This document shows positions 1-34,609 of a DNA stretch of 34,609 nucleotides, piece after piece (position 1 is the first letter of the stretch; each line of letters begins with the position of its first letter). The stretch is from Balneolaceae bacterium (GTDB taxonomy: Bacteria; Bacteroidota; Rhodothermia; Balneolales; Balneolaceae). A program made the position numbers and the translations under genes. The stretch is from the NCBI GenBank assembly GCA_007693395.1, contig REDS01000186.1, positions 1 to 34,609 of the forward strand, given 5' to 3'. The notes beneath the pieces were generated by a model. The model did no database searches and was not told the DNA's origin. It was given only the letters and a program-made list of their open reading frames with translations.

Positions 1-1395
1 CTGCACTATACAAACTTTAATTTTGTGGGAATACAGTTTACCTCTCCAACAGTTGATGCATCAAATATGACAAATCTTAGAGCGGATATTTATATACCGT
101 CAGATCTATCGAGTGATGCAAAACTGGCAATTGAGATGGTTGACTTTGGAGCTGATGTAACGGGCAGGTTCGCAACCACTATTACACCTGATCAATCAAG
201 GCAATGGATAAGTTTAGATATTCCACTTTCAAGTTTTTCAGGCTTAAGCAGCAGGTCTGCACTTGCTCAAATCATCTTTGTGGATGATAACGGCAACATT
301 CCAAGCTTCTTTGCCGACAATATCTTCTTTTATACAGATGACGGTTCCACACCTCCGCCACCGGGCGCCGAACCGGCTTCACCTGCACCTGCACCGGTAC
401 AACAAGCTGATAACGTAATTTCACTGTTCAGCCAGTCATACAGCGACGTGCCTGTAGACACCTGGAGAACCGAGTGGTCAGTTGCTGACTACGAAGAGAT
501 CACCATACAAGGTGTGCCAACCAAGAAGTACACAAACCTTGATTTTGTGGGAATCGAAACGGTTGCAAATCAATTAGACATCTCAGAAATGACCCATATC
601 CATATGGATGTTTGGTCGCCAGACTTTACTCTGTTCGGTGTGAAACTGGTTGATTTTGGCCCGGACGGTGCATTCAACGGCGGGGATGATACCGAAGACG
701 AAGTAAACCTCACCAATATACCACAAGGGGAGTGGGTACGCCTTGAAATTCCACTTAGCGATTTCCCTGAACTAACAGGCAGAGAAAACATTGCGCAGTT
801 AATTCTTGTTGGCCAGCCAACAGGCGAAACCACGGTATACCTCGATAATGTATTCTTCTACAAAGAAGACGACACCACACCGCCCCCACCCACCGATGAG
901 CCTGCTGAAGCAGCACCGGCACCTGTTCAGGATGCAGGTGATGTTATATCACTCTTCAGCAGGGCATATGATGATGTGCCGGTGGATACCTGGCGCACAG
1001 AATGGTCTTCAGCTGAATATGAAGAAATTACAATTGATGGTATTGCCACCAAGAAATATTCTTCGCTCGATTTTGTTGGCATCGAAACCGTTGAAAATCA
1101 GATCGATATCACAGATATGACACATCTTCACATAGATGTATGGTCGCCCGATTTTGATGTTTTCAGAATTAAGCTGGTTGATTTCGGGCCTGATGGCGCT
1201 TTCAATGGCGGTGATGATACTGAAGACGAAGTGGTTTTCGAAAATCTTGCTCAGGGTGAGTGGGTACGTCTTGAGATTCCGCTGAGTGATTTCGAGCAGC
1301 TCACAACAAGGGAAAATCTGGCACAATTTATACTGTCTGGTTTACCAACCGGTGAATTCACAGTGTATATCGATAATGTGTTCTTTTACAAACAG
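1..1395 (+). repeat. Tandem protein modules, 528-bp period
   Basis: Modules 2 and 3 repeat with a period of 528 bp (176 codons, including a Pro-rich linker). For example, the VDTWRTEW block recurs at about 455 and 983, and the FGPDGAFNGGDDTEDEV block appears in both copies. Module 1 is clearly related but much more diverged. This suggests an old duplication followed by a more recent one. Confidence 0.85.
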
Positions 1396-1398
1396 TAG
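1..1398 (+). CDS. Secreted multi-module carbohydrate-binding-like protein, 3' part
   Basis: The reading frame is open to the left edge, so the gene starts outside the window; the GTG at 25 lies inside a module and is not its start. The visible part holds three beta-sandwich-like modules of about 150 residues: one truncated and diverged (bases 1 to about 345) and two close copies (about 412-867 and 940-1395). Each ends in a DNVFFY-type strand. The modules are joined by Pro/Ala-rich linkers beginning with PPPP, typical of extracellular multidomain proteins. From memory, such modules occur at the C-termini of laminarinases and other secreted glycosidases of marine Bacteroidota. I see no catalytic domain and no type IX sorting tail; a glycosidase domain may lie upstream. 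The next gene encodes a GH16 laminarinase, so a glucan-binding role is likely but inferred. Confidence 0.8.
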   Translation: MHYTNFNFVGIQFTSPTVDASNMTNLRADIYIPSDLSSDAKLAIEMVDFGADVTGRFATTITPDQSRQWISLDIPLSSFSGLSSRSALAQIIFVDDNGNIPSFFADNIFFYTDDGSTPPPPGAEPASPAPAPVQQADNVISLFSQSYSDVPVDTWRTEWSVADYEEITIQGVPTKKYTNLDFVGIETVANQLDISEMTHIHMDVWSPDFTLFGVKLVDFGPDGAFNGGDDTEDEVNLTNIPQGEWVRLEIPLSDFPELTGRENIAQLILVGQPTGETTVYLDNVFFYKEDDTTPPPPTDEPAEAAPAPVQDAGDVISLFSRAYDDVPVDTWRTEWSSAEYEEITIDGIATKKYSSLDFVGIETVENQIDITDMTHLHIDVWSPDFDVFRIKLVDFGPDGAFNGGDDTEDEVVFENLAQGEWVRLEIPLSDFEQLTTRENLAQFILSGLPTGEFTVYIDNVFFYKQ

Positions 1399-1410
1399 TG
1401 CAATGCTAAA

Positions 1411-1442
1411 GGCCCGAATTCTATGATATTCGGGCCAAATAT
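1411..1442 (+). terminator. Hairpin after the binding-module gene (terminator or processing site)
   Basis: A perfect 9-bp inverted repeat, GGCCCGAAT (1411-1419) and ATTCGGGCC (1428-1436), with an 8-nt loop lies 12 bp after the stop. It is followed by AAATATTTTG, only weakly T-rich. It could be a partial terminator or an mRNA-stabilising 3' end between the binding protein and the GH16 gene. Confidence 0.55.
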
Positions 1443-1481
1443 TTTGAAGTTTACTTTTTACGTATTAAAAATTTTTTTCAG

Positions 1482-2321
1482 ATGAAATCAAATAATTTAT
1501 ATAGCACCTTAGCCGTATTATCTGTTTTTCTGATGTACGCAGTAGTAAGTGGTTGCAGTGTTGATGACAACCAAAACCTGCCTGAACGCAATTGGCAACT
1601 GACCTGGAGTGACGATTTTGAAGGCCCTGCAGGGCAATCACCAAATCTCAATAACTGGACGTTTGATATAGGAACAGGGGATAATGGCTGGGGGAACGAA
1701 GAGCTGCAGTACTATACAAACCGCCCTGAAAATGTTTCACTGAATGGAAATGGCCAGCTTGCTATAACCGCTCTAAGGGAATCATTTGGTGGTATGCCGT
1801 TTACATCAGCCAGAATTAAAACGGAAGGACTCTTTGAGCAGGCATACGGAAGGTTTGAAGCAAGTATCAAAAATCCATACGGCCCGGGTATATGGCCTGC
1901 ATTTTGGATGCTTGGTGCCGATTTCAGCACGGTTGGCTGGCCCCAAAGCGGAGAGATAGATATTATGGAGATGCGCGGACAGCAACCTCATATAGCTATA
2001 GGCTCGTTGCACGGACCGGGTTACTCTGCCGGGAATGCTTTGTCATCAAATTACTCAATACCAAACAACCGCTTTGATGATGATTTTTATCTGTATGCAA
2101 TAGAGTGGTTTCCCGACAGAATAGACTTCTTTGTGGATGACTTTCTTTATAACCGCATAAAAAGAAGTGACGTGCCGGGAGAATGGGTATTTGACAAGCC
2201 ATTTTTCATGATTCTGAATGTAGCTGTTGGCGGTACATTTGTGGGTTTTCCAACAGATCAAACACCATTCCCTCAGCAAATGCTGGTTGATTATGTTCGT
2301 GTTTACGAACTCGCTGATTAA
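1482..2321 (+). CDS. GH16 family endo-beta-1,3-glucanase (laminarinase) lipoprotein
   Basis: Endo-hydrolysis of beta-1,3-glucan such as laminarin outside the cytoplasm is the likely role. The 279-residue protein starts with a lipoprotein signal peptide ending VVSGC (lipid Cys25). The following S-V-D-D is acidic, as in surface-export signals of Bacteroidota lipoproteins. The rest is a single GH16 beta-jelly-roll. The active-site strand GEIDIMEM is present: E158 is the expected nucleophile, D160 the helper and E163 the acid/base. The E-x-D-x-x-E spacing fits the beta-bulge group that contains laminarinases. Trp-rich segments such as GIWPAFWML are typical of the cleft. No accessory module is attached, but the preceding gene encodes binding modules. 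It lies 49 bp before the phosphorylase gene, probably in one transcript. Confidence 0.92.
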   Translation: MKSNNLYSTLAVLSVFLMYAVVSGCSVDDNQNLPERNWQLTWSDDFEGPAGQSPNLNNWTFDIGTGDNGWGNEELQYYTNRPENVSLNGNGQLAITALRESFGGMPFTSARIKTEGLFEQAYGRFEASIKNPYGPGIWPAFWMLGADFSTVGWPQSGEIDIMEMRGQQPHIAIGSLHGPGYSAGNALSSNYSIPNNRFDDDFYLYAIEWFPDRIDFFVDDFLYNRIKRSDVPGEWVFDKPFFMILNVAVGGTFVGFPTDQTPFPQQMLVDYVRVYELAD

Positions 2322-2370
2322 TACTGAATAGTTCAATCAATACAATTTTAATACAAGAATTCACAGACAA

Positions 2371-5300
2371 TTGGGTATAAAAGAGAAGCATATAGGTGGA
2401 GAATTGTGGTTTAAAATCGAAAACCACAATAAAATAAGGCCATTTTTTATCAATGTAGTTAGCGACTCCAACCACTGGATGTTTATTTCAAGTAACGGGG
2501 GGCTTACTGCAGGCCGAAAGAACAACAGTTACTCCCTTTTTCCATACTACACAGATGACAAAATCACCGAAAACGCAGACATTACCGGCAGCAAGACCAT
2601 TCTTCAGGTAGATGTTGATGGTGAAATTCGGGTATGGGAACCTTTTTCTGAAAGGTTTACCGGGAAGTATGAGTTTACAAGAAATATTTACAAGAGTTTC
2701 AATGGCAACAAGATCATGTTTGAAGAGATTAACCATGATCTTGGGCTTACCTACAGATATCAATGGAATTCGAGTAATCTGTATGGGTTTGTGAGAAAAT
2801 CGGAACTTATAAACCACTCAGGCAATGAATGCAATATTTCTCTGCTTGATGGAATCCAAAATATCTTGCCATACGGCGTTGAGCCCGACATGCAAACACA
2901 AACCAGCAATCTTGTGGATGCATACAAAAAGAATGAACTGGTGAAAGAGACCGGTTTGGGAATCTATGCATTGAGTGCAATTATTGTTGATAAAGCCGAA
3001 CCAAGTGAAGCACTGAAAGCAAATGTGGCATGGTCGCTGGGTCTTGAACATGCAACATACCTTGTCTCGTCTCTTCAGGTAGATCATTTCAGAAATAATA
3101 AGCCGGTTGAGCAAGAGGAAGTAGTAAAAGGAGAAAAGGGAGCATATTTTGTTCAGACAAGTTTAAAGCTGCCCTCAGATGGAAGTAAATCCTGGAAAAT
3201 TATTGCCAGTGTAAATCAGAATCATGCGCAAGTCATTGAGCTGAATCAAAAGATAAAAGATGGCGATGAACTTGAAGCAGAAATAGAAGAGGATATTGAA
3301 CGCGGAAGTAAAAAGCTGCGGGAGCTCATTGCCGGAGCGGATGGCCTTCGTGTAACGGGCGACACACTGAAAGATGCCCGCCACTTCTCAAATGTTCTGT
3401 TCAACATTATGCGTGGTGGCACATTCGATTTTAACTACCAAATTGAGAAAAAAGATCTCTCCGGTTATCTGGCAAAAGCCAATAAAGATGTCTTCAAAAG
3501 AAATCGGGAGTTTATTGACAGTTTAGATGAAATCGTTAACAGATATGATCTTCTAAAACTGCTTGATGAGACAGAAGACCCCGACTTAATCAGATTAGTC
3601 AGAGAGTATCTGCCTCTTAAATTCAGCCGAAGGCATGGCGATCCAAGTAGGCCTTGGAACTATTTCACAATAAACACTCAGAGTGAAATTGATGGCTCAA
3701 AAATTCTGGATTATGAAGGCAACTGGCGCGATCTATTCCAAAACTGGGAAGCTCTTGCGCATTCTTATCCCGGTTTTATTGACGGGATGATCTTCAAGTT
3801 CCTGAATACATCCACCTTCGATGGATACAATCCTTACCGGGTTACCAAGGGCGGATTTGACTGGGAGACCATTGAGCCGGATAATCCGTGGTCGTACATC
3901 GGTTATTGGGGTGATCACCAGATTATTTACCTACTGAAACTTCTGGAGTTCTATAACATGCATGAACCGAATGCGCTTAAAGACCTGTTTGCGGATGATC
4001 TTTTTGTTTATGCAAATGTTCCTTATCGAATCAAACCATATGAAGATATTGCAGCCGATCCCAAAAATACCATCAATTTTGATGAAGAGGGTGATCAAAA
4101 AATCCGGGAAAAAGTAGCGGAGAATGGTGCAGATGGTGCTCTCTTAACAAACAAAGAAGGTGCCATCCACAGAGTAAACTTCCTGGAAAAAATTCTTGCC
4201 ACCACACTTGCCAAGGTTTCAAACTTTATACCTGAAGGCGGTATATGGATGAACACACAACGGCCAGAGTGGAACGATGCCAACAATGCATTGGTGGGTA
4301 ACGGTGTGAGTATGGTTACGCTCTGTTATTTGCGAAGGTTTCTGAAATTTTTTGAAGCCCTCGCTGATGAACCCGGTATAGATGAGGTTCTTCTCAGCAA
4401 AGAACTGCTCCAGTTTTTTAATGAGATTAATGAGGTACTTGCCGGCAATAAGGAACTACTCAATGGAAGTATCAGTGATGAAGGCCGCAAGCAGATTACA
4501 GATCTTCTTGGGCAGGCGGGCAGCAAATATCGAATTCACGTTTATGAAAATGGTTTCAGCGGTGAGAAATCTCAACTGAAGCTGATTCAGTTCGCAGAAT
4601 TTGTGAAAAATGCACTCTCTTTTATGGAGCACTCCATTGAGGCCAATATCAGGGAAGATGGCCTTTATCATTCATATAACATAATGAGTATGGAGGAGAA
4701 CGGTATTTCCATCTCTAATCTAAGTGAAATGCTGGAAGGTCAGGTGGCCATCCTCAGTTCAGGCTATCTGAACCCTGCTGAAGCTGTACATGTATTGGAT
4801 GCCCTTCGCAAGAGTGCCTTGTATCGAGAAGATCAGAACAGCTATATACTTTATCCCAACAAAGAACTGCCGGGTTTCCTGGAGAAAAATAATATTCCGA
4901 AGGAGTCTGTTCAAAAATCAGAACTTCTCAGGAAGCTTGCAGAAGAGGGCAACAGGCAGGTTATTATTGAAGACGTTCACGGCGGGTTTCATTTCAATGG
5001 TAATTTCAGAAATGCCGGCGATGTAAAAGAAGCCCTTGAAGAACTGAAGGAAACATCATACAGAAATCTGATTGAGAAAGACGGTGGTACTGTACTGAAA
5101 ATTTTTGAAGAAGTTTTCAATCACAAAGCATTTACAGGCCGTTCAGGTACATTTTTCGCGTTTGAAGGCCTCGGTTCAATTTACTGGCATATGGTTTCCA
5201 AGCTCTATCTTGCTGCGGGAGAGGTTGCCTATGCAGCAGCAAACAGTGGGGCAGATGAAGATATTTGCGGTAGATTACGCAGTCATTTCTACGAAATTGG

Positions 5301-5790
5301 CGAAGGTATTGGCATTCATAAATCACCCGAAGTTCATGGTGCATTTCCAACGGATGCCTATTCACACACACCGGCTCACCGTGGTGCCCAGCAACCGGGT
5401 ATGACGGGTCAGGTTAAAGAAGATATTCTGGCTTCCTTTTTTGAGCTTGGCCTCGCAGTGGATAATGGTGTGTTACGCTTTAATCCCGTTCTGCTGCGTA
5501 AATCAGAACTAAGGGAGAAATCTGCTGATGTTGACTTTATACTCACTGAGATGCAGAAAGAAGAGATCTCTATACCATCGGGCTCGCTATGCTTCACTAT
5601 TTGCCAGGTTCCGGTGCTCTATACTGCCGGTGCGGAGACTAAAACTGAAATTGAGATGAAAAATGGTTCAATCAAAAAATTTGAAGGGCTTCATCTTGAT
5701 CGGCAAAGCAGTGCTGCCATCTTTCAGCGTTCCGGTGAAATTAAAAAGATCGTAGTTACACTGGAAAAAGGTAGTCTAATCGATAAATAA
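2371..5790 (+). CDS. GH149-like beta-1,3-oligoglucan phosphorylase
   Basis: Predicted to cleave beta-1,3-gluco-oligosaccharides with phosphate, giving alpha-glucose 1-phosphate. There is no signal peptide, so it should be cytosolic. The 1139 residues fit the roughly 1100-residue GH149/GH161 phosphorylases, which share the GH94 clan layout: N-terminal beta-sandwich, helical linker, (alpha/alpha)6 barrel and C-terminal strands. Visible motifs are SSNGGLTAGR near residue 41 followed by LFPYYTDDKI, the barrel motif EWNDANNALVG with D636 as candidate general acid, and YSHTPAHRGAQQPGMTG near residue 995. GH149 is preferred over GH161 because of the GH16/GH17 neighbours. The start is TTG: the frame is open back to 2332 with no ATG, and the next ATG (M37) falls just before the conserved N-terminal motif. 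The next gene begins 5 bp after the stop. Confidence 0.85.
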   Translation: MGIKEKHIGGELWFKIENHNKIRPFFINVVSDSNHWMFISSNGGLTAGRKNNSYSLFPYYTDDKITENADITGSKTILQVDVDGEIRVWEPFSERFTGKYEFTRNIYKSFNGNKIMFEEINHDLGLTYRYQWNSSNLYGFVRKSELINHSGNECNISLLDGIQNILPYGVEPDMQTQTSNLVDAYKKNELVKETGLGIYALSAIIVDKAEPSEALKANVAWSLGLEHATYLVSSLQVDHFRNNKPVEQEEVVKGEKGAYFVQTSLKLPSDGSKSWKIIASVNQNHAQVIELNQKIKDGDELEAEIEEDIERGSKKLRELIAGADGLRVTGDTLKDARHFSNVLFNIMRGGTFDFNYQIEKKDLSGYLAKANKDVFKRNREFIDSLDEIVNRYDLLKLLDETEDPDLIRLVREYLPLKFSRRHGDPSRPWNYFTINTQSEIDGSKILDYEGNWRDLFQNWEALAHSYPGFIDGMIFKFLNTSTFDGYNPYRVTKGGFDWETIEPDNPWSYIGYWGDHQIIYLLKLLEFYNMHEPNALKDLFADDLFVYANVPYRIKPYEDIAADPKNTINFDEEGDQKIREKVAENGADGALLTNKEGAIHRVNFLEKILATTLAKVSNFIPEGGIWMNTQRPEWNDANNALVGNGVSMVTLCYLRRFLKFFEALADEPGIDEVLLSKELLQFFNEINEVLAGNKELLNGSISDEGRKQITDLLGQAGSKYRIHVYENGFSGEKSQLKLIQFAEFVKNALSFMEHSIEANIREDGLYHSYNIMSMEENGISISNLSEMLEGQVAILSSGYLNPAEAVHVLDALRKSALYREDQNSYILYPNKELPGFLEKNNIPKESVQKSELLRKLAEEGNRQVIIEDVHGGFHFNGNFRNAGDVKEALEELKETSYRNLIEKDGGTVLKIFEEVFNHKAFTGRSGTFFAFEGLGSIYWHMVSKLYLAAGEVAYAAANSGADEDICGRLRSHFYEIGEGIGIHKSPEVHGAFPTDAYSHTPAHRGAQQPGMTGQVKEDILASFFELGLAVDNGVLRFNPVLLRKSELREKSADVDFILTEMQKEEISIPSGSLCFTICQVPVLYTAGAETKTEIEMKNGSIKKFEGLHLDRQSSAAIFQRSGEIKKIVVTLEKGSLIDK

Positions 5791-5795
5791 CCAAT

Positions 5796-7085
5796 ATGAA
5801 AACAGCAACTTCAATACTGTTAATTACGCTGATGGTTTTCATCATGGCGTCCTGCACAGAACAGAAAACTCACGACTTCTCAATGATTACAATAACCGCC
5901 GAGGAAATACTCGGCAACCCATATTATCAGGCGATTTCTTTTGGAGCTTACCGGGAAACGACAAGAGATATTCAGCCAACAATTCCTCAGATAAAAGAAG
6001 ATTTGATGATTCTGCATGCAATGGGAGTCAGGCTACTTCGAACCTATAATGTGCATTATGACGAAGCTGAAAACCTTCTTAAGTCGATCAAGGAGATCAG
6101 AGAAGATGATCCCGAATTTGAAATGTATGTAATGCTTGGGGTTTGGATTGATGCAAAAAATGCGTGGACTGATGAACCTGTTCGTTTACGTGACGAGGAT
6201 AGCCCACGAAATGCGGAAGAGGTTGCACGCGGTGTTGAACTTGCACAGCAGTTTCCTGATATCGTAAAAATAATTGCGGTTGGAAACGAAGCAATGGTAC
6301 ACTGGGCAGAAGAGTATTGGGTTGAACCTTCCATTATTCTGCATTGGGTAAACCACCTGCAGGATCTTAAGGCAGCCGGTGAATTGCCTGAAACATTGTG
6401 GATTACCTCATCTGATGATTTCTCTTCCTGGGGCGGTGGCGGTGAAGAATATCATAAACCGGAACTGGATGAACTGATCAGGGCTGTGGACTTTATTTCT
6501 ATGCACACCTACCCAATGCATAACACCCACTACAATCCCGAGTTCTGGGGAGTGCCCGAAGAAGAATATCAACTGAATGATATGGAGAAAATCCATTCCG
6601 CAATGGACAGATCATTGGAATTTGCTGTAAATCAATACAATGCAGTTGTTGAGTATATGCACAGTATTGGGGAGGATAAGCCGGTACACATTGGCGAAAC
6701 TGGTTGGGCAACCATTTCAAACGAATATTATGGAACAGACGGTGCAAGAGCTACGGATGAGTACAAATCCGGTATGTATTACAACATGATCCGTGAATGG
6801 TCTGATGCAAATAATATAACTGTATTCTACTTCGAAGCATTTGATGAACCCTGGAAAGATGCTCAAAATCCGCTTGGTTCAGAAAATCATTTTGGGTTGA
6901 TTAATCTGCAGGCTCAGGCAAAATATGCAATCTGGGATCTTGTTGATGAAGGTATTTTTGAAGGATTGACACGAGATGGTAACCCGATTACAAAAACGTT
7001 TGGCGGCGATTTGGATCTGCTCATGGAAACGGTGGAAGTACCTCCTACCGCAGCGGAAATAGCAGCCAGACAAGAAGCCCAATAA
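5796..7085 (+). CDS. GH17 family beta-1,3-glucan-active lipoprotein
   Basis: GH17 enzymes hydrolyse or transglycosylate beta-1,3-glucans on a (beta/alpha)8 barrel. The first 20 residues form a lipoprotein signal ending FIMASC (lipid Cys20), so it acts in the periplasm or at the cell surface. The acid/base E165 sits in AVGNEA and the nucleophile E301 in IGETGW; both are intact. A FYFEAFDEPWK block near residue 348 is shared with the cytosolic GH17 at 11471, which marks the two as one subtype. At 429 residues it is longer than that relative, with a Gly-rich loop (WGGGGEE, about 210) and an extended region before the nucleophile, perhaps shaping the substrate cleft. It starts 5 bp after the phosphorylase gene, so translation is probably coupled. 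Confidence 0.9.
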   Translation: MKTATSILLITLMVFIMASCTEQKTHDFSMITITAEEILGNPYYQAISFGAYRETTRDIQPTIPQIKEDLMILHAMGVRLLRTYNVHYDEAENLLKSIKEIREDDPEFEMYVMLGVWIDAKNAWTDEPVRLRDEDSPRNAEEVARGVELAQQFPDIVKIIAVGNEAMVHWAEEYWVEPSIILHWVNHLQDLKAAGELPETLWITSSDDFSSWGGGGEEYHKPELDELIRAVDFISMHTYPMHNTHYNPEFWGVPEEEYQLNDMEKIHSAMDRSLEFAVNQYNAVVEYMHSIGEDKPVHIGETGWATISNEYYGTDGARATDEYKSGMYYNMIREWSDANNITVFYFEAFDEPWKDAQNPLGSENHFGLINLQAQAKYAIWDLVDEGIFEGLTRDGNPITKTFGGDLDLLMETVEVPPTAAEIAARQEAQ

Positions 7086-7166
7086 GCTGTATGTATCCGG
7101 CCAGAAAGCGCGGGATATTTAATTGATTAATAGTTGCTTGTATCAGAAATCATAAATAGAAAATAG

Positions 7167-9518
7167 ATGTCACAGACTGAGGCTTTAAAAAAGAAAGTAC
7201 CCTATCGCCATAAAATAGCATTCGGTATGGGTATGTTGGCCAATCAGATGTTCCCGGCCACGTTGGGAATATTTATGGTAGTGCTTGTTCAGAATCTTGG
7301 ATTTCCGGGATGGATGTGGGGTATTGTCTATTTTCTGCCGAGGGTTCTCGATGCCGTTACCGATCCAATTATTGGATTTATATCTGATAATACCCGCTCA
7401 AGATTTGGCCGAAGGAGGCAGTATGTGATTACTGGTGCGGTAATTATGGGTTTTGCATTTACAATCATGTGGCAACTCTACGCTGAGAATACAGTCAATT
7501 ACAATTTTGGCTACTTCTTGTTGTGGTCTTTTGCCTTCTACATAGGCTTAACCATTTTCAGTGTGCCTTATGTGGCAATGGGTTATGAAATGAGTGAAGA
7601 TTTTCATGAGAGAACCGAAATTATGGCCATTGCACAATGGATTGGCCAGTGGGCATGGGTAATTGCACCCTGGTTTTGGGTAATCATGTACGATCCGGCA
7701 TGGTTCCCAAGCGCTGAAGCAGCCACTCGGGAGCTTGCCATCTATGTTGGTGTTACCTTTGCAATTTGTGCTATGATTCCCGGGATATTTATTCCAAGTA
7801 AATCTACTGTAAATGAGGATTATGAACCACTAACACTACAAAACATCAGACGAAGCCTCAAAGAAATCATCAGGGGATTCAAAGAGGCATTGTCATTAAC
7901 CCCTTTCAGAAAACTCTGTATTGCTACATTTTTCATTTTCAATGCCTTTAACACCGTTGCCGGGTTTGTATTCTTTATTGTTGTATGGTATTTGTTTGGT
8001 GGAGACGCGGGAGAAGCAGGTATTTGGATCCCTCTCTTTGGAAGCGCCGGCGCAATCGTGACCACCTTTCTGGTTATCCCGATTGTAGCTCGTATGTCAA
8101 GACTGCTTGGCAAGAAAAGAGCATTCATGATCGCTCAAACGATAGCACTGTTTGGGTATGCAAGTTTGTGGTTCCTTTTTGTTCCCGGAAAGCCGTGGAT
8201 GTTTTTGCTGGCACTGCCTTTTCACTCTTTCGGGATTGGCAGCTTATTTGTTTTGATGATGTCGATGACGGCCGATGTAATTGATATTGACGAACTCAAT
8301 TATGGAAAACGCAGAGAGGGTATATTCGGAGCGATTTACTGGTATATGGTGAAATTTGGTTTTGCGATTGCCGGGGGATTAAGCGGTGTAATTTTAACCG
8401 TTGTTGGTTTTGATGGTAATCTCTCCGTACAACCTGAAGGAGCAATCACAGGATTGAGATTGTTCTTCTCGGCTTTGCCCATGTTTGGAACAATGGTTGC
8501 ACTTTGGGTAATGCGAGACTATGATGTTACTGAAGAAAAAGCAAATGAGATCCGGGAAATCTTAGATGCCAGAAAAGCAGAAAAAGCCGCAGTTACTGTG
8601 CCTTACTCTTACCAAAAAGACCGGTTACTCTCTATTACCTCGGTTGATTCCGAAATGGATGTGATTGCCTCTGAAATTAACAAACTCAGCAATAGTAAGT
8701 TAAAGAAGAGTTTTAGAGAGTCACTGAAGAGTGGTATTCATGGTTTCTGTTTCAGTCCTTACCTGGAAGGCCAAAACCTGGGAGATCAGCTTTCAAGAGA
8801 ACAAATAGAGAAAAGAATGAAAATTGTGGCACCTCACACCAAATGGGTGCGCTCGTTCTCATGTACCGATGGTAATGAATTTATCCCCGAAGTTGCCAAA
8901 GAAATGGGATTAAAAACCATAGTTGGTGCCTGGATTGATAACAATCTTGAAGCCAATAACATTGAAATAGAACATTTAATTAAGGTTGCTAAAGCAGGCC
9001 ATGCAGATATTGTTGCTGTTGGCAACGAATGTTTGCTCAGGAATGAATTGAGTGAGGATAAGATCGTTGCATACATCCAACAGGTAAAAGAGGCGCTGCC
9101 CGGAGTAAAGGTTAGTTATGTAGATACCTATTATCAGCTCTATCAAAGTCCAAAAGTAGTTGGAGCTTGTGATGTTATACTTGCCAATTGTTATCCATTC
9201 TGGGAGGGGTATGATGCCGAACAATCATCCCTCTACTTGGCAAAAATGTACGAGGTGATAAACAATTTTGCTGGTGACAAGAAAGTGATCATCGCAGAAA
9301 CGGGGTGGCCTACCTATGGGAAAAGCGTTGACCGTGCCGAACCTTCCGTTGAAAATATGATGAAATATTTCATCCGATTGAAAAAATGGAGCGAACAGGA
9401 AAAGATTGATGTCTTTTACTTCGCATCATTCGACGAATCCTGGAAAGCCCGCCATGAAGGCGATGTTGGTGCAAGATGGGGCCTTTGGAATAAAAATGAA
9501 CAATTGAAAGTTCACTAA
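7167..9518 (+). CDS. Sugar:cation symporter (GPH/MFS) fused to a C-terminal GH17 domain
   Basis: This 783-residue protein joins an importer to a glucan-active enzyme. Residues of about 15-455 form a 12-helix GPH-type MFS transporter with the family signatures DAVTDPIIGF (from D62) and SRFGRRR, and a later DVIDIDELNYGKRREG block. A charged linker (about 465-505) leads into a complete GH17 domain (about 505-783) with acid/base E621 in AVGNEC and nucleophile E711 in AETGWP. With both MFS ends in the cytoplasm, the GH17 domain should face the cytosol. The frame is continuous and no internal stop, start or sequence break suggests two genes. The GH17 part closely resembles the free enzyme at 10566. 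Likely job: import of beta-1,3-gluco-oligosaccharides and processing as they enter. The substrate and the coupling are inferred. Confidence 0.9.
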   Translation: MSQTEALKKKVPYRHKIAFGMGMLANQMFPATLGIFMVVLVQNLGFPGWMWGIVYFLPRVLDAVTDPIIGFISDNTRSRFGRRRQYVITGAVIMGFAFTIMWQLYAENTVNYNFGYFLLWSFAFYIGLTIFSVPYVAMGYEMSEDFHERTEIMAIAQWIGQWAWVIAPWFWVIMYDPAWFPSAEAATRELAIYVGVTFAICAMIPGIFIPSKSTVNEDYEPLTLQNIRRSLKEIIRGFKEALSLTPFRKLCIATFFIFNAFNTVAGFVFFIVVWYLFGGDAGEAGIWIPLFGSAGAIVTTFLVIPIVARMSRLLGKKRAFMIAQTIALFGYASLWFLFVPGKPWMFLLALPFHSFGIGSLFVLMMSMTADVIDIDELNYGKRREGIFGAIYWYMVKFGFAIAGGLSGVILTVVGFDGNLSVQPEGAITGLRLFFSALPMFGTMVALWVMRDYDVTEEKANEIREILDARKAEKAAVTVPYSYQKDRLLSITSVDSEMDVIASEINKLSNSKLKKSFRESLKSGIHGFCFSPYLEGQNLGDQLSREQIEKRMKIVAPHTKWVRSFSCTDGNEFIPEVAKEMGLKTIVGAWIDNNLEANNIEIEHLIKVAKAGHADIVAVGNECLLRNELSEDKIVAYIQQVKEALPGVKVSYVDTYYQLYQSPKVVGACDVILANCYPFWEGYDAEQSSLYLAKMYEVINNFAGDKKVIIAETGWPTYGKSVDRAEPSVENMMKYFIRLKKWSEQEKIDVFYFASFDESWKARHEGDVGARWGLWNKNEQLKVH

Positions 9519-9519
9519 A

Positions 9520-9669
9520 ATGTTAACAAAAAATGAACAATTCACAAGTTCTCAACTACCTGATACGGTCCTAAAAATAGGTTGCCCGGTTGGTTTATCA
9601 GTGAATGATTTAGACAGTTTATTCCGAAAAGCATTTAAAGGTTTTGCTTTAACCTTTGTGAAGAAATGA
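9520..9669 (+). CDS. Possible small ORF, 49 codons
   Basis: An ATG one base after the transporter stop opens a 49-codon frame (MLTKNEQFTS... to ...TFVKK) ending in TGA at 9667. I recognise no family. The position directly behind the fusion gene would allow coupled translation, but a frame of this length arises often by chance in AT-rich DNA. It ends over a small hairpin (9637-9657). Unsupported as a real gene beyond its position. Confidence 0.2.
   Translation: MLTKNEQFTSSQLPDTVLKIGCPVGLSVNDLDSLFRKAFKGFALTFVKK
9637..9657 (+). other. Small hairpin between transporter fusion and lipoprotein genes
   Basis: AAAGGTT (9637-9643) and AACCTTT (9651-9657) form a perfect 7-bp stem with a 7-nt loop. 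No T-run follows (GTGAAGAA), so it is not a standard intrinsic terminator. It may be a weak pause site or an mRNA-stability element. Confidence 0.3.
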
Positions 9670-9753
9670 CGTGACCGATGTAAAAGCTTTGGAAATTTAA
9701 AAAGAAATTAGTTCGCCGAAGAGGTGAGCTATAATCATAAAACATAGAATGCG

Positions 9754-9772
9754 GTTTATAAAACGTATAAAC
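9754..9772. promoter_or_regulatory. Dyad 30 bp before the Trp-rich lipoprotein gene
   Basis: GTTTATA (9754-9760), five bases, TATAAAC (9766-9772) is a perfect 7-bp dyad. It lies 29 bp before the ATG at 9802, inside the longest gap (283 bp) of the glucan locus. The position fits an operator or a promoter-proximal site for the lipoprotein gene. The AT-rich arms make chance occurrence quite possible, and I could not identify a convincing Bacteroidota -33/-7 promoter nearby. Confidence 0.3.
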
Positions 9773-9801
9773 GGCAGAATAACAAATAAAACACTTCAAT
9801 T

Positions 9802-10422
9802 ATGAAAACTAGTAAATACTTGCTCATACTAATGAGCATAATGTTCGCTTTTTACGCTTGTAGTGACGATAGCGTATCAGTGATAGATGTTGACCCAGAC
9901 CCAGACCCAGATCCCGATGAGCAAGAGTTAGATCCTGCATTGGTTGGAACATGGGTTGTAGAGCCCACAGCCGGTTCTTTAGCAGTTGGCCCCTCAGCAG
10001 ATGACCTCTCATGGTGGTCAATCTCTTCTGGTGATGTTACTGCGAGAGAGTGCTTCTACGAAGATCAGTATGTGTTTGGAGATGACGGTTCATTCCAAAA
10101 CGTTCTGGGTGATGAAACCTGGTTAGAAACATGGCAGGAAGGCGTTGAAGAAGATGGTTGCGGAGCTCCTGTGGCACCCCATGATGGTAGCAATGTTGGC
10201 CAATGGTCAGTTTCAGGGTCAACATTAACGATTGATGGCGAGGGCAACTACATTGGGCTCTCTAAAGTACATAATGGCGGCGAAGATGGTAAGCCATCAA
10301 ACAATCTTATAAACTACACATACGAACTATCTGATAATGATGACACCCTTGAAATCAGAATTTCGGGCTGGAATCCTGATGTAGCAGAAGCCACATGGTA
10401 CTACAGGCTTATCAGGCAATAA
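9802..10422 (+). CDS. Trp-rich lipoprotein of the glucan locus, unknown function
   Basis: I do not recognise a specific family. The 206-residue protein has a lipoprotein signal with lipid Cys20 (AFYAC) followed by S-D-D-S, an acidic pattern that in Bacteroidota favours export to the cell surface. A DPDPDPDP spacer (about 31-38) precedes one compact beta-rich domain that begins LVGTW, as in lipocalin-like or small beta-barrel domains of Bacteroidota lipoproteins. Eight Trp residues (for instance SWWS and TWLETW) in a small acidic domain suggest sugar stacking, and C-x-Y/G-C-G segments could form a disulfide. A surface glucan-binding lipoprotein is a plausible guess from the neighbours. It has its own 283-bp upstream region and a strong terminator behind it, so it may be transcribed at a different level. 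Confidence 0.75.
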   Translation: MKTSKYLLILMSIMFAFYACSDDSVSVIDVDPDPDPDPDEQELDPALVGTWVVEPTAGSLAVGPSADDLSWWSISSGDVTARECFYEDQYVFGDDGSFQNVLGDETWLETWQEGVEEDGCGAPVAPHDGSNVGQWSVSGSTLTIDGEGNYIGLSKVHNGGEDGKPSNNLINYTYELSDNDDTLEIRISGWNPDVAEATWYYRLIRQ

Positions 10423-10478
10423 AAATCAATCAGGCTTTCAACGATTATAAGTTGTGCCATTGATTTTCCAAAAATAGT

Positions 10479-10511
10479 GAACCGGCTTTCTTAGCCGGTT
10501 CTTATTTTTAA
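10479..10511 (+). terminator. Intrinsic terminator after the Trp-rich lipoprotein
   Basis: A perfect GC-rich 8-bp stem, GAACCGGC (10479-10486) and GCCGGTTC (10494-10501), with a 7-nt loop is followed by TTATTTTTAA. It starts 57 bp after the stop. It should end the main glucan transcript and separates the two cytosolic GH17 genes that follow. Confidence 0.85.
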
Positions 10512-10565
10512 TAAATATTTATGCTAAGTAATATCAATTTAAGCACTTAATTAATTTATAATAAA

Positions 10566-11474
10566 ATGTCATTCAGATCAGAAAAATTTTTAGGCTTCAA
10601 GGGTACTAATATACCCGAGCAAATCAATCAGCTTAACAACCTGCCTGAAGAGGAACTGAAAAGCCTTTTTCTTGAAATTTTAAATAATGGTGTTCATGGT
10701 TTTTGTTTTAGCCTGTATGAAGAGGGACAACAACCCGGCGATATTATTTCAGAAGCTCAGATCCGCCGCAGAATGGAAATTTTAGCACCACATACAAAAT
10801 GGATTCGATCATTTTCGTGTATAGAAGGGAACGAATGGATTCCTAAAGTTGCAAAAGATTATGGCCTGAAAACTCTTGTTGGAGCCTGGCTTAGCGATGA
10901 TCAAGAAAAAAACCGTGAAGAAATTGATGCCTTGATAGAACTTGCAGATCAGGGATATGTAGATATTGCTGCCGTTGGGAATGAAGTTTTATATAGAAAT
11001 GATTTAGAGGAGAATGAACTACTCAGTTATATGCATGAGGTAAAAACTCAGCTTGCTGATATACCTGTTGGCTATGTTGATGCATACTACGAATTTGTTC
11101 AGCGCCCGCAATTAGCTGATGCCTGCGATTTGATTTTGTGCAATTGTTATCCATACTGGGAAGGTACACCTTTCAAATATTCGTTCGATCACATGCGCCA
11201 TATGTATCAGCTTGGTATTGATGCAGGTAAAGGCAAGCGTGTATTGATAACTGAAACAGGGTGGCCAAGCAAAGGTGAAGGCCTGGGAGGAGCAAATCCT
11301 TCTCAGATCAACGCGATGAAGTATTTTATCAACACCCATCTTTGGGCGATAGAAAATAATATTGAGACATTCTATTTCTCGTCATTCGATGAAGCCTGGA
11401 AAGTTGGGGCAGAAGGAGAAGTAGGTGCATACTGGGGGATCTGGGACAGTAAAAACAAACTAAAATTTGAATGA
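10566..11474 (+). CDS. Cytosolic GH17 family beta-1,3-glucan-active enzyme, transporter-fusion type
   Basis: A free-standing GH17 barrel of 302 residues with no signal peptide, so cytosolic. The acid/base E140 lies in AVGNEV and the nucleophile E230 in TETGWP. It aligns along its whole length with the GH17 domain of the symporter fusion: shared blocks include HGFCFS, APHTKW-RSFSC, GLKT-VGAW and a FYF-SFDE-WK block. The two are therefore paralogues, probably from a duplication in which one copy joined the transporter, or the reverse. Likely substrates are imported beta-1,3-gluco-oligosaccharides; hydrolysis and transglycosylation are both possible in GH17 and cannot be told apart here. It follows a terminator, so it needs its own promoter or read-through. 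Its stop overlaps the next start by 4 bp (ATGA). Confidence 0.88.
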   Translation: MSFRSEKFLGFKGTNIPEQINQLNNLPEEELKSLFLEILNNGVHGFCFSLYEEGQQPGDIISEAQIRRRMEILAPHTKWIRSFSCIEGNEWIPKVAKDYGLKTLVGAWLSDDQEKNREEIDALIELADQGYVDIAAVGNEVLYRNDLEENELLSYMHEVKTQLADIPVGYVDAYYEFVQRPQLADACDLILCNCYPYWEGTPFKYSFDHMRHMYQLGIDAGKGKRVLITETGWPSKGEGLGGANPSQINAMKYFINTHLWAIENNIETFYFSSFDEAWKVGAEGEVGAYWGIWDSKNKLKFE

Positions 11475-12403
11475 TGGACACCTTTAAATCTTTGGGGATT
11501 TCACCGGGCAAGGGGATTTGTTATTCCGGCTTCAGGGAAGGACAGTTTCCCGGGATTACTTACCCCTCCTACAAACAGGTAAAAGAAGATCTGCTGATTT
11601 TAGAACCGGATTTTAAATACCTGCGAATGTACGATTGCGACCAGCACACACGTACAACACTTGAAGTAATTCGAAAAGAAAAGTTGGATTTTAAGCTGAT
11701 GCTTGGGGCTTTCATTGTAGCAGAGATGAACAATTTTAACTGCCCCTGGGGTGGTGTTCATACCGAAGAAAAGCTTGAAGCTAACCTTGTTTTGAATAGA
11801 GAGAAAATCCAAAAATTAATCGATCTCGCTAATGACTACCCTGAAATTGTATTCTCACTTTCTGTTGGAAATGAAGCCTGTGTAGGCTGGACTGATCATT
11901 ATGTTCACGAAAATAGAGTTCTGGAGTACACAAAACTGGTAAAAGCGGGTGCAAAACAGCCGGTTACATTTTGTGAAAACTATGAGCCCTGGCACTTTAA
12001 GCTGGAGAAACTTGCCCATGAGCTCGATTTTATTTCCATTCATACCTATCCCGTTTGGGAGTACAAACACATTGACGAGGCACTTCAATACACCAAAGAG
12101 AACTACTATTCGGTTGCTAATAAATATCCTAACAAGCCGGTGATTATTACGGAAGCAGGCTGGGCCACCAACTCGAACGGACGGGGTATCAATCCGGAAA
12201 ACGTGAACGAGCTTTATCAAAAAATCTATTTTGAAAAGCTGATGGCCTGGGTAGAGCAGGAAAAAATTCTAACTTTCTTTTTTGAAGCATTTGATGAACC
12301 CTGGAAAGGATCACCCGATCCACTCGAACCGGAAAAACACTGGGGCCTTTACAACGTAGACAGAACTCCCAAACTTGCGATGCGAAAGTATCAAAAAGTT
12401 TGA
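11471..12403 (+). CDS. Cytosolic GH17 family beta-1,3-glucan-active enzyme, lipoprotein type
   Basis: This 310-residue GH17 enzyme has no signal peptide. The acid/base E135 is in SVGNEA and the nucleophile E228 in TEAGWA; the usual ETGW is EAGW here. It shares QVKEDLLIL, LDFISIHTYP and FFFEAFDEPWK blocks with the GH17 lipoprotein at 5796 rather than with its immediate neighbour, so it is the cytosolic counterpart of that subtype. The start overlaps the preceding gene by ATGA; an alternative ATG lies one codon later. Co-expression with the 10566 enzyme is therefore very likely, and the two may attack different chain positions or branch patterns of imported glucan fragments. The stop lies 1 bp from the convergent glycosylase gene, with no terminator between them. 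Confidence 0.88.
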   Translation: MMDTFKSLGISPGKGICYSGFREGQFPGITYPSYKQVKEDLLILEPDFKYLRMYDCDQHTRTTLEVIRKEKLDFKLMLGAFIVAEMNNFNCPWGGVHTEEKLEANLVLNREKIQKLIDLANDYPEIVFSLSVGNEACVGWTDHYVHENRVLEYTKLVKAGAKQPVTFCENYEPWHFKLEKLAHELDFISIHTYPVWEYKHIDEALQYTKENYYSVANKYPNKPVIITEAGWATNSNGRGINPENVNELYQKIYFEKLMAWVEQEKILTFFFEAFDEPWKGSPDPLEPEKHWGLYNVDRTPKLAMRKYQKV

Positions 12404-12404
12404 T

Positions 12405-13187
12405 TTAAGGCTCTCCGCCAAGCTCATCATACCTTTTGCGTACCAGTTGAACATCTTCCCAGGTGGGCCGTTTCCACTGGGGATTTCGTAGTAGCGCTGC
12501 GGGGTGGTAGGTTACATATAGTTCAATTTCCCTGAAGTTATGTTTTTTGCTTCTCATACTCTTAAGTGTGTTTTCGCCACCCATTATTGTATTCCCTGAA
12601 ATTTTACCAAGACATAAGATAATTTTTGGCTCAATAAGTTCTATCTGGCGATAGAGATAGGGCAGGCTGTTTTTACACTCTTCCGGATTTGGATTTCGGT
12701 TTCCGGGTGGGCGATGCTTCAGGATATTGGCTATGTAAACATCACTTCTTTCAAACCTGATCGCTGAAAGTATTTTATTGAGTAATCTTCCGGCGGCCCC
12801 TACAAACGGTTCTCCCTGGATGTCTTCCTGTTCTCCGGGTGCTTCACCAATCAGCATCAGATCGGCTTTGGGGTTCCCTAGACCAAATACAAGATTGGTA
12901 TTTTCAAGATCTGTTCTGAGCTCTTCAGCTTGCATACACAATTCCCGAAGCTCTTCAAGCGTACTACAGGAACTTAATTTGTCTTCCGTTGTTTTTTCAA
13001 CTTCAGGTTCTGTGGAGGAAACTTCGTACCGTATTTTTTCTTCCTCGGCTACATCAGAGATCTCTTCTGTTGTCTCCTCTCTCTGAATCTCTTTCAGTTC
13101 GGGTACGGAAAATTCACCATACACCTGTCTCTCAGCTTCCAGAAAATCTTTGATCTCATCATACAGTGTTCTGTTTGAATCACTCAT
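12405..13187 (-). CDS. Family-4-like uracil-DNA glycosylase lacking the usual Fe-S cysteines
   Basis: Removes uracil from DNA to start base-excision repair. Residues of about 95-255 form the glycosylase fold, with motif A GEAPGEQED (114-122), the conserved GEPFVGAAGRLL segment and motif B HPAALLRNP (H228). A highly charged, Glu-rich N-terminal stretch of about 70 residues is extra compared with the usual roughly 200-residue family members. Family-4 enzymes normally hold a 4Fe-4S cluster through an N-terminal C-x2-C, a Cys in K-C-R-P-P and a Cys just before PYL. Here the first pair is C84-MQA, the second position is K-H-R-P-P, and the third is Ser in KNSLPYL. Cys73, Cys171 and Cys192 are off-register. 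The cluster is probably absent. The start is 9 bp downstream of the preceding gene's stop. Confidence 0.88.
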   Translation of the reverse strand: MSDSNRTLYDEIKDFLEAERQVYGEFSVPELKEIQREETTEEISDVAEEEKIRYEVSSTEPEVEKTTEDKLSSCSTLEELRELCMQAEELRTDLENTNLVFGLGNPKADLMLIGEAPGEQEDIQGEPFVGAAGRLLNKILSAIRFERSDVYIANILKHRPPGNRNPNPEECKNSLPYLYRQIELIEPKIILCLGKISGNTIMGGENTLKSMRSKKHNFREIELYVTYHPAALLRNPQWKRPTWEDVQLVRKRYDELGGEP

Positions 13188-13196
13188 AAATAGACC

Positions 13197-14744
13197 TTAT
13201 TGGGTTCGTGTATAGAGTACGTTTCGGTAATAGTTGGATGGATAAGCTCCAACCTGAAGCAGCCGGGGACGTAATGTGTATCGAATTTCCACACCATCGA
13301 TTTCTCCCTCGAGGTTCATCCGGAACTGAAGGAACTCCTCCCTCTGTGCAGGATTATGCCAGTTTATTCGGAATGTGTTATGGTGCCAGTGTTCAAGATC
13401 TGCCGTAAGGTTTTTATCATCAAAAATCGTGAGGATCAGTTCACCATCTTCATAATTAACTTCAGCATATTCGTACAAACTGCTGTAAAAACGGCCAGCG
13501 TAAGCATCAAGGGAGTGTGTGGTTGTTGTGCCGGGAATTCGGGTGGCTTCAAAGGTCTCGCGCTCTGCTTTTACTACTTCGTACTGATTTTTATAGGAAT
13601 TCAGGTAGAGCTCATTCCAGTCAAGGTCGGTAACATCCAAAACGTGATCGATGATGGTACGGGCAACGGCTTCCCGAAACGTGTTGAAAACGTTGGTCAT
13701 CACAATGATTCCCAGATTCTCTTCCGGAAGCAGGATGTAGGTAGTGTTCATTCCATCAGTGGCTCCGCCATGCGAGAGTAACCGGTATCCGCGGTAATCG
13801 GTGATGTTATACCCATATCCATAACTTCGCTGCGGAGCATCCACGCCGGAAGCCCCGAGTGATACTTGAGGGGTCTGTATAGCCTGAAGTGATCTCGCTG
13901 AAATGTATTGATCACCTTCAAAGCTCCCTGAGTTTAGCTGCAGAAGCATCCATTTGGCCATGTCATAAGCTGTGGAATTTACACCACCGGCGGGGGAAGC
14001 CACATCCCAGTTTCGTATGGGGATGGTTACCACTTCACCGTTGATATATTGATGTGGATGAGCCGCATTTCCATCACTGTGGAGATCATTGATGGATGTA
14101 TTGGTTCGGTTCATCCCCATTGGTTTGAAAAACCGTTCGGCCATAAACTCATCCCAGGTTTGTCCGCTAACGGTTGTTACAATTTCACCGGCAAGGGTGT
14201 ACATCACATTGCTGTACACATAATCAGAGCGGAATGGTTGTTCAAAATCGAGATAACGCATTCGGTATAGCAGCTCGTTGCGGGATCGATCAGTCATAAA
14301 CTGGAGGCGATTGCCCAGCATTCTGCCAACCCCTACCTGATGGGTAAGCAGATCGTGAATGGTTACATTGGCGGTAACCCACGGATCACTCAGCTCAAAC
14401 CAGGGAATATGTTTTATGACTTTATCATTCCAGCTTATTTTTCCCTCATCTACAAGAATTGCGAGGGAGGAAGCGGTCATATGTTTGCTTACAGAGGCTA
14501 TTCCAAATTGGGTGTGATGATCTACCTTTTGTTCCTCACCAAGTTTCAGAACTCCATAACCTTCTGTAAGAATTATCTCACCATCCTTAACCATAGCAAC
14601 CGACATCCCCGGTATATCCCACTGCTGCATGGAGGCTTCAACCCATTCATCAAAATCTTCAGGTAGAACGGATTGAGCATGTACGGCCGGGATAATGATG
14701 AAGAGAAGTATACCGGTAAAAATATTCTGGAAGATGCGTCTCAT
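13197..14744 (-). CDS. Exported serine beta-lactamase-fold hydrolase (class C / esterase-like)
   Basis: A serine hydrolase of the beta-lactamase/penicillin-binding superfamily (PF00144 type), probably acting in the periplasm on peptides or esters rather than on antibiotics. With the start at MRRIF (14744) the protein has 515 residues and a signal peptide ending near VHAQS; the longer frame from 14798 would hide that signal and is rejected. The catalytic set is visible: S84-V-S-K87, Y177-S-N179, and an HGG motif in LLSHGGATDGM replacing KTG. The first two-thirds form the hydrolase fold; the last 130 or so residues look like a beta-rich C-terminal domain (DUF3471-like), common in such enzymes. 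The true substrate is unknown. It is 9 bp upstream of the glycosylase gene. Confidence 0.87.
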   Translation of the reverse strand: MRRIFQNIFTGILLFIIIPAVHAQSVLPEDFDEWVEASMQQWDIPGMSVAMVKDGEIILTEGYGVLKLGEEQKVDHHTQFGIASVSKHMTASSLAILVDEGKISWNDKVIKHIPWFELSDPWVTANVTIHDLLTHQVGVGRMLGNRLQFMTDRSRNELLYRMRYLDFEQPFRSDYVYSNVMYTLAGEIVTTVSGQTWDEFMAERFFKPMGMNRTNTSINDLHSDGNAAHPHQYINGEVVTIPIRNWDVASPAGGVNSTAYDMAKWMLLQLNSGSFEGDQYISARSLQAIQTPQVSLGASGVDAPQRSYGYGYNITDYRGYRLLSHGGATDGMNTTYILLPEENLGIIVMTNVFNTFREAVARTIIDHVLDVTDLDWNELYLNSYKNQYEVVKAERETFEATRIPGTTTTHSLDAYAGRFYSSLYEYAEVNYEDGELILTIFDDKNLTADLEHWHHNTFRINWHNPAQREEFLQFRMNLEGEIDGVEIRYTLRPRLLQVGAYPSNYYRNVLYTRTQ

Positions 14745-14832
14745 AGTAAAAAACTGATTTGATTTATTATTACGCTGAAAATGCGAAAGTATTAGCAATA
14801 GGGCAATTGGAAAGGAGGGAGGCTCAAATAAA

Positions 14833-14882
14833 AATGCTGCAGAGGTTCATAAATGGATTGCCATTTTTGCCCCTGCAGCATT
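14833..14882 (-). terminator. Nested hairpin, likely terminator of the M28 peptidase gene
   Basis: AATGCTGCAG (14833-14842) pairs with CTGCAGCATT (14873-14882), and inside it AAATGG (14851-14856) pairs with CCATTT (14861-14866). Read on the minus strand, the outer stem is followed by TTTATTTG, which fits an intrinsic terminator for the peptidase gene that ends at 15125. The inner stem makes it more elaborate than usual. Confidence 0.6.
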
Positions 14883-14930
14883 CAAATGTTAATAAACGGG
14901 GTTCGATAAAAATATTTCGATAGATAACTT

Positions 14931-14970
14931 AAAAGTCCCCTCCTTTTCAAGGAGGGGATTTAGGGGTGGT
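14931..14970. repeat. Palindromic element in the 380-bp gap
   Basis: CCCCTCCTT (14937-14945), TTC, AAGGAGGGG (14949-14957) is a perfect 9-bp stem, followed by ATTTAGGGGTGG. From memory, near-identical sequences are scattered between genes in many Bacteroidota-like genomes, so this is probably one copy of an interspersed palindromic repeat. The single window cannot confirm this. The rest of 14745-15124 shows no coding frame that I would support. Confidence 0.5.
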
Positions 14971-15124
14971 TTGAATGGGCTATGAATCAATATTTTAATC
15001 TATAGCCACAAAATAATTCACTGATCCACCCGTAACTCTACCCGCCTCTGGCGTCAAGAGAGCCTCTTTTCCGAAATTTTAGCATCGAACACAGGTTTAT
15101 AAGTATCAGCTCGCCTTATAGGAT

Positions 15125-16735
15125 CTATTTTCTGGGAAGCTTTTCATCAAGCATTGCAGTGTGATAAACAAATGTTGCTACAATAACAGCTGTCCGCTGC
15201 AGATCCTGTTCAACCAGTCGCTCATAATAGTCCATGTTTGAGTGGTGAGTCATCGTGAAGTACTCGATAGGATCCTGAATGAACTGGAAACCGGGAAGCC
15301 CCACACGGTCGAAGGATACATGATCGGTTGAGCCGGTATTACCGTAGGTTACGGTAGTTGCATCCCAGTCTGCAAAAGGCTGCAGCCACTCTCTGAAAAG
15401 TAAGCGAAGATTTTCGTTCTCCTGCAGGTAGATTCCACGAACCTGTCCGGTTCCGTTGTCGATGTTGTAGTAAGCAGAGAAATTGTCGTAATCATCTTTG
15501 TACTCTATCTCAGCGGACGCTCCCCAGCCGCCGCTTGCTTCAGCAAAATGGTCAGATACGTAATGACGTGATCCGTGAAGTCCCTGCTCTTCTCCGTCCC
15601 AGAGTCCTATACGAATAGTTCTTCTGGGTTCAACGCCGATGGCTTTCAGAATGCGCATAACTTCCATCATAACCGCAGAGCCGGCGGCGTTATCAGTAGC
15701 ACCGGTAGCGGCATGCCACGAATCGAGGTGGGCACCAAGCATTACCACTTCATCTTTCAGGTCGGGGTCTGTTCCGGGAATTTCAGCTATTGAGTTGTAT
15801 CCGTAGAGATCATCTTCCTGGAAGGTTACTCTCAGGTCCATTTCAATTTCAACCGGCACTTCTTTTTCAAGCATCCGGAAAATTCTGCCATAATGCTCTC
15901 TTTTCAGGGAAACCTGAGGAATGATATCATTTATATCTGCTTCATGTGCCCGTACAGCATCTGCCCATGATGTTCCAGGCTCACGCGGCATTACAGCTGC
16001 AGAGATCGCAATCTGGCCGTACCAGCCACGGTAACCGTAGTCAAGCAGAGCAAGTGGTTTCTCTTCCTGCAGAAATGTAAGAACTTCATATCGAAGCTGA
16101 GCCCGTTCTGCAGCAGCAGAACTGCCACCACCGCCACCACCTGATTGCTGTGTTGTAATCGGGGCAGATGCATTTGCGAGATCAAGCAGACGCTCATCAC
16201 TTACACGGCTGGCAATGGCATTCCATTGCGGTTCGGGCTCTTGTGGAAGATCAAGCATTACAAATTTGTCAGAAATTTCACCGCGATATCGTTCGAGATC
16301 TTCAACACTCTCAACATGCATAAATACTACTTCACCCTGTACCGGTCCGTCATGCCCCGATGACCAGGCCTTTGGATAGGCGGTAATCGGGAAATAACTG
16401 TACGGTGTGGATGCATGCATGGCAAAACGGTTCAGTTCCCAGCCTTTGCCAAACGGCCCCCACTGGTGCAGGTGTACATTTTCGAGGCCCATGGCTTCAA
16501 ACTGTTCTTTGGTGTAGTTCAGGGCATTGGCCATCTGGGGAGAGTTGGTAAGGCGCGGGCCGTACACATCGGTAAGCCAGCTTGCAAAGTTCATTACACC
16601 AGAGCGTTCGAGGCCCTCTTCGGCAATTTTTTCAACCATGTCCATATCCACCGATGGATGATCAACAGATTGAGAAATGAGAGGTGTATGTATAAAGAAA
16701 ATAACGGTTAACAGAAGTAGAAATATTCGGTTCAT
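15125..16735 (-). CDS. Exported M28 family zinc metallopeptidase
   Basis: A secreted aminopeptidase or carboxypeptidase with two zinc ions. The signal peptide covers about residues 1-22 (ending LISQS). An N-terminal segment and an inserted protease-associated-like region (about 120-290) precede the catalytic core. The zinc and catalytic residues are all visible: H336 in GAHLDSW, D348 in GATDNAAG, E382-E383 in WDGEEQG, D426 in NIDNGTG and H472 in STDHVSF. A low-complexity Gly run (SGGGGGGSS, about 195) lies in the inserted region. The 536-residue length fits M28 proteins with this insertion. It follows the DUF4175-like gene by 96 bp and is followed by the terminator-like hairpin in the 380-bp gap. 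The natural substrate cannot be read from the sequence. Confidence 0.9.
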   Translation of the reverse strand: MNRIFLLLLTVIFFIHTPLISQSVDHPSVDMDMVEKIAEEGLERSGVMNFASWLTDVYGPRLTNSPQMANALNYTKEQFEAMGLENVHLHQWGPFGKGWELNRFAMHASTPYSYFPITAYPKAWSSGHDGPVQGEVVFMHVESVEDLERYRGEISDKFVMLDLPQEPEPQWNAIASRVSDERLLDLANASAPITTQQSGGGGGGSSAAAERAQLRYEVLTFLQEEKPLALLDYGYRGWYGQIAISAAVMPREPGTSWADAVRAHEADINDIIPQVSLKREHYGRIFRMLEKEVPVEIEMDLRVTFQEDDLYGYNSIAEIPGTDPDLKDEVVMLGAHLDSWHAATGATDNAAGSAVMMEVMRILKAIGVEPRRTIRIGLWDGEEQGLHGSRHYVSDHFAEASGGWGASAEIEYKDDYDNFSAYYNIDNGTGQVRGIYLQENENLRLLFREWLQPFADWDATTVTYGNTGSTDHVSFDRVGLPGFQFIQDPIEYFTMTHHSNMDYYERLVEQDLQRTAVIVATFVYHTAMLDEKLPRK

Positions 16736-16831
16736 TATCAGTAATCGGGTTAAAATTTGATGTTGAATATGGTTAGAAATCCCATAAAAAGGTAGGATAT
16801 TTACATTGGATTACAATTTACAGGGTAAGAG

Positions 16832-19800
16832 TTATTGAATCTCTTCAAGTAATCGCAATCGCTCAAAGTACATTTCAATAATGCGCTGATAGCGTTCTGA
16901 AAATGGAGTGTAATTGGGATCCTGCATGCGGGCACGGATCTCCTGCTGAAGCTCTTCCAGAGTCATATCCGGAGGGAGCACTCTTTCATACTGTGTGGGA
17001 TCTGTTCCCTCGCGCTCTTCATCTTCACCACGCTGCTGCAGGGATTGTTCCGCACTGAGCATACGCGACAGAATATTCTGCTGCCGCTGCACCATTAGTG
17101 GGTCTGTAATGCCGCCGCGCATTTCGTTGATGGAGTCCTCCATATCCTCGATCATTCGCTGCATTTCGCTGAGAAGCCGGTCTCCCTGGTTCAGGGCACC
17201 ACTGCGCTGAAGCTCCTGAAGCTGCCGGCGCATTTCATTCTGCTGGCGGGCAAGCTGATCGAGCCTCTCTTGCTGATCTTGTGAAAGCCGGTCTCCCTGG
17301 GCATCATTTATCAAATCCTGCAGCTGTTGATTCAACTGCTGCTGATCGCCCGACATGTTCTGAAGCTGCTCAATCATCTGTTGCATACTCATGCTTCCAC
17401 CGCCACCTCCGCCATTTTGCTGGTCCATCAGTTGATCAATCAGCGAAGCTATCATGGAGGTAAGATCGTTAATGCCGCCGAGGCTTTCACGTGTAGAAAT
17501 GGTTGAGCCGCGCTGGTTACGCTCCACCATCTCATCAATTGCGCTGGAAATGGTTCTCTCAACCTCTGCTTTTTTTCTGTTGATTTGATTCGGCACACCG
17601 GGCAATTCAGATGATACCTGAAAAAGGGTGTCTGCGACAATGGAAAACTGATTACGGACATTGTTTTGACTGCGGGCAAGTTCCACAAAACCCTGATTTC
17701 TGTTTCTCGTTTCTGATGCGGTTTGTGTAAGATATTCCTGCATATTCGAAACTTCAAGCAGTGTGTAGAGTGCCTGCCGAAGTGCAAGGATGTTTACGTT
17801 CAACTGCTGGCCTGCCATCTCCTGAATAGAGTTTCTGAAACGTTCTGATTCCTGCTGCATCTGCTGGCTGAGTTGCTGCTGTTGGTTCTGCATCTGTTCA
17901 GAAGGGCTGTCGCCACTTTCACCGTTTTCACCGCCATTTTGGGTATCCTGCATCAGTTGATCAAGTTGCTCACTGATATTTTGGAGTTCTTGCTGAGCAC
18001 TCTCTTTCAACTCCCTTAGCATCTCTTCAGATCGCCGTGGCGGATTGCTGTCGAGTTGATCAAGCTGATCGGAGACACTGTCGAGATCCTGCCGGATATT
18101 TTCAAGCTCACGGGATAATTGCTCCATAGTTGACTCTTCATTCTGTTGCATAAGGCGTTCAGCCATCTCTTCATATTGGCGGGCGAGTTTGTCGAGGTCG
18201 CTGTTCATCTTCAGGCGCTTGAACAGCTCAACGGTTCGCTCAAGGCGTTCGCGGTATAAATTCTCATTGAAGCTTACATTTTCCATTGCCCGTTCAAGCT
18301 CTTGCTGTGATAATCCTTCAAGAGCCCGCTGCAACTCTTCTAAGGCTTCCCTCAGATCGGGATCATCCAGTTCTTGCATAAGTTGCTGCAGTTCTCTGTA
18401 AGCCCGTCGGGTTTCGTCAGACAGATTTTTACTCTGTTCAACCTCTCTCTGCATTTCAAGAAATTGCTCTTGCAGTTCACGAACGGCATCATCCATATTT
18501 CGCTGCCGCTCCCTTAGCTCCTCCAGCATTTGCTCTTCTTCGAAGCCACCGTCAGGATTTTGGCGCAGCCGCTCTAAAAACTCCTGATACTGCTGATCCA
18601 TTGTTTGAAACTGTTCGGAGATTTCATCCAGTCCGGTTTGGGTATCGCGTTCACGGCTGTCCAAATCTTCAAAATATTCTGTGAGTGATGGTATCTGTAT
18701 CACCACGTCCTGCGATTCGCTCCACTTAAAACCGGATATTTCATCATTGTCCCAAACGCGTATTCGGAAGCGGATTTCATCACGGGGCCTCAGTTCAAAT
18801 TCACTGAGATCCCAGTTTATCTGTTCCGTTCTGCCATTTCGGGGTCTCTGTAGTGGTATGTTTCCTGAAGCTGCTTCCTCAACAAATGCTCTTTGGTGAG
18901 ACCATCGCAATTCGGCACGGGTAAGCCCGAAATCATCAGTGGCCAGATAGAAAATATCGATGTTTGCCGGATCAGACTTCATCACTGTACCGGTAGGCTC
19001 TTGTATAACAACGGTTGGGTGCTGATCTGCCCGTAAATTGATTACAGTTCTGTACGGATTTCGGTTTTTGAGGCCATCTTTATCCTCCATAGAGAAAAAG
19101 AGCGTATCCGTTTGCACCGGCTGATAGGTTTTTTCGAAGGAGAGGTTTCCATCACCGATGGAATTCATCTCAAGCCGAAGCTCTCCTGATTCGATCAGAA
19201 TGCTTGTTAACGTTTTATTTGCCACACCGCTGAACGTTATCTCTGAACCGGGATATGCACTGATCTGAGAAAATGGATACTCAATCTCACGGCGGGATAG
19301 CCCGGTGTAGGAGGGTGGTTGAACCGCTGCAATCAGTTCATTAAACCGTGGCTGGAGCTGTACATTGATGTGATACTCCTCACTCAGAAAACCATCCATA
19401 TCAATTCGGTATGTGATGGAATTGGTGAGGTCAATTTCAGCTGATGAAAATTCATCACTTCCTGCGAATGTCATCATTCGTTCGCGGTAAGTCTCTTCAA
19501 TGTCTGTCTTGAATTGAAGAGTTACCTGATTGGGCAGATTACCGCCTTCAAATTGAATGCTTACCGGTAGGAACGAACCGTGCTCTGCCACTGTATCACC
19601 GGGCATGATGGTATAGACAAACGGGTTTGGTTCTTCATACCCGTGCCAAAAGTGTGCTGTACGTAGCAGTTCTGCCGGCATGGTTAACATCAAAACGATG
19701 AGAGCCAAAACAGTTGCAGAAAACGATGCCAGACTAAAATTGAACCACCTGCTGATTGCCGAACCTTTTACGAATCTGCTGATTTGATCCGGCAGAATGT

Positions 19801-20209
19801 CAGTGTCTACACTATCAAGGTTAGATCTAAGAGCAGCAGTATAAAATTTCGATCTTTTTAGATTCTCATCCAGATAAAGATCGGTGGCACTGAGGGCGTT
19901 TTTTAAACCATTAGCTGTAAAAAACTGCTCGAAAAATGATCTGAATCCGGGTACACCATGTCTCCTGTAGGTGAGAAAACCTGTAAACAGGGTGCCGGCA
20001 AAAACGAAGCCAAACAGGATTGTTTTTACACTGCCTGTAAGGAAAAGTGTACGCTCAAAAAAGGTAATCAGAACGAATGCACCAACCAGAAAAGCCAGAG
20101 AAAAGAAAAGCACCGACAGGGTTTTTCGTTTTTTTAGATTGCTGTACCCCTGTTTCAGAGATTCAACAATTTGTGCGGCCCGCGATTCAGGTTGATGGAT
20201 TTGTTGCAT
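16832..20209 (-). CDS. Large DUF4175-like membrane protein with Gln-rich coiled coil
   Basis: Function unknown. The 1125-residue protein begins with two hydrophobic helices (about 33-53 and 60-80) and a third at about 160-180, so it is an inner-membrane protein. A beta-rich extracytoplasmic part follows (about 190-510) with Ig-like strands and a PPSYTGL segment. From about 520 to the end it is an extended coiled coil extremely rich in Gln, Glu, Arg and Leu, with a Gly-rich break (QNGGGGGGSMSM, about 935). This architecture resembles the DUF4175 family of large membrane proteins; related families are found near regulators and peptidases, but no activity is proven. The next gene downstream is the M28 peptidase, 96 bp away. 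The coiled coil may scaffold envelope proteins, which is only a suggestion. Confidence 0.75.
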   Translation of the reverse strand: MQQIHQPESRAAQIVESLKQGYSNLKKRKTLSVLFFSLAFLVGAFVLITFFERTLFLTGSVKTILFGFVFAGTLFTGFLTYRRHGVPGFRSFFEQFFTANGLKNALSATDLYLDENLKRSKFYTAALRSNLDSVDTDILPDQISRFVKGSAISRWFNFSLASFSATVLALIVLMLTMPAELLRTAHFWHGYEEPNPFVYTIMPGDTVAEHGSFLPVSIQFEGGNLPNQVTLQFKTDIEETYRERMMTFAGSDEFSSAEIDLTNSITYRIDMDGFLSEEYHINVQLQPRFNELIAAVQPPSYTGLSRREIEYPFSQISAYPGSEITFSGVANKTLTSILIESGELRLEMNSIGDGNLSFEKTYQPVQTDTLFFSMEDKDGLKNRNPYRTVINLRADQHPTVVIQEPTGTVMKSDPANIDIFYLATDDFGLTRAELRWSHQRAFVEEAASGNIPLQRPRNGRTEQINWDLSEFELRPRDEIRFRIRVWDNDEISGFKWSESQDVVIQIPSLTEYFEDLDSRERDTQTGLDEISEQFQTMDQQYQEFLERLRQNPDGGFEEEQMLEELRERQRNMDDAVRELQEQFLEMQREVEQSKNLSDETRRAYRELQQLMQELDDPDLREALEELQRALEGLSQQELERAMENVSFNENLYRERLERTVELFKRLKMNSDLDKLARQYEEMAERLMQQNEESTMEQLSRELENIRQDLDSVSDQLDQLDSNPPRRSEEMLRELKESAQQELQNISEQLDQLMQDTQNGGENGESGDSPSEQMQNQQQQLSQQMQQESERFRNSIQEMAGQQLNVNILALRQALYTLLEVSNMQEYLTQTASETRNRNQGFVELARSQNNVRNQFSIVADTLFQVSSELPGVPNQINRKKAEVERTISSAIDEMVERNQRGSTISTRESLGGINDLTSMIASLIDQLMDQQNGGGGGGSMSMQQMIEQLQNMSGDQQQLNQQLQDLINDAQGDRLSQDQQERLDQLARQQNEMRRQLQELQRSGALNQGDRLLSEMQRMIEDMEDSINEMRGGITDPLMVQRQQNILSRMLSAEQSLQQRGEDEEREGTDPTQYERVLPPDMTLEELQQEIRARMQDPNYTPFSERYQRIIEMYFERLRLLEEIQ

Positions 20210-20254
20210 GCTAATTATTAAGGTTTACTGCACGGTAACGAAGCAAACCACGGT

Positions 20255-21136
20255 TTATGAGATAGAATCTAAAGTTAATGAGCTGCCCATGGAATATTTT
20301 CCATTCTCCTCTTTGATTGTAACCACTTCGTTGTCTGCATCGTGCTCCATGAAGAAAAACCAATTTTCAGAAACGGCTTTTTTCAAAATCTGTTCTTTTT
20401 CAGCTAAGGTAACTTTAGGTTCCATATCGTAGCCCATAATCCAGGGCAGGGGAATATGTGCGGTTGCCGGGAACAGGTCTGCTGCAAAAACAATGGTTTT
20501 ATCTGCATGTTTTATAACAGGCAGCTGCTGGCCGATTGTATGCCCGTTCACACAGATTGTAGTTAAGCCCGGCTCAAAAATGTGATTGTCCTCAACAAGC
20601 TGTAAGCGCCCGCTATTTTTGATAGGGCCCAGATTTTCAGCAAAGAAGCTCGCCTTCTCCCTTGCATTGGGATTTACTGCCGTTACCCAATGGCTGTTGT
20701 TTACATGATATTTTGCGTTTGGAAATACTTCAATCAGTTCGCCATTTTCATTATACGTTGTGGTTCCTCCGCAGTGGTCGAAATGGAGATGAGAGAAAAT
20801 AATATCTGTGATTTCATCCGGAGTAAAACCAGCCTTTTCAAGTGAACCGAGTAGTGTGCTGTGTTCGTAATCCAGTCCGTAAATAGCCGACATTTTTTCA
20901 TCAAACTTATCTCCACTTCCGGTATCAACAAGATAGATCTTTCCGGTGGCATTCGATTTGATCAGCAGGCTCCGCATTGCCATTCTGATTCGGTTTTTGT
21001 CATCAGCGGGTATTTGTCTGCTCCAAAGTGTTTTGGGTACTACACCAAACATAGCGCCTCCATCAAGCATAAACCGGCCGGTTTCAATGGCAACAAGTTC
21101 GAAATTACCAAAATGGGTAGTTTTACTTTTCTTCAT
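20255..21136 (-). CDS. Metallo-beta-lactamase-fold hydrolase
   Basis: A zinc-dependent hydrolase of the MBL superfamily without a signal peptide, so cytosolic. The metal ligands are visible in order: H116-L-H118-F-D120-H121, H199 in NGHTIGQ, D220 in AADL and H265 in MEHD. The 293-residue length and N-terminal region with ETGRFMLDGGAMFG resemble the YtnP/lactonase-like branch, whose members include lactone-cleaving enzymes, but many have unknown substrates. A quorum-quenching role should not be assumed. It lies downstream of the cox terminator and 45 bp before the DUF4175-like gene, so it may begin that transcript. Confidence 0.85.
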   Translation of the reverse strand: MKKSKTTHFGNFELVAIETGRFMLDGGAMFGVVPKTLWSRQIPADDKNRIRMAMRSLLIKSNATGKIYLVDTGSGDKFDEKMSAIYGLDYEHSTLLGSLEKAGFTPDEITDIIFSHLHFDHCGGTTTYNENGELIEVFPNAKYHVNNSHWVTAVNPNAREKASFFAENLGPIKNSGRLQLVEDNHIFEPGLTTICVNGHTIGQQLPVIKHADKTIVFAADLFPATAHIPLPWIMGYDMEPKVTLAEKEQILKKAVSENWFFFMEHDADNEVVTIKEENGKYSMGSSLTLDSIS

Positions 21137-21170
21137 CCTATAAGTTTTTTAGCGAAAAATGTTAGATAGA

Positions 21171-21211
21171 AAATAAACAAAAAAAGCCGGTCTCGTAAGA
21201 AACCGGCTTTT
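21171..21211 (-). terminator. Strong intrinsic terminator of the act-cox operon
   Basis: AAAAGCCGGT (21182-21191) and ACCGGCTTTT (21202-21211) form a perfect 10-bp stem with a 10-nt loop. On the minus strand the stem is followed by a T-rich run (TTTTTTGTTTATTT). It lies 23 bp after the coxD stop and cleanly separates the respiratory operon from the MBL gene. Confidence 0.9.
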
Positions 21212-21233
21212 AAAAGCTTTTAAATTACTACGC

Positions 21234-21536
21234 TTAAAAAGAGGGAATTGGATCAACCCGGAATAGAGTGTCAAGTAAGGTTATACCAATCATAAGCAGA
21301 AAAAATGCTATGGACATAACAAACAGCAATATATTGAATTTAGAATCCCAGTAGAGGTTCATGAAAAATGCCGATACAATAAGTGCCTTTACTGTTGCGA
21401 TTGCAATTGCTACCACAACATTCCATGGCCCCGGTATGTAAATCCAGGTTACGGCAACCGTTAAAAAAGTGAGGAAGAAAAGCACTATTGCAACTCCCCA
21501 TAAAAATCTGGCTGATGAAATATGATGTCCGCTCAT
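21234..21536 (-). CDS. coxD: Cytochrome c oxidase subunit IV (caa3 type)
   Basis: A small integral membrane subunit of the terminal oxidase, 100 residues with three predicted transmembrane helices (about 10-32, 37-58 and 68-90). It matches the bacterial COX4 type, which supports assembly and stability of subunits I and III and binds no cofactor. Identification rests on length, helix pattern, the GPWNVVVAIAIATVKA segment and its place as last gene of the cox cluster, 19 bp after coxC. The intrinsic terminator follows directly. Confidence 0.85.
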   Translation of the reverse strand: MSGHHISSARFLWGVAIVLFFLTFLTVAVTWIYIPGPWNVVVAIAIATVKALIVSAFFMNLYWDSKFNILLFVMSIAFFLLMIGITLLDTLFRVDPIPSF

Positions 21537-21555
21537 TGTAGAAAAAACTTTGTGG

Positions 21556-22212
21556 TTAGTCGATTAAGTAAAGCAGTGGGAAAAGGAAGATCCAGATCAC
21601 GTCAACAAGGTGCCAGTAAAGGCCTGTAATCTCAACCGGTGTGTAGTAACCGCTGTGAAAAACTTTCTTCTTGGCTTTAATCACAAGCCAGATCATCAAA
21701 CCAATACCGATGATAACGTGGAGACCGTGTAGGCCGGTCATCATGTAGTATATGCTGAAAAATATGTTGGCTTTCTCATGGGCTACACCCTCATAGCTGT
21801 AAGCAGAGCCAGGTACAATACCTTTTGCAAATTTTTCAGAGTATTCGAAATACTTAATTACCATAAAGGTAATTGCCAGTCCAATGGTTATCCAAAGGTT
21901 AATAATAAGGCCTCTGATTTGATTGAGCTGTGCAGAGCGAATGGCCATAGCAACGGTTAACGAGCTCCCGATCAGCACAAATGTGTTAACCATCCCCCAG
22001 AAAGCATCGAGCTCTTCTGATGCGAGCAGAAATAGCTCGGGATACCAAGCTCTGTAAACGATGTAAGCAACAAAGAGTCCGCCAAAAAAGAGTATTTCAG
22101 TTACAAGAAAGACCCACATCCCCAATTTTGAAGCTTCGAACTGCTGGTCGCTGTCAACAAAATAGTGCTTTAAGTGGTCTAACTTTTCCTCAGTAGAAGA
22201 AGTTTGAGACAT
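21556..22212 (-). CDS. coxC: Cytochrome c oxidase subunit III
   Basis: Membrane subunit of the oxidase without redox centres; it stabilises subunit I and probably guides oxygen or protons. The 218-residue length and five to six hydrophobic helices fit the short bacterial form. Typical segments are visible: KLGMWVFLVTEILFFGG near 30-46, the central HEKANIFFSIYYMMTGLHG region, and the ending ITGLYWHLVDVIWIFLFPLL with the conserved Trp-His. It begins 15 bp after coxA and is 19 bp before coxD. Confidence 0.93.
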   Translation of the reverse strand: MSQTSSTEEKLDHLKHYFVDSDQQFEASKLGMWVFLVTEILFFGGLFVAYIVYRAWYPELFLLASEELDAFWGMVNTFVLIGSSLTVAMAIRSAQLNQIRGLIINLWITIGLAITFMVIKYFEYSEKFAKGIVPGSAYSYEGVAHEKANIFFSIYYMMTGLHGLHVIIGIGLMIWLVIKAKKKVFHSGYYTPVEITGLYWHLVDVIWIFLFPLLYLID

Positions 22213-22227
22213 GATCGATTCGTTAAA

Positions 22228-23973
22228 TTACGCTTGTTCTTTTTCTGTTTTAGGTACGTTCACCGTTTCATGATCATGATGTCCGTGGCCATTATGCGAT
22301 GTTGCAATCCCAAGCTGAAATTCAGACATAGGTTTGTGATAATCGTAAGGCCCGTTGATCACTACAGGAGTATGATGGAAATTGTGCAGATCAGGCGGAG
22401 AGGATGTTTGCCACTCAAGTGCACGGCTGCCCCATGGGTTGGCACTCGCAGGCTTTCCTTTCATTAAGGAATGAAGCATGTAACCTGCCATAATCACAAA
22501 AGCTACACCCATTACATACGCCCCAATTGTAGAGAACTGATGAAACGACTGAAACTGGTCGATATAGTTGAAATATCTTCTTGGCATACCTTGTGCACCC
22601 ATCACAAACTGTGGTAGAAAGGTCATATTAAAGCCGATAAACAGCAAGCCAAGGGATATCTTCGCCCAGAATTCGCTGTACATTTTCCCAAATATTTTTG
22701 GCCACCAATAGTGAAGGCCGGCGAGAAATGCCATTACCATGCCACCCATCATTACATAGTGAAAGTGTGCCACTACGTAATATGTATCATGTAGGTGGAT
22801 ATCCACAGAAAGTGCCCCAAGCATTATGCCTGTAAACCCCCCGAGTGTAAACAAAAACAGAAATACCATGGCGTAAAGCATGGGGGTTTTCATGTCGATA
22901 GACCCCTTGTACATCGTGGCAAGCCAGTTAAATATCTTGATACCGGTAGGTATTCCCACTAAAAATGTAAGGAATGAGAAAACCATGTTTGCGAGCGATG
23001 ATTGTCCGGCAGTAAACATATGGTGACCCCATACAAGAAAGCCGATAAAGGCGATAGCAAGCGATGAGAGTGCAATTGCCCAGTATCCAAAAATAATTTT
23101 TCGCGAGAATGTAGAGATCACTTCAGAAATCACTCCAAAACCGGGTACAATCATTATATATACAGCAGGGTGGGAATAAAACCAGAAAAAGTGCTGGTAG
23201 AGTACCGGGTCGCCCCCCAGTGCGGGATCAAAAATGCCGATACCCAGAGCCCTCTCCATTGTAAGAAGAAGAAGAGTAATGGCAAGAACAGGTGTAGCGA
23301 GAATCTGAATGATACTGGTTGCATAAAGTGCCCACATGTTAAGTGGTAACTTGTTCCAGGTTATACCGGGAGCCCGCATTTTGTGGATGGTTACAATAAA
23401 GTTCATCCCCGTTAAAATGGACGAAAACCCGAGGATAAACACCCCAAATGTCATAGCCATTACATTACCACCGGTAGTGGCGCTATACGGCGTGTAGAAT
23501 GTCCAACCGGTATCTACACCTCCTGTAAAAATAGCAACAAGTGTAAAAACAGCGCCAATTACGTAGATATAGAAACTGGCAAGGTTTAGCCGGGGAAAGG
23601 CAACATCTTTAGCACCAAGCTGAAGAGGCAGGATAAAGTTTCCAAGCACTGCCGGTCCGGCGGGTATCAGAAAAAAGAAAATCATGATAGCACCGTGCAG
23701 TGTGAATACCTGATTATATACATCAGCATCCATAAAGCTTCTTGCGGGGGTGAGTAGCTCTGTACGGAGCAGAAGTGCTAATACACCGCCTACAAAGAAG
23801 AAAAATGCAATTGCACCGAGATACATCAGGCCAATCTTTTTATGGTCAACCGTGGTTAGCCATGCCCAAAGTCCTTTTTCCTGATTCAGGTAGTGAGTTT
23901 CAGGATTCTCTTCCGGTTTATACCGGCGTACCTGTAGTCGTTTTACATTGGTAGTTGAATCGTTAGTAGCCAT
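22228..23973 (-). CDS. coxA: Cytochrome c oxidase subunit I (caa3, A2 type)
   Basis: The catalytic subunit reduces O2 at a haem a3-CuB centre and pumps protons. Of 581 residues, the bulk are the 12 conserved helices. CuB ligand H268 and the cross-linked Tyr are in [11 protein letters not shown] (Y272), and haem a3 and haem a ligands H403 and H405 are in VAHFHYVM. The segment reads YSHPA, not GHPE: the D-channel Glu is replaced by the Tyr-Ser pair that marks A2-type oxidases such as Rhodothermus marinus and Thermus caa3. A short hydrophilic C-terminal tail rich in His (GHGHHDHE) is present. The start is 4 bp after the coxB stop, so the two are co-translated. Confidence 0.97.
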
Positions 23974-23977
23974 TTAG

Positions 23978-24919
23978 TTACTGTAGGGTTTTTATATACT
24001 CAATAATTGCGTCTATTTGTCGGTCGTTCAAAGAGCCCGCATAAGAAGGCATAACAGGATCGTAGCCTTCATTGATACGAGCGTTTGGCTCTAAGATACT
24101 TTCGCGTATGTAGTTTTCGTCTGCTACAACAACTTCACCATCCTGCATGGTTCTTTCTGCCATCCAAAGTCCCTGAAAAGTTGGCCCTATGAGTCTGGTT
24201 CCGTCAGATGAGTGGCAGGTATTACATGCGTTTCTTGTTACGAGTTGCTCGCCAAGTTCAGCAGGATCCATGTCATCATCAGCTGAACCGGCTGATTCGA
24301 GCCAGGTTTCAAAATCTTCTTGTGAGTGTACATGTGCGGTTGCTAACATATTTGAGTGTGCGGTACCGCAATATTCAGTACAATAAATAACAGATTCGCT
24401 GATTTCGGTAGCTTCAAACCATAGCGAGGTGTATCGGTTTGGCAGCACATCCATTTTTACCCTGTAATCAGGAATATAGAAGGAGTGAAGTACATCATCG
24501 GAGCTCATGATAAGTTTTACCGGCCTGTTAACAGGAACATGCAACTCATTTACACTCACATGACCAGTTTCGTAGTGAAATTCCCATAACCAGCTTTTAC
24601 CAACCACACGGATTTCATAGGCATCATCAGGTGGAGTAATGAGGTTTATGTATCCTGTAAATCCCCAGCCAAAAACAATCATTACAAGAATGAGTGGAAT
24701 TACAGACCAGGTAATTTCAAGCTTACTGTTGTGTGCAATTACCGGGGTTACATCATCATCAGAACGCCTTCTATACTTCCAGGAGAAATAAATAATGGCA
24801 ACGGTGATGCCTAAGAGAAGAATTATACTTGTTACGTTTATGAAATGAAATAATGCGTCCGTGGATTCAGCAGTAGTGCTTTTAGCCGGTGGCAGCATAA
24901 ATTCAGTAAGTCTATTCAT
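23978..24919 (-). CDS. coxB: Cytochrome c oxidase subunit II with fused cytochrome c domain (caa3)
   Basis: Receives electrons and passes them to subunit I. Residues 1-110 hold two membrane helices. The extracytoplasmic cupredoxin domain carries the CuA set: C180-TEY-C184, H188 and M191, with an upstream His in VLHSFYIP. The last 90 residues form a cytochrome c domain with C232-NT-C235-H236 and a later Met region (YDPVMPSY). The fusion defines the caa3 class, in which no soluble cytochrome c is strictly needed. The start overlaps the sco stop by 4 bp (ATGA). Its haem domain strongly resembles the C-terminal domain of ActE in the same operon. Confidence 0.96.
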   Translation of the reverse strand: MNRLTEFMLPPAKSTTAESTDALFHFINVTSIILLLGITVAIIYFSWKYRRRSDDDVTPVIAHNSKLEITWSVIPLILVMIVFGWGFTGYINLITPPDDAYEIRVVGKSWLWEFHYETGHVSVNELHVPVNRPVKLIMSSDDVLHSFYIPDYRVKMDVLPNRYTSLWFEATEISESVIYCTEYCGTAHSNMLATAHVHSQEDFETWLESAGSADDDMDPAELGEQLVTRNACNTCHSSDGTRLIGPTFQGLWMAERTMQDGEVVVADENYIRESILEPNARINEGYDPVMPSYAGSLNDRQIDAIIEYIKTLQ

Positions 24920-25749
24920 CTATCAAACTCAAATTTTGGTGGTTGTGTAGAACCTCGTTCGCGTCTCCAAAAAACGCCAAGAAATATACCCAGAATTATG
25001 ACGGTAGCCAAGCCACCAAGCTTCATAATATTCATAGCTACAGGTATATAACTTTGTGAGGCCGGATCGTAAGTGAAACAGTAAAATAGCACTCTGTCGA
25101 GTGTGGAACCTATGGTTCCGTCTGCCGACTCGAACAGTGCATTTCTCAAATCAAACTCACGGAAAGAGGCGCCATACAGGTACCTCGTAATTACGCCCTC
25201 AGGGCTTAGCATCATAATACTTGCAAGGTGGATGTACTCACCGGTTCGTTCATCGTATTTAAAACGAAATCCAACAGCATCCGTAAGAGCAGCAATTGAT
25301 TCTTTTGAGCCGGTTAAAAAGTGCCATCCATTTTCTGCACCGGGCCTGTTTAAATCAGTTAAGTACTGTTCTTTTGAAGCTGCAGCCTGTTCCGGCGTCT
25401 CTTCAGGATCAATACTAAAAGAGATAATCGTGTAATCTCTGCCGGGAGTCCAAGTAAGTTCCTTCACTACTTTGAAAACCGAATCAAGTACAAGTGAGCA
25501 AATAATAGGGCACTCGTAATAAAGCGGATTTAACAATACAGGTTTTCCTTCTTCAATAAGATCGCCAATGCGAACTACCTGGCCATCAGAATTGATGAAT
25601 TCAAGATCTAATGGAATGGTATCACCCAGCTTTTCATCAACGCCAACTTCATCGAGTATGGCTGGTCTGTTTTGATTTAACTGAGCGTGTGCCGAATTGA
25701 ATAAGAAAAACACTGAAATCGTTACTAAGATTTTCAGTGTAATTTTCAT
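24916..25749 (-). CDS. sco: SCO1/SenC family copper chaperone for CuA assembly
   Basis: Delivers copper or reduces the CuA-site cysteines of subunit II on the outer face of the membrane. After a signal peptide (about 1-22, ending AHAQ), the thioredoxin-like domain shows the copper-binding C80-PII-C84 motif and H174 in EYIHLAS, the three expected ligands. A hydrophobic helix near the C-terminus (about 238-258), followed by basic residues, anchors it in the membrane, a topology seen in some bacterial SCO proteins. At 277 residues it is longer than typical because of this anchor. The stop overlaps the coxB start (ATGA), which makes coupling with CuA assembly likely. Confidence 0.94.
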   Translation of the reverse strand: MKITLKILVTISVFFLFNSAHAQLNQNRPAILDEVGVDEKLGDTIPLDLEFINSDGQVVRIGDLIEEGKPVLLNPLYYECPIICSLVLDSVFKVVKELTWTPGRDYTIISFSIDPEETPEQAAASKEQYLTDLNRPGAENGWHFLTGSKESIAALTDAVGFRFKYDERTGEYIHLASIMMLSPEGVITRYLYGASFREFDLRNALFESADGTIGSTLDRVLFYCFTYDPASQSYIPVAMNIMKLGGLATVIILGIFLGVFWRRERGSTQPPKFEFDR

Positions 25750-25766
25750 ATTGGTTCTATTTGATT

Positions 25767-26267
25767 CTAATCAGTTGCAATAATAGTTATAGCACTATCA
25801 ATTGGAATCCTGTAAATACCTTCATCGGGGTCAACTACTCCGAAAGATTCGAGCGTGGCCCGATCTCTTTGTTGAATTTCTTCTATATCAAAGAAAAGAC
25901 TTTCTTGTGATCGTTGTTGAGTAGCACCACTTTTTGTGAAATCGTGCATAAAATAGATTGCCACAATGAACAGAATCATTGTGAGTGTTCCGAAGGCCGA
26001 CCAAAACGTTAACCTTCTAAAATTCAGGTTATCGAATGTGGCGCCGTAAGTTACTGACTTTTCAAAGTCTTCTGTTGCCTCTAAAGATACTTCATCTTCC
26101 GCGTATTCAACGTCAGAAGCGTTACTTTCGCGTATCCAAAGTTTAATTTGTTCAATTGTAACACCATGCTTTTCTGCCGCTTCCCTGATGGTTTCATCAC
26201 CACCTGAAGCAGCCTGCTTAGCAATAGCAGCTTTTTCTTCTTCTGTAAATGTCTTCTTTTTACTCAT
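25767..26267 (-). CDS. Membrane protein with N-terminal helix-turn-helix, in the act-cox operon
   Basis: I do not recognise a named family. The 166 residues comprise a Lys/Glu-rich start and a helix-turn-helix-like segment (about 7-48; TIREAAEKHGVTIEQIKLWI resembles the fold in transposase OrfA proteins), an acidic linker, one transmembrane helix (about 86-108), and a tail with a YRIPID motif (152-157). From memory, short membrane proteins with an R-I-P-I motif occur between act or cox genes in other bacteria, so the tail may serve complex assembly. The HTH could mean a membrane-bound regulator, or the fold may be used for protein contact. It lies 30 bp after actF and 17 bp before sco. Confidence 0.7.
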   Translation of the reverse strand: MSKKKTFTEEEKAAIAKQAASGGDETIREAAEKHGVTIEQIKLWIRESNASDVEYAEDEVSLEATEDFEKSVTYGATFDNLNFRRLTFWSAFGTLTMILFIVAIYFMHDFTKSGATQQRSQESLFFDIEEIQQRDRATLESFGVVDPDEGIYRIPIDSAITIIATD

Positions 26268-26297
26268 AGCTGTTTAATTGTTACAGTATCAAAAAAA

Positions 26298-27497
26298 TTA
26301 TTGATGGTAATGTTTGCTGAGAGAGTCACCCAGTTTGGGATCATTAACAGGTACAAGATTATGTTTTCTCAGTCTCTGGAAGAAAAGCCCCATGAAAATT
26401 CCGCCAAGGCCAATAAATGTTGCAATATCGATCCAGCTTAATGCTACGCCACTATGGCTAAACACAGGCATCACAATCCAGTGCATTTCAACAATGTGCA
26501 TCACAATTACCATTACAGAGGTAATAACAAGCAATTTGTCGTTATGCTTAGTATCTCTGTTAAGAAGTAAAACAAATGGTACGATGAAACGGAAAATTAG
26601 CAGAGAATAGGTAACAATAGACCAGCTTCCTTCAAGCCTGTGGTAGAACCAGAGAGTCTCTTCAGGGATATTTGCGTAATAAATAAGCAGAAACTGGCTG
26701 AAGGCTATGTATGCATAAAATACGGTGAAGCCAAAGAACCACGCTCCAAGATCGTATATGTGCGCTTTACTGACTGTGTTTTCAAGAATTCCTTTTTTTC
26801 TGAACCAGAAAACGAGCAAAATGAGAATAGGGAAAAGTACCTGGAAGCTCATTGCAAAGAAATAAACACCAAACATAGTAGAGAACCAGTGCGCATCGAG
26901 CGACATTAACCAGTCAAAACTTGCAAATGCTACGGTTAATGAGAAAATAAGAATGCCGGGTGCACTAAGTTTTTGTAATATTTTAGTGAGGCCCCAGTCA
27001 TTGGTTTCGTCCATTTCAACTGAAACTTTATGCAAACGGTAACCCAGGTAACCCCAAATGGCGAAATAGATAAACTGACGAATAATGAAGAATGGTGTAT
27101 TTAGATAGGGTACTTTACCCAGCATTATCGGGTCGTTTGCAACATATTCAGTGTTAGTCCATGTATAGAGACTGCTCATTCCGAGAATTACAGGAATCAT
27201 GAAAATAGCCCAGATACCAATATTTGCCATGAATGCTTCAGGAATTCTTCGGATAACGGTTCCCCATGATGATTTTGTTACGTGATGAATCATTACCAAA
27301 ATCATAGAGGCTAATGCAATACTTGTAAAAAACGCAAAGCTTGTTAAGTAAGAAAAGAAAAACTGTTCTGAGTTGAGAAAATAACCCACAAGGCTGGCTA
27401 TTAAGCCAACTGCACCAAAACCATAAAATGTTTTAGCAACATCAAGGTTTGATGGAAATTGAACAGAATCAGTTAGTTTTGGACTTGTTGAAGCCAT
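26298..27497 (-). CDS. actF: Alternative complex III subunit ActF (membrane, NrfD-related)
   Basis: Second large membrane subunit of ACIII, a quinol:cytochrome c/oxidase oxidoreductase, without cofactors but probably contributing to quinol binding or proton handling. The 399 residues include about ten transmembrane helices, with Trp/His-rich loops such as DAHWFSTMFGVYFF and EMHWIVMP. The identity is supported by length, helix number and position after actE. Spacing to actE is 24 bp. Confidence 0.92.
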   Translation of the reverse strand: MASTSPKLTDSVQFPSNLDVAKTFYGFGAVGLIASLVGYFLNSEQFFFSYLTSFAFFTSIALASMILVMIHHVTKSSWGTVIRRIPEAFMANIGIWAIFMIPVILGMSSLYTWTNTEYVANDPIMLGKVPYLNTPFFIIRQFIYFAIWGYLGYRLHKVSVEMDETNDWGLTKILQKLSAPGILIFSLTVAFASFDWLMSLDAHWFSTMFGVYFFAMSFQVLFPILILLVFWFRKKGILENTVSKAHIYDLGAWFFGFTVFYAYIAFSQFLLIYYANIPEETLWFYHRLEGSWSIVTYSLLIFRFIVPFVLLLNRDTKHNDKLLVITSVMVIVMHIVEMHWIVMPVFSHSGVALSWIDIATFIGLGGIFMGLFFQRLRKHNLVPVNDPKLGDSLSKHYHQ

Positions 27498-27521
27498 GTA
27501 ATTACCTTTATTTCTCGAATT

Positions 27522-28502
27522 TTATTCGTCTGCTAATGATCTGATAAATTCAACCAGAGATTTTAGTTCACTTTCACTTAGATGTGTATAGGGCACCATT
27601 ACATTATCGTAACCAACAGTAATTCGTGCACCCGGCTCAACGATGGACTCTATAAGATACTCTTCGTCTGCAATTGCAGATGTTCCATCAGTAAATTGCC
27701 TTTCAGAACCGTATAGGCCTAAAAATGTTGGGCCTACTCCATCTCTACCGTCTAATGAGTGGCAGGCTTGGCAGGCATTTTGTATATATAGCCTTTCACC
27801 TCTTTCAACAGATACCTCTTCACCGGCACCTGCAGCCCTTGCTGCAGCCAGTGCTTCAAGGCGTAGTTGCTCTTCTTCGTAGAGATTTCTCAGTTCAGCC
27901 AGATCAACTTCATAACGTTCCATCTCTGTTTCACGAACATTTTGACTTGCCTGCAGTGCTCTTACGTATGCAACAATTGCCCATCGATCTTCCACATTTA
28001 TCTGTGTGGCATAACCCGGCATATTCCGGATACCATTGGCAATAGCATCGTAGATTTCACCATCCGGCATGTTGCGGCTATTGTCACTGTGAAATGTTGG
28101 TGCCGGTACATAACCGTATCCACCTGTCATGATTATACCCTGCCCGTCACCTGTACCACCATGGCACATTTGGCAGAAAACGTCATAACGCTCACGCCCT
28201 CGGTTCAGAAACTCACGGGTAAGTTCAAACGGAATTTCATTTACGAATTCTCCAGTATCATCTAATCCTGCAAAAAGTACAGTGTCGTGCTGAAGGTTAC
28301 CACGTGCAATGGTGCCTTCAACAGGCATTCTCATGGCCATGCCATCTTCAAAGAATGGATTTTCCTGCTGAGCATTAAATCGCTCCTGGAAATTCATATT
28401 AAAATGAAGCCTGATGGGTGGATCTTCAGACTTTTGCCCCCTGCATGACATCATTACAACAGAAACAAGAAGTAACGCTAAAAGTTTTAAGGCCAATTTC
28501 AT
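27522..28502 (-). CDS. actE: Alternative complex III cytochrome c subunit ActE, two haem sites
   Basis: A lipid-anchored cytochrome c of ACIII that passes electrons towards the oxidase. The signal ends in VVMMSC (lipid Cys20). The first haem c site is C110-QM-C113-H114 in the domain typical of ActE. A second C244-QA-C247-H248 domain at the C-terminus closely matches the haem domain of CoxB in this operon (shared GPTF-GL and Y-RES/IES-I-EP-ARI patterns). ActE of Rhodothermus marinus is described as monohaem, so the extra domain suggests a wired link between ACIII and the caa3 oxidase. The sequence between the two sites (about 190-235) is helical and charged, like a flexible tether. Confidence 0.9.
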   Translation of the reverse strand: MKLALKLLALLLVSVVMMSCRGQKSEDPPIRLHFNMNFQERFNAQQENPFFEDGMAMRMPVEGTIARGNLQHDTVLFAGLDDTGEFVNEIPFELTREFLNRGRERYDVFCQMCHGGTGDGQGIIMTGGYGYVPAPTFHSDNSRNMPDGEIYDAIANGIRNMPGYATQINVEDRWAIVAYVRALQASQNVRETEMERYEVDLAELRNLYEEEQLRLEALAAARAAGAGEEVSVERGERLYIQNACQACHSLDGRDGVGPTFLGLYGSERQFTDGTSAIADEEYLIESIVEPGARITVGYDNVMVPYTHLSESELKSLVEFIRSLADE

Positions 28503-28541
28503 ACGTTGAATCGATCTTGAGAAATTAAATGTGGCGATGAG

Positions 28542-29093
28542 TTACTCATCGAATACCTTTTCAATATTGGTTGCACCTGCTCCTTCAAGCAGCTTTATTA
28601 CTTTTTCATCATCAAACTGTGGATCTTCTGCTTCTATGCAAACAAAGTATCCATCGTCAGTTACTTTTTTGAAATTTTCTGAATTAAAAAGCGGATGGTT
28701 TAATTTTGGTAGCCCGTTCAGGAAAAACATTCCAAAAACCGCTCCAAATGCTGCCAGCAGTACGGTTAATTCAAAAATTACCGGTATCCAGGCCGGTATG
28801 TTCATTAATGGTTTACCACTTATGTTTAATGGATAGTCATAAACCATCATAAAATAGATCATGGCAAATGCACCGGTAAAGCCTGCAAGCCCGTGTACTA
28901 ACACAATCCAGCCGAGCTTTGATTTTTTCAGGCTCATTGCTTTATCCATTCCGTGTATAGGGAATGGACTGAACGTATCATAATTACGATACCCATTGTC
29001 ATTAATAAGTTTTGCACTGTCAAGCAAATGCTTCGGAGTTTTGAATTCGGCAAGTATACCGTAAAGTTTGCTATCTGAAGTTTCTTTTTTCAT
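28542..29093 (-). CDS. actD: Alternative complex III subunit ActD
   Basis: Small membrane subunit of ACIII without cofactors (DUF3341 type), 183 residues with two predicted transmembrane helices (about 62-82 and 100-122). It lies between actC and actE as in other ACIII operons. The frame can be read upstream to 29201, inside the end of actC, but the start at MKKETSDSKLYG (29093) matches the family N-terminus and leaves a normal 10-bp gap after the actC stop, so I use it. The sequence has the expected FPIHGMD segment. Confidence 0.9.
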   Translation of the reverse strand: MKKETSDSKLYGILAEFKTPKHLLDSAKLINDNGYRNYDTFSPFPIHGMDKAMSLKKSKLGWIVLVHGLAGFTGAFAMIYFMMVYDYPLNISGKPLMNIPAWIPVIFELTVLLAAFGAVFGMFFLNGLPKLNHPLFNSENFKKVTDDGYFVCIEAEDPQFDDEKVIKLLEGAGATNIEKVFDE

Positions 29094-29103
29094 AGAAAAA
29101 TAG

Positions 29104-30531
29104 TTAAACAGATTTACGTGTTGGTTCCGGTATTTCAACTTTTGGCGGGATATAGTTGCCATCGTCGTCGTAATTGTGTGGATCTGCCTGAGGCATAGCA
29201 CCTTTTAATTCAGCTATGGCTACCATTGGCAGGAATCTCAGGAACAGCAGGAATGATGAACCGAAAAGCCCAAATGTGCCAATGTAAGTAGCTACATCCC
29301 ATAAGGTTGGTGAGTAATACCCCCAGGAAGATGGCAAGAAGTCGGTTGATAGTGATGTAACCGTAATTACAAATCGTTCGAACCACATACCAATATTTAC
29401 AACAATTGAGATGAAGAAGGTAAAAGCTACGTTTCTTCTTAGTTTTTTAGACCAGAATACCTGCGGTGATATAACATTACAGGCAATCATTATCCAGAAT
29501 GCCCATGCATAAGGACCGGTTGCACGAATTATGAAAATGGCTTTTTCGTACTCAACACCACCATACCAGGCAATGAATATCTCCATCAAATAAGCGAAAC
29601 TAACCATTGAACCGGTTACGAGTATAATGATGTTCATCTTTTCAATGTGGTCAACCGTCATGATATCTTCAAGTCCATAGATCTTTCTAACAATAATCAT
29701 GAGTGTGAGTACCATTGCAAAACCTGAGAATACCGCACCGGCGACAAAGTACGGAGGAAAAATAGTGGTATGCCAACCCGGAATAATTGAAACAGCAAAG
29801 TCAAAAGAAACAATAGTGTGCACAGATAGTACGAGCGGGGTGGCAAGGCCTGCAAGTATCATATAAGACTTTTCGTAGTTCCACCAATGGCGGTTACTGC
29901 CTCTCCAGCCAAGTGCAAAAGTTCCGTAGAGAACTTGTCCAAGTTTGCTCTTAACTTTATCTCTTAATGTTGCGAGGTCAGGCACTAAACCTACGTACCA
30001 GAAAAGAAGTGATACGGTAAAGTAGGTGGAAACTGCAAATACATCCCAAAGAAGCGGGCTGTTAAAGTTGGGCCACATTCCCATAGAGTTGGGGAGGGGA
30101 AATACCCAATAGATTACCCATATACGCCCTACGTGAATCGCGGGAAATATCCCGGCACACATAACAGCAAAGATAGTCATTGCCTCTGCAAATCGGTTGA
30201 TTGCTGTTCGCCAGCCCTGCCGGAAGAGGAAGAGGATGGCAGAAATCAATGTACCTGCGTGGCCAATACCAACCCACCATACAAAGTTAATAATAGCCCA
30301 ACCCCAGCCTACGGGCTGATTTAAACCCCAGATGCCTGTTCCCTCCCAAAAGAGATATGCGATGGAAACCATCAAAACGAGTAACAGCAAATTTGATATA
30401 CCAAATAAAATATACCAGGCCATTGGCGTTGGCCTCATATTGATATCGGTAACCATTGCCGTGATATCTTTGAAATCGTGATTACCCTTTACAAGAGCGG
30501 GCTCCGGAACGTATTCGTACGTTTTACTCAT
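29104..30531 (-). CDS. actC: Alternative complex III subunit ActC (NrfD/PsrC family)
   Basis: Main integral membrane subunit of ACIII, expected to bind menaquinol. The 475 residues contain about ten transmembrane helices and conserved family segments such as the N-terminal [13 protein letters not shown], the [14 protein letters not shown] helix and a FVVGSVFSGFAM-like stretch (here [13 protein letters not shown]). The C-terminal tail is Pro-rich ([11 protein letters not shown]). It lies 33 bp after actB and 10 bp before actD. Confidence 0.95.
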
Positions 30532-30564
30532 GTTCAGTCTGTTGCGATTAAATATCCTTTTGAA

Positions 30565-33500
30565 TTATGTTAATTCAGGGTTTTTGTTAGTTAGTCTGGC
30601 CAGATATGAAGTTCTTGGACGAACATTCATCTCTTCAAGCATTACATAATTTCTGTCGTTTCTCTTCTTGATGGATACTTCACTGTTTTCGTCAGTGAGG
30701 TCGCCAAAGGAGATAGCATTGGCAGGGCAGGCCTGCTGGCATGCAGTTTTAACGGCACCATCTTCCGGTTTTCTTGAACCTGTGGCCAGTTTCGCTTTGA
30801 TTTTACCGCGATTTACTCTCTGAACGCAGTAGGTGCACTTCTCAATAACACCCCGGAAGCGGATAGTTACCTGCGGGTTCATCGCCATTTGGATGATTTC
30901 GGGATCATCGCCAGTGGTCAAATACTCTTTGGTGTAGTTAAAGAAGTTGAATCTTCTAACCTTAAACGGGCAGTTATTGGCGCAGTATCGGGTTCCAATA
31001 CATTGATTATATGTCATCTGATTGATGCCATCCTCACTGTGCGTGGTAGCAGCAACAGGACAAACCTGCTCGCAAGGTGCAAGCTCACAATGCATACAAG
31101 GTACTGGTTGGTGATATGCAGTTGGATTGTCAACATCTCCTTCGTAGTATCGGTCGGTTCTGATCCAATGCATAGCTCTTCTGCGCCCAACTTCGCGCTT
31201 ACCTATCACCGGAATATTATTCTCTGCCTGACAGGCAATTGTACAAACACCACAGCCAAAGCAGGAGTTGAGGTCAATTGTCATACCCCATTGTGGCTGA
31301 TGATCGGGCCCGCGTTGTTCAGTAAAGAGTGAAACCGGCCCCTCATGTGCAGTACCGCGTGTTTCTGCTTCTTTTATGCCGGGTACTTCAAATCCGTGGA
31401 AACTTTCGAAGGTTGCGAAATCAGGATTTTCTTTATATTCACCAAGTGTCGCAGTTCGAATCATATCACGCCCTTCAAGCGTATGGTGATCCTGAACACA
31501 TGCAACTTCGTAGGTTGTGCCTGTTGGCTCTACAGATGCAGCCTGAACAAGCATATTTTCTGTTGTTCTAAGCGGGTATGTATCAACGCCAACTCCATCA
31601 GCAACACGGCCAATATTTTCGCGGCCATAACCAACGGTAAGTGTAATAGAGTCGTCTGCATGCCCCGGTTCAACCCAGGCGCCTATTTCAATGGTAGTGT
31701 CACCTGCAGAGATTCGCACTTTGGGTACATCATTGTTTCTAAAGCTTCTTCGAGGGTTAATACCGATCTTTTCGGCTGTTGCAGCGCTCATTAGAGCTAC
31801 ATTATCCCACGTAATTTTGGTCATTGGCTCTGGCAATTCCTGAAGCCAGCCATTGTTGGCAAACCGGCCATCGAAAAGGCGTACATCCGGTTTAATTGCA
31901 ATTTCAATTCCGTCAATCCCTTGCGCCGAGAGGGCATTTTCAATAGATGAGGCGAAATTTCCTGAGAGGCCAACATTTTCTGTGCTAAAGCCGCTATCTT
32001 CATAAAGGCCGTCGTGCAGTATTTCTTCCCATCGGCGGTTAAAATCTGATGTGATTACCGATCTCCATGTTTCCTGAACCAATTCATGGCCTGAACTCTC
32101 TTCGCCGGTGAGGAGGGTATGTATAAACTCAATTGAACTTAATCCGTTAAAAAGCGGAAGAATTTGCGGCTGAATAATAGAACGGTGCCCTGTGAAAGAC
32201 AATCCATCACCCCAGGCTTCGAGGTAATGCGCACTGTTTACATGCCAATTACAAACCCGAGAGGTTTCATCGTAATGACTGGAAAGATGGATAGATGTCT
32301 CCACATTACCAAGTGCCTGAGCAAGATCAAGATCAGCAGGAGCATTGTAAGCAATGTTACCGCCAACAAGCACAACTGTATCATAAGCACCTGCTTTTAA
32401 TTCGGTTATTGCATTAATAAATGCTTCATCTTCGTTTCTGTTTTCACGGTAAGGAAGTGCATGGTAGGTAACGGTGTTACCACTGTTACCCAGTGCAAGG
32501 TTCATTGCTGCAACAGCTGCATGTGTTTCGGCTGAGTGCTCAGCGCCGGCTGTGATAATGGACTGGCCCTGCGAGGTGATTAGTTCATCAGCGAGTTTGG
32601 CAATCCAGTCGTGATTTGAAAATTCGTTAGATACAGCACTAAAAGCATTCAACCCACTAACCGCCTCAGAAAGTTTTGCAGCGAGGGCAAACGTAAATGG
32701 TGCTATTTGCGATGTTTTTAACCTCAGGCGATGATCGGCATAAGAACCTGTATTGGTAAATGCGTTTTCGATGCTGTAAATGCGCGACATCGTATCTTCG
32801 GTAGAGTCCACTTTTCGCCGGGCAGTTACTTTAAGGGCATTTTCAACACTGTTTTTGCCGGATTGCGGATTCATAAAATCATCGTCAAGTGCAACAACTA
32901 CATCAGCCCTGTCATAATGATTTACAGTTCTCAGCCTCTGTCCGAAGGCCATTTGTGTGCCTTCAATTGCATTATTTTCTGAGAATGCCTCAAAGGTTAC
33001 CCATTCAGCATTGGGGAATGTATCCAGAATATCCCCTTTAATTCGATGGTAAGTGGGTGAAGATGTGGCTTCATCAATGAAAAGTACTCTTCTGGAAGTA
33101 TCAGAAAAATGCTCTTGCGCGAAGGCGTAGAAATCTTCTTTTGATACTTTTTCACCATTTTGGCGCGGTGAGCGTGACCTGTCAGGATCATACATTTCCA
33201 GCATGCTTGCCTGGTGATAAATATTTGTGCGTCCGCCGCTTGCGGGGTGATCAGGGTTTCCTTCTACTTTTGATGGCCGACCTTCATTATTGGTGATGAG
33301 AAGGCCTGTTACACTATCCTGAAATGGCATGCTGGTGGCGTAGAAAAGCGGCTCACCAAGAATCATGTTTTCTGGCTGGCGTGAATAGGGAAGAATTTTT
33401 TGTACAGGTTTACGGCAGGATGCAAATCCGGCAAGTGCAATAGATGCACCCATTACACGGAGAAAGCTTCTGCGCGATACCTGATCGGTCAGTTCTGTAG

Positions 33501-33603
33501 CATTTTCCGGAAATTCGCGCTCAGCATAGTTTTTATACTCTTCATTTTGAGCGAGCTCATTTAAGCTTTTCCAGTAAGTAGTTTGATTCGACTGATCACT
33601 CAT
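30565..33603 (-). CDS. actB: Alternative complex III subunit ActB (TAT-exported iron-sulfur protein)
   Basis: The large extracytoplasmic ACIII subunit that links the quinol site to haems. The 1012-residue chain has a twin-arginine signal, S43-R44-R45-S-F-L-R, followed by a hydrophobic stretch ending GFASC, consistent with TAT export and a lipid Cys. The first 700 residues correspond to a molybdopterin-oxidoreductase-like fold that in ACIII carries no molybdenum. The C-terminal ferredoxin domain (about 770-990) has four cysteine clusters: C781-FGCGVCTIAC, CMHCELAPCEQVC, CIGTRYCANNC, and CTYC with CQQAC, enough for three or four Fe-S clusters. It is encoded directly after actA, 61 bp downstream. 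Confidence 0.96.
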   Translation of the reverse strand: MSDQSNQTTYWKSLNELAQNEEYKNYAEREFPENATELTDQVSRRSFLRVMGASIALAGFASCRKPVQKILPYSRQPENMILGEPLFYATSMPFQDSVTGLLITNNEGRPSKVEGNPDHPASGGRTNIYHQASMLEMYDPDRSRSPRQNGEKVSKEDFYAFAQEHFSDTSRRVLFIDEATSSPTYHRIKGDILDTFPNAEWVTFEAFSENNAIEGTQMAFGQRLRTVNHYDRADVVVALDDDFMNPQSGKNSVENALKVTARRKVDSTEDTMSRIYSIENAFTNTGSYADHRLRLKTSQIAPFTFALAAKLSEAVSGLNAFSAVSNEFSNHDWIAKLADELITSQGQSIITAGAEHSAETHAAVAAMNLALGNSGNTVTYHALPYRENRNEDEAFINAITELKAGAYDTVVLVGGNIAYNAPADLDLAQALGNVETSIHLSSHYDETSRVCNWHVNSAHYLEAWGDGLSFTGHRSIIQPQILPLFNGLSSIEFIHTLLTGEESSGHELVQETWRSVITSDFNRRWEEILHDGLYEDSGFSTENVGLSGNFASSIENALSAQGIDGIEIAIKPDVRLFDGRFANNGWLQELPEPMTKITWDNVALMSAATAEKIGINPRRSFRNNDVPKVRISAGDTTIEIGAWVEPGHADDSITLTVGYGRENIGRVADGVGVDTYPLRTTENMLVQAASVEPTGTTYEVACVQDHHTLEGRDMIRTATLGEYKENPDFATFESFHGFEVPGIKEAETRGTAHEGPVSLFTEQRGPDHQPQWGMTIDLNSCFGCGVCTIACQAENNIPVIGKREVGRRRAMHWIRTDRYYEGDVDNPTAYHQPVPCMHCELAPCEQVCPVAATTHSEDGINQMTYNQCIGTRYCANNCPFKVRRFNFFNYTKEYLTTGDDPEIIQMAMNPQVTIRFRGVIEKCTYCVQRVNRGKIKAKLATGSRKPEDGAVKTACQQACPANAISFGDLTDENSEVSIKKRNDRNYVMLEEMNVRPRTSYLARLTNKNPELT

Positions 33604-33664
33604 TTCTTAGAGGTTATTTTGTTTTAAACTCGTGTTTGTGCAGACATTTGCACAGTTAGGATAT

Positions 33665-34309
33665 TTAATGGTGGCAGCTCTGGCAGTAAGTGGGAGCATT
33701 AATATTGTGCTTAGCAACAAGCTCTCGTCCCAGTTCAAGCTGATTTTCTGCAACATATCCCATCGTAGTAATTTCTGAAACCGGCCTTACATGTTTTTCC
33801 GGTTCTCTGTGGCAATCGATGCACCATCCCATGCTTAGCGGCATTGCCTGGTACACAACTTCCATACGGTCTACCCGGCCGTGGCAAGATTCGCACCCAA
33901 CGCCAACATTTACGTGTGCCGCATGGTTAAAGTAGGCGTAATCAGGCAGCATGTGCACTTTTACCCATTCAATTGGCAAGCCTGTTTCCCAGCTTTCGCG
34001 TACAAGAGCGAGGTCTTCACTGTCTGTTTTAATCTGGCTGTGGCAGTTCATACAGGTCTGTGTAGCAGGGATATTGGCATATTTCGATTCTGTAACCTGA
34101 GTGTGGCAGTATTGGCAATCCATACCGAGCTGGCTAACATGCACTTTGTGGCTGAAAGGAACAGGCTGTTCCGGTGCATAACCAACATCAAGAAATTCCG
34201 GGGAACCGAAATACCAAAAAGCAAAAACAATGGCATTTAAAAATATGATAGAACCAACAAGTATTCGGCGTGGAGCTTCATTTGTCCACTTTGGAAAAAT
34301 CTGAGCCAT
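33665..34309 (-). CDS. actA: Alternative complex III pentahaem cytochrome c subunit ActA
   Basis: Multihaem cytochrome c of ACIII, anchored by a single N-terminal helix (about 16-36) that also works as an uncleaved export signal. The 214 residues contain five C-x2-C-H sites: CQYCH, CMNCH, CESCH, CIDCH and, at the C-terminus, CQSCH. Additional His residues (FSHKVH, FNHAAHV) probably act as distal ligands. Five haems match ActA of Rhodothermus marinus. It is first in the operon, and the 300 bp upstream should hold the operon promoter. Confidence 0.95.
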   Translation of the reverse strand: MAQIFPKWTNEAPRRILVGSIIFLNAIVFAFWYFGSPEFLDVGYAPEQPVPFSHKVHVSQLGMDCQYCHTQVTESKYANIPATQTCMNCHSQIKTDSEDLALVRESWETGLPIEWVKVHMLPDYAYFNHAAHVNVGVGCESCHGRVDRMEVVYQAMPLSMGWCIDCHREPEKHVRPVSEITTMGYVAENQLELGRELVAKHNINAPTYCQSCHH

Positions 34310-34432
34310 AAAAAATATCTTTTACCAATTAAAATGCTGATAGACGGCTTTTAGCCCGAAAAGGTACCGAATTAAGTAATATACATACAGTACAAAATCA
34401 CCAATCAGCAATATTTAAAACGATTCTAAATT

Positions 34433-34451
34433 GCAGGTAGCTGCTACCTGC
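34433..34451. promoter_or_regulatory. Perfect palindrome upstream of actA
   Basis: GCAGGTAG (34433-34440), CTG, CTACCTGC (34444-34451): a perfect 8-bp dyad with a 3-nt centre. It is about 124 bp upstream of the actA start and no T-run follows on either strand, so it is more like an operator than a terminator. Confidence 0.45.
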
Positions 34452-34557
34452 TGGGCGAATTTAATTCTAATTAAGATAGGGCAGAGTTTAGATAATTGCT
34501 TGAAAAAGGGGTCGAAAATTTTTCCGAATGAATGGAGCTAAGAATAGGTTAAAATCA

Positions 34558-34609
34558 GTAGTGTCCGGTTAAATTTTGCTTTAGTCAAGTTAACGAACCA
34601 TTTGGATAT
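34558..34609. mobile_element. Possible insertion-sequence end at the window edge
   Basis: The stretch AGTGTCCGGTTAAATTTTG (from about 34559) resembles terminal inverted repeats of some DDE-type insertion sequences as I remember them. No transposase frame is visible in the remaining 50 bp, so this is only a hint. Confidence 0.15.

Follow-up and report, generated by a model that had tools for sequence, protein, structure and literature searches.

Described MFS-GH17 proteins and their relatives

Laminarin is a major algal storage beta-1,3-glucan which is turned over by marine Bacteroidota. An MFS transporter fused to a GH17 domain was described in 2018 by Unfried et al. for FbGH17B (FORMB_24740, AOR29491.1) of Formosa sp. 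Hel1_33_131, and the protein was assayed as an exo-beta-1,3-glucosidase converting oligosaccharides to glucose, with glucose release reported on debranched laminarin oligosaccharides (PMC6246565). The same authors reported the wide occurrence of the fusion in marine Flavobacteriia, left its topology open, and in their model worded hydrolysis as coupled to product uptake (PMC6246565). The nearest characterized free relative, MlGH17B (WIW39500.1) of Muricauda lutaonensis, is 53% identical to FbGH17B and is a beta-1,3-glucanosyltransglycosylase predicted to be cytoplasmic (PMC11005184); its gene adjoins an MFS gene. The nearest solved GH17 fold is that of the fungal, transporter-free glucanosyltransferase RmBgt17A from Rhizomucor miehei (4wtp, 4wtr, 4wts). 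For this enzyme, PMC11005184 cites the acceptor-site residues Tyr102, Trp157 and Glu158 as each required for transfer, which was abolished by Tyr102Ala. A search of literature accessible without subscription found no accounts of the MFS-GH17 fusion beyond the Formosa and Muricauda papers, and no report of wet-lab topology for the family.

The fused gene in the Balneolaceae locus

The window, the whole stretch of 34,609 nucleotides analyzed here, is from a Balneolaceae bacterium (contig REDS01000186.1). It contains a single gene at 7167-9518 (+ strand) of 783 codons, running from ATG to stop with no internal stops, whose parts are as follows.

7167..8534, + strand: GPH/MelB-type symporter domain, residues 1-456, 12 TM helices (Pfam, hydropathy, MelB alignment, model)
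8535..8723, + strand: joint between the MFS and GH17 domains, residues 457-519
8724..9515, + strand: GH17 domain, lineage GH17a, residues 520-783 (Pfam, phmmer, Foldseek)
9027-9029, + strand: acid/base E621
9036-9038, + strand: L624, replacing the transglycosylase Tyr
9297-9299, + strand: nucleophile E711
9516..9518, + strand: stop codon (frame translation)

An earlier note on this DNA had read the frame as a complete symporter followed by a complete GH17 domain with catalytic residues E621 and E711. This was confirmed by the frame itself, Pfam, phmmer and AlphaFold2. The note had also named a hidden stop near 8560-8680 as a possible artifact and had proposed looking for the same gene order in related genomes. 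The fused gene was found intact in seven further genomes of the same genus as frames of 783-785 amino acids with 90-93% identity to the window, and in another congener (G007) it was split across two contigs. The ratio dN/dS, calculated over 28 pairs by the Nei-Gojobori method, was 0.048 for the MFS part, 0.142 for the joint and 0.065 for GH17, indicating purifying selection on all three. Together, the intact congeneric genes and these low ratios exclude a sequencing error, a hidden stop or a false join. The closest named relatives were Balneolaceae MAGs (92-93% identical), and a plasmid search yielded no hit spanning the greater part of its query.

The AlphaFold2 model of the fused protein (mean pLDDT 83.8, pTM 0.60) consisted of two confident domains, of which the N-terminal half matched MelB and MFSD2A and the C-terminal half matched RmBgt17A. 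The relative orientation of the two domains in the model is uncertain at this pTM. The joint was modeled as a tail helix (456-475), a weak stretch at approximately 476-482 where pLDDT was below 50, and, beyond it, the helices that open the GH17 part at its N-terminus. The model suggests a tether in which no fixed interface is evident. Conservation of the linker, which the earlier note had proposed to compare, held for length, since 104 of the 105 fused loci have 68-79 amino acids between Y452 and about I524, and did not hold for sequence, which was variable. The one longer joint, of 105 residues, was at L025:484-2943 (-) in G034, a fused MFS-GH17 gene in which the joint contains RNMSFREERF, much as free GH17b proteins begin, while its GH17 domain keeps the Tyr.

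The surrounding locus

The fused gene lies within a laminarin-type utilization locus, the upstream end of which is cut by the contig start. Its other members are listed below.

1482..2321, + strand: GH16 lipoprotein with a lipobox-like ...VSGC, a putative laminarinase (Pfam PF00722, 80 bits)
2371..5790, + strand: GH149 1,3-beta-glucan phosphorylase, N-terminal export signal not seen (NF058639, 1719.6 bits)
5796..7085, + strand: GH17A-type lipoprotein (...MASC), a putative endo-laminarinase (PF00332, 26.6 bits, just under the Pfam cut-off)
9802..10422, + strand: small lipoprotein between the fused gene and GH17b (from sequence)
10566..11474, + strand: stand-alone GH17b, no signal peptide, Tyr kept in AVGNEVLYRND (PF00332, 42.5 bits)
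11471..12403, + strand: second stand-alone GH17-like gene (GH17c), no signal peptide, sharing about 31% identity with the fused domain

Encoding a GPH-type MFS and then GH17 within a single frame, in a laminarin-type locus, the window gene belongs to the FbGH17B-type fusions; by its published description FbGH17B likewise has a 12-helix N-terminal MFS and a C-terminal GH17 encoded by one gene of a laminarin locus. The two differ in organism and in that a GH30 lies near the Formosa fusion, whereas none is found between GH17A and the fusion here. MlGH17B, a GH17 of this same group, is more like the product of 10566-11474, a putative free transglycosylase, than like the fused domain. The small lipoprotein gene was also found at this position in G013, while in five other congeneric genomes GH17b follows almost directly after the fusion. 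At the other end of the locus, window positions 25-1398 encode the final part, lacking a start, of a repeated surface-type protein truncated where the contig begins; it had no Pfam or NCBIfam match and may serve the locus as a glycan-binding protein.

The symporter half and the side of the membrane

Pfam MFS_2 (PF13347) matched residues 19-456 at 218 bits, above its cut-off, and the GPH family model TIGR00792 matched over its full length at 174 bits, below its own cut-off of 231. Hydropathy averaged over the alignment gave exactly 12 peaks in the MFS half, and the modeled fold matched MelB (8t60) with Z 36.0 and the inward-open MFSD2A (8d2t) with Z 36.6. Residues D62 and D66, which align with the helix II cation-site residues D55 and D59 of MelB (4m64), were invariant in 61 of 61 fused proteins. 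By established rules, this aligned Asp pair suggests a cation-coupled symporter. Like MelB, the window protein thus has the GPH fold, 12 helices and the cation-site pair; MelB differs in having no enzyme domain and in carrying melibiose, while laminari-oligosaccharides are the substrate suggested here by the gene neighborhood.

The N-terminus, the even loops and the C-terminal tail together have about 33 Lys and Arg, the odd, periplasmic loops about 3. From the positive-inside rule and MelB topology, we predict a cytoplasmic C-terminus and with it a cytoplasmic GH17 domain, such that uptake would precede cutting. The prediction agrees with the placement of the enzyme at the inner face proposed in the earlier note, which had allowed that a helix count might put the C-terminus outside; the 12 helices counted predict no such arrangement. 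Phosphorolysis after entry, also proposed there, is in keeping with the GH149 gene in the cluster having no visible N-terminal export signal.

The GH17 domain and site 624

Pfam Glyco_hydro_17 (PF00332) matched residues 704-781 at 45 bits (cut-off 28.2), covering profile positions 223-301 only, while the phmmer match to RmBgt17A (4wtp, 98 bits) extended over residues 547-768 and so over most of the domain; Foldseek matched 4wtr, of the GH17 TIM-barrel fold, with an E value of 1.9e-10 and a TM score (target) of 0.79. In the phmmer alignment E621 occupies the acid/base position of RmBgt17A and E711 corresponds to the residue changed to Ala in 4wtr and 4wts. Both catalytic Glu were present in all 96 fused and all 120 stand-alone domains compared.

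The acceptor site was compared at the triad Tyr102/136, Trp157/191 and Glu158/192 (RmBgt17A/MlGH17B numbering). In the window protein the triad is incomplete, as W679 and E680 are present, and invariant, while the Tyr is replaced by Leu624. Counting the window once and leaving out the fused, Tyr-bearing L025, site 624 was Leu in 70, Met in 21, Tyr in 3, His in 1 and Gln in 1 of the 96 fused domains, and Tyr in 111 and Leu in 9 of the 120 stand-alone domains. Thus 93 of 96 fused domains, the window included, are without the transglycosylase Tyr which 111 of 120 free domains keep. Leu at this site is an imperfect divider of the two groups given the nine free GH17b which also have it. The key Tyr is likewise replaced in FbGH17B, by Met rather than Leu, and Met is also found in the fused protein L150, which may be FbGH17B itself. 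Sites 657, 762, 763 (the +1-subsite Ser275 in MlGH17B numbering) and 770 also differ between the groups. The active-site pattern fits a hydrolytic fused enzyme beside a transferring free one. Three fused proteins (L021, L119 and L157) keep Tyr at the 624-equivalent site and are candidate tethered transglycosylases; these few members offer a natural comparison of a tethered hydrolase with a tethered transferase.

Distribution and lineages

The earlier note had regarded transporter-glycosidase fusions as rare, and had considered that homologues might always be encoded as two separate genes. Neither holds, as the architecture was published in 2018 (PMC6246565) and 75 loci among the 80 best-scoring named ones carried the fusion, from Cyclobacteriaceae, Flavobacteriaceae, Saprospiraceae and Balneolaceae, a list biased to fused proteins because the query was itself fused; the five not fused were L088, L089, L098, L112 and L121. 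In a sample of 392 genomes from the phylum, not picked by similarity, 52 had a match, approximately 16 of them fused; a match was found in a second such sample, family f29 (probably Flavobacteriaceae), in 97 of 299 genomes, approximately 22 of them fused. The MFS-GH17 fusion is common in Bacteroidota. The usual gene order was GH17A, other genes, the fusion, free GH17b and sometimes GH17c. Open frames of 1025-1045 amino acids were considered as further fusions and rejected, as they were separate genes. Three congeners (G012, G017 and G024) had another MFS, about 45% identical, with a separate GH17, and the fused form is thus patchy within the genus, as expected from gene exchange.

In a GH17 tree of 100 domains the fused domains, with the exception of L025, lay on one side of a branch with SH-aLRT 96, with two fused/free label changes overall; L158, with an MFS part truncated where its contig ends, was for that reason scored as fused. 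Lineage trees were 'quick' or FastTree trees, and the IQ-TREE set held part of the 120 stand-alone domains. Among the 120 stand-alone domains compared, to which this result is confined, none fell inside the fused lineage. From these trees, the fused domains form a lineage of their own (GH17a), distinct from the stand-alone GH17b usually found downstream. L025 was at first taken as an independent fusion on account of its joint, but the AU test was compatible with its belonging with the other fused domains (p 0.53); it is possibly a separate, later fusion, giving one or two fusion origins.

The transporters gave a different picture. In MFS trees the fused/unfused label switched 12-15 times and a single clade of fused MFS domains was rejected (AU p 6e-49), which rules out one fusion of neighboring MFS and GH17b genes as the explanation for all. 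Since the fused GH17 domains can form one clade and the fused MFS domains cannot, GH17a has been lost from, or has moved between, transporters. GH17a is also borne by L135, L136 and L157, whose transporters fall in another MFS clade and share about 39% identity with that of the window.

Proposed function

The architecture itself was already published; added here are the predicted cytoplasmic side, the separate fused lineage and the active-site change. A published fusion with vague placement is thereby turned into testable statements, namely that the enzyme is inside, that it belongs to a dedicated lineage and that one acceptor-site residue, Leu or Met in most fused and Tyr in most free enzymes, separates the two groups. 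We consider it probable that the protein is a cation-coupled importer of short laminarin fragments carrying an exo-type beta-1,3-glucan hydrolase tethered on the cytoplasmic face. The outer GH16 and GH17A lipoproteins would cut laminarin outside the inner membrane, and the oligosaccharides would enter through the symporter. The tethered GH17a would then trim them on the cytoplasmic side, freeing glucose, as judged by analogy with FbGH17B, and the free GH17b, of transglycosylase type, and the GH149 phosphorylase would act on the same cytoplasmic pool. The benefit may be local removal of the imported substrate and not mere fixed co-expression.

A possible, if more doubtful, account of that benefit is that the fusion does no more than set the stoichiometry and membrane location of two operon neighbors, with no kinetic coupling. 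It concerns benefit and not activity, and is compatible with a tethered hydrolase. The occurrence of the same MFS clade with and without a GH17 domain (12-15 label changes) is consistent with it, as is a joint that is variable in sequence, partly of low confidence and with no fixed interface evident. However, the persistence of the fused lineage in several families, together with a near-constant joint length and active-site changes peculiar to it, speaks for a selected role, though not for kinetic coupling. In vectorial import, which we regard as unlikely, sugar would be passed from the symporter to the tethered site and its cleavage would empty the exit and drive uptake; if so, the GH17a lineage, its rebuilt acceptor site and the near-fixed tether length would be adaptations to it.

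The earlier note had proposed a tethered transglycosylase, in which the GH17 domain would build longer or branched oligosaccharides and trap them in the cell. RmBgt17A, the nearest solved relative, is a glucanosyltransferase, the equivalents of its Trp157 and Glu158 are invariant, the free relative MlGH17B transfers (PMC11005184), and Tyr is kept in L021, L119 and L157 and likewise in L025, the atypical fusion. Against this, the window has Leu624 where RmBgt17A and MlGH17B have Tyr, 93 of 96 fused domains are without that Tyr, and FbGH17B yielded glucose (PMC6246565), so that transglycosylation by the window protein is distinctly improbable. A periplasmic GH17 making glucose outside for import by the MFS, as the wording of Unfried et al. 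could mean (PMC6246565), is very improbable given the even helix number, the strong positive-inside signal, the MelB fold of the MFS half and stand-alone GH17b proteins without signal peptides.

Related genes and a further fusion

Another type of transporter-glycosidase fusion, in which a GPH-type MFS runs into a GH3-like domain assigned from sequence, was observed in one 1107-codon frame at L138:2631-5951 (+) in G421 and at L164 in G758, the two proteins being 72% identical between genomes of different genera. Their joint holds 'GIIMENNIDTKVNELMSKMT', resembling the former start of a separate gene, and elsewhere in the order the MFS and GH3-like parts matched separately. A search of the literature accessible without subscription found no paper on this fusion. 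Contig C219 of G000 (L004, L010 and L011), from the same assembly, carried at a contig end a partial second copy of the GH17A gene together with the first 22 MFS codons (91% identical), which may reflect mixed strains, contamination (2.44% reported) or a genuine second locus. Finally, three GPH-type MFS genes (L139, L140 and L141), 60-73% identical to the MFS of the window and with no GH17 fusion, adjoin a long gene resembling the GH149 phosphorylase.
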